Of a DNA stretch of 64,000 nucleotides, positions 1 through 64,000 are shown piece by piece. Each line of letters starts with the position of its first letter. Positions within the stretch are counted from its first letter, which is position 1. The position numbers and the translations under genes are program-made. The notes under the pieces are model-generated. The model was not told the origin of the DNA. It made no database searches and was given only the letters and a program-made list of their open reading frames with translations. The stretch comes from Novipirellula aureliae (GTDB taxonomy: Bacteria; Planctomycetota; Planctomycetia; Pirellulales; Pirellulaceae). The stretch is taken from positions 248,001 to 312,000 of the forward strand of contig NZ_SJPY01000001.1 of NCBI RefSeq assembly GCF_007860185.1, in the 5' to 3' direction.

Positions 1-1357
1 TCCGTTCAACGCCCGCTAAACGCCCCATCAAACTTTTGAGCGACACGCGGACGTCGGCGATATCGAACGATTCCCCCGAAGGATGCACGGATTGTTGAAT
101 CGGCAACGCCTCCATTTTCGAAGCTCCCTCTGCAGCCGCTCGTGTCGCAGCTTCGCCCGCATGCGCCCCATAGACGAGGCCTTCGAGCAAACTGTTGCTG
201 GCCAACCGGTTCGCTCCGTGCAGTCCGCTGCTAGTCGCTTCACCGGCAGCCCAAAGTCCCGGTAGACTGGTCCGCCCTTGGCGATCCACGGTCACCCCAC
301 CGACCATGTAATGAGCACCGGGGCGAACGGGAATTCGGTCGCTGGTGATGTCCAAACCGAACTTGTCGCAGACGTCCGCGATCCCGGGAAACCGCCGCAT
401 CACAATCGCTGGGTCAATGTGCGAAAGATCTAAGTAAACGCACGGGTGTTTGGTTACCGCCATCTGGCGGATGATCGATTGGCTGACGATATCACGGGGG
501 GCCAATTCGGCTCGCGAATCGTATTCGGGCATAAACCGGTTCCCAGTCGCATCGATCAAATAGGCGCCTTCGCCACGGAGTGCTTCGGTGATCAGCGACC
601 GAGACGAACCGGCGATGTAGAGTACGGTCGGATGGAATTGGAAAAATTCCATGTCGCGAAGCTCGACCCCTGCGCGGTAGGCTATCGCCAAACCGTCGCC
701 GGTGGCCACGGGAGGATTGGTCGATTCGCGGTAAACCTGCCCCGCTCCTCCTGTGCAAAGGATTGTCTCTTTGGCCCATACCAATTGCGGACGGTTATTG
801 GCGTCGACAATTACGGCTCCCCGACAACGGCCTTCGTAGGTCAGTAGATCGACGGTGAAGGCATTGTCCCAAATTTCGACATTCGGTAATTCTCTCGTCC
901 GTTTGATGACCGCCCGCATGATCTCTTGCCCCGTTGCGTCGCCACGGGCATGTAAAATTCGTTCACGGCTATGGCCGCCTTCGCGTCCGAGCGCCAAGCT
1001 GCCGTTGAACTGGTCAAACTCCGTGCCCCACTCGATCAACTCCTCGATCCGCCGTGGGCCTTCGCGGATGACCATATCGACCGTGTCGGGATCACAAAGA
1101 TTCCCGCCCGCGACCAGAGTATCTCGCACGTGATCTTCGAACCGATCTTCGGGGGCGATCACGCCCGCGATACCACCTTGGGCGTAATTACTATTCGATT
1201 CACGCAGTCTATCCTTGGTCACAACGAGAACGGATTGATTCGATTCAACCGCATTGGCCGCTCGAAGTCCTGCCAATCCACCACCTATCACCAAAACATC
1301 GGTAAATCGGTGAGAAGCTCGGCGTGAATCGAAGGGCAAAAGGTAGCGAGGAGTCAT
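1..1357 (-). CDS. nadB: L-aspartate oxidase, C-terminus beyond window
   Basis: This flavoenzyme oxidises L-aspartate to iminoaspartate, the first step of bacterial de novo NAD synthesis, which NadA completes. The reading frame is open from the ATG at 1355-1357 to the left edge, giving about 452 codons without a stop, so the 3' end is missing. An FAD-binding dinucleotide motif (VLVIGGGLAGLRAA) lies at about residues 18-31. Further family marks are NYAQGGIAG, MEFFQFHPTVLY and ANRLASNSLLEGLVYG; the last two favour NadB over the related succinate dehydrogenase flavoprotein, as does the absence of adjacent sdh genes. No clear Shine-Dalgarno sequence precedes the start. It is transcribed divergently from psd. 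Confidence 0.9.
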   Translation of the reverse strand, partial: MTPRYLLPFDSRRASHRFTDVLVIGGGLAGLRAANAVESNQSVLVVTKDRLRESNSNYAQGGIAGVIAPEDRFEDHVRDTLVAGGNLCDPDTVDMVIREGPRRIEELIEWGTEFDQFNGSLALGREGGHSRERILHARGDATGQEIMRAVIKRTRELPNVEIWDNAFTVDLLTYEGRCRGAVIVDANNRPQLVWAKETILCTGGAGQVYRESTNPPVATGDGLAIAYRAGVELRDMEFFQFHPTVLYIAGSSRSLITEALRGEGAYLIDATGNRFMPEYDSRAELAPRDIVSQSIIRQMAVTKHPCVYLDLSHIDPAIVMRRFPGIADVCDKFGLDITSDRIPVRPGAHYMVGGVTVDRQGRTSLPGLWAAGEATSSGLHGANRLASNSLLEGLVYGAHAGEAATRAAAEGASKMEALPIQQSVHPSGESFDIADVRVSLKSLMGRLAGVER

Positions 1358-1460
1358 AATGACGAAAAACTCAAAAAAAAATGTTAACGGGGACGAGCTG
1401 GAGGGCGTGTTGAACGGGGGATAGGGAATACTTTGCTAGGGATAAGAATGAGGGTTGCCG

Positions 1461-1516
1461 GTAGTGGATTTTGTCAAAGATCCCCATGCGGAAGGATCTT
1501 GAACAAGATCCACTAC
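1461..1516. repeat. 56-bp palindromic repeat, copy 1
   Basis: This is an imperfect inverted repeat with arms of about 23 bp (1461-1483 and 1494-1516) around a short centre. It starts GTAGTGGAT and ends ATCCACTAC. The same 56-bp layout recurs at 24279-24334 and 27581-27636, and in expanded form at 56563-57038. This copy has the most substitutions in its left arm. It lies between the divergent nadB and psd genes. Confidence 0.85.
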
Positions 1517-1745
1517 CCTAGGATTTGAATCGGACAAGGCTCCCGCGTATCGACATACCCTTGTTATAGCGGATACCCTACCGGTAGATGACCACACCGA
1601 CTTCCTGCTTTCTCCTAAATTTGCTTAAAACTTGATGTCCGATCCACCATCCTGTGTTGCGAAAACGTCTGAGCACGAGACATCGAATGCGGCTGCAGCA
1701 ATGGATCTGGCATTGACGACGATCCAACCTGGCGGGGGGATCGTG

Positions 1746-2630
1746 ATGTCGATTGAATTGGCATGGGGCGGCATAAGACGCTGGTATTTGCGAAAATTTC
1801 GTCCTGGTTATGTCCAACGCATGCTGCAAACTCGACAAGGACACAAAGGATCATTGCCGTTCGACCCCGTCGATCCTCGAGACATCAAGTACTACCGCAA
1901 CCAAGACACCTATTGGTGGGCCGATGCAGATGACCCGTTCCAGTGGCGTGAATCGTTGCCGTTTGTTCGTGTTGGTTTAGCGGAACTCCTTCTGTTGACA
2001 AGTTTTTTCGTATTGCTGGCGTTTCTATCGGTATTTATTTGGTGGCCGTTGAGCTTGCCGGCTCTGATGGTCGCCGCTTTGGTGGTTTATTTTTTTCGTG
2101 ACCCCAAACGTCAAATCCCCGCCCTCCCAGGAACGATCGTCTCCCCCGCCGACGGCCGTCTCGTGCAAATGGAGGCGATTGAGGACCCCGAATTGGGGAA
2201 ATGTATCCAAGTTGGGATTTTTCTTTCCATTTTCAACGTTCATGCCAACCGTGTTTCCCTTCCAGGACGCGTGATTTCGATCCGTTATCACCCCGGAAAA
2301 TTCCTCAATGCTCTGCGACCTGAATCAGCCCGAGAAAATGAGAATTTAGACGTCACGCTCGAAGCCACCGAATCGGCCGCCGATCCCGCTGGCGAACCGT
2401 CACCTGTAACCCGCAAGTACCGGATTCGACAAATAACCGGACAATTTGCACGACGAATTGTGTGCTGGGTTCGACCAGGAGACGTTTTATTGCGCGGTGA
2501 AATGTATGGAATGATTAAACTAGGGTCTCGAACCGAGTTGGTTCTGCCTGACGATGGAAATTTAGATATCACCGCCAAGATCGGCGACAAGCTCAAAGCC
2601 GGCAGCAGCGTGATTGGTCAATACAAGTAA
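1746..2630 (+). CDS. psd: phosphatidylserine decarboxylase proenzyme
   Basis: The enzyme decarboxylates phosphatidylserine to phosphatidylethanolamine at the membrane, using a pyruvoyl group made by self-cleavage. Family marks are SPADGRLV, the HANRVSLPGRV segment and a C-terminal AGSSVIGQYK, where the GSS serine would become the pyruvoyl group of the small subunit. Two membrane-leaning stretches sit near residues 75-120. The frame also opens upstream at an ATG at 1635, but those 37 residues look unstructured; the ATG at 1746 follows a GGGGGGA stretch and is preferred, giving 294 residues. pssA follows 17 bp downstream, so substrate-making and substrate-using enzymes are probably one transcription unit. 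Confidence 0.9.
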   Translation: MSIELAWGGIRRWYLRKFRPGYVQRMLQTRQGHKGSLPFDPVDPRDIKYYRNQDTYWWADADDPFQWRESLPFVRVGLAELLLLTSFFVLLAFLSVFIWWPLSLPALMVAALVVYFFRDPKRQIPALPGTIVSPADGRLVQMEAIEDPELGKCIQVGIFLSIFNVHANRVSLPGRVISIRYHPGKFLNALRPESARENENLDVTLEATESAADPAGEPSPVTRKYRIRQITGQFARRIVCWVRPGDVLLRGEMYGMIKLGSRTELVLPDDGNLDITAKIGDKLKAGSSVIGQYK

Positions 2631-2647
2631 ATCAGCCGCGATAAAAC

Positions 2648-3658
2648 ATGAGCGAATTGAAAAAAACGCTATTTGGAAACCAGCCAATGTCCCATCACGA
2701 CGACCAAGACCATTTGGAGAATGGAGACTTTGTGGAGGAGGATACGATCGAAGATTCCGATGGCTTCGATCAAGCTGAACTTGAGCCCAATGAAATAGAA
2801 GAATCGCGTGTTCGTCGAAAGTTGGGGTCGCGACTTCGTAGGCGGCGAAAAGGCAAACGTTCCAAGCGGCGAATCAACCTTGCGTTTTTGCCCACCATCT
2901 TGACACTCGGAAATGCCGTTTGCGGGTTAGCAGCAATCTCCGTCGCCGTTAGCGTGAATTTGCCCTGGGCCGACGAGACGAAATTGTTTGTTGCGGGCGT
3001 ATTGATCTTTGCGGGCATGGTCTTTGACGCGCTCGATGGTTCCGCAGCCCGGATGACAGGCCAAGAAAGCCGCTTCGGTGCCGAACTAGACAGTCTCTGC
3101 GATGTGATCACGTTCGGGGTGGCTCCCGCGGTTATCGTTTGGCGACTCAGTGATGTCTTTCCTCAAAAGCTAAGCTGGGCAATCGGCGTTCTGTTTACGC
3201 TGTGCGTCCTCATCCGACTAGCTCGGTTCAATGTCGAAACCGATGACGACGATGCACACGATGGCTTCGACGGACTTCCAAGCCCAGCTGCTGCGGGTAC
3301 GATTGCCGCATTTGCAATCGCCTTGCCCGATGTCGCTGCCATTGCAACAGACCCTTACTACCCTGAATTCCTCCGTTCGATTGCCCGCTTTGCTCTCGAT
3401 TCGTCACATTACGTCGTTCCCGCGTTAGCAGTTTGCCTAGCCTACTTGATGACTTCAAGATTCCAGTACGTTCATATCTTCCAACAGGTTATCCGAGGTC
3501 GATGGACAACCCACCAATTCGGAAAAGCATTGTTTACGATCGTGATCGGATTCCTGCTGCACTGGGTCGCGCTACCCATCGGATTCTGCTACTACGCTTT
3601 CGCTCCGCCAATCAGACAACTGTTTCGACGAAACGAACCAGTGACAAATGACAAATGA
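2648..3658 (+). CDS. pssA: CDP-diacylglycerol-serine O-phosphatidyltransferase
   Basis: It makes phosphatidylserine from CDP-diacylglycerol and serine, the substrate of the psd product encoded just upstream. The CDP-alcohol phosphatidyltransferase signature is complete: D130-G131, A134-R135, G144, D148 and D152 with the expected spacing. Several hydrophobic segments follow. The first 75 residues are unusual: an acidic stretch (about 20-52) is followed by a strongly basic one (about 53-76) before the membrane domain. Type II PssA proteins normally begin close to the membrane domain, so this cytosolic tail is an extension of unknown role. The 336-residue length is consistent with the family plus the tail. 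Confidence 0.9.
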   Translation: MSELKKTLFGNQPMSHHDDQDHLENGDFVEEDTIEDSDGFDQAELEPNEIEESRVRRKLGSRLRRRRKGKRSKRRINLAFLPTILTLGNAVCGLAAISVAVSVNLPWADETKLFVAGVLIFAGMVFDALDGSAARMTGQESRFGAELDSLCDVITFGVAPAVIVWRLSDVFPQKLSWAIGVLFTLCVLIRLARFNVETDDDDAHDGFDGLPSPAAAGTIAAFAIALPDVAAIATDPYYPEFLRSIARFALDSSHYVVPALAVCLAYLMTSRFQYVHIFQQVIRGRWTTHQFGKALFTIVIGFLLHWVALPIGFCYYAFAPPIRQLFRRNEPVTNDK

Positions 3659-3670
3659 ACTCGAAGCACA

Positions 3671-3731
3671 TTTGATGACGGACCCAGTTTGATGACGGAC
3701 CCAGTTTGATGGCGGACCAAGTTTGATGGCG
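3671..3731. repeat. 17-bp tandem repeat, about 3.5 copies
   Basis: The unit TTTGATGACGGACCCAG occurs at 3671-3687 and 3688-3704, with a variant at 3705-3721 and a partial fourth copy from 3722. It lies 12 bp after the pssA stop, in the 260-bp gap between the convergent pssA and glycine-zipper genes. No hairpin is obvious. The rest of that gap holds nothing I recognise. Confidence 0.8.
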
Positions 3732-3918
3732 TTCTGGTTGGTAAGTTAAGCGTGCGAATGAGCTTCCATCCGACTACCGTCGGATAATAGCTTGCGCGTC
3801 CGCTCGGACCAGGCTGGAGCTATCGGATGCTTCGAGCTGTTTTCCTGACTCGCTAGAGTATTTTTTATTTTCGGCTGTTCAGCAGAATCTGTGGGTGAAA
3901 AGGAAGTTGATTGGGCTG

Positions 3919-4539
3919 CTAGTGGAAACCTTGGATCGGACCGGGGGGAACCAGTTCGATTTCCGATTCCCAAACAGGATTTTGAATCGGAGGTGGTGCC
4001 TGCATGACTTGAATCACGACTTCCGAAACGCCATTTTCATGCAACGCGATGATGTCGCGAACACTCAACGGAGACGTTGTGCCGTATCGCTGGATTTGTG
4101 CAATGATTGCCGAGTCAGGGACCCCTTGGCGGACCATCGTGGCGACGTCCAACGGAGACAGGGGGCCAGCGACAAAGTTGCCGTGAGGCGGAGGTATGAC
4201 GACCGGCTGCCCGCGGAAAGGTGGCTGCGGTTGCGAATGGTACGGGTACTGCGGTTGAGGTACCACGTGGTAGGACGGATGACCATGATGATAATAATTT
4301 TGGTGCTCAATCCTGCGATCTTTTTCGTTGCCGATCGCACCGCCTGCAATTGCTCCGACAGCACCACCAATCAACGCGCCAGCGGTTTCGTTGTTCCCCG
4401 AATCGCCAATCGCCGCACCGATTGCGGCGCCCGCTAACCCGCCAAGCAATGCACCGCGTCGCCGATGTGTACGGTTCTGCGCTTGCGTTTCACAGGCGAC
4501 AAACAGGAACAAAAATGTCAGAACAATTGTCTTTTTCAT
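3919..4539 (-). CDS. glycine-zipper envelope protein
   Basis: A 206-residue exported protein. The N-terminus is a signal sequence (MKKTIVLTFLFLFVACETQA) ending either in a poor lipobox before C16 or a signal peptidase I site after TQA. Residues about 29-75 form a glycine zipper (GGLAGAAIGAAIGD, GGAVGAIAGGAIGN), a motif of outer-membrane or envelope proteins that pack by small residues. A His/Tyr/Pro-rich linker follows (about 80-120), and then a compact C-terminal segment, about 130-180, that may be a small helical domain. Exact function is unknown. The next gene on the same strand also encodes a small exported protein. Confidence 0.75.
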   Translation of the reverse strand: MKKTIVLTFLFLFVACETQAQNRTHRRRGALLGGLAGAAIGAAIGDSGNNETAGALIGGAVGAIAGGAIGNEKDRRIEHQNYYHHGHPSYHVVPQPQYPYHSQPQPPFRGQPVVIPPPHGNFVAGPLSPLDVATMVRQGVPDSAIIAQIQRYGTTSPLSVRDIIALHENGVSEVVIQVMQAPPPIQNPVWESEIELVPPGPIQGFH

Positions 4540-4599
4540 AATAGAATCTTTCTAGGCGAACGGCTGCTGATTTCTCACCTGCCTTTGGAAGTGGATCTT

Positions 4600-4860
4600 C
4601 TATTCGCTGCTCGCCTTATCGTCACGAACGAGAATGCTCTTACCGAAAATCCGTGTCATCTCTTCTTCACTCATGAAGGGACGCTGGCTCGGTTGATAAC
4701 CGGCATTCGCATGGAACGTCGATCGCGCGTTTGCAGCGGCTTGCGTTTGGTAAGCTGACCGTGCCGAGCGACTCGAGCGAAAGCCACCGAAAGGTCCTGC
4801 AGCGAAGCTGGAGCTGCCAAGAACCAAAACGATGAATAAAGAAATGGCAAAGCGTTTCAT
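4600..4860 (-). CDS. small secreted protein, unknown function
   Basis: An 86-residue protein beginning with a convincing signal peptide (MKRFAISLFIVLVLGSSSFAA). The mature part is rich in Ser, Ala and Arg and ends with a segment that includes SEEEMTRIFGK. The frame runs 23 codons further upstream, but the ATG at 4858-4860 is chosen because it places the signal peptide at the N-terminus. It lies upstream of the glycine-zipper gene on the same strand with a 60-bp gap, so the two may be co-transcribed. No known domain is recognised. Confidence 0.65.
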   Translation of the reverse strand: MKRFAISLFIVLVLGSSSFAAGPFGGFRSSRSARSAYQTQAAANARSTFHANAGYQPSQRPFMSEEEMTRIFGKSILVRDDKASSE

Positions 4861-5252
4861 GAAATCAGTCTGTCGTGAAAGGTAGGAGAGTCTTCGGATC
4901 TTCCTTAGTTTTGCCCATAAGATGGCCAAACACGAATAGAATCGCCTTACCGGTTGCAGCGAATGAAACTTTCACTAGGGACGATAACGGATAGAGCGAT
5001 TGCAGCGATCAGCTAGTCAACAGAAATCGAACGGGAGTAACCTTGGGAACATGAGCCTTCACCAATCGACACCAACAGCGGACGGCAGGTCGCCGAGAAA
5101 ATGGACGGACCGACAGGCACGGTTGGTCGCTGGCTCACCCCTGCCAAGACGTTGGGCCTTGTCGTTCGCACCGAAACTCATCGCGGATGGATTCCGCTAT
5201 CTCCCTAGCCATCCCAAAAACGCTTACTCGCGTTCGCCCATGCAATTTTTGG
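4861..5252. other. gap without recognisable gene
   Basis: These 392 bp contain only short open frames with no protein-like features. No hairpin, repeat or RNA gene was recognised. It should contain the promoter of the small secreted protein. Confidence 0.5.
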
Positions 5253-5756
5253 TTATCCGCCGTTTTTGGATTTGGGGTTGCTATAGCGACTCAGATCGGG
5301 CGTAGTCGATTTGGAAAGCAGGTCATCATAAGCACCGCGTGCGAACACGCAAAGAGCGTGTTGCGATGAATCGTCATCGTGAAACCCGGTTGTCGCAATG
5401 CCGATTTCCAGATAGACGAGAAAGCCGAAGCATTCACGCGGGCTCGCGTCGAATCGCAGTAGGGTTGGGTTTGGATCGACGCATGAATCTCGAGTCCAGA
5501 TTTCCGTGCCGTTGAGCGAAACGGAAATGCCATTCGGAATCAATCCGACGTGATTGAGGGCATCGTCGTTCGAGAAACCAATGTTCAAGTCTGGGTTAGT
5601 CCACGAATGTGAAAACCCGCTTTTGTTCCATAGCGTTGAGATTTGTTGCGGTGCACCAAGCAGCGCATGCACCGCCTCGGCGGACATGCCAAATTGAAGC
5701 GGCAGCGCGCCGATGTATGGAGTAATTTCAAAATTGTGGTTACGCAACGCGGTCAT
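5253..5756 (-). CDS. hypothetical protein, GM-x-EV-x-LLG motif
   Basis: A 167-residue protein of unknown function, apparently cytosolic. Near its start it carries ITPYIGALPLQFGMS followed by EAVHALLGAP, a pattern seen in small uncharacterised proteins that are sometimes encoded beside toxins or restriction systems. The remainder has a beta-rich look, with DLNIGFSNDDALNHVGL and FGFLVYLEIGI. The frame extends to an ATG at 5894, but the conserved-looking part begins after the ATG at 5756. It sits next to a decayed restriction locus; an immunity-type role is speculation. Confidence 0.55.
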   Translation of the reverse strand: MTALRNHNFEITPYIGALPLQFGMSAEAVHALLGAPQQISTLWNKSGFSHSWTNPDLNIGFSNDDALNHVGLIPNGISVSLNGTEIWTRDSCVDPNPTLLRFDASPRECFGFLVYLEIGIATTGFHDDDSSQHALCVFARGAYDDLLSKSTTPDLSRYSNPKSKNGG

Positions 5757-5899
5757 AGGGCAGGCGGATTCGAGTCGGATAACGAAGTCATTACCGCCGG
5801 TTGTTCCGACAACAAGTGGCAAAATCGGGTGTTCTCGTCGGTTGATGAGATCCAGCCGAGTCGCGATTATCGCCGGCTCAAAACTCTGCGCCAACAGTT

Positions 5900-6250
5900 T
5901 GTGTGGCTAATTCCACGCGGTGGCGACAACACGATCGGCGAATGGTCCCCGTATTTCACACAAAGCACTGGTTCGCTCATGGATGAGACAACGCCAACAC
6001 GAATCTACAACGACGGGCCTTGCCACCCTCGAACAAAGCTAGCGGTTGAAGCGGAGAAAGCGTATCGTGATTGGTTCGCTAAGACCGCGATGGGTGTTCC
6101 GGCTTGGACGCAGCCGAATGAGATGCTGTTTGACCAATTCATGTTGGCCAGGGCGGTCATAAAAAACAAAGCCGTTGTTGGTGCGGACCATGGCGTTTGT
6201 GTGTTTCGGCCAGACCATCCGATCGAAGCGTCGAAGACTCGCGGGCAAGC
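5900..6250. other. ambiguous stretch downstream of hsdR remnant
   Basis: Both strands have long open frames here (plus strand 5643-6395, minus strand 6039-6314), but they contradict each other and overlap the clearer genes on either side. Neither shows a domain I recognise. The likeliest reading is eroded coding DNA belonging to the adjacent restriction-modification locus or to a lost neighbour. Confidence 0.4.
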
Positions 6251-6895
6251 TCAGGCAGCGTGGATCGCTATCGAAGACGGGCGGCATTTCCGTCGCGAAG
6301 GTATTGATACGCAAACGATTCGTTCAGTTGCCGAAGCCAAGTCGCGGCGACTACTGCGTCTGAGGATCAGCAGTTCCAACTCCGCTTTCTTGTAGAAGCC
6401 CTGAACTCGGCGCGGCGCGTAGACGCAATCGTCCCAGATCCAATATTCGTAGCCGTTGGTGTAAAAAATGATCGGTCGCTGTCCATACATCGCTTCCAGG
6501 CAATCGGCATACAGCTTTGCCTGCTGTTCCCCGACTCGTGGGTCGCGTCGCGTCCGTTTGGCCTCGACCACCGCCAGCGGTTTACCATCGTCGCCCCACA
6601 GCACGTAGTCGACAAAGCCAATGTCGCCTTTCGCTCCGCGAAAGGCGCGTTCATCGGCGGTGCTACTTTCGCGGAGAGAAAGGCGACTATTCATCCCCGT
6701 CACGGGGAACTCGCGATCACGCTTTTGATCAAGCGGCCAGCCGGATTCTTTCAACCATTCGTCGATCCAGCGATCTCGGGTTTCAGCTTCGTTGTAATCG
6801 TGATCGTCCTGAATCTTCTCGGCAGCCTTTTTCGCCTTGGCTACTTCCGTGCGAAGCAACTTGATCTCGACATCCAGCTTGTCCTTGTCGGCCAA
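6251..6895 (-). pseudogene. hsdR: type I restriction enzyme R subunit, N-terminal remnant
   Basis: Only the N-terminal fifth of a type I restriction endonuclease motor subunit remains. Residues about 30-60 (HDYNEAETRDRWIDEWLKES, then GWPLDQ) and about 93-150 match the HsdR nuclease domain. The PD-(D/E)xK-like core is visible as GFVDYVLWGDDGKP, then VVEAK, followed by QAKLYADCLE and IIFYTNGYEYWIWDD. Homology fades near 6311, after LASATERIV, and the frame ends at 6251, so the helicase domains are gone. A palindromic element is inserted in frame (6623-6687). The remnant cannot cut DNA without its motor. It continues the minus-strand order hsdM-hsdS-hsdR. Confidence 0.8.
6623..6687. repeat. 65-bp palindromic insertion within hsdR
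   Basis: The left arm (6623-6644) and right arm (6666-6687) are inverted copies of each other with one mismatch in 22 bp; the left arm begins GTCGCCTTTC. On the hsdR strand the element reads through as SRLSLRESSTADERAFRGAK, exactly where intact HsdR proteins have only a few residues between VTGM and the GFVDYVLWG strand. It therefore entered the gene without breaking the frame. Confidence 0.8.
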
Positions 6896-6938
6896 CAGCA
6901 GAAGTGGAACAGTTCTTCGACCGTTGAAACGGCGTCCG

Positions 6939-7007
6939 CTTCGAAAGCGGCGGAAGGGGAATCTTTAGAGCTCGCAACACTTCGCGAGTAATAACGCCCT
7001 GCGCCAT
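6939..7007 (-). pseudogene. possible hsdS C-terminal remnant
   Basis: A short stretch reads MAQGVITREVLRALKIPLPP followed by LSK, resembling the end of a target-recognition domain in type I specificity subunits, where TREDLRxxxIPLPPL is common. It then runs into unrelated sequence. The position between the hsdM and hsdR remnants fits. The evidence is only about 20 residues, so this is tentative. Confidence 0.4.
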
Positions 7008-7135
7008 ACCCTGCGACTTAGCTCACATGAACGCGACGTTGGTTGCAAGAAAATGATAAAGGTAGTCCGCGTCAAGCGAGTCACTTGGCCGAACGGCGGC
7101 GACTGATTGCCCGATAGCACAGTCGATACTTTGGT

Positions 7136-7441
7136 TTACTTTTCCAACTCACTCAATATCACTTGCGGGGGGCGATGGTCGACTTCTTCGTGGACGACTT
7201 CCTTGTAGCGGTTGATCGACAAGTCGTAACCCTGCTCGACAATGTCCGACTTCGGCACGCAAAAGCTCTGCGCCGTCCGCTCGTTGAAACCCTTGGGACA
7301 CCCGCGGCTAGCGGGCTTGAGCAACCGCAGGAACAGCGTCAGAAACAGCAGCTCGGTCTTCTTGGTCTTGACGATTTGCAACAAGTCCTTGGCACAGCTC
7401 TCGTAATCCAGCGAGCCAGCGAACGGAGGATTGGCCAGCAC
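7136..7441 (-). pseudogene. hsdM: type I DNA methyltransferase M subunit remnant
   Basis: The fragment begins with ANPPFAGSLDYE, the NPPF catalytic motif of N6-adenine methyltransferases, followed by LLQIVKTKKTELLFLTLFLR and LLKP, typical of HsdM. The protein then jumps to FNERTAQSFCVPKSDIVEQG and YDLSINRYKEVVHEE, which in intact HsdM lies further downstream, so an internal segment is deleted or scrambled. The N-terminal part is missing; an eroded frame continues to about 7530. With no S-adenosylmethionine-binding N-terminal half it should be inactive. Confidence 0.75.
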
Positions 7442-7588
7442 CAGCGAGCCCCAAAGAGAATATGCTGACTGGCAAAGAACCGCTTCACCGTGTTTTCATT
7501 CAAGTTGTGGCGGATCAAACACAACCACATTCATGTTTCCGCTATCTGAACGAATGGGATTGACCGACCTATTGGTTTCCCAAGAAAT

Positions 7589-8677
7589 TTAGGCTTGGCG
7601 ATTTCGCCGTAATTGCCCACACGCAGCATCGATCTCGCTGCCTTTGCGTTGACGAAACATCACGTTAATCCCTCGAGTGACCAAAATCTCTTTGAATCGC
7701 GAGATCGATTTTGGACTCGGCGTCTTGTATGGCAAGCCCGAAACCAAGTTGTAAGGGATCACATTTAGCATCGCCGTGCGATGACGAAGAAGTGACGCCA
7801 AAGACTCAGCACAATCGTCGCTATCGTTGACACCACCGAGCAGCACATACTCAAACGTCAACCGACGACCACTGACGTCAAAGTAGCGGTCCGCTGCATC
7901 CAAAATCGCCTTGATGCCGATCTTCTTGTTGACGGGAACCAATTGAGTTCGAAGCTCGTCATGGGGCGCGTGTAAACTGACAGCCAAATTGTAGGCTACA
8001 CCATGCTTCGACAATCGATCGATTGCAGGCGGCAAGCCAACTGTACTAATCGTGATCCGCCGAGGACTAATCCCCAAGCCTTCGGGGCTACGAGCGACAT
8101 CGAGGGTCGCCAGAACATGATCCAAGTTCGCCAGCGGTTCGCCCATACCCATCATCACGATATGGCTGAGTCGTTCTTCCGCCTGCAAACGCGATTGCAG
8201 CCTCAGCATTTGTTCGAGAATCTCACCACGCGAGAGATTGCGGTCGACACCATCGAGCCCGCTCGCACAAAAGACGCATCCCATCGCACATCCGACTTGG
8301 CTGCTGACACAGATACTTCGTCTCGTTCCATCACGCAGTAAAACACACTCGACCTCGCCACCATCAAAAAGCCGAATCAATAGCTTGTCGGTGCCATCGG
8401 GCGAACTTGTAATCGCCGACTGTGACGCTTTGAAAATGACAAACGCACGATCGAGTTCGTCGCGAAGCGTCTTCGGCAAATTGGTCATCTCCTCGAACGA
8501 TGTCGCACGTTTCTGATAAACCCAATTCCAAATCTGCTTCGCTCGAAACGCTGGCTGCCCCTTTTCTTTGAGCCAATCCGACAACGACGACTGGTCCCAG
8601 TCGAGCAAATGTTGACGTTGGTCGTCCGAATGAATGGACGGCGTTTCGGTAGGCAGGGTGACTACAGGAAGGGTCAA
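7589..8677 (-). CDS. rlmN: 23S rRNA (adenine-C2)-methyltransferase
   Basis: A radical-SAM enzyme that methylates A2503 of 23S rRNA and, in some bacteria, A37 of tRNAs. The [4Fe-4S]-binding CxxxCxxC motif is C130, C134 and C137. MGMGEPLANLDHVL and FEYVLLGGVND are family signatures, and a C-terminal cysteine in SEIDAACGQLR corresponds to the second catalytic cysteine. The 362-residue length is normal. The start at 8677 gives a short low-complexity lead before the conserved N-terminal domain. It stands alone, with remnants of a restriction locus downstream and a TolC-like gene upstream. Confidence 0.93.
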   Translation of the reverse strand: MTLPVVTLPTETPSIHSDDQRQHLLDWDQSSLSDWLKEKGQPAFRAKQIWNWVYQKRATSFEEMTNLPKTLRDELDRAFVIFKASQSAITSSPDGTDKLLIRLFDGGEVECVLLRDGTRRSICVSSQVGCAMGCVFCASGLDGVDRNLSRGEILEQMLRLQSRLQAEERLSHIVMMGMGEPLANLDHVLATLDVARSPEGLGISPRRITISTVGLPPAIDRLSKHGVAYNLAVSLHAPHDELRTQLVPVNKKIGIKAILDAADRYFDVSGRRLTFEYVLLGGVNDSDDCAESLASLLRHRTAMLNVIPYNLVSGLPYKTPSPKSISRFKEILVTRGINVMFRQRKGSEIDAACGQLRRNRQA

Positions 8678-8893
8678 GGGATCGGTCCGCAGAACAGGGG
8701 TGATGAGTTCGGTTCAGCGCGTGCCTAGCGGGCCGCGCGAACCACATTGCTAACGCGAGGTCGGTTGGGTACGCGGTTTAGGGGGCGAGGTATGCCGCGT
8801 GTCTCGCTGATTCGCCAAGCGATGCCCACGGGGCAAAACCCGAAATACAATCCCGAAATATAATCCCCGCTACGAGAAATAGACAGCCGACGA

Positions 8894-10759
8894 TTAGGAC
8901 CGAGGCATTGCCGCGGCATAGTCGACGAACGCCGACGCTTCGTCGACCAAAAACAGCCGAGTCGATTCGAGCAGCGTGCCTTTTTCGTATTGTACGTTCT
9001 TCGCTGCAATCGTGTACTCGGTTAAGGCGAGGAAATAGCGGCTTTGTGCTTCGCTCACACGCCTTTGAGCATCGAGTAGTTGCTCAAGGTTGATTGGCAT
9101 CCCCGCTTCACGACTGGTTTCGAGCGCCTCGAACGCTTCGGTTGCAGCCAGATAGCGATTCAAATTGGTGTCCATTTGCATAAACGCTCGATCGCTCTCG
9201 CCCACCACATCTGCCAAATCGTGCAGTATTTGACGCTCTTGCTCTTCTAAAATCGCACGGTCGCGAACCAATTGTGTCTTGGCATGGCGGACGGCTAAGT
9301 ATCCTTGTCGCAGACCGATCGGTAATTTGAATTCCAAACTCGCTTCGTATTCTTGATAGTCGAATGTCCCGAGTTCCTCGAAGGCAGAATGGTCGCCCGC
9401 CAACTGCTGATCCAAACCCCGAACTCGATAAATGGTCACCAGATCAAGCGACGGCAGCAGATAGTTTTTTGCCGCTAACGCTTCCAATTCACGGCGTTTG
9501 ACGAGCAACCGCTGTTGCTGCAATTCGCTACGAAGACGAATAGCCTCGGCGGAGATGGAATCCCAATCGAATACCATCGGTGCCGATAACGGCTCATCAC
9601 TTGGACGCAGCAAAGCGAACTCGGTTACCGGCAAACCAATCAGCAACCGAAGCCGTCTTTCCGCCGTTAAGACGCCTCCAAGGCCTGCCACAGTACCGCC
9701 CGATGTCGAATTGTTGACCTGAGTGCCCTGTATCAACTTGCCCGCAATCGCATCTTGCAATTCACTTTGAAAGCGAAAGAACTGCTCTCGGGCGAGGGCC
9801 TCGGCAGCTCCCGATTTCCGATTGCTCGATTTTTGTGCATCATAGCTCAGCCACGTTTCGCGAGCCCGCTCGAGTGCCGATCGCTTGGCGTCCACGTCGC
9901 GGTATGCATAGTACAAATCCCAGTAGGCGTTGATAACGTTACTGACGTAATCACGAGCCCCTTGCCGGAATTGGGCCGACGTAATGTCGGTATTCACCTT
10001 GGCAACCAAGACGCCCGAGTAGATCCCCGGTTGACTGGCAGGACCTGCGATCCGGTTGAACTCAACGCCACCGCCTTGCATCAAGGGCTGCCGCATTTCG
10101 GCTTGCAATTGGGTTTGCCAAGCACTGTCGGTTAAGTTTCCGGTCGCGTTATTCGCATCGTAATCCGTTACCGTTCGAAGTGCGATCTCCGCCCCCGTCG
10201 CCGTTCGCTTTGATAACTGGGCAACGTAATCATGCGTGTCCTGCTTGAAGGCTGTTGAACCACCGCCGAAAAAGCGATTGTTGAAGCGGCGATCATTGTT
10301 TTGGAACTTGCCCATCGCATAGAGCTGGGCATCGAAGGCTGACAATGCCCCCTCGATACTGGTTTGTGGATCAAATTCTTGCAGCGGAACCGTTTGGGCG
10401 GTCATGACAACCCGCGGAGTACGAAGCACCGTTGCCCCCAAGTCTCGCAGCACTTCCGAATTTTCGAGTGACAATTGAATGATCTCGTTGAGCGAGATGT
10501 CTTGATAGCTAAGGGTATCAAAGTCTTCAATCGTACGTACCGTCATCGGTGGCGGCAAGGATTCGGAATACCCTACCGCCGGAGCTCCCAAGTCGACTTG
10601 GCTCATGATCGCGTCCACGCAAACGGTATCGTTGCACACGGTTGTCTTGAAGTCGCGATTGCCACGGCATCCGATCAAGACAGCAAAAATTGCGATCAGA
10701 CAAAAAGCTATCGGCGCAGCGATCACCGAGAGAGCAGACGCTCGCTTTCGGCAATCCAT
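8894..10759 (-). CDS. TolC-like outer-membrane efflux lipoprotein
   Basis: A 621-residue outer-membrane efflux protein of the TolC/OEP family, expected to form a trimeric channel that works with inner-membrane pumps. The N-terminus has a hydrophobic stretch ending in a lipobox (AVLIGC), so the protein is probably a lipoprotein. Long helical, heptad-like stretches (for example around SAQFRQGARDYVSNVINAYW and the C-terminal LDAQRRVSEAQSRYFLALTE) match the two OEP repeats. A GTG at 10804 gives a 15-residue longer protein, but the ATG at 10759 places the signal sequence nearer the start. No pump genes are adjacent. Confidence 0.8.
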   Translation of the reverse strand: MDCRKRASALSVIAAPIAFCLIAIFAVLIGCRGNRDFKTTVCNDTVCVDAIMSQVDLGAPAVGYSESLPPPMTVRTIEDFDTLSYQDISLNEIIQLSLENSEVLRDLGATVLRTPRVVMTAQTVPLQEFDPQTSIEGALSAFDAQLYAMGKFQNNDRRFNNRFFGGGSTAFKQDTHDYVAQLSKRTATGAEIALRTVTDYDANNATGNLTDSAWQTQLQAEMRQPLMQGGGVEFNRIAGPASQPGIYSGVLVAKVNTDITSAQFRQGARDYVSNVINAYWDLYYAYRDVDAKRSALERARETWLSYDAQKSSNRKSGAAEALAREQFFRFQSELQDAIAGKLIQGTQVNNSTSGGTVAGLGGVLTAERRLRLLIGLPVTEFALLRPSDEPLSAPMVFDWDSISAEAIRLRSELQQQRLLVKRRELEALAAKNYLLPSLDLVTIYRVRGLDQQLAGDHSAFEELGTFDYQEYEASLEFKLPIGLRQGYLAVRHAKTQLVRDRAILEEQERQILHDLADVVGESDRAFMQMDTNLNRYLAATEAFEALETSREAGMPINLEQLLDAQRRVSEAQSRYFLALTEYTIAAKNVQYEKGTLLESTRLFLVDEASAFVDYAAAMPRS

Positions 10760-10960
10760 TCGAGATCGCCTCGTCGCTTCGATAATTTGATAGCGTTTTT
10801 TCACCGATTCTCACACTCGAAGGGTATCTTTCCCTTTTATTCGTACCAAACCGCTGCTACCAATCAATCATTTAAGAAGGATTCATCCATTCAGCCGTTA
10901 GCAATGCCAATACAATCCAAAGAATCTTCACCAATCGCCTGGAGAAATGCTAGCAAGTAG

Positions 10961-10989
10961 CAGCGTCTCTCCGAGACGCTGTTTTTTTT
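10961..10989 (+). terminator. hairpin followed by eight T, terminator-like
   Basis: A perfect 9-bp stem (10961-10969 with 10973-10981) with loop TCC is followed directly by eight T residues. This is a textbook intrinsic terminator for rightward transcription, yet no rightward gene lies upstream. The stem is also an inverted variant of the array unit that follows, so it may instead be the cap of that repeat element. Confidence 0.4.
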
Positions 10990-11262
10990 GCGAGTCTCGG
11001 AGAGACTCGCCTACGAGAGGCTGGGCGTGCGAGTCTCGGAGAGACTCGCCTACGAGAGGCTGGGGAGGTGCGAGTCTCGGAGAGACTTGCCTACGAGAGG
11101 CTGGGCGTGCGAGTCTCGGAGAGACTTGCTTATGAGACGCTGGGAGGTGCGAGTCTCGGAGAGACTCGCCTACGAGAGGCTGGGCGTGCGAGGTTCGGAG
11201 AGACTCGCCTACGAGACGCTGGGGGGTGTGCGAGTCTCGGAGAGACTCGCCTACTGTTGCTC
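10990..11262. repeat. palindromic tandem array, seven 39-42 bp units
   Basis: Seven units begin GCGAGTCTCGGAGAGACT and vary from 39 to 42 bp. Each core CGAGTCTCGGAGAGACTCG is a hairpin with 8-bp arms and a GGA loop. The last unit continues CTACTGTTGC instead of CTACGAGAGGC, which makes it resemble the units at 50813-51688. An inverted variant precedes the array at 10955-10981. Both strands are largely free of stops, so automatic gene callers will see false proteins here. It occupies the gap between the divergent TolC-like and HEAT-repeat genes. Confidence 0.9.
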
Positions 11263-11328
11263 TGCGAGCTTGGTCTTGCAGCACCGGCACAAAAGTTCAT
11301 ATGAGCTAGCCTGGAGCAAAACATCACG

Positions 11329-11826
11329 ATGAATACTCAAGAAAAATTGAAATCCGATCTGGCAAGCGGTGCCGTGGCAACACGAATTTCGACTGCCGAA
11401 CAACTCGCAACGATGGGGGAAGAGGCTCAGTTCGCTGCGGTGGAATTGGTCGTTTCCTGTGCCGATGCGGATGAATCGGTTCGCAATTGGTCTGTCGCCG
11501 CACTCGAGGGCCTGGGCACTCCTTCGATCGAATCCATTGGTTCCCTCTGCGAACTAGCCAAGGACTCGAATCCAATGGTCGCCTATTGGGCGATTACACT
11601 ACTCGGACGAATTGGAGCCAAGGCGTCAAATTGCCAAGACGTTTTGGCAAGAGTACTAACGCAAACAGCGGAGGTATCGGTGCAACAACGAGCCGTTTGG
11701 GCAATCGGAAAAATGGGGTCGCTACAACCGACAACGATCAAGTCGCTCGCATGGGCGTCTGAATCAAACGACCCGAAGGTATCAGGAACGGCACAGCGAA
11801 TCCTTCAGCAAACCCTATCAATTTAA
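11329..11826 (+). CDS. HEAT-repeat protein
   Basis: A 165-residue all-helical protein made of about four HEAT-like repeats; for instance VRNWSVAALEGLG, VAYWAITLLGRIG and VQQRAVWAIGKMG each form the second helix of a repeat. Such short HEAT proteins act as scaffolds for protein binding; the partner is unknown. No signal peptide is present. The ATG at 11329 opens the frame. The EEP-family gene starts 42 bp downstream on the same strand. Confidence 0.75.
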   Translation: MNTQEKLKSDLASGAVATRISTAEQLATMGEEAQFAAVELVVSCADADESVRNWSVAALEGLGTPSIESIGSLCELAKDSNPMVAYWAITLLGRIGAKASNCQDVLARVLTQTAEVSVQQRAVWAIGKMGSLQPTTIKSLAWASESNDPKVSGTAQRILQQTLSI

Positions 11827-11868
11827 GCCAGAACAAAGCAAACGCTTGAGCATGGAGGCTCAAATCGC

Positions 11869-13023
11869 GTGACACGAAAACGATCCCGATCCCGATCAAA
11901 GCTGCGGTTCCCCAAACTGCTGCTGTTCGTTTTTACGTTGTTTTCAGGCAGCGGACTGGGGGGCTACTTCAACCCCGAATGGCCGGTTGTCGGACCGTTG
12001 GTGAGTCGGCTAACCGATTGGAAAGAACAGCATCCTGATGCGAATCTCACAGAGGCTGGGCTAAGAAGCACGGTGGCGGATGGAGTTGAGCGTGCGAAAC
12101 AGTACGCCAAGGATCAAGTTAGCCAAGTTGCCAATCGGAACCAATATGGCAACAACGTGGTTCCAGCTCAATATGCTGCTCAAGACCGTTATGCAGCGGA
12201 AAGCCGCCAAGGATCGTCAGCGAATCGCGCTACTGACAAGCTTCTTATCGCGACATACAACATTCAAGTCTTCGGCAAAAGCAAAATGAGTAAACCTGCC
12301 GTCGTTGAGACTCTGGTCAAAATTGTGCGTTTGTTCGACTTGGTTGCGATTCAAGAAATCCGGGCACAAGACGATGATATTTTGCCCACTTTTATCAATT
12401 CGCTCAATGCGGACGGCAGCCAGTATGACTTCATTATCAGCCCAAGGTTGGGTCGAACCGTCAGTACCGAACAGTATGCTTTCATCTTTGATCGAACGCG
12501 AGTCGAGTACGATCCGAATGCGGTTGGCACGATGAGCGATCCATCTGATATGCTTCACCGTGAACCGTTTGTCGCTCGCTTTCGTGCCCGTACGGCATCA
12601 CCCCAACACGCGTTTACGTTTTGGATGGTCAACACGCATACCGACCCGGATGAAGTCCCCGACGAGGTGGCTGCCTTGGCGGAGGTGTTCGAGGTGATGC
12701 AGCAAGCACGCCAAGATGAGGATGACGTCATCCTGCTGGGCGATTTGAACGCCAACGAAAACCAGATGGGACGATTAGGAGGATTGCCGAACATGGGCTG
12801 GGTCGTTCGCGGAATCACGACCAATACGCGCCGCACCAAAGCGTATGACAACATTCTCTTCAATACCCGAGCGACAACGGAGTATACCGGTCGTTGGGGT
12901 GTCTTTGATATCGAACGAGCCTTTGGGTTGACGCCCGAGCAAGCGTTGGACGTGTCAGACCACTTTCCCGTCTGGGCGGAGTACTCGGTGTGGGAATCAG
13001 GCCCGAGGCCCGGGCCGTACTGA
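11869..13023 (+). CDS. endonuclease/exonuclease/phosphatase-family protein, secreted or anchored
   Basis: A 384-residue protein of the EEP (DNase I-like) fold. The start is the GTG at 11869: a GGAGG lies about 11 bp upstream, and the overlapping ATG at 11852 hits a stop after six codons. A basic N-terminus and one hydrophobic segment (about 13-30) suggest export or anchoring. The catalytic domain spans about 125-380: LLIATYNIQVFG, VAIQEIRAQ (metal-binding Glu), VNTHTDPDE, ILLGDLNANEN (Asp/Asn) and the terminal SDHFPV histidine. All main active-site motifs are present, so it should be active. The substrate, nucleic acid or phosphoester, cannot be told from sequence. Confidence 0.85.
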   Translation: MTRKRSRSRSKLRFPKLLLFVFTLFSGSGLGGYFNPEWPVVGPLVSRLTDWKEQHPDANLTEAGLRSTVADGVERAKQYAKDQVSQVANRNQYGNNVVPAQYAAQDRYAAESRQGSSANRATDKLLIATYNIQVFGKSKMSKPAVVETLVKIVRLFDLVAIQEIRAQDDDILPTFINSLNADGSQYDFIISPRLGRTVSTEQYAFIFDRTRVEYDPNAVGTMSDPSDMLHREPFVARFRARTASPQHAFTFWMVNTHTDPDEVPDEVAALAEVFEVMQQARQDEDDVILLGDLNANENQMGRLGGLPNMGWVVRGITTNTRRTKAYDNILFNTRATTEYTGRWGVFDIERAFGLTPEQALDVSDHFPVWAEYSVWESGPRPGPY

Positions 13024-13048
13024 TGGGGTTGCCCCGAATGAAATTAAA

Positions 13049-13097
13049 ATATTGCAACTGCAAGTTGCAATATGCAAGTTGCATTGCTCAAGTTGCA
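13049..13097. repeat. 11-bp hairpin plus 14-bp-spaced direct repeats
   Basis: A perfect 11-bp inverted repeat (13049-13059 with 13063-13073, loop GCA) is followed by more of the same word: CAAGTTGCA occurs at 13061, 13075 and 13089, an exact 14-bp spacing. It lies 26 bp after the stop of the EEP gene. It could be a terminator-like or protein-binding structure. Confidence 0.7.
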
Positions 13098-13436
13098 ATT
13101 GGCAATGACTTTATCCCGGAGTCGTTTCGGTGCTCCCCTTCTCGGCATCAACAAGCCGAATTCCTACCGGTATTTCCGGTTGTATCTGTTGCAACGGCCC
13201 TTGTTAAGCGAGGCTGACTTTTTGGGGTGACTAGGCTTTGGCGAGTGGGTTGAGATTGCCGAGTGGTCATGTATCCAGCGTTTTCTTGTCGCAATAGGTT
13301 TGCGATTCGAAGACGGCAGGATGACGGATCGCTCCCTTCCCCTTGGTGGTTCGCGATGATCATGGCGAGATCGCTGCGAACCCGACGACCCAATTTGTTG
13401 GATAACTCATTCGTGATACAACAACCATCCCCCACG

Positions 13437-14144
13437 ATGCTTGCGAGTGCTGCCGTTTCGCAGTATTTGCTCGTATGTGAAGCACGTTGCACGTCACTCG
13501 AAGACGGCTTTTGGAGTTTTTCGCTCGAGACGGCTGAGGGCGAACCGGTGTTTGCCGCCAGCGACAATGAAGCTGGCGACCTAAACCGCTTGACACTCTT
13601 AGCGGCCGTTCGCGGTCTGGAGTCGATTGAGGGCCCGTCTTCGGTGACCTTGCTTAGCAATAATCGCTATTTGACCCGCTCGCTTTCGGATTCGCTTCCG
13701 CGATGGAGGGAGAACCATTTTGTATGGGAGCATTTTGGGCGGCGCATTGATGTTCAACATGCCGATTTATGGCGGCGAGTGGACCGCGCATTGAAAATTC
13801 ATTGCGTCGCGGCCTGTCTGGTTTCGTCTCGCATTGTCAGCCCCATGGTTTCCGAGACCCCGGATTCGATGTCGAGCAGCCAAGCGGAGAAACCCTCGGC
13901 AAACTTCCGCATCGATGCGCCACACCCCGCGATCGCAGGCCCCAAACGACGACGGCGCAGGATTGATGCCGAAGACCTGCAGTCGGTATCCGAACGAGAT
14001 CGAGGGCGGAGCGAACGGCGACCACCCGCCGAAGTTCGGCCCAACGATCGACTTCGCCAATGGCTGCTGTGTGGCGGTTCGTCGAGCACGGCACCGTCGC
14101 ATCGCCGCCCGATGACGACGTCGGAGTTGCTTGAGATGTCTTAA
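13437..14144 (+). CDS. RNase H-fold protein, catalytic residues lost
   Basis: Residues about 9-125 (from the ATG at 13437) align by eye with RNase HI, including NRLTLLAAVRGLESI (E. coli NRMELMAAIVALEAL), VTLLSNNRYL (VILSTDSQYV) and ADLWRRVDRALKIH (VDLWQRLDAALGQH). The catalytic residues are replaced: the first Asp by Glu, E48 by Thr and D70 by Asn, and the terminal GHxG/Asp part is absent. Thus it probably binds rather than cuts nucleic acid. The last 100 residues are basic and disordered (PKRRRRRIDAED). The frame is open from a GTG at 13263, but those 58 residues do not look structured, so the start is uncertain. Confidence 0.7.
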   Translation: MLASAAVSQYLLVCEARCTSLEDGFWSFSLETAEGEPVFAASDNEAGDLNRLTLLAAVRGLESIEGPSSVTLLSNNRYLTRSLSDSLPRWRENHFVWEHFGRRIDVQHADLWRRVDRALKIHCVAACLVSSRIVSPMVSETPDSMSSSQAEKPSANFRIDAPHPAIAGPKRRRRRIDAEDLQSVSERDRGRSERRPPAEVRPNDRLRQWLLCGGSSSTAPSHRRPMTTSELLEMS

Positions 14145-14243
14145 CGACTCCGCCTGAGGGCCGACCATTGCTCGGCTGCCTCGAACCTCTCTTTTTACTA
14201 ACCCGTTCGATTCACTCTCTTTTTCTTGCTTTCGGTATCACAA

Positions 14244-16490
14244 ATGCACACTCAAGTCTCGTTATCGTCGATCACCCGTTTGATTGACGGAACGCACGAA
14301 AATCCTTCTAGTTTGCTCGGCCCCCACCCCGTCGACTATCGTGGTAGTCAAGCGGTTGCGGTCCGCAGCTACTTACCTGAAGCGAAAGCGGCTTGGGTGG
14401 TTGAACGATCGAGTGGCGAACGGCGTCCGATGCGACGCATTCACCCAAGTGGCTTTTTTGAGGCGATTTGTGAGTCGATCGACAGACCGGCACAAAGCCG
14501 TAAAATGAATGAAGATATCTCTGCGAAATCGAAGTACCACATCCAGATGACGAACGACACCGGAAAGATGATTGACATGCAAGACCCCTACGCAGCTCCT
14601 TCGATTTTGAGCGATTTTGACCGCTACCTTATCGGCGAGGGTAAACACCACCAAATCTATGAGCGGCTCGGCGCGCAATTGAGAACCGTCGACGGACAAT
14701 CCGGCGTCAACTTCGCCGTCTGGGCACCCAACGCCAGAAGCGTCCAAGTTGTCGGCGACTTCAATGGCTGGGACGGCCGCAAATCGGTGGCCCGTTCTCA
14801 CGGCGATCTGGGGATTTGGGAATTGTTCGTGCCAACCGCCAAAGCAGGCGATCGCTACAAATTTCGCATTCACGGCATGGATGGATCCTGGATCGACAAG
14901 AGTGACCCATTCGGTTTCGCTGCGGAATTGCCACCGTTGACCGCATCGATCGTGACAGATTTGAACAATTACCAGTGGGAGGATGCCGATTGGATCGAGC
15001 GTCGGGCCGAGTGGAATCCGTTGCACGAACCGATGAACGTTTACGAAGTTCATTTGGGCAGCTGGCAAAAAGGGCCTGGACGGACTCATGGTTGGCTCGA
15101 CTACAAAGACTTGGCACGGCGTTTGTCCGAGTATTGTCACCGTATGAATTTTACCCACGTTGAGTTAATGCCCGTTAGCGAGCATCCCTACTCGGGTTCA
15201 TGGGGCTATCAAACCGTCGGCTACTTTGCCCCCACGAGTCGTCATGGAGATCCGAACGACTTCAAATTCTTCGTCGACTATTTACATAAGCAAGGTATCG
15301 GTGTCATCGTCGATTGGGTCCCCGCCCACTTCCCCAAAGATGCTCATGGTTTGCGGCGCTTTGATGGGTCGGCATTGTACGAGCACGAGGACCCCCGAAA
15401 AGGCGAACACCCCGATTGGGGAACCATGATCTTCAATTACGGACGCAACGAAGTCCGCAACTTCTTGATCGCCAACGCACTCTTCTGGCTAGACAAATAT
15501 CACATCGATGGATTGCGCGTCGATGCAGTCGCGTCAATGCTGTATTTGGACTATAGCCGCGAAGAGGGCGGCTGGGAGCCTAACCAATACGGCGGGCGAG
15601 AAAACTTGGAAGCACTCCACATGCTCCGCGAATTCAACGTCGCGGTTCACGAAAACTATCCTGGCGTGGTCACCGCAGCCGAGGAATCGACCGCTTGGCC
15701 TGGAGTCTCCAAGCCAGTCGATGACGGCGGACTCGGATTTACCTACAAATGGAACATGGGATGGATGAACGATACCCTGTCCTACATGAGAAACGAACCG
15801 ATTCATCGCAAATTTCATCAAAACGAATTAACGTTTAGCCTGATCTATGCGTTTACCGAAAACTTCGTTTTGCCGCTTTCGCACGATGAAGTCGTCCACG
15901 GAAAAGGATCGCTGATTAGCCAAATGCCAGGCGATATGTGGCAAAAGTTTGCTAACCTACGCTTACTCTATTCCTACATGTGGACCCACCCAGGAAAGAA
16001 ATTGCTGTTCATGGGCGGTGAGTTCGCTCAATGGAACGAGTGGAACGATGACGAAGGCCCCGATTGGATCTTGCTCGACTTCGCGACGCACCGAGGCGTC
16101 CAGCAATTGGTTGCTGACTTGAACAAATTGGTAATCGAAAATCCCGCCTTGCATCAATTCGATTTCACAAACGAAGGGTTCGAATGGATCGACTGCATGA
16201 ACGCGGACGACAGTATTCTGGTCTACCTTCGCAAAGGCATGGACGGTGCACCACCGATCTTGGTATGCAGCAATTTCACTCCCGTCGTTCGAACAGCCTA
16301 CCGCGTCGGCGTTCCACACAGTGGCTTTTGGAAAGAGATTTTCAACAGCGATGGTGAAGCTTATGGCGGTAGCAATGTCGGCAACTACCCAGGCCGAAAA
16401 ACGTTTGGCGAGGAACACCATAGCCGCCCCGACAGTATCTCGGTCGATCTACCGCCACTGGCCACCGTCATCTTCCGGTTGGAACACTAG
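14244..16490 (+). CDS. glgB: 1,4-alpha-glucan branching enzyme
   Basis: The enzyme introduces alpha-1,6 branches into glycogen. It is a GH13 protein of 748 residues. An N-terminal glucan-binding region precedes the catalytic barrel, with VNFAVWAPNARSVQVVGDFN marking the CBM48 module near residues 155-175. The nucleophile Asp is D427 in GLRVDAVASM, the acid/base Glu is in TAAEEST (E480/E481), and PLSHDEVVHGKGS is the family-specific seventh region. The ATG at 14244 is preferred over an in-frame TTG at 14226. Only a GH57 glucanotransferase further on belongs to the same pathway; other glg genes are not nearby. Confidence 0.95.
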   Translation: MHTQVSLSSITRLIDGTHENPSSLLGPHPVDYRGSQAVAVRSYLPEAKAAWVVERSSGERRPMRRIHPSGFFEAICESIDRPAQSRKMNEDISAKSKYHIQMTNDTGKMIDMQDPYAAPSILSDFDRYLIGEGKHHQIYERLGAQLRTVDGQSGVNFAVWAPNARSVQVVGDFNGWDGRKSVARSHGDLGIWELFVPTAKAGDRYKFRIHGMDGSWIDKSDPFGFAAELPPLTASIVTDLNNYQWEDADWIERRAEWNPLHEPMNVYEVHLGSWQKGPGRTHGWLDYKDLARRLSEYCHRMNFTHVELMPVSEHPYSGSWGYQTVGYFAPTSRHGDPNDFKFFVDYLHKQGIGVIVDWVPAHFPKDAHGLRRFDGSALYEHEDPRKGEHPDWGTMIFNYGRNEVRNFLIANALFWLDKYHIDGLRVDAVASMLYLDYSREEGGWEPNQYGGRENLEALHMLREFNVAVHENYPGVVTAAEESTAWPGVSKPVDDGGLGFTYKWNMGWMNDTLSYMRNEPIHRKFHQNELTFSLIYAFTENFVLPLSHDEVVHGKGSLISQMPGDMWQKFANLRLLYSYMWTHPGKKLLFMGGEFAQWNEWNDDEGPDWILLDFATHRGVQQLVADLNKLVIENPALHQFDFTNEGFEWIDCMNADDSILVYLRKGMDGAPPILVCSNFTPVVRTAYRVGVPHSGFWKEIFNSDGEAYGGSNVGNYPGRKTFGEEHHSRPDSISVDLPPLATVIFRLEH

Positions 16491-16524
16491 AGCATTTTGC
16501 AAAAAGTCGTAGGCTGCGTGATTA

Positions 16525-16582
16525 GTGGCTGTGGCTTCCAGCCGCAGCGTTCTTCTCAACTGGGGCTGGAAGCCCCAGCCAC
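16525..16582. repeat. 58-bp hairpin repeat, copy 1
   Basis: Arms 16525-16543 and 16564-16582 are inverted repeats of 19 bp with one mismatch at arm position 8. The core word is GGCTTCCAGCC. It lies 35 bp after glgB. A second element with the same lengths, the same mismatch position and the core GGCTTCTAGCC is at 61467-61524. Confidence 0.8.
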
Positions 16583-16970
16583 GTCAAAAATCAGAATGCA
16601 CTAGGAGACGTAAGGCTCGCATTGACGCATCGGCTTGCTTTTCAGGTAGCAAAACTCCCCAAGAGCTTCGGCGAGGTCGCCTCGCGCGAGGGCGGTGAGT
16701 TCAAACCGAATGCCTGAATTCCAGCGAGCGTAGGCTTTTCTTCTGTCGAGCTGGCCCCCGATTCGGATCAGCCAACCGATCGACTCCAACCGGCGTTGAC
16801 AACAACCGCGGCCTTGGAAGCTCATGAAACTTCGCGCCCCCTTTAGCGCGATCTAGTACTTTTTGTGCCCATCTCTATTGACGATCTAGCTCTGTGGGGC
16901 TACCTTCTCATAAGTGAGACTTCGGAAGACCCTCCGCAACATAAGAACCGCTAATACTAAAGAGACCCGA
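16583..16970. other. gap upstream of LysR gene
   Basis: This 388-bp gap has one minus-strand frame, 16601-16825 (74 codons, starting MSFQGRGCC), without a signal peptide or known domain. It may be a small gene but the support is weak. The region should carry the promoter of the LysR gene; I see no clear operator. Confidence 0.35.
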
Positions 16971-17942
16971 TTGCATCTGCGAAACCTCGAATTGTTCTGC
17001 TCAGTGGCTGACCAGCGTAGCTTTTCCAAAGCGGCGGCGGCACACGATTTGACCCAGAGCGCAGTGAGTCAGGCGATGCAGCAATTAGAGGATTCCTTGG
17101 GGACGCTTCTAATCGATCGCTCCAAGCGTCCGCTTGTTTTGACACCGGCGGGTCAAACCTACGTTCGCGGCTTGCGAAATGTTCTTCGCCAACTGCATCG
17201 CCTCGACCAAGAGGTTGCGACGCTTGGTGAAAGTTTGAGCGGTCAATTGAAGATCGGTGCGATCTATTCGGTTGGACTTAGCTATCTTCCCGAAGCGACC
17301 GAAGCGTTTAGCAGCCAACACCCTGAGGTCGACGTCAAACTCGATTTTGGGACCAGTGAACGGGTGATCGAGATGACATCGGAGGGGCAGGTCGACTTTG
17401 GGCTGATCAGCTTTCCGAAAAACACGAAGTCGCTTCAGTCGGTCTTGTGGCAACAGGAGCCGATGCGATTGGTCTGCTCGTCCGACCATCGCTTTGCCAA
17501 CCGAACCAATTTGGATATCTCAGAACTCAAGGGGATTCCGATGATTGGTTTTGAGCGAGGTTTGGCACTTCGAAAAGAGATCGACCAGTATTTGTTGAAA
17601 GCAGGCGTCACGGTCGACGTCCGGATGGAGTTTGACAACGCGGATTCCATGATTCGGATGATTCAAGCGAGCCGAGGCATTGGCATTGTCCCCGAGGCCG
17701 CCGTTCGCCGCGAAACAGCTAACGGCTCGTTGAGGGTGGTAGCCTGTCGCGGATTCAAGATGACACGCCCACTCGGAATCATTTTTCGGCGATCGGGGCA
17801 ACTCAGTAAAGCAGCAAGCGAATTCGGTTCACTGCTGCTCGGCCGCAGAATTGAAGCGGCCAAACATAAACCTGGTAGCGGGAAAGCCGCTGAGGAAATC
17901 CAAACGACCGAACACGGAAAAAAATCTTCGGTCGTTGCCTAA
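16971..17942 (+). CDS. LysR-family transcriptional regulator
   Basis: A 323-residue regulator. The N-terminal winged helix-turn-helix covers about residues 1-60 (LRNLELFCSVADQRSFSKAA, QSAVSQAMQQLE, LTPAGQTYV). The effector-binding domain starts near 90 with GQLKIGAIYSVGLSYLPEA. The start is taken as the TTG at 16971, which begins the family's N-terminus (HLRNLELF) and has AAAGAGA just upstream; a GTG at 16914 would add 19 residues. It ends 44 bp before gltB on the same strand. LysR proteins such as GltC control glutamate synthase genes in other bacteria, so regulation of gltBD is a reasonable inference. Confidence 0.85.
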   Translation: MHLRNLELFCSVADQRSFSKAAAAHDLTQSAVSQAMQQLEDSLGTLLIDRSKRPLVLTPAGQTYVRGLRNVLRQLHRLDQEVATLGESLSGQLKIGAIYSVGLSYLPEATEAFSSQHPEVDVKLDFGTSERVIEMTSEGQVDFGLISFPKNTKSLQSVLWQQEPMRLVCSSDHRFANRTNLDISELKGIPMIGFERGLALRKEIDQYLLKAGVTVDVRMEFDNADSMIRMIQASRGIGIVPEAAVRRETANGSLRVVACRGFKMTRPLGIIFRRSGQLSKAASEFGSLLLGRRIEAAKHKPGSGKAAEEIQTTEHGKKSSVVA

Positions 17943-17986
17943 GTCCATTGGGCATCTCCCTTACTCAAACGTAAAACGGATCAACC

Positions 17987-20900
17987 ATGATGAACCAAAC
18001 ATCGTTTCACTTGCCGCCAGCCCAGGGACTCTATGATCCTCAGCACGAGAAAGACTCGTGTGGCGTTGGCTTCATTGCTCATATCAAGGGCAAGCCGAGT
18101 CATCAAAACGTTCTGGATGCGGACCAAATCCTGCAAGCGATGGACCATCGCGGTGCCTGCGGCTGCGAACCGAACACCGGAGATGGATCGGGCATCATGG
18201 TTGGTTTGCCACACAAGTTTTTGCGAAAGGTCGCTCAGCGTGATCTAGGCGCCGAACTGCCTGAAGCGGGCAAGTTCGCTGCGGGTCTCGTTTTTCTACC
18301 AACCGATGAATCGGAACGAGCGTTTTGCAAGGAAACGATCGAGTCGTTGATTGCCGAATCAGGCCAGAAACTGATCGGTTGGCGAAAGGTCCCTCAGTGC
18401 CCTGACGTCGCCGACGTCGGGCCGACTGCGCGGCGAAGCGAACCACACGTCGAGCAATTGTTCGTCGCTGCTGCCGAGGGGCTAAGTGGTGACGAACTGG
18501 ATCAAAAATTGTACTTGATTCATAAGCAAGCCAGTCACCGACTGCGTGGTGGCAATGAGATCAAACAAGCGTTGATGTTCTACATCTGCTCGCTCAGCAC
18601 CAAAGTGATCATCTACAAGGGGATGCTCACCCCGGCTCAGGTCCTGCCATACTACCCCGATCTTCAAGACGAGGATTTTGAGACGCATTTGGCGATGGTG
18701 CATAGCCGTTTTTCGACCAATACCTTCCCAAGTTGGGATCGTGCCCAGCCCCTGCGTTTCATGAGTCACAATGGCGAAATCAATACGCTTCGCGGTAACT
18801 CAAATTGGATGAGGGCTCGCGAAGGAGCCGCCGAAAGCAACATTTTCGGCGACGATTTGAAGAAGCTATTCCCGGTTTGCGAGGCCCATTGTAGCGACTC
18901 CGGTACGTTTGATAACGTGTTGGAGTTTCTGCTAATGAACGGGCGGACGCTACAGGAAGCGATCATGATGATGGTCCCCGAAGCGTGGCAGATGCACGAA
19001 ACAATGCCCGAGGACAAACGAGCGTTCTACGAATACTTCTCGTGCTTGATGGAACCTTGGGATGGACCGGCATCGATCGTTTTCACCGACGGTCATTACA
19101 TCGGCGCGACACTAGACCGCAACGGTTTGCGACCAAGTCGCTATTACATCACTCACGATGACCGTGTCATCATGGCGAGCGAAGTGGGGGTTTTGCCCGT
19201 CGACCCAGCTATCGTCAAACACAAAGGACGCTTGCAACCAGGAAAAATGTTCTTGGTCGATTTCGAGCAAGGACGTTTGATCCCCGACGAAGAACTCAAG
19301 AGTTCCTTCGCCAAAAAGATGCCTTATGGTCAATGGCTAAAAGACCAACGCATCACACTCGAGGACCTGCACCCGGAAGCCGAAGGTCACGGCTTTGATT
19401 CGGAATCCCTCCTGCCTCGGATGCAAGCGTTTGGTTACACCAGTGAAACGATGACATTCATGCTGCGACCACTCGTCGAGCAACTCCGTGACCCCGTCGG
19501 CTCCATGGGGAACGATAGCGCGCTTGCTTGTTTGAGTGACAAACCACGAATGATCTATGATTATTTCAAACAGCTGTTTGCCCAGGTGACCAATCCTTCG
19601 ATCGATTCGATTCGCGAAGAGGTCATCATGTCGCTGGAGTGCTACATCGGCCCCGAACAGAACCTGTTAACCGCGACGCCCGAACATTGCCACCGTTTGT
19701 TGGTAAGTCATCCGATCCTGACGAATGAAGAGATCGCGGCGCTCAAACATGTCAACTTCGAAGGCTGGCAAAGCCGAGTGATCGACATCACGTTTGACCG
19801 TAGCGAGGGCAAGGCAGGATTACGGAAAACACTCGAGCGAATTTCACGAGAAGCGGAAGAAGCGGTCGACGCAGGAATCGAACTGGTCGTCTTGAGCGAT
19901 CGTGCCATTAGCCATGACCGAGTCCCCATCAGCGCGTTGTTGGCTGTCGGTGCCGTGCATCATCATTTGGTGAAACAGGCCAAACGAACTCGGATCGGCT
20001 TAGCGATCGAAACGGGAGAAGCGAGAGAGGTCCATCATCATTGTTTGTTGATCGGCTATGGTGCCGATGCCATCAACCCATACCTTGCATTCGAAGCCCT
20101 CTGGCAAGCTCGCCGCGATGGCTTGATGCCTCCCGTACTCGATGATGACAAGATCGTCGCTGCCTACCGCAAGGGTGTTGCCAAGGGCATGTTGAAAGTC
20201 ATGGCCAAGATGGGAATCAGTACGCTGCAAAGCTACAAGGGCGCACAAATCTTTGAAGCCCTTGGACTGAAAGACGAGATCATTGAGACTTGTTTTGTCG
20301 GAACCGCGAGCCGAATTCAAGGGGTTTCGTTTGACGTGGTAGCCGAGGAAACACTTCGCCGCCATCGCCTTGGGTATCCCAATCGGAAGAGCGACACCAG
20401 CCATCAATTGCCAAGCTTGGGCGAGTTCCATTGGCGTGCAGAAGGCGAAAAACACGCCTGGAGCCCGCAATCCATTTCGTCTCTGCAAGTTGCCGCACGG
20501 ACCAACAACGAAGACGCCTACTGGAAGTTTGCTCACGCGATCAATGAAGACAACCGCAACCGCTGCACGCTCCGTGGACTGCTCGGGTTCAAGGAAGGTG
20601 CCGCCGGCCAACCGGTTCCGCTCGACGAAGTCGAACCTGCTAGCGAAATCGTAAAACTGTTTTGTACCGGAGCGATGAGTTTCGGCAGCATCAGCGCCGA
20701 GTCGCACGAAACGTTGGCGGTCGCCATGAACCGCCTCGGTGGCAAGAGCAATACGGGCGAAGGTGGCGAAGATCCGCTTCGATTCTTGCCCCTCGCCAAC
20801 GGCGATTCAAAACGGTCGGCGATCAAACAGGTCGCTTCGGGGCGTTTCGGTGTGACGATCGAATACCTGACGAATGCCGACGAGATTCAAATAAAAATCT

Positions 20901-22555
20901 CCCAAGGCGCCAAGCCAGGCGAAGGTGGCGAATTGCCAGGGAAAAAGGTCGACGAGACGATCGCTCGGATCCGTTACAGCACCCCTGGCGTTGGCCTGAT
21001 TAGCCCGCCACCGCACCACGATATCTATTCGATCGAAGACCTAGCGCAATTGATTCACGACCTTAAAAACGCCAACCGGGCCGCTCGGATTAGCGTGAAA
21101 TTAGTCAGTGAAGTTGGCGTCGGCGTGATCGCTTCAGGCGTCGCCAAGGCACATGCCGATCACATCTTGATCTCGGGCGATACCGGTGGAACCGGGGCTT
21201 CGCCGCTAACAAGTATCAAGCACGCCGGCTTGCCTTGGGAATTGGGCATTGCCGAAACCCATCAAGTCCTGGTACTCAACGATCTGCGTAGCCGTGTCGT
21301 CTTGCAAACCGATGGTGGTTTGAGGACCGGCCGCGACGTGGTGATTGCAGCGTTGCTCGGCGCCGAAGAATTCGGTTTCTCCACAGCGCCGCTGATCACG
21401 CTCGGGTGCATCATGATGCGGAAGTGCCATTTGAACACTTGTCCGGTCGGCATTGCCACGCAAGACCCCGAATTACGGGCCAAGTTCACTGGCAAACCCG
21501 AACATGTTGTCAACTATTTGTTCATGGTGGCTGAGGAAGCACGCCGGATCATGGCGAAGCTCGGTTTCCGTAAAATCTCCGAAATGACCGGTCGTAGCGA
21601 TTGCTTGAAAACGGACGAGGCGATCAAACATTGGAAAGCCGATGGACTCGATCTGACACCAATCCTACAACCTGCGAACAAGCCGCATTCAAAGGTCGAC
21701 GTTCGCTGCACACAAAGCCAAGATCATGGTTTGGACAAATCACTCGATTTGACCGTTCTGCTCGACGCAGCAAAACCAGCTATTGAGTCGGGTGAACCGG
21801 TGCGAATTGAATCACCGATCGTGAACATCAACCGAACGGTTGGTACGATCCTCAGTAATGAAGTTGCCAAAAAGTACGGCCAACCGGGGTTACCAGATGA
21901 CACAATTGTATTGTCATTAAATGGTTCTGCTGGCCAAAGTCTCGGCGCCTTTTTGGCTCACGGCATCACCATTGAACTCGAGGGCGATGCAAACGATTAC
22001 GTCGGCAAAGGCTTGTCGGGAGGGAAAGTGATCGTCTACCCACCGCGTGAAAGCAGCTTCGCAGCCGAAGAGAACATTCTCGTCGGGAACGTTTGCCTGT
22101 ACGGTGCGACGGGCGGTGAAGCCTACTTAAGTGGGCGAGCTGCTGAACGTTTCTGTGTTCGCAACAGTGGTGCACGAGCGGTCATCGAAGGTGTCGGTGA
22201 CCATGGATGCGAATACATGACTGGCGGACGGGTCATCGTTCTCGGGTCAACCGGACGCAACTTCGCAGCAGGTATGTCAGGAGGGATCGCTTATATTTGG
22301 GACACCAAAGGCGAATTCGCTTTGGACTGCAACTTAGCGACCGTGGAACTCGAGGCGATCGAAACCGCTGAAGAGGAAGCGGAAGTCAAGGATATGATTC
22401 AGCGACATCATGAATACACCGATAGCAAGGCGGCTCGGCGAGCACTCGACAATTGGGACCAATTCATGAGCCAATGCGTCAAGGTCATGCCAACCGATTA
22501 CAAGCGAGTCTTGAAGGAGATGAAAGCGAAACAAGAGGAAGCCGCTCCAGCGTAA
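17987..22555 (+). CDS. gltB: glutamate synthase (NADPH) large subunit
   Basis: The large subunit of glutamate synthase turns glutamine and 2-oxoglutarate into two glutamates. At 1522 residues it is full length. The amidotransferase nucleophile is Cys25 (KDSCGVGF), exposed after removal of a short propeptide. The central and FMN-binding synthase domain contains SAESHETLAVAMNRLGGKSN and GEGGEDPLRF. The 3Fe-4S cluster ligands are C1141, C1147 and C1152 (CIMMRKCHLNTCPVG). The glycine-rich C-terminal beta-helix (GXXG repeats) spans roughly 1270-1450. It is followed by gltD after 192 bp, and preceded by a LysR gene. Confidence 0.97.
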   Translation: MMNQTSFHLPPAQGLYDPQHEKDSCGVGFIAHIKGKPSHQNVLDADQILQAMDHRGACGCEPNTGDGSGIMVGLPHKFLRKVAQRDLGAELPEAGKFAAGLVFLPTDESERAFCKETIESLIAESGQKLIGWRKVPQCPDVADVGPTARRSEPHVEQLFVAAAEGLSGDELDQKLYLIHKQASHRLRGGNEIKQALMFYICSLSTKVIIYKGMLTPAQVLPYYPDLQDEDFETHLAMVHSRFSTNTFPSWDRAQPLRFMSHNGEINTLRGNSNWMRAREGAAESNIFGDDLKKLFPVCEAHCSDSGTFDNVLEFLLMNGRTLQEAIMMMVPEAWQMHETMPEDKRAFYEYFSCLMEPWDGPASIVFTDGHYIGATLDRNGLRPSRYYITHDDRVIMASEVGVLPVDPAIVKHKGRLQPGKMFLVDFEQGRLIPDEELKSSFAKKMPYGQWLKDQRITLEDLHPEAEGHGFDSESLLPRMQAFGYTSETMTFMLRPLVEQLRDPVGSMGNDSALACLSDKPRMIYDYFKQLFAQVTNPSIDSIREEVIMSLECYIGPEQNLLTATPEHCHRLLVSHPILTNEEIAALKHVNFEGWQSRVIDITFDRSEGKAGLRKTLERISREAEEAVDAGIELVVLSDRAISHDRVPISALLAVGAVHHHLVKQAKRTRIGLAIETGEAREVHHHCLLIGYGADAINPYLAFEALWQARRDGLMPPVLDDDKIVAAYRKGVAKGMLKVMAKMGISTLQSYKGAQIFEALGLKDEIIETCFVGTASRIQGVSFDVVAEETLRRHRLGYPNRKSDTSHQLPSLGEFHWRAEGEKHAWSPQSISSLQVAARTNNEDAYWKFAHAINEDNRNRCTLRGLLGFKEGAAGQPVPLDEVEPASEIVKLFCTGAMSFGSISAESHETLAVAMNRLGGKSNTGEGGEDPLRFLPLANGDSKRSAIKQVASGRFGVTIEYLTNADEIQIKISQGAKPGEGGELPGKKVDETIARIRYSTPGVGLISPPPHHDIYSIEDLAQLIHDLKNANRAARISVKLVSEVGVGVIASGVAKAHADHILISGDTGGTGASPLTSIKHAGLPWELGIAETHQVLVLNDLRSRVVLQTDGGLRTGRDVVIAALLGAEEFGFSTAPLITLGCIMMRKCHLNTCPVGIATQDPELRAKFTGKPEHVVNYLFMVAEEARRIMAKLGFRKISEMTGRSDCLKTDEAIKHWKADGLDLTPILQPANKPHSKVDVRCTQSQDHGLDKSLDLTVLLDAAKPAIESGEPVRIESPIVNINRTVGTILSNEVAKKYGQPGLPDDTIVLSLNGSAGQSLGAFLAHGITIELEGDANDYVGKGLSGGKVIVYPPRESSFAAEENILVGNVCLYGATGGEAYLSGRAAERFCVRNSGARAVIEGVGDHGCEYMTGGRVIVLGSTGRNFAAGMSGGIAYIWDTKGEFALDCNLATVELEAIETAEEEAEVKDMIQRHHEYTDSKAARRALDNWDQFMSQCVKVMPTDYKRVLKEMKAKQEEAAPA

Positions 22556-22747
22556 CTCTGCGGCGGATCCACGTCCCGAACCGCAATGGCTGGAGTGTAG
22601 TCATTCAACGACTCAAGAGGCGTGACGAGCAAAAAAAGCTTCGACTCCAACGCCTCAGCACACGCCCTTCGGCACAAGGTCGAAGGAGGCGGATCGCAAG
22701 CAACACCCAAATCCAAAAACAACCGTTAGAACAAGAGAGCTGAAACG

Positions 22748-24250
22748 ATGGGAAAGCCAACCGGATTCAAAGAGTTTGATCGTAAAAAGGTCGCATGGCG
22801 TTTGCCAGTCGTTCGGATCAACGATTACGACGAAGTCTATACCGAACCGAATGCCAAGCAATTGCAAGAGCAAGGCGCTCGATGTATGGATTGCGGCGTT
22901 CCGTTTTGCCAATCGAACAGCGGATGCCCAATCGATAACTTGATCCCCGAATGGAACGACCTCGTTTATAACGATCGCTGGCAAGAGGCGATTGAGCGAC
23001 TGCATAAAACCAACAACTTTCCCGAATTCACCGGTCGAACCTGCCCCGCACCGTGCGAGGGAGCTTGTGTTCTGGGAATCACCAACCCCCCAGTAACGAT
23101 CAAGAACATCGAAAATGCAATCGTCGATCGCGCATGGGAAGAAGGCTGGATCAAGCCTGAACCACCAACGATGCGGACGGGTAAAAAAGTTGCAATCGTC
23201 GGCAGTGGACCGGCGGGCTTGTCGGCTGCAGATCAACTGAACAAGGCCGGCCACGAAGTGACCGTCTATGAGCGAGCCAACCGAATCGGTGGACTGCTTC
23301 AATACGGCATTCCAAATATGAAACTATCGAAAAAAGTGGTTCAACGACGCGTCGACAAGATGACCACCGAAGGAATCAAGTTTGTGACCGGTGTGAATGT
23401 CGGCAAAGACATCGACCCCAAGGAACTTGTCAACGATTCCGACGCGGTGTTATTGGCTTGCGGTGCGACGAAGCCGCGCGACCTGCCGATTCCAAATCGC
23501 GATGCCAAAGGCGTTCACTTTGCAATGGAGTTTTTAGCGGCCAATACAATGCAAAGTGTTCACGCCGACCAAATTGGTGACCGTTTCATTAGCGCCGAAG
23601 GAAAAGACGTGATCGTGATCGGCGGCGGTGACACGGGAACCGATTGTATTGGCACAGCCCTTCGTCATGGCTGCCGAAGCTTGGTCAACTTTGAATTGTT
23701 GCCGAAACCGCCGGCCGAACGCGGAGCGGACAACCCGTGGCCTGAATGGCCGCGAATCTACCGAGTCGATTATGGTCATGAAGAAGCGGAAGCGAAGTTC
23801 GGTCGCGACCCTCGCGAGTATCAAATCCTTAGCAAAGAGTTTCTCGTCGACGACGAGGGCAACCTTACTGGCATCAAGACCGTCGAAGTCCAGTGGACCA
23901 AGGGCGATGATGGCGGATGGAAAATGGCCGAAGTTGAAGGCAGTGAAAAGGATTGGCCCGCTCAATTGATTCTATTAGCGATGGGCTTCCTGGGACCGGA
24001 GCAGTACGTTGCCGATTCGCTAAACATCGAAGTCGATCCGCGTAGCAATTTCCAAGCCGAACACGGTCGGTTTGCGACGAATGTCGATGGAGTGTTTGCG
24101 GCCGGCGACTGCCGACGTGGCCAGAGTCTGGTGGTCTGGGCGATCAATGAAGGCCGCGGAGCGGCTCGCGCGATCGACATCTACCTGCAAGGTTCAAGCA
24201 ATCTACCAGCGCCCGGGATCACGCTGGGCACCTCGCTAGAAATCGGCTAA
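22748..24250 (+). CDS. gltD: glutamate synthase (NADPH) small subunit
   Basis: The small subunit passes electrons from NADPH through FAD and 4Fe-4S clusters to GltB. The N-terminal cluster-binding cysteines appear in [20 protein letters not shown] and [12 protein letters not shown]. The FAD-binding motif is [16 protein letters not shown], and the NADPH-binding motif is [15 protein letters not shown]-terminal [19 protein letters not shown] completes the flavoprotein. Its 500 residues are standard. It is the second gene of the gltBD unit; the 192-bp spacer from gltB is longer than usual and contains no recognised gene. Confidence 0.96.
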
Positions 24251-24278
24251 GGGGGGGGAGAACGGACGCCCCCTTTCC

Positions 24279-24334
24279 GTCGTGGATCTTGTTAAAGATC
24301 CTTTTGCGTCCGGATCTTTAACAAGATCCACGAC
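24279..24334. repeat. 56-bp palindromic repeat, copy 2
   Basis: A perfect inverted repeat: left arm 24279-24301 and right arm 24312-24334, starting GTCGTGGATCTTGTTAAAG. It sits between the convergent gltD and GH57 genes, where it could also act as a bidirectional transcript end, although neither side has a T-tract. Confidence 0.9.
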
Positions 24335-24355
24335 TTGCGGCAAACGGGCGACCCC

Positions 24356-26521
24356 TTACAAACGGATCGCCTGCGATTGGTGGACCACTGCTGTTTTTGG
24401 CTCGCATACCGCAGCCATCTCAATCTGGACGGCCCAGCGGCCTTCGGCATCGGCGTTGACGATCCAGTGCGGTTGGACACAGACGCTTTGGTGCACCAAT
24501 TCGAAACCCGACTCACTTTGACTGACGGTCGAGATCGGGAAGGCCCAAAGACCGCTCTTACGATCGATCTTTAGAGAAACGTCAATGCCCAACCAACGGT
24601 CGGAGAGACGGAGCCCATCGGCGTCACGCAAATCCAACTCTTCACCGAGTTGGCCGAGGTGGTTACCTTGCAGATCAGAAAAGTATCGATCGTCTGCACC
24701 GGATGGTAAGCCGGCAAAATTCATTTCCACCGCGAAATGCAAAGGCTTGTCTTGCGGCACATCTTCTAGCAGGTAGGTGACCATCATTCGGTCGCTACCA
24801 GCTTCGAGCGTGACCGCTTTGGTCAATGTGATTGGGATCCCCCATGCGTTCCCGTCTCGTCGCATTTGCACTTGTACGCGATCGGCACCACGACGAAGCT
24901 TTGTTTCAAACGGCAATTCGACAAAGTCACCCCGTTCTTCCGCTTCGCCCCGTGCAACCGATTCCAATGTCGCATCGGTATCGTAGAAATGATCCATCAA
25001 GCTCTTGCGTGCGTAGCGGTCGTACTGCAACCGTTGATCAAGGTCAGCCTGCTTAAAGACAACTCGATCGTGGATACTCGCGACCTCGGCACCGCTTGCA
25101 CTTGCACCTGCTAAAACCTTGCGGTGATAGTCCTCGGGGCGGCGTTGCAGTGTTGCCAACAGATTGTGGCGAATATCACGAACGTCCAATTCGTACATCC
25201 GGCCACCTCGCCCCGGCGCAATCCAGGCACACAACCGATTGTTGCTAATCCGGACCTCCTGCAAACCATCGAAGTTGTAGTCCTCTGCGGCGGCCGTGAC
25301 GGTTTGGTCGTTCATCCCTTCCAAATCCGACAACAAATTGTCGGCCGCGATCAGGTGTTCGTAGATCGCATTGCGAAGATGCGGCAAATAGACGCCGCCG
25401 AATGCACCATGCCAATAGGGGCAATTGCATTGACCTCGATAAAGGTGGTCACGGATTTCAGCGATTGCCGCGTTGTCGGCGACCTTTGTTTCGGCCTCCT
25501 TCAATCGGCGGCTAACGCTCATCATCCGAGCGTACATCTCGTTGGTTTCGTCATACTTTGACTTGAAATTCCGCCAATAGCCACCACGAATGAACGGCTT
25601 CAAGTCGCTCCACTGAGGATGATCAGCGATGGCGTGCGTGACATTATCAAACGTTGCTTGCGCTTCGGTGGGTAGCGCCCACTCGGTCATTTCGCGGTAG
25701 CTGCAATCGGGCAGATAGACCTTGCCAGCCGGAGGCGTCTTGGTAACGGCTTCGGCGAGGGATACGGTCTTTAACCACGAAGCGTTTTCGCAAAGTGCGG
25801 TGAAGAAAGATCGCAGCCAGCCCTGTTCATAAACATGCACCTTGGTATCGGGCCAAGTCCCAAATTTCTCACCATCATCCCCGAACGTCAAAACCGCGCC
25901 AGGTGACCGCTCGGCGAATTGCCGACAATGTTCAATGGTTTGGTCCGCCGATTGGAAGGGAATCGTATACCGAAGTCGCTCCGAGCCTGGAAATATCTTT
26001 AGCACACGACCGTCGTCCTCGGTCAAGAAGTAGCCGTTGAGTTCTTCATCGGACAACCCCGCAGCCCGGAAATGGTAGTCATCCAAAACGGTATACTCCA
26101 TTTCGGCGTCAACGACATCGGATGTGAGCGACGATTCCCAAACCCGTTCCGGCATCCACATCCCGCGTGGCCGAACACCTAGATTCCGATGCAGCCAATT
26201 GCTATAAGCATGAATTTGGCCGATACGGTCGCGTGATGGCAGCATCGTCATGATCGGTTCGTACTGTGGACCGCCAATGATTTCCACCCGTCCCGCGTCG
26301 ACCAACATTCGCAAGCGATCGATATACTCAGGATGCCGCTCTGCCAACCAAATCATCAACGGGCCGGAGGTATGAAGCGAAATCTGAAGGGCTTCAAATG
26401 GCTCGAAGACCTCCAAAAACGGCAGATAGCTGTCTTGATAAGCTTGTTCGAAGACGCCGTCAAAATTGCCAATGGGTTGATGGTTGTGCAGTACGAGGCA
26501 CAAATATGCGTGTGGCGTCAT
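24356..26521 (-). CDS. GH57 glucanotransferase/alpha-amylase
   Basis: A glycoside hydrolase of family 57, most like 4-alpha-glucanotransferases, which move maltodextrin segments between glucans. It has 721 residues. Family motifs are LHNHQPIGNF (metal or substrate histidines near residue 12), GGPQYEPIM, MWMPERVWE with nucleophile E125, and TFGDDGEKFG with the acid Asp. Residues after about 290 match the C-terminal domains DUF1925 and DUF1926. The ATG at 26519-26521 fits the conserved start; the frame continues 28 codons upstream without protein-like content. Alpha-amylase activity is the alternative. It probably works on glycogen-derived dextrins, as glgB is in the same region. Confidence 0.88.
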   Translation of the reverse strand: MTPHAYLCLVLHNHQPIGNFDGVFEQAYQDSYLPFLEVFEPFEALQISLHTSGPLMIWLAERHPEYIDRLRMLVDAGRVEIIGGPQYEPIMTMLPSRDRIGQIHAYSNWLHRNLGVRPRGMWMPERVWESSLTSDVVDAEMEYTVLDDYHFRAAGLSDEELNGYFLTEDDGRVLKIFPGSERLRYTIPFQSADQTIEHCRQFAERSPGAVLTFGDDGEKFGTWPDTKVHVYEQGWLRSFFTALCENASWLKTVSLAEAVTKTPPAGKVYLPDCSYREMTEWALPTEAQATFDNVTHAIADHPQWSDLKPFIRGGYWRNFKSKYDETNEMYARMMSVSRRLKEAETKVADNAAIAEIRDHLYRGQCNCPYWHGAFGGVYLPHLRNAIYEHLIAADNLLSDLEGMNDQTVTAAAEDYNFDGLQEVRISNNRLCAWIAPGRGGRMYELDVRDIRHNLLATLQRRPEDYHRKVLAGASASGAEVASIHDRVVFKQADLDQRLQYDRYARKSLMDHFYDTDATLESVARGEAEERGDFVELPFETKLRRGADRVQVQMRRDGNAWGIPITLTKAVTLEAGSDRMMVTYLLEDVPQDKPLHFAVEMNFAGLPSGADDRYFSDLQGNHLGQLGEELDLRDADGLRLSDRWLGIDVSLKIDRKSGLWAFPISTVSQSESGFELVHQSVCVQPHWIVNADAEGRWAVQIEMAAVCEPKTAVVHQSQAIRL

Positions 26522-26853
26522 ATTCTTCAAATTCAAAGTGAAAAAGGTGGATGCTGAAGTGGGGCGATCGGGAAGCTTTCCACTCGCTTTTGGCTGAGCA
26601 GACAACTTATTTGATACTATCGGTCCATTCGCTCTAATCGGTTCAGCTAAATTATAGGCTTCTTCGCTTCAATCCGTCAGCCGACGGTTGGCAATCGAGA
26701 CCGTAGCCGAATACAAATGATAGCCAGCCCCCCTAATCAGCTCCCAAAGCGAGAAAAAGGTTGTTTGTCCCAATTTTCGCTCGCCGCGATGGATAGCCCC
26801 AGAAGTCCGTCCGAGGAAAAGACGGATATGGGCCTTCGATTGGAAGATTGGAT
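26522..26853. other. gap between GH57 and phoU genes
   Basis: This 332-bp stretch contains the GH57 upstream region and the phoU 3' side. I see no gene, hairpin or repeat in it. Confidence 0.5.
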
Positions 26854-27537
26854 CTATTTATTCTGCGGCAAATCAAAGAAAACACCGTGCTTATGACGGA
26901 TGATCTCGCCTTCTACCAAATAGATTACATCTTCCGAAATGCTCTCGGCCAAATCACCAATGCGTTCCACATGCCGAGACGCGCTAAAGCAATGCACCGC
27001 TGGCTCGATTAGCTCGGGATCACGATTCATCATCTCGTGCAGCAGGTCGATCACAACTCGATTGAGCGTATCGACGATAGAATCGGTGCGAATCACGTCC
27101 GCCGCTTTCGCGGAGTCTTCTTCGACAAAAGAATCGAGCGCATTTCGAACCATCTCGGTCGCGGTCTGCACCATTTCGGACAATTCCGCTGGCGGTTGAA
27201 AGAGTGGAAAGCGATCCAGGGCGAGAGCTCGTTCGGCGATGTTACAGGCCAAATCCGCCATCCTTTCCAGGTCGCTATTTACCTTAATCACCGTCACGAC
27301 CCGCCGTAAATCGCTGGCGACCGGTTGATAAAGAGCAAGCAATTTGAGGCACTCTTCTTCGATGTGGATCTCCGCATCGTCTACCTCCTTGTCGCTTGCG
27401 ATGACTCGGTCCGCAAGGTCAGCTCGCCCCTGAACCAGCGATCGCACCGCTAATTGAATCATCTGTTCGACACTCGCAAACTGGGTTACAAGGGATTGAC
27501 GCAGAGCATCGAGTCCACGTTGCAGATGTTTTGACAT
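26854..27537 (-). CDS. phoU: phosphate transport regulator PhoU
   Basis: PhoU is a cytosolic helical protein that links the Pst transporter to the PhoR-PhoB signal and restrains phosphate uptake. The 227 residues form two three-helix repeats with the metal-binding motif type ExxxD: DLERMADLACNIAERAL (about 90-106) and RHVERIGDLAESISEDV (about 195-211). The start is the ATG at 27535-27537. A longer frame to 27633 would take in 32 residues encoded by the palindromic repeat and is rejected. It is last in the minus-strand pstS-pstC-pstA-pstB-phoU cluster. Confidence 0.93.
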   Translation of the reverse strand: MSKHLQRGLDALRQSLVTQFASVEQMIQLAVRSLVQGRADLADRVIASDKEVDDAEIHIEEECLKLLALYQPVASDLRRVVTVIKVNSDLERMADLACNIAERALALDRFPLFQPPAELSEMVQTATEMVRNALDSFVEEDSAKAADVIRTDSIVDTLNRVVIDLLHEMMNRDPELIEPAVHCFSASRHVERIGDLAESISEDVIYLVEGEIIRHKHGVFFDLPQNK

Positions 27538-27580
27538 AAAACGCAATCCAATTAGTGGGATTCGGCAAAAGGATTTTATC

Positions 27581-27636
27581 GTAGTGGATCTTGTTAAAGA
27601 TCCCCATGCAAAAGGATCTTTAATAAGATCCACTAC
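27581..27636. repeat. 56-bp palindromic repeat, copy 3
   Basis: Left arm 27581-27603 and right arm 27614-27636 pair with one mismatch. It lies inside the pst operon, between pstB and phoU, and so would be transcribed with them. A hairpin there could affect the amount of phoU transcript, as REP elements do in enterobacterial operons. Confidence 0.9.
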
Positions 27637-27663
27637 GGAGAATAAGTATGGATGAGTCGTCGC

Positions 27664-28569
27664 CTAACCGAACTTGCCGCTGACGTAATCTTCGGTTTGT
27701 CGGTGTTTAGGCTGCGTGAACATTTGCTTGGTATCGCTGAACTCGACAAGTCGACCAGCATAAAAAAATGCAGTTTGGTCACTCGACCGTGATGCCTGCT
27801 GCATATTGTGCGTCACAATGACAATCGAGTACTGTTCCTTAAGCTCATAAATCAGATTCTCAATCGCCAACGTACTAGCGGGATCGAGAGCGCTGCATGG
27901 CTCATCCATCAATAAAACCTCAGGGCCAACGGCGATCGCCCGAGCAATACAAAGTCGTTGTTGTTGACCGCCTGATAAGCCTAAAGCCGAACCGTGAAGG
28001 CGATCCTTGACCTCCTCCCAAACCGCAGCCTTTCGAAGCGACCACTCGACGAGTTCGTCGAGTTCCGATTTATTGAGTCGCATGTGAAGTCGAGGGCCAA
28101 ACGCGACATTGTCATAGATACTCTTCGGAAACGGATTGGCCTTTTGAAAAACAATTCCCACGCGCCGTCGAAGATCGACGGTATCCGTTTGAGAACTCAA
28201 AATATCCAAATCTCCAAGCAGCACCTCTCCTTCGGCACGAGCCGATAGCACCGTGTCGTTCATACGATTGAACCAACGCAGTAGGGTGCTTTTCCCACAA
28301 CCACTCGGCCCAATGAACGCCGTTACACTATTCTTTGGAATGTCGATTGAGATCGAATCGAGCGCTTGAAAATAGCCGTACCAGGCACTTAGGTCACGGA
28401 TACGAATCGCAACCGGCATGGTTGGATCGCCGTTGCTGTGAGTGGCCGAATCGGATTGGGCCGCCGCATGAGGTTCCGCATGAGGTTCCGCATTGGATCC
28501 CGCAGAGACTTCGCTTCGTTTTGTGTTCGTCACGGGCGTTGGCTTTCTTGCAGTTTCAGGCAACAACAT
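27664..28569 (-). CDS. pstB: phosphate ABC transporter ATP-binding protein
   Basis: The ATPase of the high-affinity phosphate importer. Walker A is GPSGCGKST (about 87-95), the signature motif is [14 protein letters not shown], Walker B is [13 protein letters not shown], and the switch histidine is in VIVTHNM. It has a 45-50 residue N-terminal extension compared with most PstB, containing a small duplication (AEPHAEPHA). A start at the internal ATG at 28419 would give the usual length. It lies 28 bp after pstA and is followed by phoU. Confidence 0.95.
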
Positions 28570-28597
28570 GTTCGTCTTTCTCCAGTCGGTAATGTAC

Positions 28598-29863
28598 TTA
28601 ACTTAGCGGTTTTTGCATCCGCTGGCGAATGACCACGGCAACGGCGTTAAAGGAAAGCAAAATCCCTAGTAAAACAATAATTCCACCCGCCGCCAGCTGG
28701 TGAAAATCTTCCTGCGGTCGGCTCGTCCAGTTATAAATTTGCAGCGGCATCACCGTGTAACTGTCCATCAAATGCTGAGGGGCAGTACGAATGTAGATAA
28801 TCCCAGCAATGATCAGAATTGGTGCCGTTTCCCCGATCGCACGGCTCATTGCCAAAATCGATCCTGTCATGATTCCTGGAATCGCCGAAGGTAGCGTCAC
28901 GTTCCAAACGACTTGCCAAGGTGTCGCTCCGATCCCAAGAGCCCCATCGCGTAGTGACGAAGGGACCCCCCGCAGTGCTTCTTGCGTGCTGATGATGATG
29001 ACCGGAAGGATCACCAGCATTAGAGTCAAAGCCCCGGCCAGCACTCCGCGGCCGAGCGGCAGCTGAAAATAATACCAGGCCTTTTCGCTAATCCGTCCCG
29101 GCACCGCCGCCGAGTCGATGCCAGCGGAAAGCACTTCCGGATCCGTTGGCATTTCCTCCATCGTATCAACCACGTGGACCACGACCGGCACCAGCCGATT
29201 GCCATCGTTTTCAAACGCATTCATGCCTTGGGTTGGAACCGTTGGCGGATCGGCACGATCGTCAACTGGCACGAGGAAGTAACGCTCATCGACCTCCTCG
29301 CCCATCGTCAAAAAGGGGTCGCTGCCTAAATTGGTAAATTGATCGTAATAGGTTGCACCGATTTCCCAGGCTGCCTGTCCAGGCTTGGAAGCGTTGCCGA
29401 AAAACGAAAACATCGATACAAACGCTGTTAAGCCTAAGATTCCATAAACAACGCTTGGCACCCCTGCCAAATTGCTAATGTTCAATTGGATCACGCTGTA
29501 GCACCATGCCGCAATTTTCGTGCGCGGCTTGAATTCCTCAAGCAGGACGGCCGTTGCGACTCCGATCGGCAACGTGATCATGGCGCAAAGAGCGCAAATC
29601 CATACCGTTCCCATCACCGCGGGGAACATTCCTGCATCCGCAGGGTCAGGCTCAGGCGTTCCACCGAGCAGCGTCCACGAGAGTACCGGAATGCCTTGAT
29701 AGAGAATCGAGACCAGCAGTAAAACCAATACCATGACGGAAATGGTGGCGATGCCGACACACAATCGACGAAACCGAGCATCCGTTCGCATGCGGCGGCG
29801 GCTATCCGTCGGAGGTTTGCCGTCGGTTGGTCCCATCGGCGGATCGAGGGAAGAGTCACTCAT
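28598..29863 (-). CDS. pstA: phosphate ABC transporter permease PstA
   Basis: An inner-membrane permease subunit with six predicted membrane segments. The EAA-type loop ([20 protein letters not shown]) contacts PstB. It overlaps the upstream pstC stop by 4 bp. Odd feature: residues about 157-270 form a hydrophilic insertion between membrane segments (containing [13 protein letters not shown] and [20 protein letters not shown]), making the protein 421 residues, well above the 280-300 of enterobacterial PstA. By topology the loop probably faces outside. Confidence 0.92.
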
Positions 29864-30828
29864 TCGTACGTCTCCCGGAACCGTTTTCGGATCACGTTAC
29901 CAAACATCGTCAAGGATAACGTGATCAAGAACAACGTGAAGGCAACGGCATACATCGAATAATATTCGGTTCCAAAATTGGAAACATCACCGCCCGCCAT
30001 CTGAACCATAAAACCTGTCATTGTTTGTATTTCATCTCGAGGATCGATCGTTAATTGCGGTCGACTGCCTGCGGCCAAAGCGACAATCATTGTTTCGCCG
30101 ATTGCCCGAGCAATGGCTAACAGAAACGCACTAATAATGCCGCTGAGCGCCGCGGGGACGATAACCTTCACCGAAGCATCAAAGCGAGTCCCACCGAGTC
30201 CATATGCCGCATCGCGAAGCGATTTGGGGACCGCTTGCAGAGCATCTTCCGCAAGCGAGCAAACGGTAGGAAAACATAGAATGCCGACCGCAATCCCTGC
30301 GCTCATGGCGTTGTAGACGCTGAATCCGTCATGCAACCACTGCAAGATCGGCGTGATGGTTGTCAATGCAAAGAACCCGTAAACCACCGTGGGAATTCCC
30401 GCCAAAATCTCCAGTATCGGCTTGAGTGCATTGCGTACTTTTCGAGGTGCGTACTCACTCAAATAGATCGCGGTGATCAGACCCAGCGGCAATGCAAAAC
30501 ACATCGCAATCGCCGTGATCAAGAGCGTGCCGCTGATCAATCCCCAAATTCCGAAACTCTTCGTCGCCCCAAGCAGCGGAGTCCACTGGGCCGATCCCAA
30601 AAAATTACCTAGCGTTACCTCCTCAAAACTGAAAAAGGTAATCGTTTCCCCCAGCAATACTCCGATGATGGCAAGAGTAATGAGAACGGAGAAAACGCCA
30701 CAACAAATTAGCGAAAGAAAGATACCCTTCTCTCTTAGGCGCACAGCACTCAAACTCCGCCGCTGGCGAGCAAAGTAGCTGTCTATTCGCTGCTGTGCGA
30801 GAGGATCGTTAGTGAGTGCTGTAGACAC
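29860..30828 (-). CDS. pstC: phosphate ABC transporter permease PstC
   Basis: The partner permease of PstA, 322 residues with six membrane segments. The family pattern YLSEYAPRKVRNALKPILEI, GIPTVVYGFFAL and the coupling loop PKSLRDAAYGLGGTRFDA are clear. It is preceded by pstS with an 84-bp gap, and its stop overlaps pstA's start (ATGA type), which suggests translational coupling. Confidence 0.94.
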   Translation of the reverse strand: MSTALTNDPLAQQRIDSYFARQRRSLSAVRLREKGIFLSLICCGVFSVLITLAIIGVLLGETITFFSFEEVTLGNFLGSAQWTPLLGATKSFGIWGLISGTLLITAIAMCFALPLGLITAIYLSEYAPRKVRNALKPILEILAGIPTVVYGFFALTTITPILQWLHDGFSVYNAMSAGIAVGILCFPTVCSLAEDALQAVPKSLRDAAYGLGGTRFDASVKVIVPAALSGIISAFLLAIARAIGETMIVALAAGSRPQLTIDPRDEIQTMTGFMVQMAGGDVSNFGTEYYSMYAVAFTLFLITLSLTMFGNVIRKRFRETYE

Positions 30829-30912
30829 AGTAATTCATATAGTTAGTGGCTTGTTTAAACGCGTGGCGAGAGGAGGCAAACGCTTTGCCTGATATCACTC
30901 AAACGCGAACCC

Positions 30913-31929
30913 TCAGTTTACCGTGCTGGTGGTCTTGTAGAGTTCCGTTACCGCACCACTGCGTTTTTTCAAATCTTCTGTCAAGTAATGGGTACCAGTA
31001 TTACCACCACGGCAATGCTTCATCGCTTCGGCGTAGACCGTTTTTGGCAAGGCAACGTATCCGGTTTGCGCGGCCAACTTAGGAGCCATTTGCAAATAGT
31101 AAGCAACGAACCGCCGAACTTCCGGACGCTTGAAAGAACGAGCATTGACGTAGATGAACAAGGGACGACTGAATGGAGCATACGTCCCGTTTTCAATGGT
31201 CGTCGCGTCAGGTGAGACCGGCTCGTTGGTTTCAGGATTAATGATTGGCACCGATTTCAACTTGTCCTGATTTTCTTCGTAGTAGGCGACCCCAAAGAAT
31301 CCAATCGCATTCGGTGAACCCGAAACGCCCGTGACTAGTACATTGTCATCCTCACTCGTACTCATATCCGAGCGAAGAGACCCTTCCTTATCGGCAACGA
31401 CCTCCTTGAAATAGTCGAACGTTCCCGAGTCCGTGCCAGGAGCAAAGATCTTGATTGGCTTCTGCGGCCAACCATCACGGACTTCGGACCATGTCTTCGC
31501 GGACCCTTCGGCAGTAAAAATCTTACGGATCTCATCCACCGACAAATGATCGACAAAGTCATTGTCTTTGTGAACAACCAAGGTCAATCCATCGTAGGCC
31601 ACCGGAATCTCAAAGAATTCAATGCCTGATTCTCGAGCCGCCTCGAACTCGGTCGATTTGATCGGTCGCGATGCATCGGATATATCGGTTTGTCCGATTG
31701 TAAATCGCTTGAACCCGCCACCCGTGCCCGAGACTCCGACATTCACTTTCACGTTAGGAAAATCTTTGGTGAAACCGCTGGCCGCTGCCTCACTAATGGG
31801 GTATACCGTGCTACTGCCGTCAATGTCCACTTTTCCTAGTAGACTCGCATTTTGGGCCTGGCTAGATGCAGGGACTAAGAAACCGAATACAACTGCAGTC
31901 ACAAAATTACGAAAAACTCGACGTCTCAT
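30913..31929 (-). CDS. pstS: phosphate-binding periplasmic protein
   Basis: The substrate-binding protein that delivers phosphate to PstCA. Residues 1-25 form a signal peptide ending SSQA. The phosphate-binding loops are visible as DGSSTVYPISEA near residue 36, SGTGGGFKRF (about 68-77), the Asp-bearing QTDISDASRPI, and PGTDSGTFDYF (about 164-174). It is the first gene of the cluster, as usual when more binding protein than permease is made. I could not identify a Pho-box-like operator upstream. Confidence 0.95.
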   Translation of the reverse strand: MRRRVFRNFVTAVVFGFLVPASSQAQNASLLGKVDIDGSSTVYPISEAAASGFTKDFPNVKVNVGVSGTGGGFKRFTIGQTDISDASRPIKSTEFEAARESGIEFFEIPVAYDGLTLVVHKDNDFVDHLSVDEIRKIFTAEGSAKTWSEVRDGWPQKPIKIFAPGTDSGTFDYFKEVVADKEGSLRSDMSTSEDDNVLVTGVSGSPNAIGFFGVAYYEENQDKLKSVPIINPETNEPVSPDATTIENGTYAPFSRPLFIYVNARSFKRPEVRRFVAYYLQMAPKLAAQTGYVALPKTVYAEAMKHCRGGNTGTHYLTEDLKKRSGAVTELYKTTSTVN

Positions 31930-32330
31930 TGAAGTGCCTTTTTAGCGAAATTGCTTTTTGAAGTTCATTTGTTTCAAGACGGAAAGGATATCAGATCCAA
32001 TTTCTCAAAAGAGGCGAGTTGTGCTAACGGACGATGAAGATTGCGTTAAGATTCCTGAGCCGTTTTCTACCGACCCATCGTGCTGACGCTCCCCCCCTTT
32101 GATACCGAGCAAGTTCGCAAGAAATACCCACTTGCTCCTCCTCCTCATTCGCATCGAGGACAAGCTCCCGAGCAATCGGCGACGTGGCCTGGGGTGCGAC
32201 CTGGGGCGCAATGAAACTGGCCCGACTCTTCGAGAAACGCCAGACATCTGCGATTGTAAAGTGAACTCGTTGTGCGTTACCATGGTGGCACGCGATTTCA
32301 ATCGCTGCTGTCCCTTCAAGTGTACCCAAA
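31930..32330. other. divergent promoter region pstS/dciA
   Basis: A 401-bp stretch between the divergent pstS and dciA-like genes. Short frames on both strands are low-complexity and unconvincing. It must contain both promoters. No direct repeats resembling the enterobacterial Pho box were seen. Confidence 0.5.
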
Positions 32331-32699
32331 GTGACTCAAGCCGTGACGTTCAAAAAAACGAAGCTTCGAAAACCGAGTTACCAAGGTGCCGAGTCGGAGC
32401 GTCCGCGTGAACGCAAAATCGGATCGCTTGTCAATCAATTGATCTCTCGCCGCGGTTATGCCCAAGTGACGGTCGTCAATGAAATGGAAGCTGCCATTTT
32501 AGAGGGGATCGACGAGAGCATCCGCTCAAGTATTCGCGTGGGTAATTTGAAGCGAGGTGTGCTCGACATCTACGCGTCCGATTCGGTAACGCTGCAAGAG
32601 CTGAACTTTCAAAAGCGTTCGATTCTGAAGAAAATCCTAGCAAATCATCCACAAGCAAAAGTCAGTGACTTGAAGTTCCGAATACAAAGCGGTGTCTAA
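32331..32699 (+). CDS. DciA-like helicase-loading protein (DUF721)
   Basis: A 122-residue protein whose residues about 28-122 follow the DUF721/DciA pattern: IGSLVNQLISRRGYAQ, a DESIRSSIRVGNLKRGVLDI strand region, YASDSVTLQELNFQKRSIL and a basic tail FRIQSGV. DciA promotes loading of the replicative helicase DnaB in bacteria that lack DnaC or DnaI. The N-terminus is basic and probably disordered. A GTG at 32331 starts the frame. Assignment is by pattern only; genes for DnaA or gyrase, its frequent neighbours, are not here. Confidence 0.7.
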   Translation: MTQAVTFKKTKLRKPSYQGAESERPRERKIGSLVNQLISRRGYAQVTVVNEMEAAILEGIDESIRSSIRVGNLKRGVLDIYASDSVTLQELNFQKRSILKKILANHPQAKVSDLKFRIQSGV

Positions 32700-32808
32700 C
32701 CCAATGAGACATCGGAGTTATGAGACATCGGAGTTCGCGATTGACGCGAATGGAACGTTGCGGCCCATGGTTGCGGCCCATGAATGTTTTTGGGTGGCAT
32801 TCGATTCC

Positions 32809-34662
32809 CTATTCATGTTGTTTGGCCATAGCCTCCGCAACGATTGGTTCGTAGATACCAGGGATGGCCGTATTGAGAATGACAACACGAATCAGATAGA
32901 TCGCTACAGGGACGCCAAGAATTAGCCCCCACATTCCAAAGAAATGCTCCGCAACAAACAGAATCACGATCACCAAGATGGGGTGCAAATGCCCGAGTTT
33001 CCCAATGATCTGTGGCGACAGTACCAGTCCCTCAAGCAAATGGATCAGGGCGACCGCCATCACGACCTGCAGTACCATGAGGAATGACCCATCCGGCTGC
33101 AAGATGGCAACCGCGCAAATGGGAATGCCCGACAGAATCACGCCAAGGACTGGGATAAAACTAAACACAAAGACGATCAAGGCCAATAGGAACCGGTATT
33201 CGACCCCGATGAAATACAGCGTGACTAGAGTAAAAACAGCATTGAACATTGCGATGATGACTTGCCCCTGAAAGGACTTGCCGATCAGCTTGCCAAACGC
33301 AACAACGTTGGGAGCGATTTCATCATAGATTCGCTGCAATCGTGTTTCGCGAATGCTTGCCACCGCCAGCTTGATTCCATGCCAATCGATCAAGATCAGT
33401 ATAGCCAGTATCAGCGACGTGATGACCTGGATAGGAATTCGGACCAGATGGCTAAGACCTTGATCAACCCGGCCAACCACCGCTTCCATCACGATGTCGC
33501 CGTCATTCTTCGCATGAGTTCGGACCCAGTCGGCAACGTGGCTGGTACCCCACCACTGCCGGCCCAATTCCAACTTGGTCGCCGTCTCAAAATCGTGCTG
33601 TCGGGATGCAAGCGATTCTAGATCCGTTTTGTCATGCTCTCGGACCGCTGCAAGAAATGCATCTCTTCCTTTTGTGTAGGCTGTCGCAAGGGTTTGAAAA
33701 TAGGCAAATTCGATCGGCACGGCGACTGGATTCTCTGCTCGCGATTTTTCGTAGAACGCTTTGAAGCGGTCTTGGTATTCGCGTGATTGTCGAAAGTCGG
33801 TCGACATTCGCACCGCCTGGGCTTTAGCCCATTCATTCTGGAACTGGGTCATCAAAACGGGGTCTAACTTAATGTCAGTCAGGACTTGTTCACAAATCTG
33901 CTGATCGCGATAGGATTCGAAATCGGGACGCTTCTTGAGACTTGCCAATTCGTTCGACTTCTCAGCTAACGAAAACCCTGCGAGCCAGCGTGATCGGTAG
34001 TAATCACTTCGCTGGTCGAGCAGCTGTGGTGCTTTGACCGTCAGGAACCAGTGATCGAACTGCGCGCTGCGTGCCGGTCCAAGCTGACCGTCGGATTTCA
34101 GATGAAGCGTCTGAGCCTGCTCATAATTGGACTCGAACTCCGACCTCAGCCTGGAATCAAGTTGAGGAAACGTTTGGTACAAGCCTTCGCCATTGCGTCC
34201 AGATTCCTCGAACCGCTTGTGCCCTTCCTGATACCGCTGGTCTTGCGGCGAACCAAATTGCTGACGAAATCGCCATGTCCCAACGGTATTGGACAGCACA
34301 CTGTTTTGTATGTCCGCCGCGCTCATACCTTGCATGCGGGCGAGCAAACTTTCGCCTTGACGAATCACCTGAGGCACAAAGTACCGGCCGATTCCATACA
34401 TCCCTAAACAAATCACAGCAAAAACCGACAACGTCACTGCCAACTCCAAGCCTCGGCTCGAACCATCGGACGCAATTCGCTGCATCAGCATCCTGACCAA
34501 GCCACGCGCGACGAAGCAGAGCAGGAATGTCAAGAATCCAATCAGAAAGAATTCACGGAGCAAGAACAACAGCGTAAGAAACGCAGCCCAAATCAGTGGC
34601 TTGTACCACCATGGACTCGGACTGGAGGACTCCGAAAAATGGCTGGATAGATCGCTGCCCAT
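32809..34662 (-). CDS. AI-2E-family transporter with large soluble insertion
   Basis: A polytopic membrane protein of the AI-2E/PerM family, whose members export autoinducer-2 or act as Na+/H+ antiporters. Residues about 20-95 hold the first hydrophobic segments, and about 400-610 the conserved permease block (FIPVLGVILSGIP, LLEGLVLSPQIIGKLGHLHP, FFGMWGLILGVPVAIYL). Between them, about residues 96-400, lies a long charged, helical insertion (617 residues in total against about 350 for typical members). Its composition, rich in Q, E, K and R with WxxR repeats, suggests a coiled extracytoplasmic domain. The role is unknown. Confidence 0.85.
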   Translation of the reverse strand: MGSDLSSHFSESSSPSPWWYKPLIWAAFLTLLFLLREFFLIGFLTFLLCFVARGLVRMLMQRIASDGSSRGLELAVTLSVFAVICLGMYGIGRYFVPQVIRQGESLLARMQGMSAADIQNSVLSNTVGTWRFRQQFGSPQDQRYQEGHKRFEESGRNGEGLYQTFPQLDSRLRSEFESNYEQAQTLHLKSDGQLGPARSAQFDHWFLTVKAPQLLDQRSDYYRSRWLAGFSLAEKSNELASLKKRPDFESYRDQQICEQVLTDIKLDPVLMTQFQNEWAKAQAVRMSTDFRQSREYQDRFKAFYEKSRAENPVAVPIEFAYFQTLATAYTKGRDAFLAAVREHDKTDLESLASRQHDFETATKLELGRQWWGTSHVADWVRTHAKNDGDIVMEAVVGRVDQGLSHLVRIPIQVITSLILAILILIDWHGIKLAVASIRETRLQRIYDEIAPNVVAFGKLIGKSFQGQVIIAMFNAVFTLVTLYFIGVEYRFLLALIVFVFSFIPVLGVILSGIPICAVAILQPDGSFLMVLQVVMAVALIHLLEGLVLSPQIIGKLGHLHPILVIVILFVAEHFFGMWGLILGVPVAIYLIRVVILNTAIPGIYEPIVAEAMAKQHE

Positions 34663-34723
34663 GACAAGACTCGCCGAAAACTTCTAAAAACCAAGACCCC
34701 GCGCCCAAAGCTATTGAGTTGGA

Positions 34724-35290
34724 CTAGTCCAACCCATCCGCTGCACGTCCCCGACTCGACTTCAAGTAAAAGAAACCCGCTGCCGCGGCCGCGACCACAA
34801 TCATGACAATCCACAACACGATCGTGTACTGCTCCAACGTCGCCATCGCTACCAACATGACCGTCAAAACGACCCCCATGATCAAAAGTAGCCAGTCGAA
34901 ATGGATTCCCGCCAAGCAACAGCTAAATGCCAATAACAGCAATGCGAAATCCGAGGAGGACTCGCGACTGATGATCTCCTTTCGCTCCAGCACCGCCAGC
35001 ACTCCGAGAAAAACCAGCAGCACAGACCAATGCGCCAGTTCCCGACTGATCAGATTTCTCAGCCCATCCCCAGCTCGCTTCGCTTTGCGGATGCTTCGCC
35101 ACAATCCGAGTACCGCATAAGTGATCACGACAAACAACCAGTACCACCAGGCACGTTGCTCCAATGCCTGACTCAACCCCATGCCAATCAACGCCAACAC
35201 AAGCATGCCACAGAGCACTCCAAACTGCAGCTTCCAACCTGTGCGGGAGTTTGTCTCTTCTACCAAGCTCGTTTCCGTCGTCTCATCCAT
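34724..35290 (-). CDS. small polytopic membrane protein, unknown
   Basis: A 188-residue protein with about five hydrophobic segments (around LQFGVLCGMLVLALIGMGL, WYWLFVVITYAVLGLW, SVLLVFLGVLAVL, FALLLLAFSCCLAG, WLLLIMGVVLTVMLVAM, IVLWIVMIVVAAAAAGFF). The ATG at 35288-35290 is preceded by a GGGGGAA Shine-Dalgarno-like stretch, which decides it over the upstream frame. It precedes the AI-2E-family gene on the same strand with a 61-bp gap, so the two are probably co-transcribed. No known domain is recognised. Confidence 0.75.
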   Translation of the reverse strand: MDETTETSLVEETNSRTGWKLQFGVLCGMLVLALIGMGLSQALEQRAWWYWLFVVITYAVLGLWRSIRKAKRAGDGLRNLISRELAHWSVLLVFLGVLAVLERKEIISRESSSDFALLLLAFSCCLAGIHFDWLLLIMGVVLTVMLVAMATLEQYTIVLWIVMIVVAAAAAGFFYLKSSRGRAADGLD

Positions 35291-35619
35291 CACTGTTCCC
35301 CCGAGGATCAATTTTCAGCACCTGTACTCCGGATCGCGTGAGGCAAAGTCGCATCAACGCATCTCATGTGGTCAAAAAAGGAAACAGCCATTCAAACGAC
35401 GAATCGAGAGATCGAATCGTTTGATGAGTCCAAGTTTTCGATCGAGATCGATACCGTAGCGGGCAATTCTACTACAGAAAGCCGACGAAACCAAGCAAGC
35501 AAAAGCGCAAACTTGGACTTTGCGGAACCAAGCCAACAGGTTACTCGCGTCCATCCCCTTGGTAGACGCGTTTCCCGAGTGTCGGAAAGACGACATCCAA
35601 CCCGATAGCGTTTGGGCTT
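35291..35619. other. gap without recognisable gene
   Basis: A 329-bp gap between the 3' end of PPK2 and the start of the membrane-protein gene. A plus-strand frame of 80 codons (35366-35608) has no supporting feature. No repeat or hairpin was seen. Confidence 0.5.
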
Positions 35620-36525
35620 CTAGAAGACGCTTTCAACAAAAATCTCTTTGGGCAATGGGTTTCTTTCGTACTCGTCGCTACGCTCTCGCGGCGGCAACTT
35701 GACCGACTCGTTTGGAATTTCCTGATACGGAATTTGAGTCAGCAGATGACGAATGCAATTGAGTCTTGCCCGCTTCTTGACATTTCCCTCGACGACCCAC
35801 CACCTCGAGTACGGCAGGTTTGTTCGCTCCAACATGATCTCTTTGGTCTCGGTGTACTGCTCCCAGCGGCGGCGAGATTCCAAATCCATCGGGCTGAGTT
35901 TCCACTGCTTGAGCGGATCGTTGATTCGGCACTGAAAACGAAACTGTTGCTCTTCGTCGGTAATGGAAAACCAGTATTTAATGAGATGGACTCCTGAGTC
36001 GGCAATCATCCGTTCAAAGCTTGGCACATCGCGAAAGAAAGCTTCGTATTCTTCATCGGTACAGAACCCCATGACACGTTCGACTCCCGCCCGGTTGTAC
36101 CAACTGCGATCGAACAACACGATCTCGCCAGCGGCGGGCAGGTGTGGAGTGTAACGTTGAAAATACCACTGTGATTGTTCACGTTTTGAGGGCGCGGACA
36201 GAGCGACGACCCGACACACACGCGGGTTCAAACGCTGGGTGATTCGCTTGATTGCACCTCCTTTTCCAGCCGCATCGCGGCCCTCGAAAAGGATTGCCAC
36301 CTTGGCGCCCGTTTCGACGACCCAACTCTGCAACTTGATCAACTCTTGCTGTAGCCGCAATAGATGTCGAAAGTATTCGCGGCGACTCATCTCGCCTTCG
36401 GTGCTTGATTTTGAATCGGAGCGATAATCTTGATTCATCATCGCGTCTTCAAGCTCCGCCTCGAATTCCTCGTCAATCGAGTCCAGTATCTCTTCGCGGA
36501 TTCTTAGTATTTCTTGCTCGGTCAT
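35620..36525 (-). CDS. ppk2: polyphosphate kinase 2
   Basis: A class I PPK2, which transfers phosphate between polyphosphate and nucleoside diphosphates, usually making GTP or ATP from polyphosphate. The P-loop is FEGRDAAGKGG (about 80-90), and the Walker B region is VLFDRSWYNRAGVE with the lid arginines behind it. The 301-residue length fits. The ATG at 36523-36525 gives a 28-bp gap from the upstream transporter gene, whereas the in-frame ATG at 36588 would overlap it by 35 bp; I prefer the former. Together they form a phosphate-uptake and polyphosphate pair. Confidence 0.9.
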   Translation of the reverse strand: MTEQEILRIREEILDSIDEEFEAELEDAMMNQDYRSDSKSSTEGEMSRREYFRHLLRLQQELIKLQSWVVETGAKVAILFEGRDAAGKGGAIKRITQRLNPRVCRVVALSAPSKREQSQWYFQRYTPHLPAAGEIVLFDRSWYNRAGVERVMGFCTDEEYEAFFRDVPSFERMIADSGVHLIKYWFSITDEEQQFRFQCRINDPLKQWKLSPMDLESRRRWEQYTETKEIMLERTNLPYSRWWVVEGNVKKRARLNCIRHLLTQIPYQEIPNESVKLPPRERSDEYERNPLPKEIFVESVF

Positions 36526-36553
36526 GGTCGCGTCGTCTTGGGAAAACAGGGTT

Positions 36554-37888
36554 TCATAGCGATTGCAAACCGGGGAGCTGGCCATCATCTATTTTGAATG
36601 CTTGCTGCGGTAGCATTGACGGGTCGAGCGGCATAAGGCCGACGCCAAAAACGGTCGCCTCCCCTTGACTCGAAATCACGTCTCTTGCGAACGCCATCAC
36701 TGCTGGGCTTGCGGAGCCTGAGCCCTGCGATTCGAGTTGCCAGACGTCGGTCGGCGAGTCACCGCCGAACCCATTGATCGGAACCTCAGCCGCTGGCCGA
36801 AGCGTGTCGGAACCGGCTAGCTGCAAATCGCCCGCAAGGACCTCAGAGGGTTCAAAAGAGGAAAGTTTATCAAGGTCGGAGATCGCCGGAGCCGACACCG
36901 TGGATTCCTCCGAAGAGGAAACCTCCGCCGTCCCATTGATGGTGGCAGCGAGAATCGGCAGCCCAATCGCCAAGACCGCACTGACCACTAAACCGACGGT
37001 CGCTTTGCTCGCGTCTCGAAAAATAATGCCGGACGTCTGCTTCAGCGGCGGAGCTTTAAGCAACAACGAGATCGCCGTCTCGCGACCAGCGAGTAGCCCT
37101 AAAAACACCCAAGTCGTACTCATCGGCATGTTGCTGTACTCCTTGAAAATCACCAAGATGAAGCCATAGATGAAGTCGATGAGCGTTGCCGATCGAATAT
37201 CACTGGTGTTCGTCTTGCTGGTCACAATCTGCTGGATCTCACCGCCACGCCTGGAGAATATCAGGGCATGCAAACCGAGCATCACGATCGTGGCAAAGAA
37301 AAAGTAGGGTACATTGAGCTTCCGTGGCAAGTATACGAAAATGTTGGCAAGGTCATGCATCAGCCACTGACTCCACAGAAAAGCCGTCGAAATCCACTGA
37401 AGCGCATACCAATACCTCGCCGCAGGCTTGCTTGCAGAATCAGCAATCCTCTTTTCAAATGACTTGGAGATCAAGAAATAGACACCAATCGCAACGAAAA
37501 ATGAAACCAAGTATCCCAACATCGACTTGGATAGCATCGACGTCATATTGCCTGGTGCAAAAACAGCCAAAACCAAGAACGTTGTACTAACGGGAATGCC
37601 AAATCGTGTCAGAAACAAGATAATGATCGGCGGTACAATATGCAGCCAAGTGATTCCGCCAGCCGGCTGAGGGAACTTTGACAATCGACCAAACGACACG
37701 TCGCCATCGTTTGCGATCCACCCATACACAAAAACAACCATCAGCACCGTACAAGCGAATGCCCACAGTAGCCACCAAGGACGCTTGGCATTTGAACTCA
37801 AAAACGTCCCAAGGGTCTGAATCGCATCGTTCGCGACAATGGAATAGGCGGCCAGCAAAAAGCCAACGAAAGCAAAAGTTTCGGTCAT
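36554..37888 (-). CDS. PiT-like inorganic phosphate transporter
   Basis: A membrane protein of 444 residues related to the PiT (Pho4) family of low-affinity phosphate:cation symporters. The duplicated PiT signature is present: ANDAIQTLGTF (about 19-29) and, in the second half, HDLANIFVY (about 178-186), each followed by a P-x-STT motif (GIPVSTTF, 97-104; NMPMSTTW, 253-260). After the last membrane segment, near 320, a soluble acidic tail of about 120 residues follows, rich in Ser, Glu and Pro, which typical PiT proteins lack. The ATG at 37886-37888 is chosen over a longer frame to 37981. Confidence 0.82.
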   Translation of the reverse strand: MTETFAFVGFLLAAYSIVANDAIQTLGTFLSSNAKRPWWLLWAFACTVLMVVFVYGWIANDGDVSFGRLSKFPQPAGGITWLHIVPPIIILFLTRFGIPVSTTFLVLAVFAPGNMTSMLSKSMLGYLVSFFVAIGVYFLISKSFEKRIADSASKPAARYWYALQWISTAFLWSQWLMHDLANIFVYLPRKLNVPYFFFATIVMLGLHALIFSRRGGEIQQIVTSKTNTSDIRSATLIDFIYGFILVIFKEYSNMPMSTTWVFLGLLAGRETAISLLLKAPPLKQTSGIIFRDASKATVGLVVSAVLAIGLPILAATINGTAEVSSSEESTVSAPAISDLDKLSSFEPSEVLAGDLQLAGSDTLRPAAEVPINGFGGDSPTDVWQLESQGSGSASPAVMAFARDVISSQGEATVFGVGLMPLDPSMLPQQAFKIDDGQLPGLQSL

Positions 37889-38128
37889 CTCGATTAGCCG
37901 TGGCAGAAGAGTTGGGTGGAACGGACAAGACTCTGGTGCGGCAGTATATTGGGCGAAAACTACCTGGCAACTCGAATTCAACAGCTGAGCGAAATCTTCT
38001 TGAAAACTTCATGCGGAGCCCCTGCAACGAATTTCCCCAACCATTCATTCCGCATGCTCATCGATCACTCCATCCTTTGCGTCCGAAACGGGTAGACAGC
38101 ACCCCAACACTTGGATACTTTTAGAACT

Positions 38129-38500
38129 ATGGAAATAAACGAAGCGGTTGTCGCCCTGTCGGCACTAGCTCAGGAATCCCGATTGACTGTCTTTCGGATG
38201 CTCGTCACAGTGGGCGCCGAAGGGTATGCCGCCGGAGAAATCGCCGAGAGGTTAGGTATCCCGCCTGCCACGTTGTCCTTTCACCTCAAGGAACTCGCCA
38301 GCGCGGGCTTGGTGAAATCACGTAAAGAGGGACGCTCGATTACCTACTCGTTGAACCCGAAGGGCATCAATTGCTTGATGGGATTCCTGATCGAAGACTG
38401 CTGTCAGGGGCGTCCTGAATTATGCATCACAGCCGGGTGCTGTGATAAACCGAAGAAGGGCAAGCAGCTCAAGAAGACATCAAAAGCAAAACGAAAGTAG
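38129..38500 (+). CDS. arsR: ArsR-family arsenite-responsive repressor
   Basis: A 123-residue winged-helix repressor. Its helix-turn-helix is [20 protein letters not shown] (about 37-56), followed by the wing [14 protein letters not shown]-terminal cysteine cluster (C91, C92, C99, C104, C105) is suited to binding trivalent arsenic, and is placed as in ArsR types that sense As(III) away from the DNA-reading helix. The basic tail is [17 protein letters not shown]. The ATG at 38129 is favoured over the TTG at 38111. It leads a three-gene operon with GAPDH and arsJ, starting 240 bp from the divergent PiT gene. Confidence 0.88.
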
Positions 38501-38505
38501 ATAGG

Positions 38506-39522
38506 ATGACGATACGGGTTGGAATCAACGGCTTTGGCCGCATGGGAAGACTGGGCATGCGAGCCGCGTGGGGCTGGCCTGATTTTGAGGTCGTGCATAT
38601 CAATGAACGGTATGGCGATGCCGCGACGTGCGCTCACCTACTGGAGTTTGATACCGTACACGGGCGTTGGTGTCACGAAGTCGATGCGCAACAAAATGCA
38701 ATCATCCTCGATGGAAAAACGGTCACCGTCAGCAGTTCAGCGACTCCCCAACAGGTGCCATGGAAGGAACGGGGTGTTGATATCGTGATCGAGTCGTCGG
38801 GTAAATTTCGCACCTCCGAAACGCTCAATCCCTATTTCGATCACGGTGTCCGCAAGGTCGTCGTGGCCGCGCCTGTGAACGACGCCGCGTTGAACATCGT
38901 CATGGGATGCAACGACCACCTTTATGATCCGCACACAAATCATCTTGTCACTGCGGCATCGTGCACGACGAATTGTCTCGCGCCGGTTGTGAAGGTGATC
39001 CATGAGACCATTGGCATCAAGCATGGCGTGATCACAACGCTGCACGACGTGACCAACACGCAAGTCGTGGTAGACGCCCCACACAAGGACTTGCGTCGTG
39101 CGAGGTCTTGCTTGAATTCGCTAATTCCGACGACCACCGGATCTGCGAAAGCGATCACGATGATCTACCCCGAATTGAAAGGCAAACTCAACGGTCTTGC
39201 CGTACGAATTCCACTGCTCAATGCGTCACTAACCGATTGCGTCTTTGAAGTCAAAAAGAAGACCACAGTAGAAGAGGTTAACGAACGACTCAAAGATGCT
39301 GCAGAAAATTCGCTCAAGGGTATCCTTGGTTTCGAAGAAAAGCCTCTCGTTTCAGCCGACTACGTGAACGACATCCGATCGGGTATCGTCGATGGCCCGT
39401 CGACCATGGTGGTCAACGAAACTCAGGTCAAGTTACTGGTGTGGTACGACAACGAGATCGGCTACGCGAACCGAATGATGGAACTGGTAAAGAAAGTCGC
39501 AAACACCCTGCCGCCACTCTAA
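38506..39522 (+). CDS. ArsJ-associated glyceraldehyde-3-phosphate dehydrogenase
   Basis: A GAPDH family enzyme of 338 residues. NAD-binding [10 protein letters not shown] is at 6-15, and the catalytic Cys is C153 in ASCTTNC. Because it follows arsR by 5 bp and precedes arsJ by 54 bp, it is the operon-borne GAPDH that uses arsenate instead of phosphate to make 1-arseno-3-phosphoglycerate, which ArsJ then exports. This pathway is established for arsJ operons elsewhere; here it is inferred from gene order. A housekeeping role cannot be excluded, since sequence alone does not separate the two. Confidence 0.9.
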
Positions 39523-39576
39523 TGTATCGCGGAACGTAGCCTAGGCTACGAACGACCCACGTGAAGAAGGAGCCCC

Positions 39577-40860
39577 ATGGACGTCCGAAACTATACTCTC
39601 GTAACCGCCGCCTACTGGGGATTTACTCTCAGCGACGGGGCCTTGAGGATGCTCGTCCTGCTGTATTTCCATCAACTCGGCTACACGCCCGTCAGCCTCG
39701 CGTTCTTGTTTCTGCTGTACGAGTTTTTTGGAATCCTTACGAATCTGCTTGGCGGCTGGATCGGTTCACGGATAGGGCTTCGCATCACTCTTTTCGCGGG
39801 CTTGGCGATTCAGGTGATTGCACTCGTCATGCTTTCGCTTGTTCAACCTACATGGGCGGCCAGTCTTTCCGTTGCGTATGTAATGGCTAGCCAGGCCCTC
39901 TCCGGAATTGCCAAAGACCTGACAAAGATGAGCTCCAAGAGTGCCGTCAAGTTGTTGGTCAAAGCTGACAACACGGTGGAATCCGAAGCGGGTACGAAAG
40001 CCGAAAGCGATTCCGCTCTGTTCAAGTGGGTCGCGATTCTGACGGGATCAAAAAATGCACTCAAGGGGCTGGGGTTTCTGCTAGGCGGCGTCCTGCTCAG
40101 TTGGCTTGGCTTCGCCGAATCCCTGTGGGCGATGGCCGCAGTGCTGACGATTATCTTGTTATGCACAGCGATCATGCTCGACGCCGACATGGGGCGATCG
40201 AAATCGAAGACGAAGTTCACTCAATTGTTTGCAAAAAGTCGAGAGATCAACGTATTGTCGATCGCTCGATTTTTCCTATTCAGTTCGCGTGATGTCTGGT
40301 TCGTCGTAGGACTGCCGATTTTCCTCGCCTCACAACTCCAATGGGGATTCGCGGGTGTTGGCGCTTTTCTCGCCGCGTGGGTGATTGGCTATGGATTTGT
40401 CCAAGCGTTCGCTCCGCGCCTGGTTCGCAAGGGCGGTGGCGTCACAACAAAAGCACGGGCGGCACAGGCATGGGGATTCACACTCGTGCTGGTTTCTGCG
40501 GCGCTGGCACTTGCAATCCAAACGAACTTCTACGCTACGGCCAGTATCCTGATCGGTCTCGCCATATTCGGTGTCGTTTTTGCCGTCAACTCATCGGTCC
40601 ATTCCTACCTGATCCTTGCCTACACCGATTCCGACCAAGTCGCGATCAACGTCGGGTTCTATTACATGGCCAATGCATGCGGACGGCTAGCCGGAACCTT
40701 GCTTTCGGGCGTCATGTATCTGTACGCTGGTTTGCCCGGCTGTCTTTGGGCATCAACCGCACTGGTAATTGGTGCAGCCGTTTCCACCTTGTGGCTTCCG
40801 ACGCGCCCTGACGCAGACGAATCGAGTGTGAACGAAGCGTTCGAAATCGTTACGCAATGA
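39577..40860 (+). CDS. arsJ: ArsJ organoarsenical efflux permease
   Basis: A major-facilitator-type protein of 427 residues with about 12 membrane segments. The N-terminal RNYTLVTAAYWGFTLSDGAL and GIAKDLTKMSSKSAVKLL are characteristic of ArsJ and not of ordinary MFS pumps. ArsJ exports 1-arseno-3-phosphoglycerate, which then decays outside to arsenate. The genes arsR-GAPDH-arsJ form a complete arsenate resistance operon that needs no arsenate reductase, and none was found in the window. It ends 18 bp before the convergent rarD-like gene. Confidence 0.9.
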   Translation: MDVRNYTLVTAAYWGFTLSDGALRMLVLLYFHQLGYTPVSLAFLFLLYEFFGILTNLLGGWIGSRIGLRITLFAGLAIQVIALVMLSLVQPTWAASLSVAYVMASQALSGIAKDLTKMSSKSAVKLLVKADNTVESEAGTKAESDSALFKWVAILTGSKNALKGLGFLLGGVLLSWLGFAESLWAMAAVLTIILLCTAIMLDADMGRSKSKTKFTQLFAKSREINVLSIARFFLFSSRDVWFVVGLPIFLASQLQWGFAGVGAFLAAWVIGYGFVQAFAPRLVRKGGGVTTKARAAQAWGFTLVLVSAALALAIQTNFYATASILIGLAIFGVVFAVNSSVHSYLILAYTDSDQVAINVGFYYMANACGRLAGTLLSGVMYLYAGLPGCLWASTALVIGAAVSTLWLPTRPDADESSVNEAFEIVTQ

Positions 40861-40878
40861 CGGTTTGTTTCGCGGCCG

Positions 40879-42051
40879 TCATCGCTGATCAAGTCGCCGC
40901 GAAGTACCAATCATATCCGTTGCATCAAACGAGTAGTCAAAGGGTTCACTCCCACCAGCGGCCTGGTTTCGCTTGACGATTGGCCGCTCTGTTCGCGCGC
41001 GAACCCAAGGTTTGGCAATCCAAGCGAAGAATGCCGCAGCAATCAAGGCGAGAATCATCAACGTTCGCCACCGAAACAGCAGACGCTTCCAAGGTAACGC
41101 CCCGATCGTCTCGAAAGGCGAGGATTGTGGGCGATGTGTCGCGGCAAGGAACACGATCAATGCGATCCAAACGAAGACGAACCCGGCGACTTTGCTACCG
41201 CCGAGTGGCTCGCGATACAGCACCGCACCGACTAGAAACTGCAACGTCGGACCGATGTACTGTAAAATACCGATCACGGACAGGTCGACCCGCCGGACCG
41301 CCGCGCCAAACAACGCCAAAGGTGTGATGGTGACGACACCCGCCATCAATAACATTCCCTGCACGAGTGGCGAACCGGTTTGCATCGCACTCACACCATC
41401 GGCGAATTGCATACTTAAGTAGATTGCCGCAGGGATCACCAGCACCGTCACCTCAATCGCCAGACCGACGAGTACCGGCAGATGTGCTTTTTTCTTGAGC
41501 AATCCGTAAACGGCGAACGTTGTCGCCATCGCCAAGGAGACCCATGGTAATCCCCCGCCGCCAATCGCCATGATGCCGACGCCAAACGCGGCGATCGCCA
41601 CGGCGATCCATTGGTATCGTCCCAAACGTTCGCCGAGTACGAACACACCGAGCAAAACATTGAACAGAGGATTGATGTAATACCCGAGCGAGGCTTCTAA
41701 GACGCGGTCGTTGTTGACCGCCCAGATGAACGCCAACCAGTTGACGGCGATCATTACCGCCGCCGCACTGTGGATCAACCAGACGCGTCGGTTACACACG
41801 CTTTCGACCATGATTCGCCAACCGCCCCACCATCCCATCCGCAGCAGAATCGGTATTAAAATCGCGAGCGAGAAGAACGACCACACGATCCGGTGACAAA
41901 CCAATTCGGCCGAGTCGGCACTGCCAATCAGTCGCCAGTAAATCGGAAACAGCCCCCAAAGGGTGTGCGCCAAAATGGCACAAACCAATCCGAAACGATC
42001 AATCGAAGAGGGACGGGAAGCCAGCGGAGGATTCGAATTATTCAGGACCAC
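40879..42051 (-). CDS. rarD: RarD-like EamA-family permease
   Basis: An inner-membrane permease of the RarD subgroup, with ten predicted segments in two EamA repeats. The family opening GLVCAILAHTLWGLFPIYW, HRIVWSFFSL, ASLGYYINPLFNVLLGV and IGILQYIGPTLQFLVG are all seen. The substrate is unknown; RarD has been linked to chloramphenicol sensitivity. The C-terminus extends about 60 residues beyond the last segment with a further hydrophobic stretch (RTLMILALIAAAFFAWIA) and a soluble tail. The protein is 390 residues, longer than the usual 300. Confidence 0.88.
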   Translation of the reverse strand: MVLNNSNPPLASRPSSIDRFGLVCAILAHTLWGLFPIYWRLIGSADSAELVCHRIVWSFFSLAILIPILLRMGWWGGWRIMVESVCNRRVWLIHSAAAVMIAVNWLAFIWAVNNDRVLEASLGYYINPLFNVLLGVFVLGERLGRYQWIAVAIAAFGVGIMAIGGGGLPWVSLAMATTFAVYGLLKKKAHLPVLVGLAIEVTVLVIPAAIYLSMQFADGVSAMQTGSPLVQGMLLMAGVVTITPLALFGAAVRRVDLSVIGILQYIGPTLQFLVGAVLYREPLGGSKVAGFVFVWIALIVFLAATHRPQSSPFETIGALPWKRLLFRWRTLMILALIAAAFFAWIAKPWVRARTERPIVKRNQAAGGSEPFDYSFDATDMIGTSRRLDQR

Positions 42052-42360
42052 GTTTTTTTTTCAAACAAGAGCGTCAATCCACAAAAAAGGTGGCTGAGTT
42101 CAAACGTTTTAATCTACGATTTCACTGTTTACAACCTCGCATTGCGATCCATTCGTTGGACGCGTAGCGGATGAGCGTTTCGCGGCAGAGCGGGCAAAAG
42201 ACTCCATTCACGTTCGCCAAAAAGTCATCCCACCAGGAGCGTGAATCAAAGAAGGATTCTTGGGGGGACATCTGATTGACGGCGTTTTATTTCATGAAAA
42301 ATTGGCGTGATCCGTGGCCGGTTTGGTTTGCATCCCTTGCGTTTATTGTCCTCCTCTTGC

Positions 42361-42625
42361 CTAGCTCGGATTATTCATTAGCCGTTTTGGCGATAGCGGG
42401 CTGTCGATTTAATCGGTTTGACTCGACTTATTGTTTAACGCCAAGCCATAGGCGACCGCTTACGGAAAAGCTGACGCCTTCGGCTAAGCGTTAAACGATT
42501 AAATCGACGGCCCGCTAACGCCAAAACGGCTAATACGCAGACTGTTTTTCGAACAATGAACGTAAACGCTTGAAGGCGTAGACGTTAGAAAAACAATTTG
42601 CAAGCCCATGAATCATCCGAGCTAG
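42361..42625. repeat. 265-bp nested palindromic element
   Basis: Three nested inverted repeats share one centre. The outermost pair is CTAGCTCGGATTATTCAT (42361-42378) with its near-complement ending at 42625. A middle pair, about 39 bp with few mismatches, is 42377-42415 and 42496-42534. The innermost pair is GTTTAACGC (42433-42441) and GCGTTAAAC (42488-42496). No open frame is convincing inside. It lies in the 680-bp gap between rarD and a hypothetical gene; the rest of that gap shows nothing else. Confidence 0.75.
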
Positions 42626-42731
42626 AGCGATCCGTGGGGGACAGACTCGAGCTTCGGGTTTCAACCGATCGAGGGGGATAGAACGGGAAGCCATCCAATT
42701 TACGATTGCTATTCAATCACCGGACACACCC

Positions 42732-43421
42732 TTATGAGAGCAAGATTGCATCATCGATGTTCGCACGCCAATATACGAATCTACCTTCGGGCGCGTCCCA
42801 CGCGACTTCTGCTTTAGAAGGTAAACGCAATGGACCGAAGTCGCGATAGTTCTCAAAGCGACCTTCCCACGGTTGTATTTCATCGTCACGAAAACGAGTG
42901 AGCGTCTTGGCAGCAACGATCTCGCCGTTGTCGTCAAACAGCAAGTCGACATGCGTTTCGTCGTCAATCACGCTGACGCGAACTTGGGCTTTGGACAATT
43001 CTTCAAAACGAAGCGATTGGTTTTGAAGTAACGCCATCGGGCACCACGCCAGCTCGGCGAGATAGCGTTGAGCCTCACCACGATCCACCTTTGGCCCTCG
43101 AGCATGAGCCACCCGGATGAGGCCACAAAGCCAAGCATCCAACGCACCGCGTCCATTTTCGAAACAGTCAACGACACTACCCGGAATGAAGCCGGCCATA
43201 CGAAACCTCGCCTGCCAACGAAATTCGACCGACGACGCCGACATCGTTTGCTCCGCACGGAACGGCATCCAAGGTTTCGTCGAACCGAGCCGGATCTCGC
43301 CCCGCTGATGAATCCTCACTCCCAATGCTCCCACCGCTTTCTCGCCGAGACAACGACGAGCAAACTTGATAATTGAATCAGGCCGAGTCACGATCAATCT
43401 CCAAGGGTTTAGCCAACGCAA
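42732..43421 (-). CDS. hypothetical protein, DUF6544-like
   Basis: A 229-residue protein of unknown function. Its layout, a short N-terminal stretch, a helical RPDSIIKFARRCLG, then beta-rich VRIHQRGEIRLG, WMPFRAEQTM, and a C-terminal FGPLRLPSKAEVAWDAPEGR, resembles uncharacterised DUF6544/DUF6920-type proteins. These resemblances are by pattern only. A separate upstream frame (43378-43602) ends in a hydrophobic segment (WRGRLAIGILLALAKP) that could be a lost membrane anchor in another frame; a frameshift there is possible. Confidence 0.6.
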   Translation of the reverse strand: MRWLNPWRLIVTRPDSIIKFARRCLGEKAVGALGVRIHQRGEIRLGSTKPWMPFRAEQTMSASSVEFRWQARFRMAGFIPGSVVDCFENGRGALDAWLCGLIRVAHARGPKVDRGEAQRYLAELAWCPMALLQNQSLRFEELSKAQVRVSVIDDETHVDLLFDDNGEIVAAKTLTRFRDDEIQPWEGRFENYRDFGPLRLPSKAEVAWDAPEGRFVYWRANIDDAILLS

Positions 43422-43595
43422 GCAGAATTCCTATCGCCAGACGGCCTCTCCATTTTTTGGCTCTTCGGAAGGACTCGTGGGTGGAAAAAGTGCCGAGTAA
43501 GGTTTTCAAAGCAATGTCATATCCAGACTGAAAATCTGGTAGTGTGCGTGGGCATCGAGCGACACTACCGAAAAAGTCGTCTTTTCGACACTCGT

Positions 43596-43634
43596 TATCC
43601 ACGGATTCTATCCGCGGATTCTATCCGCGGATTT
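43596..43634. repeat. 13-bp tandem repeat, three copies
   Basis: Three adjacent copies of TATCCGCGGATTC (first with A for G at position 6, last with T at its end). Each carries the palindrome TCCGCGGA. They lie in the 387-bp gap upstream of the hypothetical gene at 42732-43421 and downstream of the DUF1080-PQQ gene; no gene was recognised in the rest of that gap. Confidence 0.75.
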
Positions 43635-43808
43635 TACTGACCAGGCCATTATTACAATGGTGACATGATTCGTTCTCCTAAGATATTTACGATGCGATCT
43701 TGCGCCGAGGGCGTCGATTTCATCTCGGAGGTAACGGAAAAGTGTCAAGAGTGTCACCCTCGCAGCAGAAACGAGAGTCTTGGCGACTTCCGCTACGGCT
43801 CGATGCGA

Positions 43809-45752
43809 CTACTTGAAACGGTAGATACACGCTCCGGTGACACTATTTGTCAGAAAGTAAACTTCACCGTTGGGGTCCTCTCCGAACCCTAATACCGGAA
43901 TGTGCTCGGAAACGACTCGCTCGTTTCTTGTTGCCCGCTCGGTTTTCGGATCGTAGCTCAACGCCCAAATACTGCCGGAAACATAGTCAGCATACAGGTA
44001 CTTTCCGTTCAATGCAGCGATGCGGTCGCTGCGGTAGACTCGGCCACCGGTGACCGACAATCCGACCCCGTGGTCGTATTCCCATATTGGCATGATTGGC
44101 TCGCTAACCGATGACGCTTCACTTCGGCTTCCGAACGGATGCGTTGCTTCCCATACACTCCATCCGTAGTTACCGCCTTTGCAAATGATGTTGACCTCTT
44201 CCCACAAATCTTGTCCAACATCGCCGCACCATAATCGGCCGGTTTGTTTGTCAAATGCGATTCGCCACGGATTACGCAGTCCGAAAGCGTATATCTCAGG
44301 ACAAGCACCTTCCACATCGACAAACGGATTGTCCGCAGGAATGCCGTACGGTTTCTCCGCGGATGGATTGTCGACGTCGATCCTAAGAATCGTGCCAAGG
44401 ATTTTCGACAAGTCTTGGCCCGCAAGGAACGGGTCATTACGATAGCCGCCGTCGCCTAAGCCGAGGTAGAGATAACCATCGGGACCGAATTCGATACTGC
44501 CACCGTTGTGATTTTGAAAGGGCTCTTCGAACTCCATCAAAACCACTTCGCTGTCGGGATCCGCTCGGTTGGGATCCTCTTTGGAAACCTGAAAGCTCGA
44601 CAATAGCGATTTCCTCTCGCTCGGATGCGAGTAGTAGACATAAAACTTACCATTCGATTTGTATTCGGGATGCATCGCCAAGCCGAGTAGACCCTGCTCA
44701 TTCGCCCCTCGCGATTGCCAATCCTTCACCTTGCCTCTGAGATCGAGAAACAGATGCGACTTCGTTACATCCGGTTTGTTTTCGAAAACCCAAATTTGTC
44801 CTTCTTGTGAAACGGTAAACAATCGGTTGCTGTCGTCGTTTGCATACGTCAATTCCACGAGTCGTAGAGGGCGAATTTTGCCTGCGTCATCAATCGCTTC
44901 CCACTGATCCCATTCGAGTTTAGGGAAAGCCAACTCCGTGGTGAGCCCAAGTTTGCCATGCACGGGATCAGGCACGGATTGTTCGGAATCGAGTCGGCGA
45001 ATCTTGATGTTCCGAAATTCGACTGGGTGTCCGTGATCTTGCAGGCACAAGTGGCCTCGTTCGGCTTTTCCAAACATTGGAAACTTGGCAAACTTGCTGT
45101 TGGCGACACGGTTGTTCCATGTACTGTCACCGATCTTGAAATTGAAATAGACGTTTCCGTTAAGACAAACTCGCGATTGATCGGGCGACACTTTCAAGTA
45201 GATCTCGTTCCATTGGCCAACGGGTCGCTCCGCGTCGATCGGTCCGTCGTCCGCTTTTCGCGACAATTGGGGCTGATACAGACCGTACAACCAGCCTGAT
45301 TTCTGAGCGTTTTTTTGATCTCGGCTATCAAATATTTGAACTTCCGGCCCGCTGTACCACGACGGCCCGTCCGCTTCGACGACCCCGAACATCACACCAC
45401 TGTTGCCGCCCTTCGAGTTTTTATACTGCAGCGACAGTTCAAAGGAGCCGAATTTTTCTTTGCTCACCAGGTCACCCGCACCACCCGTCTGGAGGGAGAT
45501 AACCCCATCGGTCGCGATCCACCCGTCCGAAATGTCCTCTCGATTGTAGGTTCGCCAAGCATCCATTGATTGCCCGTCAAACAGCAGTTCCCACCCGCTC
45601 AGCTTTTCAGCCTCCGTCAATTGATTGGGAATCACGTCAATCGGAAGTATTTCCGCAGGTGATTCGGCGCGCGTTACCGATGGGAAGAGGCCGAATGGGG
45701 CCATTGCCGTCACCGCGAGAAGCAGAGCGAGAAATTTTGGATAGCGTTTCAT
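43809..45752 (-). CDS. DUF1080 domain fused to PQQ-type sugar dehydrogenase
   Basis: A 647-residue secreted protein with a signal peptide (about 1-29). Residues about 50-255 are a DUF1080 (3-keto-disaccharide hydrolase-like) domain: SGWELLFDGQSMDAWRTYN and FGSFELSLQYKNSKGGNSGV mark it. Residues about 290-647 are a beta-propeller of the glucose/sorbosone dehydrogenase family: EQGLLGLAMHPEY (catalytic His), GDGGYRNDP and GLRNPWRIAFD. The enzyme would bind and oxidise sugars outside the cytoplasm with PQQ. Such fusions are common in planctomycetes. The gene is divergent from the kinase gene. Confidence 0.87.
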   Translation of the reverse strand: MKRYPKFLALLLAVTAMAPFGLFPSVTRAESPAEILPIDVIPNQLTEAEKLSGWELLFDGQSMDAWRTYNREDISDGWIATDGVISLQTGGAGDLVSKEKFGSFELSLQYKNSKGGNSGVMFGVVEADGPSWYSGPEVQIFDSRDQKNAQKSGWLYGLYQPQLSRKADDGPIDAERPVGQWNEIYLKVSPDQSRVCLNGNVYFNFKIGDSTWNNRVANSKFAKFPMFGKAERGHLCLQDHGHPVEFRNIKIRRLDSEQSVPDPVHGKLGLTTELAFPKLEWDQWEAIDDAGKIRPLRLVELTYANDDSNRLFTVSQEGQIWVFENKPDVTKSHLFLDLRGKVKDWQSRGANEQGLLGLAMHPEYKSNGKFYVYYSHPSERKSLLSSFQVSKEDPNRADPDSEVVLMEFEEPFQNHNGGSIEFGPDGYLYLGLGDGGYRNDPFLAGQDLSKILGTILRIDVDNPSAEKPYGIPADNPFVDVEGACPEIYAFGLRNPWRIAFDKQTGRLWCGDVGQDLWEEVNIICKGGNYGWSVWEATHPFGSRSEASSVSEPIMPIWEYDHGVGLSVTGGRVYRSDRIAALNGKYLYADYVSGSIWALSYDPKTERATRNERVVSEHIPVLGFGEDPNGEVYFLTNSVTGACIYRFK

Positions 45753-45919
45753 TTTTACTCGGGTTCTAAGAGGTTGGGGGACACTCTTTGGGCAATCGAT
45801 GCAATTGGAGAGTCCGATATCATTTTGCTACGATTGCATGTTAAACTAAGGGAAAATTCTTTCTAGTTGTGTTAGACTAAAGGGACGGTTCACCGACTTA
45901 TCGATCAGTTTACTTATCT

Positions 45920-48085
45920 ATGAGCACCACTCAACAAGACTACGACTTCTTAGCGCCACCATCGCAAGACGACGATCTTGGCATGCTCGGGTCGTATCGC
46001 ATCATTAGCGAACTGGGCAAGGGAGGCATGGGATTTGTCTTTCGCGCCGAAGATACGCGGCTGAAACGCACCGTCGCCCTGAAGGTGATGAACAAGAAAA
46101 TCGCGGCGACACCCAATAGCCGCAAGCGGTTTCTTGAGGAAGCTCGGGCGATGGCGGCGGTCCATCATGACAATGTCGTCGTGATCTTTGAAGTCGGTGA
46201 AAAATCGGGCACTCCATTTATGGCGATGGAATTGCTCAATGGTTGTACTCTCGAAGCACTCAACGCAAAAAAACAATCACTCTCTTACGAACAAATCTTG
46301 AACTTTGCGATTCAGATCTGTCGCGGCTTGGCGGCAGCCCATGAAAAAGGGATCGTGCATCGGGATATCAAACCAGCCAACATTTGGATTGTCGAAGAGA
46401 CCGATCGTATCAAGATACTCGACTTCGGCTTAGCTCTTGCACAAACGCCGGTGGATCGATTGGCGGGCAGCGGTTCAGTGATCGGAACACCTGGCTACCT
46501 GTCACCCGAACAAGCTCGCACGGACCCGCTTGATGACCGAAGCGACTTGTACTCGCTCGGCGTCGTCCTATACGAGATGTGTACCGGACGGCTTCCGCTT
46601 CAAGCGCCAACGGTTGCCGGGCAATTGGTAGCCATACTGGCTCACAAGCCGACGCCGATTCGGGAAATCAACCCAGATATCCCCGCACCTCTGGCAAATT
46701 TAGTCCATCGCTTGTTAGCAAAGGAGTCGCGGGACCGCCCGTCGTCGGCCGTCATCCTGGAAGGACTTCTTCGCGAAGCGGCGGTGGAATGTGAAGCGAA
46801 AAGCGAAGTTGCCTTGGCGATCAACAAGCTACAACAAGGCCTTTCGGAAGTCGTCAGTAAAAAAGAAAGCACCCCTTTCGAAGCGGTGCCCAGTGTGATG
46901 CCGGCAGCGGTAGAAAACCCACTTGATTTCACGTCATTGCCCTCGGCTCACGCTACCGCTCCGCTGGCAAGCCCAGCAACGGTAATACGTCCGGCACCTA
47001 AAAGACATCAAACAGCGAATAAAGCGAGCAAGCATTCCCATTCGCTGGCCCAGTATTGGCCTTACCTGGCCATCGCTGCCGCGGTTATCGTCCTCATCCC
47101 AATTGGGTTTGTCCTGTATAAGGTCATCGGCGATTCGCAAGCTTCTAACCAGACAACAACATCCATCACACCGCCCACGCCCATCACACCGCCCACACCC
47201 CCTCAACCAAGCAAGTCGCCACCAAGCAAGTCGCCTGCGAAAAAGAACGACCCAGCATCACAGCGCAACTCCGCATCCGTTCAATCAGCAGCAAAGGTGC
47301 CAGTCGAATCGCCAACCGACTTGCCTTCCCCGCAGCCCGCGACCGAACCGATGGTTGACACTCCGCAGCCGAACGAAACATCGGCATCGCCTCGGCAATC
47401 AGCGTCAGTCGCTCCACCGGCATCGTCATCCCTCGAAAAACCAGAAAGGGTCGAGGCGCCCGAATTGGAACTGGAGGAAACGCAACCGGCGACAGAACCA
47501 GCGGCGGACGCATCTTTAAGAGAAATTCGCTTGACCACCACGGATGGCATTGGCGCGGACTCAACGGTCAGCCGATCCTCGCCTACCGAATCACATGGCA
47601 AGGCTCCTGATATTGCCGTACGAATGAGGAAAGGAATTGAACTCGCCCATTCCTATTTGCGTTTTGATCTATCTTCGCTTAGTGTCCCACGTGAAAAAAT
47701 CCGCAAAGCTGAACTCGTTCTGACGTTACCTGCCGACGAACGCCCTGTCCGATCGTTGCTTCGACTTTATGGAACAAACGCTAAGGGAAGCGAACGATGG
47801 AAGGAAGCCGGACCGGGGGCAATTGTATGGCACAACAGCTTTTCGAAGGTTGGACTCGATCAAATTGAAAAGTTTGCAGAGGTTCGTTTTTCGGGTGATT
47901 CGATCGGAGCAGAACGGCAGGTTCGAATAGGTGGCGAAAACCTTGCAGAATTCCTTCGAGGTGCCAAAACCGACTCGATCAACTTGGTACTTTCAGGCGG
48001 ACAAGCCAACAATCAAATGCTGCGTTTCCTCAGCCACGAAGGTGATTCAACCCAACCACCAACCTTAATTCTGTTTGTAGAATGA
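45920..48085 (+). CDS. membrane-anchored serine/threonine kinase with C-terminal DNRLRE-like domain
   Basis: A 721-residue Hanks-type kinase. The glycine-rich loop is GKGGMGFVF (33-41), the ATP-binding Lys is K55, the catalytic loop is HRDIKPAN (147-154), and DFG is 168-170. One membrane segment (about 375-400, including YLAIAAAVIVLIPIGFVLY) separates the kinase from a Pro/Ser/Glu-rich linker (about 410-530). The C-terminal part (about 540-721) is beta-rich, with LRFDLSSLSV and RKAELVLTLP, as in DNRLRE or CBM-type modules of planctomycete proteins. Orientation suggests a cytoplasmic kinase with an external sensor. All kinase residues are intact. Confidence 0.9.
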   Translation: MSTTQQDYDFLAPPSQDDDLGMLGSYRIISELGKGGMGFVFRAEDTRLKRTVALKVMNKKIAATPNSRKRFLEEARAMAAVHHDNVVVIFEVGEKSGTPFMAMELLNGCTLEALNAKKQSLSYEQILNFAIQICRGLAAAHEKGIVHRDIKPANIWIVEETDRIKILDFGLALAQTPVDRLAGSGSVIGTPGYLSPEQARTDPLDDRSDLYSLGVVLYEMCTGRLPLQAPTVAGQLVAILAHKPTPIREINPDIPAPLANLVHRLLAKESRDRPSSAVILEGLLREAAVECEAKSEVALAINKLQQGLSEVVSKKESTPFEAVPSVMPAAVENPLDFTSLPSAHATAPLASPATVIRPAPKRHQTANKASKHSHSLAQYWPYLAIAAAVIVLIPIGFVLYKVIGDSQASNQTTTSITPPTPITPPTPPQPSKSPPSKSPAKKNDPASQRNSASVQSAAKVPVESPTDLPSPQPATEPMVDTPQPNETSASPRQSASVAPPASSSLEKPERVEAPELELEETQPATEPAADASLREIRLTTTDGIGADSTVSRSSPTESHGKAPDIAVRMRKGIELAHSYLRFDLSSLSVPREKIRKAELVLTLPADERPVRSLLRLYGTNAKGSERWKEAGPGAIVWHNSFSKVGLDQIEKFAEVRFSGDSIGAERQVRIGGENLAEFLRGAKTDSINLVLSGGQANNQMLRFLSHEGDSTQPPTLILFVE

Positions 48086-48170
48086 ATTTTGACTGGGCCA
48101 TTGGTCCTTTCTTGTGTACACTTCCCCGTTTTGACATTCGACGCTACTGGCGATTCAAAACGAGAGCTTC

Positions 48171-49436
48171 TTGATCGATCCCCAACCCGCTACCGAACCG
48201 AAGCCTCTCCTGGAACGTCCCGAGCGGCAAGCTGCTATCGCGTTTATCCTGCTGACGCTGTTTATCGACATTCTTGGTATCGGGATCATCGTTCCTGTTT
48301 TACCTGAATTGGTGCAAGAATTAATCGGTGGCAACGAATCGGAAGCAAGCTTTTATGTCGGCGTCATTGCGGCATCTTACGCATTGATGCAATTTTTGTT
48401 TGCTCCGATTCTCGGCGCATTGTCCGATCACTTTGGACGTCGTCCCGTCCTCCTTGGCTCGCTATTTGGACTAGGCATCGATTTTCTGATCCAAGGATTC
48501 GCCGTCAATATCGGGTGGTTGTTCGCAGGTCGCTTGTTGGCTGGCGTTATGGGGGCGAGCGTGACCACGGCGAACGCTTACATTGCCGACGTCTCAACCG
48601 AACAGACACGGGCTCGCAATTACGGTTTTGTCGGCATGATGTTCGGGCTCGGGTTTACCATCGGACCGGCACTGGGCGGATGGCTAGGCAGTATCGATTT
48701 ACGATTGCCCTTTTTTGTTGCTGCCGCTTTGGCACTCATCAATTGGTTGTACGGATTTTTTGTCTTGCCCGAATCATTGCCGGTTGAAAGCCGAAGTGAA
48801 TTCAGCTTATCGAGTGGCAATCCCTTTCGCACGCTTCGTCAATTAAAAGTCTATCCGTTTGTGACAGCGTTGGCGGTCGTGTTTGTGACAAAATCGCTTG
48901 CTCAGCGCGGGCTTGAAAATGTTTGGGTGCTGTTTACCGGATACCGATTCGGCTGGGACGCGGCGGCCAACGGAAAAGCGCTGGCACTCGTCGGCGTGAT
49001 GGCCATTTTGGTGCAAGGTGGATTGGTGCGACCATTCATTCGCCGCTTTGGCGAACGAACCGTGGCGTTATTTGGAACGCTTATCTCCGCAATCGCTTTC
49101 ATGGGCTACGGCTTGGCTAGCGAGTCGTGGATGATCCCCTACATTATTGTCTTCGGTTCACTCGGTGGTTTGGCTGGACCTGCAATTCAAAGCTTGATCG
49201 CTGAAACGGTTGACGAATCCGATCAAGGAAAAGTCCAAGGAGCTCTGACCTCGCTCGTCAGCTTAACCAACGTGCTCGCTCCGCTACTCTTTACAGCAGG
49301 CTTGTTCAATTATTTTACCAGTGAAAACGCTGTCGTGATTTTGCCAGGAGCTCCCCTCATGGCTGGGTCCGTATTGGTGTTCATTTCGCTGGCCATCGCG
49401 GTTCAGGTTTTCCGAAAATTTCCCAGGACTCGCTAA
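48171..49436 (+). CDS. TetA-like MFS exporter
   Basis: A 421-residue major-facilitator transporter with 12 predicted segments, close in pattern to class A tetracycline/H+ antiporters: LFIDILGIGIIVPVLPEL, the GALSDHFGRRPVLL motif between segments 2 and 3, and GRLLAGVMGASVTTANAYIAD. Tetracycline specificity cannot be read from sequence; a general drug or metabolite exporter is equally possible. The start codon is TTG at 48171, which gives a short cytoplasmic N-terminus. It is 85 bp after the kinase, with an HTTM-like gene next. Confidence 0.82.
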   Translation: MIDPQPATEPKPLLERPERQAAIAFILLTLFIDILGIGIIVPVLPELVQELIGGNESEASFYVGVIAASYALMQFLFAPILGALSDHFGRRPVLLGSLFGLGIDFLIQGFAVNIGWLFAGRLLAGVMGASVTTANAYIADVSTEQTRARNYGFVGMMFGLGFTIGPALGGWLGSIDLRLPFFVAAALALINWLYGFFVLPESLPVESRSEFSLSSGNPFRTLRQLKVYPFVTALAVVFVTKSLAQRGLENVWVLFTGYRFGWDAAANGKALALVGVMAILVQGGLVRPFIRRFGERTVALFGTLISAIAFMGYGLASESWMIPYIIVFGSLGGLAGPAIQSLIAETVDESDQGKVQGALTSLVSLTNVLAPLLFTAGLFNYFTSENAVVILPGAPLMAGSVLVFISLAIAVQVFRKFPRTR

Positions 49437-49454
49437 ATAAGGTTTGCCCCGCGC

Positions 49455-50789
49455 ATGAGCAAATGGTGGCTACCTCGAATTTGGGCCGCAGGACTACTCT
49501 TGCTGATCACCTTTTCGCATCCACTTTGGTTTGGTGGTCCAGCGAACATCGACTCGGTGTTGACAGCCCCCTTATTTTCCTATCCCGCTAACTCGGCCAA
49601 ATGGTCTACGTGGCTAACCACGATCACAATCCTGGTTGCCTGTGCCAGCGTTCTATTCGGTTCACGTTATTCCAGAACGATGTGGTGGGTGATCACAGCC
49701 TCGCTAGTTTTCTCGTTCCTGCTCAACCAACATCGTCTGCAACCGTGGGCCTACCAAAGTGCAATTTACGCTGCGGTTTTCGCATCGATGTCGGTCGCAC
49801 AAGCAAAGCGATGGCTGGTCATGATCGCAGCAAGCATCTACCTTTACAGTGGTATTGGCAAGATCGACTTCCAATTTGTCCACACCGTCGGCCAAGATTT
49901 CTTGAACGCTGTCTGGTTTCCTGGCATTGGACGATTCGCAGATCAATTCGACGCCCCGACAATGGTTCGACTCGCCTATGCCTTACCTATTAGTGAAGCA
50001 CTTGTTGCGATCGCCCTGCTCATTCCATGGTCTCGCCGTACCGCCGGGCTTTGTGCGATCGGGATGCACCTATCGTTATTGGCTATCCTCGGCCCCTGGA
50101 ACTTGGATCATAGTGCGGGCGTTCTATGTTGGAACGTCCTTCTCGTCGCGCAAGCTTGGTTCTTGTTTGTATGCCCATCTTTAGAGCTTGAAGCGGACTC
50201 CGAAAAAATGGCTCCTGAGGGTGAAACGCAAAGACCTCACCCGGTCGCATCGCGATTTTCGATGGCAATCGTGATCGTTGCTGTCGTTATGCCATTGGGC
50301 GAACGATTTGGCTATTGGGACCATTGGACCTCCTGGGCACTCTATTCGCCGCACACCAGCCGAGTGGAAATCGAGATCCATGAATCGGCAATCGATCGAC
50401 TACCTGTCGAGATCGTTCCGTTTTTGAGTGACGTTGATGGCGACCATTGGAACAAACTCGATTTGAGCCGATGGTCAATCTCGCATTTGAATGTTCCGAT
50501 TTATCCTCAATCACGCTATCAGTTGACGATCGCTAATCGATTGGCGAATCAGTTTGAGCTAAGAGATGCGATTCGAGTGTTTGTCAAAGGTGTTTCGGAT
50601 CGAAGAACGGGCCGTCGAGAAGTACAATCGTTGTTGGGGCAACGAGCAATCAATGAACGGTTTCGGCAAAACGCGTCGCGTCGACTCTCCGAGACGATGG
50701 CTTGTCACCCTCGTGTTCTCTTTCGCCAGAAACCACTCAACGTTATTGGTGTCCTGGCGAATCCCACCACCAATTTCAAAACTCGTTGA
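49455..50789 (+). CDS. HTTM-like membrane protein
   Basis: A 444-residue protein with six or more membrane segments in the first 270 residues (for example WWVITASLVFSFLLNQHRLQ, IAASIYLYSGIGKIDFQFV, ALPISEALVAIALLIPW). The QHRLQPWAYQ and SGIGKIDFQF motifs resemble the HTTM (gamma-carboxylase-like) superfamily, whose function in bacteria is mostly unknown. Residues about 270-440 are soluble. The C-terminal 40 residues (from SRRLSETMACHP) overlap a segment resembling the repeat core CTCGGAGAG in inverted orientation, so the end of the protein may have been altered by repeat insertion. Confidence 0.65.
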   Translation: MSKWWLPRIWAAGLLLLITFSHPLWFGGPANIDSVLTAPLFSYPANSAKWSTWLTTITILVACASVLFGSRYSRTMWWVITASLVFSFLLNQHRLQPWAYQSAIYAAVFASMSVAQAKRWLVMIAASIYLYSGIGKIDFQFVHTVGQDFLNAVWFPGIGRFADQFDAPTMVRLAYALPISEALVAIALLIPWSRRTAGLCAIGMHLSLLAILGPWNLDHSAGVLCWNVLLVAQAWFLFVCPSLELEADSEKMAPEGETQRPHPVASRFSMAIVIVAVVMPLGERFGYWDHWTSWALYSPHTSRVEIEIHESAIDRLPVEIVPFLSDVDGDHWNKLDLSRWSISHLNVPIYPQSRYQLTIANRLANQFELRDAIRVFVKGVSDRRTGRREVQSLLGQRAINERFRQNASRRLSETMACHPRVLFRQKPLNVIGVLANPTTNFKTR

Positions 50790-50812
50790 TCGGTTGGCCG
50801 AGAGATGCAGCA

Positions 50813-51688
50813 CGTTTCGAGGCTCGGAGAGACTCGACTACTGAGCAGCGCGTTTCGAGGCTCGGAGAGACTCGACTACTGGGCAGCACGTTTCGAGGCT
50901 CGGAGAGACTCGTCTACTGAGCAGCACGTTTCGAGGCTCGGAGAGACTCGTCTACTGGGCAGCACGTTTCGAGGCTCGGAGAGACTCGACTACTGGGCAG
51001 CACGTTTCGAGGCTCGGAGAGACTCGACTACTGAGCAGCGCGTTTCGAGGCTCGGAGAGACTCGTCTACTGGGCAGCGCGTTTCGAGGCTCGGAGAGACT
51101 CGACTACTGGGCAGCACGTTTCGAGGCTCGGAGAGACTCGACTACTGGGCAGCGCGTTTCGAGGCTCGGAGAGACTCGACTACTGGGCAGCACGTTTCGA
51201 GGCTCGGAGAGACTCGTCTACTGGGCAGCGCGTTTCGAGGCTCGGAGAGACTCGTCTACTGGGCAGCGTGTTTCGAGGCTCGGAGAGACTCGACTACTGA
51301 GCAGCACGTTTCGAGGCTCGGAGAGACTCGTCTACTGAGCAGCGCGTTTCGAGGCTCGGAGAGACTCGACTACTGGGCAGCACGTTTCGAGGCTCGGAGA
51401 GACTCGACTACTGGGCAGCGCGTTTCGAGGCTCGGAGAGACTCGTCTACTGGGCAGCGTGTTTCGAGGCTCGGAGAGACTCGACTACTGGGCAGCGTGTT
51501 TCGAGTCTCGGAGAGACTCGACTACTGAGCAGCGCGTTTCGAGGCTCGGAGAGACTCGACTACTGAGCAGCGCGTTTCGAGGCTCGGAGAGACTCGACTA
51601 CTGGGCAGCACGTTTCGAGGCTCGGAGAGACTCGTCTACTGAGCAGCGTGTTTCGAGGCTCGGAGAGACTCGACTACTGGGCACCCTC
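50813..51688. repeat. palindromic tandem array, 23 units of 38 bp
   Basis: Twenty-three consecutive units, all exactly 38 bp, each with the core CGAGGCTCGGAGAGACTCG, then (A/T)CTACTG(A/G)GCAGC and CGTTT. The core can fold with 8-bp arms and a GGA loop, with one arm mismatch; the unit at 51503 is perfect. Differences between units are confined to a few sites (A or T after CTCG, A or G in CTGRGC, and the base after CAGC). Because 38 is not a multiple of three, the array cycles through all three frames and largely avoids stops, giving false long plus-strand frames (50805-51338, 51458-51889). It fills the gap between two convergent genes. Confidence 0.95.
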
Positions 51689-52810
51689 TTGGAGCAGCCA
51701 TTGATGGACAACCCAAACGACGGCGGTCATCGACTTTCCGCTGCAGTTCGCCGGCACGTCTTGCTCGGTATGCCAATAGCGTGGGGCGCCGAAACCGGGA
51801 CGCGGGTAATCGAAATCGATAATGTCGATCGTGGGAATCTTGGCAATTTGGTTGAGCGGCAAGTGGTCATCGAGTATTTCGTGTCGTGATCGAGGAGTGA
51901 ACGCGGTTACGCCTAGCCGAGCTGCCACACTCCACACGCCTCGCGCGACTTCGCGAGCATATCGCAAACTGTTCTTTTCGTAGTAAAGCTTTAGTTCTTT
52001 ATCGCCGACCATGTCGAGAAGAATCCCCGCCCGATAGGGAACCACATCCTCGGTCGCGGCATACTTTTTAGCAAAGAACGTCGACCCCAGGAAAAAGTCG
52101 TCTCGAGAGGAATCAAACACAAATTCTTCGCCATCGAACAAGACGATATCGACCCCAATGTTTGCGGGAAGATCTTTGAACTGGTTCGCCAGTTCCATCA
52201 GTGCCGCGGTCCCGCTCGCTCCGTCATTCGCTCCGACAAAATAGCCTCGCGGATTGACGGGATCCTGCTCGGGAAATGGCAACGTATCATAGTGGGCGCA
52301 AAACAAAAATCGCTTTTCAGATTCTGGATTCCAACGAGCAATTAGATTCGCCATCTCGACGTTTGAGCCATCTTCGGGATGGCGAATTTGAAACGTTTGC
52401 ATTGAAACGACGGCGTCCCGTTCTTCAAAGAACTTGGTTAATAGCGTTTGTTGCTCTTGCATTCCTTCGGAGCCCGATGGACGGCGACCGATAGCACACA
52501 ATTGTTCTAGATATCCAAACGCCCGATCTGCGTCATAACGGCTGGGGATTGGCCCGACCGTCGGACTTTCCACAGGGACACCACTTGCGTTGGAAGACGA
52601 CCGATTGAACGAGCGAGTCACGAGCGCGGCCACAAACAGCACTATCACCACGCCAAACAGCAGGTTGAGCCGGAATAACCACTTCCGTATACCTGCGTCC
52701 GCTGAGGTTTTCGTCGTCTGCGTATCCCTTCGCTCCGAACCCTTTTGTTTACGTTGTTTGATCATCTTGGATGGCCGATTTGCGGAATAATTCGTGGCGG
52801 TTTCGAACAT
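51674..52810 (-). CDS. M28-family metallopeptidase / glutaminyl cyclase-like protein
   Basis: A membrane-anchored protein of the M28 peptidase/glutaminyl cyclase family, 378 residues. A single membrane segment lies at about 46-66. Zinc ligands and active-site residues are H173 (CAHYDT), D196 (GANDGASG), E228/E229 (DGEE) and a C-terminal His in RYWHTEQD. The family removes amino acids from peptides or forms N-terminal pyroglutamate; the GANDGASG motif fits both. An internal ATG (M16) at 52765 is possible. The stop codon (TAG) and last codons lie in the final repeat unit of the adjacent array, so the natural C-terminus may have been replaced. Confidence 0.82.
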   Translation of the reverse strand: MFETATNYSANRPSKMIKQRKQKGSERRDTQTTKTSADAGIRKWLFRLNLLFGVVIVLFVAALVTRSFNRSSSNASGVPVESPTVGPIPSRYDADRAFGYLEQLCAIGRRPSGSEGMQEQQTLLTKFFEERDAVVSMQTFQIRHPEDGSNVEMANLIARWNPESEKRFLFCAHYDTLPFPEQDPVNPRGYFVGANDGASGTAALMELANQFKDLPANIGVDIVLFDGEEFVFDSSRDDFFLGSTFFAKKYAATEDVVPYRAGILLDMVGDKELKLYYEKNSLRYAREVARGVWSVAARLGVTAFTPRSRHEILDDHLPLNQIAKIPTIDIIDFDYPRPGFGAPRYWHTEQDVPANCSGKSMTAVVWVVHQWLLQEGAQ

Positions 52811-53054
52811 GGAAATTCATCGATCGTGGCAAGAAATACGGAAGATGCCCAGGCATATTCTTGCCGATTCCCCCAGCCAAACCTAGGGGCTGACGATCAC
52901 TCTTGCCAGCATCACGGAAAAATTGGCATAGTCTGGGGCAATTGCCGTTGGGAATCTCGCGCCGAAAATCTGGAGTATCGCCTCTGGACGATTCCGAAAG
53001 TCGCGTGAATCAGCGAATGCCTCGACTCCAACACTACCACCTGTGACCAAAGTT

Positions 53055-54557
53055 ATGAACAAGCCTTTGCTTAGCATTCTGAAAGCAGCCCATTGTCGCA
53101 GCACGCATCATTTCTTTGCGATTGACGCCTTGCCGATGGTACAAACCGAGCCCGGAAAACGTCTGACCACGCTTTTGCTATGTCATCATGATCGCTATTT
53201 GGCTGGTGCGAAAGATCCGGATACCCGCTTTCGTGACTTCCAAAACCACGTTGTCCACGTCGAAAACAATTATTGGGGGGGGGCTCCTCGAGTCGCACAC
53301 GCGTGGTATGGGCGCTTAATGAAATACCTCCGTGCCGACCGGTTTGCCGACGCTGCCCACGCCGCAGGCGTCCTAAGCCACTACTTTACCGACCCACTGC
53401 AACCGCTGCACACGGCTCAATCCGACCGTGAAAAAGTACTACACCGACCCATCGAATGGAGCATCACGAAGTCGTACCATTCGATTTTCCAACATTGGGT
53501 GAATGATGACCTACGAGTTGTCTTTCAGCTCTCCGATGGCGAACAATGGCTGGGCGAAGCCATTCTGCACGGTGCTCGGTTTGCCAATCGCAAGTACCAA
53601 TTCTTGCTCGATCGCTACCGATTGGAGGAGGGCGTGAAAGACCCACCGTCAGGCTTGGATGAGGAAACTCGAGATATGCTAGCAGAGCTTTTTGGGCTGG
53701 CGATCACCGGATGGGCGAGAGTGCTTGAGCGGGCGGCAATGGAAGCGGAATCGATTCGGATGACGCCAATCCCGAAACATTCCTTGACGCTAGCGACATT
53801 GATGTCGACCATCAAAATGCCCACTCGGCTGTGGATGCGAAGGATCGAATCGAAAGTCCAAAAACTAAAAATCCAAAAACTTTTTGAAGAGTATCGGCAA
53901 ACAGGCGACGTGATCGTCAACTTGCCAAGCGATATCGATATCGTGCATCGTGTCGTTAAAATTCATCAAAGTGAAATGGCGTGGAACGAAAAGCGTCGCA
54001 AAGCGAGTGAAAAGAAAGTCGAACCGATTGAGCCACAATCTCAAGAACCGACGAAATCGAAAACGGCGGTAGAATCAACACCGGCCATTCTGCCATTCGT
54101 CAAACCGGGACTTGGGAATTTGGCTGACCATGACCCGATCGTCGACGCACCTTCCATCGGTCCGAAAACGGCAGCCCGGTTTGAAGCGATCGGTATCCAT
54201 ACGGTTGGCGAATTCCGAAAAGCGATACCTACCGAAGTCGCTCAGTTACTAGCAACGTATTGGATCACGCGCGAAACAATCGAAGAATGGCAATCTCAAA
54301 CCACGTTGATGTGCGAAGTCCCCCGGCTTCGCGTCCGTGATGCTCAAATGCTTTGCGGTGCTGGTTGTAAAAATGCCGTTGATGTTGCCAATAGCGATGT
54401 GAGTGAATTGCATCAAGAAATTTTGCGCTACTCGGCGACTTCATCAGGTCGTCGCTACTTGAGAGATGCCAAACCACCAAGCCGAGCCGAAGTGGGAAAA
54501 TGGATACTAAGCCTGCGAAGTGATACTGCCGTATCGCCCGTCTTGAGATCCGCGTAA
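53055..54557 (+). CDS. zinc-dependent phospholipase C-like domain fused to DUF4332
   Basis: A 500-residue two-domain protein. Residues about 1-250 resemble zinc-dependent phospholipase C/S1-P1 nuclease folds: HHFFAIDAL near the start, FQNHVVHVEN, AGVLSHYFTDPLQPLHTAQS and a later WVNDDL, with the His/Asp ligand pattern in order. Residues about 365-500 match DUF4332, a helix-hairpin-helix-type fold (DAPSIGPKTAARFEAIGIHT, VGEFRK, CGAGCKNAVDVA). A charged helical linker joins them. No signal peptide is evident. A GTG at 53043 would add four residues. The combination suggests binding of nucleic acid beside a hydrolase; the substrate is unknown. Confidence 0.65.
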   Translation: MNKPLLSILKAAHCRSTHHFFAIDALPMVQTEPGKRLTTLLLCHHDRYLAGAKDPDTRFRDFQNHVVHVENNYWGGAPRVAHAWYGRLMKYLRADRFADAAHAAGVLSHYFTDPLQPLHTAQSDREKVLHRPIEWSITKSYHSIFQHWVNDDLRVVFQLSDGEQWLGEAILHGARFANRKYQFLLDRYRLEEGVKDPPSGLDEETRDMLAELFGLAITGWARVLERAAMEAESIRMTPIPKHSLTLATLMSTIKMPTRLWMRRIESKVQKLKIQKLFEEYRQTGDVIVNLPSDIDIVHRVVKIHQSEMAWNEKRRKASEKKVEPIEPQSQEPTKSKTAVESTPAILPFVKPGLGNLADHDPIVDAPSIGPKTAARFEAIGIHTVGEFRKAIPTEVAQLLATYWITRETIEEWQSQTTLMCEVPRLRVRDAQMLCGAGCKNAVDVANSDVSELHQEILRYSATSSGRRYLRDAKPPSRAEVGKWILSLRSDTAVSPVLRSA

Positions 54558-54792
54558 CGGTGTCAAAACCGCAAGCCTTTCCATCCCGTTCCGGAAGCTA
54601 TTGCGGGATGGTTCTGAGCAACGTTTTTTGGATTTCCTGGAAATGTTCATCCGCGATGACTCTTCCCAAAATTTGAGCTGACACAGACGACGAGCGACCA
54701 CCGCAACTTGTGAAAAAACGACAGCTTGCTAAAGTTTGCTCCTATTTCATTGTTGAATCAATCGATAAAGAGTAAATAACACAAGGCTTGAT

Positions 54793-55632
54793 GTGAACGA
54801 GAACGATTCCGCCGAACCCCTCTTTGACTTTTTGGGCTTGCAGAATAAGACGATCTTGGTAATGGGCGTTGCCAATAAAAAGAGTGTTGCTTTTGCCATT
54901 TCCAAGACGATCCGCCAAGCGGGCGCCAAAGTGATTTACACGGTGCGTAGCGAATCACGCAAGGAAAGCTTAGCAAGACTGCTTGGCGATTCCGAAATGA
55001 TTGTTTGCGATGTCGAGGACCAATCGCAAATCGATTCGCTAAAGGACGTGCTGACCGACCGCGGCGTGGTCCTCGATGGATTGGTTCATTCGATCGCATT
55101 CGCCGACTACCCCGAAGGTATCCGCCCGTTTCATGAAACGACTCGCCAGCAATTTCTGCAGGCGGTAGATATCTCGGCCTATTCACTCATCAGTGTCTGC
55201 AATGCTCTGAAGGATCGGTTTTCAAAGAATGCGTCGGTCGTGACGATCGGAATCAGTACGACTCGGATGGCCAGCGAAAGCTATGGATTTATGGCACCAA
55301 TCAAAGCAGCATTGCAATCGTCGTTGGCCTTCTTGACGAAATCGTTCAGTCGATTTAGCGAAGTGCGGTTCAACAGCGTATCGGCAGGCCTCTTGAAAAC
55401 GAGTGCGTCAGCGGGGATTCCCGGATATGTCGATTCCTACTTATACGCCGAAAAGGTGATCCCTCGTGGCCGCGCCGTTTCGACGGAGGAAGTCGCGTCG
55501 ACGGCCGCGTTTCTGCTAAGTCCTCGCAGCAGCGGCATCGCGGCCCAATCGATTGTCGTTGACGCGGCGATGGAGACAAATTATTTCGATGCCAAGCTGA
55601 TCGAAGCGGTCACGGCCCAGGATATCGATTAA
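54793..55632 (+). CDS. fabI: enoyl-[acyl-carrier-protein] reductase
   Basis: FabI reduces trans-2-enoyl-ACP with NADH in the last step of each fatty-acid elongation cycle. The protein has 279 residues. The cofactor motif [13 protein letters not shown] replaces the classical GxGxxG, as in all FabI. The catalytic pair is Y164 and K171 in the Y-x6-K spacing, and SIAFA precedes it. It starts with GTG at 54793, with a 10-15 residue N-terminal lead relative to E. coli FabI. ilvE follows 45 bp downstream, and the two may be co-transcribed. Confidence 0.93.
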
Positions 55633-55677
55633 ACTCTAGAACGTCGAAAAACATCTCTTCAACGAAACAACCTAAAC

Positions 55678-56538
55678 ATGAATCAACATATCTATATTAA
55701 TGGCGAGTACTTTGACCGCGAAAACGCCAAGGTTAGCGTTTTTGACCACGGACTCCTTTATGGCGACGGCGTCTTCGAGGGGATGCGGATCTATCATGGC
55801 AAGGTGTTCCGGCTTCGTGAGCACCTCCAACGATTGTGGGATTCCGCCCAGGCGATTGCGCTGACCATCCCAATGTCGATCGATCAAATGACAATCGACG
55901 TCAATAAGACGGTCGCAAAAAACGATCTGGAAAACGGCTACATCCGGCTCATCGTCACTCGCGGTGCAGGCCCTCTCGGGCTCGACCCGTTCCGATGCAG
56001 CAATCCGCAAGTGATCATCATCGCCGACACGATCAAGCTGTATCCCGAAGAATACTACGAAGATGGACTCGAACTCGTGACCGCGTCAACCATCCGTAAC
56101 CACCCTGCAGCACTCAGCCCTCGGATCAAATCGCTCAATTATTTGAACAACATCATGGCCAAAATCGAAGGCTTGAAAGCAGGGTGCATTGAGGCCTTGA
56201 TGCTAAACCATAAAGGCGAAGTTGCCGAATGTACCGGCGACAACATCTTCTTGGTGCGTGATGGCGTATTGATCACGCCACCAATCGACGCAGGCATTCT
56301 TGAAGGCATCACTCGCGACGTTGTCTTAGAATTGGCAGCCGATTTAGGGATAGCGGTTCGTGAGGTTCCGATTTCACGCTACGATGTCTACGTCGCCGAC
56401 GAATGCTTCTTGACCGGAAGCGCCGCCGAAGTGATCCCGGCGGTCCGGATCGATGACCGCATCATCGGCGACGGCAAACCGGGTCCAGTGACCAAGCAGT
56501 TGACCGAGGCCTTTCGAAAACTAATCCGGCAAGCTTAA
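55678..56538 (+). CDS. ilvE: branched-chain amino acid aminotransferase
   Basis: A class IV PLP-dependent aminotransferase of 286 residues that interconverts leucine, isoleucine and valine with their 2-oxo acids. The PLP Lys is K151 in SPRIKSLNYLNN. Further marks are DHGLLYGDGVFEGMR near residue 23, EALMLNHKGEVAECTGDNIF and the phosphate-binding EGITRDVV. D-amino acid aminotransferases share the fold, so the assignment leans on the ECTGDNIF region and overall pattern. It is followed by the 28-bp repeat array and the convergent icd. Confidence 0.9.
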   Translation: MNQHIYINGEYFDRENAKVSVFDHGLLYGDGVFEGMRIYHGKVFRLREHLQRLWDSAQAIALTIPMSIDQMTIDVNKTVAKNDLENGYIRLIVTRGAGPLGLDPFRCSNPQVIIIADTIKLYPEEYYEDGLELVTASTIRNHPAALSPRIKSLNYLNNIMAKIEGLKAGCIEALMLNHKGEVAECTGDNIFLVRDGVLITPPIDAGILEGITRDVVLELAADLGIAVREVPISRYDVYVADECFLTGSAAEVIPAVRIDDRIIGDGKPGPVTKQLTEAFRKLIRQA

Positions 56539-56562
56539 CGATCCCTCAAGCAGGAACCAAAG

Positions 56563-57038
56563 GTAGTGGATCTTGTTAAAGATCCTTGAGCATATGGATC
56601 TTGTTAAAGATCCTCGAGCATATGGATCTTGTTAAAGATCCTCGAGCATATGGATCTTGTTAAAGATCCTTGAGCATATGGATCTTGTTAAAGATCCTCG
56701 AGCATATGGATCTTGTTAAAGATCCTTGAGCATATGGATCTTGTTAAAGATCCTTGAGCATATGGATCTTGTTAAAGATCCTCGAGCATATGGATCTTGT
56801 TAAAGATCCTCGAGCATATGGATCTTGTTAAAGATCCTCGAGCATATGGATCTTGTTAAAGATCCTCGAGCATATGGATCTTGTTAAAGATCCTTGAGCA
56901 TATGGATCTTGTTAAAGATCCTCGAGCATATGGATCTTGTTAAAGATCCTTGAGCATATGGATCTTGTTAAAGATCCTTGAGCATATGGATCTTGTTAAA
57001 GATCCTCGAGCATATGGATCTTTAACAAGATCCACTAC
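56563..57038. repeat. palindromic array: 16 units of 28 bp, inverted end
   Basis: The left end GTAGTGGATCTTGTTAAAG is the left arm of the 56-bp family. Then GGATCTTGTTAAAGATCC recurs at exact 28-bp spacing, 16 times, joined by TYGAGCATAT spacers, and the element ends at 57016-57038 with the inverted arm GGATCTTTAACAAGATCC plus ACTAC. Each unit forms a 7-bp stem with loop GTTA. Only one spacer position varies, C or T, in the order TCCTCTTCCCCTCTTC. The array separates the convergent ilvE and icd genes, ending 18 bp from icd's stop. Confidence 0.95.
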
Positions 57039-57056
57039 CGCCGTGGCGGGATTGTC

Positions 57057-59333
<2,277 letters not shown>

Positions 59334-59557
59334 TCAAAGGGTCGCCATTTTGTCAGGAAATGTCAATAACGGGGGCCGCGCATAGGTTGTACGGCGTGCC
59401 CAGCGGGCCCTGCGGCAAAACGGAGCAAGAATGTGCCGAAAAAAGCCTGGATATGCTGGACAGATCCCCCTAAGCTGTGATAACACATGATTCTGTGACG
59501 CTAAAAAACGATCGATCGGTCTGGTATTTCCGCACTCCTTCTAAACGATAGCTTGCT

Positions 59558-60877
59558 GTGACTTTCCCTGAACTTTTGTCGCACACTCAAGTGGTCTCCA
59601 TCGTCGGCGACATTTTGAAAATCAAGGCCGACGCAGTAGGCCTCGGCGAGCTGGCGATGGTCGAAAATGGCGATTCCATTCCCTCGTTGGCGCAAGTCAC
59701 GGAGATCGATCGCGACGATGTATCGCTGCAGGTTTTCGCTGGCGGTAAAGGACTCCGTTCCGACGCTCGCGTGAGATTCCTCGGTCATTCGGCCCAGGTG
59801 ACCTTTTCGGATGAAATCCTCGGCCGTGTGTTTAACGGTGTTGGTGAGCCAGTCGACGGTGGCCCGAATTTGAATGGGCATCGAAAGATCAACATTGGCG
59901 GTCCCTCGGTGAATCCCGTCATGCGTGTCGTTCCGACCAAGATGATCGAAACCAAAGTGCCGATGATCGACGTCTTCAATTGTTTGGTCGAAAGCCAAAA
60001 AATCCCGATTTTCTCAATCGCGGGTGAACCCTACAACGAGTTGTTGGCCCGAATCGCAATCCAAGCAGATGCTGATGTGGTCGTTTTTTGTGGTCTGGGA
60101 CTAATCTTTGATGAGTTCTATTTCTTTCGAGATACGTTTGAAAACGAAGGCGTCTTTCCGCGAACGGTTATGTTCGCAAACCGTGCATCGGATCCGATCG
60201 TCGAACGGCTACTAGCACCCGACATGGCGTTGAAGACAGCCGAGCGGTTCGCGGTTGAACAGAACAAACGGGTGCTGGTGTTGATGACGGACATGACCGC
60301 TTACGCCGACGCATTAAAGGAAATCGGCGTGGCGATGGAACGCATCCCTTCGAACCGCGGTTACATGGGTGATTTGTACAGCCAATTGGCGTCACGCTAC
60401 GAACGAGCCTGCGACTACAAGGGCGCGGGCTCCGTTACCCTGTTAGCTGTCACGACAATGCCCGGTAACGACGTCACTCACCCCGTCCCCGATAACACGG
60501 GATACATAACCGAGGGGCAATTCTATCTGCACGACGGAATGATCGACCCGTTTGGTTCGCTGTCACGATTGAAGCAGCAAGTGATTGGTAAGGTGACTCG
60601 CGAAGATCATTCGACGGTGATGAACACGATGATTCGGCTCTATTCGGGTGCCCGCCAAGCCGAACAAAAACAACAAATGGCATTCGAACTATCAGCCATG
60701 GACGAAAAGCTGCTAAAATTTGGTGACCTGTTCAAAGAACGGTTTATGCGGATCGATGTTGCGGTCGCTCTCAACGATGCACTCGATTTAGGATGGCAAA
60801 CCATGGCCGAGTGTTTTGAGCCAGAAGAATTGTTGGTCCGCGAAAACTTGTTGAAAAGATACTTTCCAAAACAATGA
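59558..60877 (+). CDS. atpB: V-type ATPase subunit B
   Basis: The non-catalytic nucleotide-binding subunit of the peripheral V1/A1 sector (439 residues). The family pattern GEPVDGGPNLNGHRKINIGG, PSVNPVMRVVP, and IPIFSIAGEPYNELLARIA is clear; the P-loop is degenerate (no GKT), as expected of B rather than A. NRASDPIVERLLAPDMALKTAE and the terminal FEPEELLVRENLLKRYFPKQ complete it. The start is a GTG at 59558. It overlaps subunit D by 4 bp. It is the first gene of the run because the divergent icd lies upstream; the catalytic subunit A is not in the window. Confidence 0.94.
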   Translation: MTFPELLSHTQVVSIVGDILKIKADAVGLGELAMVENGDSIPSLAQVTEIDRDDVSLQVFAGGKGLRSDARVRFLGHSAQVTFSDEILGRVFNGVGEPVDGGPNLNGHRKINIGGPSVNPVMRVVPTKMIETKVPMIDVFNCLVESQKIPIFSIAGEPYNELLARIAIQADADVVVFCGLGLIFDEFYFFRDTFENEGVFPRTVMFANRASDPIVERLLAPDMALKTAERFAVEQNKRVLVLMTDMTAYADALKEIGVAMERIPSNRGYMGDLYSQLASRYERACDYKGAGSVTLLAVTTMPGNDVTHPVPDNTGYITEGQFYLHDGMIDPFGSLSRLKQQVIGKVTREDHSTVMNTMIRLYSGARQAEQKQQMAFELSAMDEKLLKFGDLFKERFMRIDVAVALNDALDLGWQTMAECFEPEELLVRENLLKRYFPKQ

Positions 60878-61464
60878 CACTGGCACTCAACAAAACGACA
60901 CTCAAACGACAAAACGATCATGTCAAATTGTATCGTCGTTTCCTGCCATCCTTGGAACTGAAACGCCAGCAATTACAAACCGCTTGGAGTGAATCGAAAG
61001 AAGAACTCGCGGTGATCGAGGCTGAAGTCGAGGCGGTTAGCGCAGAACTGCAACCGCTTTATCCTCTCGTCGGTGCTTCGACGATCGATGTTGGCGAGAT
61101 GGCGCACTGGGTTCGTGTCGTCGCGGTCAAGGTGGAAACCGAGAATGTCGTCGGCACGTCCGTTCCCAAACTGGGAGACCTCCAAATGGAAGTGACCAAT
61201 TATTCGCGGCTGATCATGCCATTTTGGATCGACTCCATGATTGAAGCGCTCCAGAAAATGGTTCGCTTAAAAGTACAGGTCCGAATCGCAAGGCAGCGAA
61301 CCGAGGTGCTCGGGTTAGCGCTGCGGCGGATCACCCAGCGAGTGAACTTATTTGACAAGGTATTGATTCCCCGCGCTGAAGAGAACATCCGTCGAATCAA
61401 TATCTTTTTGTCCGACCAAGAGCGTGCAGCGGTTGTGCGCAGCAAGATTGCAAAGAGTAGATAG
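60874..61464 (+). CDS. atpD: V-type ATPase subunit D
   Basis: The central-stalk subunit that couples catalysis to rotation: two long helices forming a coiled coil at the ends (LALNKTTLKRQNDHVKLYRR, and FDKVLIPRAEENIRRINIFL) with the globular segment between. The 196-residue length and the RRITQRVNLFDKVLIP motif are typical. It overlaps subunit B by four bases (ATGA), implying coupled translation. A 58-bp hairpin follows its stop by 2 bp. Confidence 0.9.
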   Translation: MTLALNKTTLKRQNDHVKLYRRFLPSLELKRQQLQTAWSESKEELAVIEAEVEAVSAELQPLYPLVGASTIDVGEMAHWVRVVAVKVETENVVGTSVPKLGDLQMEVTNYSRLIMPFWIDSMIEALQKMVRLKVQVRIARQRTEVLGLALRRITQRVNLFDKVLIPRAEENIRRINIFLSDQERAAVVRSKIAKSR

Positions 61465-61466
61465 TC

Positions 61467-61524
61467 GTAGCACAGGCTTCTAGCCTCTGCTCATTAGAAT
61501 ACACAGGCTAGAAGCCGGTGCTAC
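61467..61524. repeat. 58-bp hairpin repeat, copy 2
   Basis: Arms 61467-61485 and 61506-61524 pair over 19 bp with one mismatch at arm position 8. It lies inside the V-type ATPase operon between D and I, so it would be transcribed. It shares length, arm length and mismatch position with 16525-16582. Confidence 0.85.
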
Positions 61525-61557
61525 GTTAGCCCCCATGACCAACGAGAAGGTCCATCT

Positions 61558-63438
61558 GTGGCCATTGTTCCCCTCCAAAGCGTGACCCTGATCGGCGAGT
61601 TAAAACGCCGCGACGCAATCGTTCTCGAACTGCAACGCTTGGGCTGTGTCCATCTGGTCGACTTAGCAGCCCCGAACGGCTCAAAGAATACGACATCCGA
61701 TCGGCATGGTGATCTGAAAGCAGCGATCGCGTACCTCGAGCAAACGCCTGAAAAACGGCCGGCTCCATCCAATACAGCCACGAACCGTGAATTGAAGCGA
61801 ATCGCTGCGGAGGCATTGGAGATCCAATCTGAATCGCGGACGTTGGCCGAAGAACAAGAAGAGGTAGCCGAAAAAGTTGACCAAACCCTACCTTGGGGAA
61901 ACTTTCATCAACCGACAGCCGACGAACTTGCTGGACGACACCTTTACTTCTATCGCCTGACACACCAACAGGTTGCAAGAATCAAACGCCGCGACGGGGA
62001 TCGTATTTTTGCGCAGGGCAATCGCATCCACTCGGATCGACGCAACGAATACTGGTTATTTATCGCTGAAGCCCCAATCGCCGACATGCCGGTGGAACCG
62101 GAGGAACTGGATCCCCGTCCGCTCGAAGAATTGCAAGCTCGTTTGCTGGAAATCAGCGAACAACGTGAACAGCTACAACTCCGACGCATCGCCTTAACCC
62201 GTTGGCTCGATCAACTGAGGTCCAAGTACGTGGCGATTCAAGATGAAAACGAGCGAATTGTCGCAAGGGGTCGATCGCTTGTCGAAGGTCCCATTTTCGC
62301 CCTGCAGGGCTGGGCGCCAAAACGTCGGATCGGCGAACTCGAAACCTTTGCACGGAGAAATACGTTGGCCTTCGAGTCGCACGCGCCGTGTAGCAGCGAT
62401 GATCCGCCGACATTGTTATCTAACCCCGCACCGATTGCCGGTGCGGAAGGTGCCGTCACGTTCTTTATGACTCCTGGCTACCGAACTTGGGATCCGACGT
62501 GGGTCATGTTCTTTTCGTTTTCCGCCTTCTTTGCCATGATCTTGGCGGATGCCGGTTATGGATTGGTGCTCGGAGCGATATTGGCAGTGGCTGCGAAGAA
62601 GCTTGGACGTAGCGAATCGGGACGCCGATTTCGCCAACTGGCGACGTTCATGGTCTTCGTTTCGATGGGCTATGGCATTTTGATTGGCAGCTACTTCGGA
62701 TTCTCGCCACCATCGGGAACCTTGCTCGATCGAGTCGTGATAAAAAGCGGCGGTGTTTCGATCATGCAAGATCGTGAAGCGATGATGTTTATCGCTGCGA
62801 CCATCGGTGTCTTTCACTTGATCCTGGCCAACGTGATCGTCACCTGGCGTTGGTTTGGGAGCAGCCATGCACTTTCATCCGCAGGTTGGGTTGTGGCACT
62901 ACTCGGCGGTTGGGTCATCGCCGTCGCCATGTTACCCAAACCCGACATGATGTCCCCAATCGCCAATTGGTTCGGTGGCGAAGCGGTTGCCTGGAAAACC
63001 GGTTTGACGAATGGGGGGGCATGGATGTTGGGGATTGGACTCGGCATGGTGTTCTTGTTCTCTAGCACTCGGCCGCTGCTATCGAAGAGTCCCCGTGATT
63101 GGTTGATGCGAATCGCGGACGGTTTCATGGGATTGACGAATGTCACGAAAGCATTTGGCGATGCGCTAAGTTACCTGCGACTGTTTGCACTCGGGCTGGC
63201 CAGTGCTCAGCTGGCCATCGTTTTTAATGGACTCGCCGAAGATGCTTCGCAGATGCAAGGCGTCGGTGTTCTGCTGGGATTGCTGATTTTCTTGATCGGG
63301 CATACCTTGAATTTGGTGCTGGCGGTCGTCGGTGGTGTCGTTCACGGACTACGTTTGAATTGTATTGAGTTTTTTGGTTGGTCGCTTACTGACGAGGGAC
63401 AACCGTTTGAAGCCTTTGAAATGAAAGCAGATAAGTAA
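61558..63438 (+). CDS. atpI: V-type ATPase subunit I
   Basis: The membrane-embedded stator and ion-channel subunit a/I, 626 residues. The N-terminal half (about 1-310) is soluble and helical, reaching the peripheral stalk; the C-terminal half has about seven membrane segments (SAFFAMILADAGYGLVLGAIL, ASLFVFVSMGYGILIGSYFG-like stretches, DALSYLRLFALGLASAQLAI). The SYLRLFALGLAS helix carries the key arginine of the proton or sodium path. GTG at 61558 follows a GAGAAGG stretch. It overlaps subunit K by one base. Confidence 0.93.
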   Translation: MAIVPLQSVTLIGELKRRDAIVLELQRLGCVHLVDLAAPNGSKNTTSDRHGDLKAAIAYLEQTPEKRPAPSNTATNRELKRIAAEALEIQSESRTLAEEQEEVAEKVDQTLPWGNFHQPTADELAGRHLYFYRLTHQQVARIKRRDGDRIFAQGNRIHSDRRNEYWLFIAEAPIADMPVEPEELDPRPLEELQARLLEISEQREQLQLRRIALTRWLDQLRSKYVAIQDENERIVARGRSLVEGPIFALQGWAPKRRIGELETFARRNTLAFESHAPCSSDDPPTLLSNPAPIAGAEGAVTFFMTPGYRTWDPTWVMFFSFSAFFAMILADAGYGLVLGAILAVAAKKLGRSESGRRFRQLATFMVFVSMGYGILIGSYFGFSPPSGTLLDRVVIKSGGVSIMQDREAMMFIAATIGVFHLILANVIVTWRWFGSSHALSSAGWVVALLGGWVIAVAMLPKPDMMSPIANWFGGEAVAWKTGLTNGGAWMLGIGLGMVFLFSSTRPLLSKSPRDWLMRIADGFMGLTNVTKAFGDALSYLRLFALGLASAQLAIVFNGLAEDASQMQGVGVLLGLLIFLIGHTLNLVLAVVGGVVHGLRLNCIEFFGWSLTDEGQPFEAFEMKADK

Positions 63439-63902
63439 TGGACGAACCCTTTTGGAACATGATGGGCATGATCGGGATCTACGCACCGTTAGCACTCGGA
63501 GCGATCGGAAGCATCCTGGGCTGTAGCGCGGGCGGACAAGCGGCTTGTGGTGCAATGCTAGATGTTGAGAGCGGCTACGGTCGGTTGGTGGGTTTATCGG
63601 CTCTGCCATCTTCACAAACCATCTATGGCATCGTTGTCATGTTGTCGCTCAACCGCACTGTCGATCTCCAATCCGCTCCGGGGCTGTTCGCGATCGGTGT
63701 CTCATGCGGTATCGCGTTGCTGTTTAGCGGCGTCTATCAGGGCCGATGCTGTGCTTCAGCCATCCACGCCTCAAAAAGCAAACCAGAGGTATTTGGATTG
63801 TCCGCCGCGCCGGCTGCCATTGTCGAAGGTTTTGCTGTCTTTGCATTTATCTTCGCATTGATTTTGGCTGGTAGTTTACCCGTAGCCACAGGAGGCGTAT
63901 AA
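63438..63902 (+). CDS. atpK: V-type ATPase proteolipid subunit K
   Basis: The membrane rotor subunit. It has 154 residues and four hydrophobic helices in two hairpins, as expected for the duplicated V-type c subunit. GAIGSILGCSAGGQAACGAM and SCGIALLFSGVYQGRCCASA form the first helix of each hairpin; the ion-binding carboxylate is expected in the outer helices near LPSSQTIYG (no Glu in the first hairpin) and AIVEGFAVFAFIFALIL (Glu present in the second). The start codon overlaps the subunit I stop. Confidence 0.92.
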   Translation: MDEPFWNMMGMIGIYAPLALGAIGSILGCSAGGQAACGAMLDVESGYGRLVGLSALPSSQTIYGIVVMLSLNRTVDLQSAPGLFAIGVSCGIALLFSGVYQGRCCASAIHASKSKPEVFGLSAAPAAIVEGFAVFAFIFALILAGSLPVATGGV

Positions 63903-63906
63903 GCCA

Positions 63907-64000
63907 TGGCGTCTACCCTAACATCCGATGCAGCCAATCAATCGAAATCGGGCAATCCCGTTGGCGTACAAGAGCTGATTGATCGGCTGAAATCCGAAGG
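63907..64000 (+). CDS. atpE: V-type ATPase subunit E, N-terminus only
   Basis: The last 31 codons of the window read MASTLTSDAANQSKSGNPVG then VQELIDRLKSE, which is how the peripheral-stalk subunit E begins: a disordered lead followed by a long charged coiled coil. It starts 4 bp after subunit K and is cut by the right edge. The assignment rests on these residues and gene order. Confidence 0.65.

Follow-up and report, generated by a model that had tools for sequence, protein, structure and literature searches.

Tandem clusters of REPs are already known (PMC3733652, PMC3116915). REPs may be tandemly reiterated together with flanking DNA (PMC3733652, section 5), and R. baltica, a relative, is reported to carry GTAG repeats (Di Nocera et al. 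2013, PMC3733652); the GTAG is the reported cleavage site of RAYT (PMC3733652). REPINs (Bertels and Rainey 2011, PMC3116915; PMC8049555) consist of two inverted REPs around a short diverse spacer and fold as one hairpin; they also occur in ordered tandem clusters, and tandem REPIN copies can be gained or lost locally, one example being the deletion of five copies in a mutation-accumulation line of E. coli (PMC8049555). In the enterobacterial BIME-2, tandem REP-containing units lie in intergenic DNA (PMC2817692), and in the same source Nunvar et al. doubt that recombination or strand slippage alone explain the differences between BIMEs.

The window (the whole stretch of 64,000 nucleotides of the Novipirellula aureliae genome that was analysed) contains an array at 56563-57038 (+ strand) that reads, from left to right, GTAGT, 16 x GGATCTTGTTAAAGATCC-T(C/T)GAGCATAT, GGATCTTTAACAAGATCC and ACTAC. 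The left outer tag GTAGT is present once (56563-56567) and is followed by 16 direct units of 28 bp (56568-57015, + strand), each composed of an 18-bp hairpin core and a 10-bp spacer, and by a closing inverted REP arm on the minus strand (57016-57038), made of the core and ACTAC, the complement of GTAGT. The first-pass annotation had described a 16-fold array closed by an inverted half and differing among units at one C/T position; direct reading of the sequence and TRF (16.3 copies, period 28, 97% matches, score 863) bear out both statements, there being two unit sequences, nine with C and seven with T. Its further statement that the left half with its spacer had been amplified holds for core and spacer but not for the whole left half, because GTAGT stands singly at the left end: inner units show CATAT where GTAGT would stand, and GTAGT and ACTAC are the outer ends of the array only. 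A doubling of an 8-unit block within the array, suggested by the order of the two unit sequences (TCCTCTTCCCCTCTTC), was considered and is not claimed; 7 of 8 positions agree, and shuffles were as good in 5% at the same offset and in 13% or 18% (two measures) at free offset. A CRISPR-like array was ruled out, because the spacers are alike throughout.

The array fills the gap between two convergent genes, in agreement with the earlier observation that it separates ilvE and icd. The gene for the branched-chain amino acid aminotransferase (ilvE; 55678-56538, + strand; TIGR01122, NF006185) lies outside the element, the array starting 24 bp past its stop codon, and the gene for the NADP-dependent monomeric isocitrate dehydrogenase (icd; 57057-59288, - strand, start codon provisional; TIGR00178) ends on the other strand, with its stop codon at 57057, 18 bp from the array. 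In the two nearest genomes examined, ilvE and icd are not neighbours.

The repeat is not confined to this gap. A search for the 18-bp core gave 24 matches in the window at no more than 3 mismatches, the place at 1494 being counted once per strand, whereas 100 shuffles averaged 0.06; the array accounts for 17 of these matches, each of them exact. The array had been said to begin and end with the same arms as three single 56-bp copies, and these are present as REP dimers of the same family: 1461-1516, 24279-24334 (with GTCG tags on both arms) and 27581-27636 (which by prediction folds as a 23-bp hairpin with a 10-nt loop); their spacers, however, differ from that of the array. Genome-wide, 235 forward and 248 reverse matches were obtained at no more than 2 mismatches (483 strand matches; because of the near self-complementarity of the core, a small number of places may have been counted twice), with none in the reversed control. 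Two more tandem arrays were recorded in the window by TRF, at 50807-51683 (23 x 38 bp) and 10989-11254 (about 7 x 39 bp), and their units, read on the other strand, show GTAG beside a GAGTCTCTCCGAG palindrome, that is, another GTAG-REP-like family.

The whole of contig C1 (1.55 Mb, 21% of the genome) was searched for arms at no more than 5 mismatches of 23, which yielded 165 arms in 58 clusters and no match in the reversed control. These clusters comprise 27 isolated '+-' pairs with GTAGT outside, the arrangement of HH inverted dimers, 15 single arms and 16 clusters with same-orientation tandem arms, and none of the 58 is an isolated '-+' pair. The tag stands beside a short stem-loop with the stem GGATCTT/AAGATCC, its letters recur in the 52 arms of the 26 close dimers (G in 49, T in 47, A in 41, G in 50), and the repeat is of high copy and mainly outside genes (4 of the 58 clusters lie inside crude ORFs), as is described for GTAG-type REPs. 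The spacer in the 26 close pairs is short and variable, 10 bp in 19 pairs, 11 bp in five and 9 bp in two, and two inverted REPs with such a spacer and a one-hairpin fold also characterize REPINs; the 56-bp element is thus an inverted pair of GTAG-tagged REPs, REPIN-like in structure. None of the 26 dimers shows a direct repeat of at least 3 bp directly at its ends, as a target-site duplication of the kind found with MITEs would. That the spacer is fresh host target DNA in each copy was rejected as a general rule, as the 19 ten-bp spacers resemble each other (mean best identity 4.79 of 10, a value that none of 500 shuffles reached, their own mean being 3.25). Between the arms of the dimers, five identical changes are shared where 1.67 are expected (91 of 10000 shuffles as good), a covariation that is suggestive only. 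One compound REP cluster (C1:1319859-1320055), with arms that switch orientation in turn at steps of 28 and 30 bp, is unlike the other clusters of the contig.

Compared with the systems introduced above, the array and its family resemble the GTAG REPs of PMC3733652 in the tag beside a short stem-loop, the high copy number, the inverted pairs with tags outside and the clusters of singletons or dimers reiterated with flanking DNA; they resemble REPINs (PMC3116915, PMC8049555) in the inverted REPs, the short diverse spacer, the single hairpin and the existence of ordered tandem clusters, and BIME-2 (PMC2817692) in the tandem REP-containing units of intergenic DNA. The differences lie in the unit. 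In contrast to the GTAG REP clusters of PMC3733652, the inner units of the array have lost the tag, and the unit is a core plus the dimer spacer; whereas conserved spacers are a rule of thumb for HH dimers in that source, spacers in the array's family vary, many of them tracing back to CCATGCGGAA. REPIN clusters consist of whole REPINs with flanks and in part adjoin RAYT genes (PMC3116915, PMC8049555), but the piece repeated here is half a dimer, with no convincing link to a RAYT, and while REP orientation alternates in BIMEs (PMC2817692), the units of the array run head-to-tail with one inverted unit at the end. The array belongs to a kind already known, the tandem clusters of GTAG REPs, and the amplification of half a dimer probably follows from the geometry of the dimer.

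This geometry can be read from the core. The stem GGATCTT/AAGATCC encloses the loop GTTA in the core and TAAC in its inverse, so that 14 of 18 letters agree in direct register and the two arms differ in the 4-nt loop only. Since a core so closely matches its own reverse complement, an inverted pair of them doubles as a direct repeat of two copies, offset by 28 bp. The starting point would have been an ordinary dimer of 56 bp, with inverted GTAG-tagged REPs, between the convergent ilvE and icd; the left core and its spacer would then have been copied by unequal recombination or by replication slippage, the latter probably aided by the hairpins, with GGATCTT, common to both arms, as the site of exchange, and later growth to 16 copies would have proceeded in the manner of tandem repeats. 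The closing inverted half would then count as unit 17, the final one of the series and recognizable by its loop, and the tags GTAGT and ACTAC remain single at the two ends because they lie outside the 28-bp period. An exchange in GGATCTT should duplicate left core plus spacer, and one in AAGATCC spacer plus right core. The first-pass annotation had left the mechanism open, and the 28-bp register narrows it to slippage or unequal recombination; we consider it very probable that the array grew by one of these in the register built into the dimer. The near-identical head-to-tail units resemble those of a minisatellite or VNTR, and their variation at a single site is in keeping with the suggestion of a recent amplification or of homogenisation; the recency itself, like the agent and the help of the hairpins, is inferred.

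Both expected outcomes of the exchange occur elsewhere in the genome. The 28-bp register was found at no fewer than four further loci, which brings the total, with the array, to five as a lower bound: a right-arm version with three copies of spacer plus right core at C1:653216, and left-core types with two copies each at C7:254656, at C2:75555 (closing arm missing) and at C2:120269-120342 (L347), the array itself being of the left-core type. At L347, which was met by reading and lies outside the scan list (its two arms together have four mismatches), both units carry identical private arm changes that are absent from the closing arm, which points to copying in place. Among the spacers of the five loci three are mutually unrelated, and the other two, at L347 and C2:75555, are similar to the common CCATGCGGAA. 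L345 (C10), with a period of 28 and GTAGT inside the spacer, is a possible sixth locus. Local copying is common for this REP: in 9 of the 16 tandem clusters of C1 (periods 28-59 bp) at least two of the arms share core changes. Most other arrays in the genome, though, have other periods and units that include GTAGT and some flank, as in the published description (PMC3733652, section 5), without obvious long homology at the joint, and a second amplification process may exist alongside the 28-bp register.

The number of units is given as assembled, and the assembly is a draft of 40 contigs, C1 containing a stretch of 100 N and, besides, four isolated N; the true array might accordingly be longer or shorter than 16 units. 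We regard such an artefact as improbable, as the C and T units are interleaved and the flanks are clean and unique on both sides; moreover, with other loci in the same register, an artefact could alter the number of units but not the existence of the array.

Alternatively, a RAYT (Y1) transposase might have amplified the REP locally, by cleavage at the GTAG tags and rejoining of hairpin DNA. Cleavage at GTAG and the origin of arrays from circular intermediates have been proposed (PMC3733652, PMC2817692), and the genome does encode Y1 transposases elsewhere, a point raised in the first-pass annotation, with 13 Y1_Tnp matches; their link to the repeat, however, is not convincing. In favour of a link, a REP copy split by a palindromic insert lies about 175 bp past the stop codon of one Y1 gene (C8:54077), but near-identical copies of this gene lack the split REP, and about 0.5 chance neighbours within 500 bp of the 13 Y1 genes are expected (our own estimate from the density of 58 clusters in 1.55 Mb). 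At none of the 13 matches was an intact core found within 1.5 kb, and in a comparison of the 12 own Y1 loci L031-L042 by shared 14-mers the split REP in L034 was the sole member of the array's family; four of these loci (L032, L036, L039 and L042) adjoin other repeat families. Six repeat-rich relatives have 65 Y1 matches, and of the 30 loci read among them one (L164) has a core, about 1.5 kb away. A tblastn search with the own Y1 translations against the 120 listed loci of named genomes, a weak test as some translations were in the wrong frame or strand, gave one place, L089, about 1.8 kb from a REP. Y1 matches are present in 117 of the 149 genomes of the family, far more than hold the REP; the best that the repeat-bearing genomes G010 and G074 offer are weak matches (E 1.1e-4 and 6.4e-6), and G046, with one arm, has no Y1 match. 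Units 2-16 (15 of 16) are without GTAG, which argues against growth driven by RAYT. We therefore think it very unlikely that a RAYT built the array; RAYT may have spread the dimer, but it is not needed for the growth of the array in its 28-bp register.

The Y1 loci themselves show further repeats. Contig C8 holds several closely similar Y1 genes (L033, L034, L035 and L040) in a span of some 21 kb, and L034 is adjoined by a tandemly repeated piece that is bounded at either end by GGTGTCAGGACTC or its complement; the IS200-type Y1 gene of L031 (C3) is flanked by another palindrome, GTAGCCGCGAAGCGACGGC.

A part of the REP copies may be embedded in larger elements. At 20 of the 58 clusters of C1 at least one flank scored above the 95% level of random genomic pieces, and at 16 above the 99% level, in a test against two consensus strings for which about 6 and 1 of 116 flanks are expected by chance and which is partly circular, as the strings were taken from the tested flanks. 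The outer end of this larger, MITE-like shell, CTAGTGCTTTGTCA, has 73 matches in the genome at no more than 1 mismatch against 5 in the reversed control, and on C1, at no more than 2 mismatches, 64 single matches against 21. Ten close inverted CTAGTGCTTTGTCA pairs, 122-174 bp long (e.g., 1173330-1173463 and 644676-644797), were recognized on C1, and they enclose a dimer of the present REP in one case, a GTAGTGGACGAGGT dimer in two, a GTGGC...GCCAC-like core in six and another core in one; the CTAGTGCTTTGTCA...TGACAAAGCACTAG shell of this contig thus encloses at least three different palindromic cores. No autonomous partner with the shell ends was found among end pairs within 3 kb on C1. A speculative and rather unlikely extension of these observations would be that REP dimers are both cryptic direct repeats that seed arrays and exchangeable cores of the MITE shell CTAGTGCTTTGTCA...TGACAAAGCACTAG, so that REPs would spread in part via a non-RAYT transposase. 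Other insertions were seen in or between REPs: a palindromic element of about 120-130 bp with ends near GTCGATTTAATC lies in the REP loop in L351 (about 321-470, C2) and in L034 (2350-2494, C8), flanked by TTAA at either end, as though it had used the loop's own TTAA as its target site; in L352 (140-430, C3) the spacer of a REP dimer contains a CGTGC(T/G)TTGTCA-type MITE, which separates the arms.

Identity in 11 sides of MITE-type copies (two from one element) is 93% for the arms, 48% (ungapped) for the 16 bp of flank next to them and 66% for the 10-bp spacers; since the arms are far more alike than what surrounds them, they are constrained or homogenised beyond it. This difference could also mean that the array has been kept or enlarged for the benefit of the cell, either as a row of sites for a dimeric protein or, at the RNA level, as hairpins protecting the 3' ends of the ilvE and icd transcripts, to which the tight fit between two convergent stop codons and the strong predicted hairpins would lend themselves. 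The earlier proposal of hairpin folding is supported in silico: the 56-bp dimer is predicted to fold as one 23-bp hairpin (DNA z -10.9), the array folds far better than its shuffles (DNA z -15.9, RNA z -15.0), and its DNA centroid has an outer stem around a row of small hairpins, the minimum-energy folds being branched. Yet neither terminator-like nor sigma-70-like sites were detected in 56400-57200, where shuffles expect 0.8 and 1.5, Rfam gave no match on 55000-59000, and the clusters do not strongly favour convergent gaps. With crude ORFs, 29 clusters of C1 lie in tandem gaps, 12 in convergent and 11 in divergent ones, two at contig edges and four inside ORFs; 12 of the 52 intergenic clusters flanked by two ORFs are thus convergent, against 16% of random intergenic positions (58% tandem, 25% divergent), and the lean is at most slight.

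The distribution of the repeat also speaks against such a role. The core, at no more than 1 mismatch, is present in 30 of the 149 genomes of the family (own included), which belong to 13 of its 68 genera and have between 1 and about 400 matches each; in named genomes it was found in at least 120 stretches, those listed coming from Pirellulaceae and other planctomycete records, and some relatives have the loop GCTA in place of GTTA. We found no report of extragenic palindromic repeats in Rhodopirellula in the open-access library that was searched. The patchy presence is more in keeping with a repeat that moves or decays than with a core function for the host, and we give little credence to selection for the cell as the reason for the array. 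Growth in the 28-bp register would account for the array in this genome, but its generality is limited, because none of 20 repeat-bearing relatives shows the register clearly: the search gave eight matches, seven of which (one ambiguous) are best read as plain dimers and one of which has GTAGT in the spacer. Arrays of the GCTA subtype can be compared in G010 and G074, two fragmented drafts of the same genus in which copy numbers are approximate. At an orthologous place with flanks 91-97% identical, at least six copies run up to a contig end in G010 against three or four at two contig ends in G074, and in another such array four copies are kept while the spacings are different.

The 28-bp register offers a simple reason for the amplification of half a palindrome with the tags left at the ends, without a dedicated enzyme. 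If so, one could predict for any genome which of its REP dimers tend to grow, and arrays of this kind would provide fast-changing markers in planctomycetes; if the observation of the shell holds, it would bear on how REPs spread without a linked RAYT.
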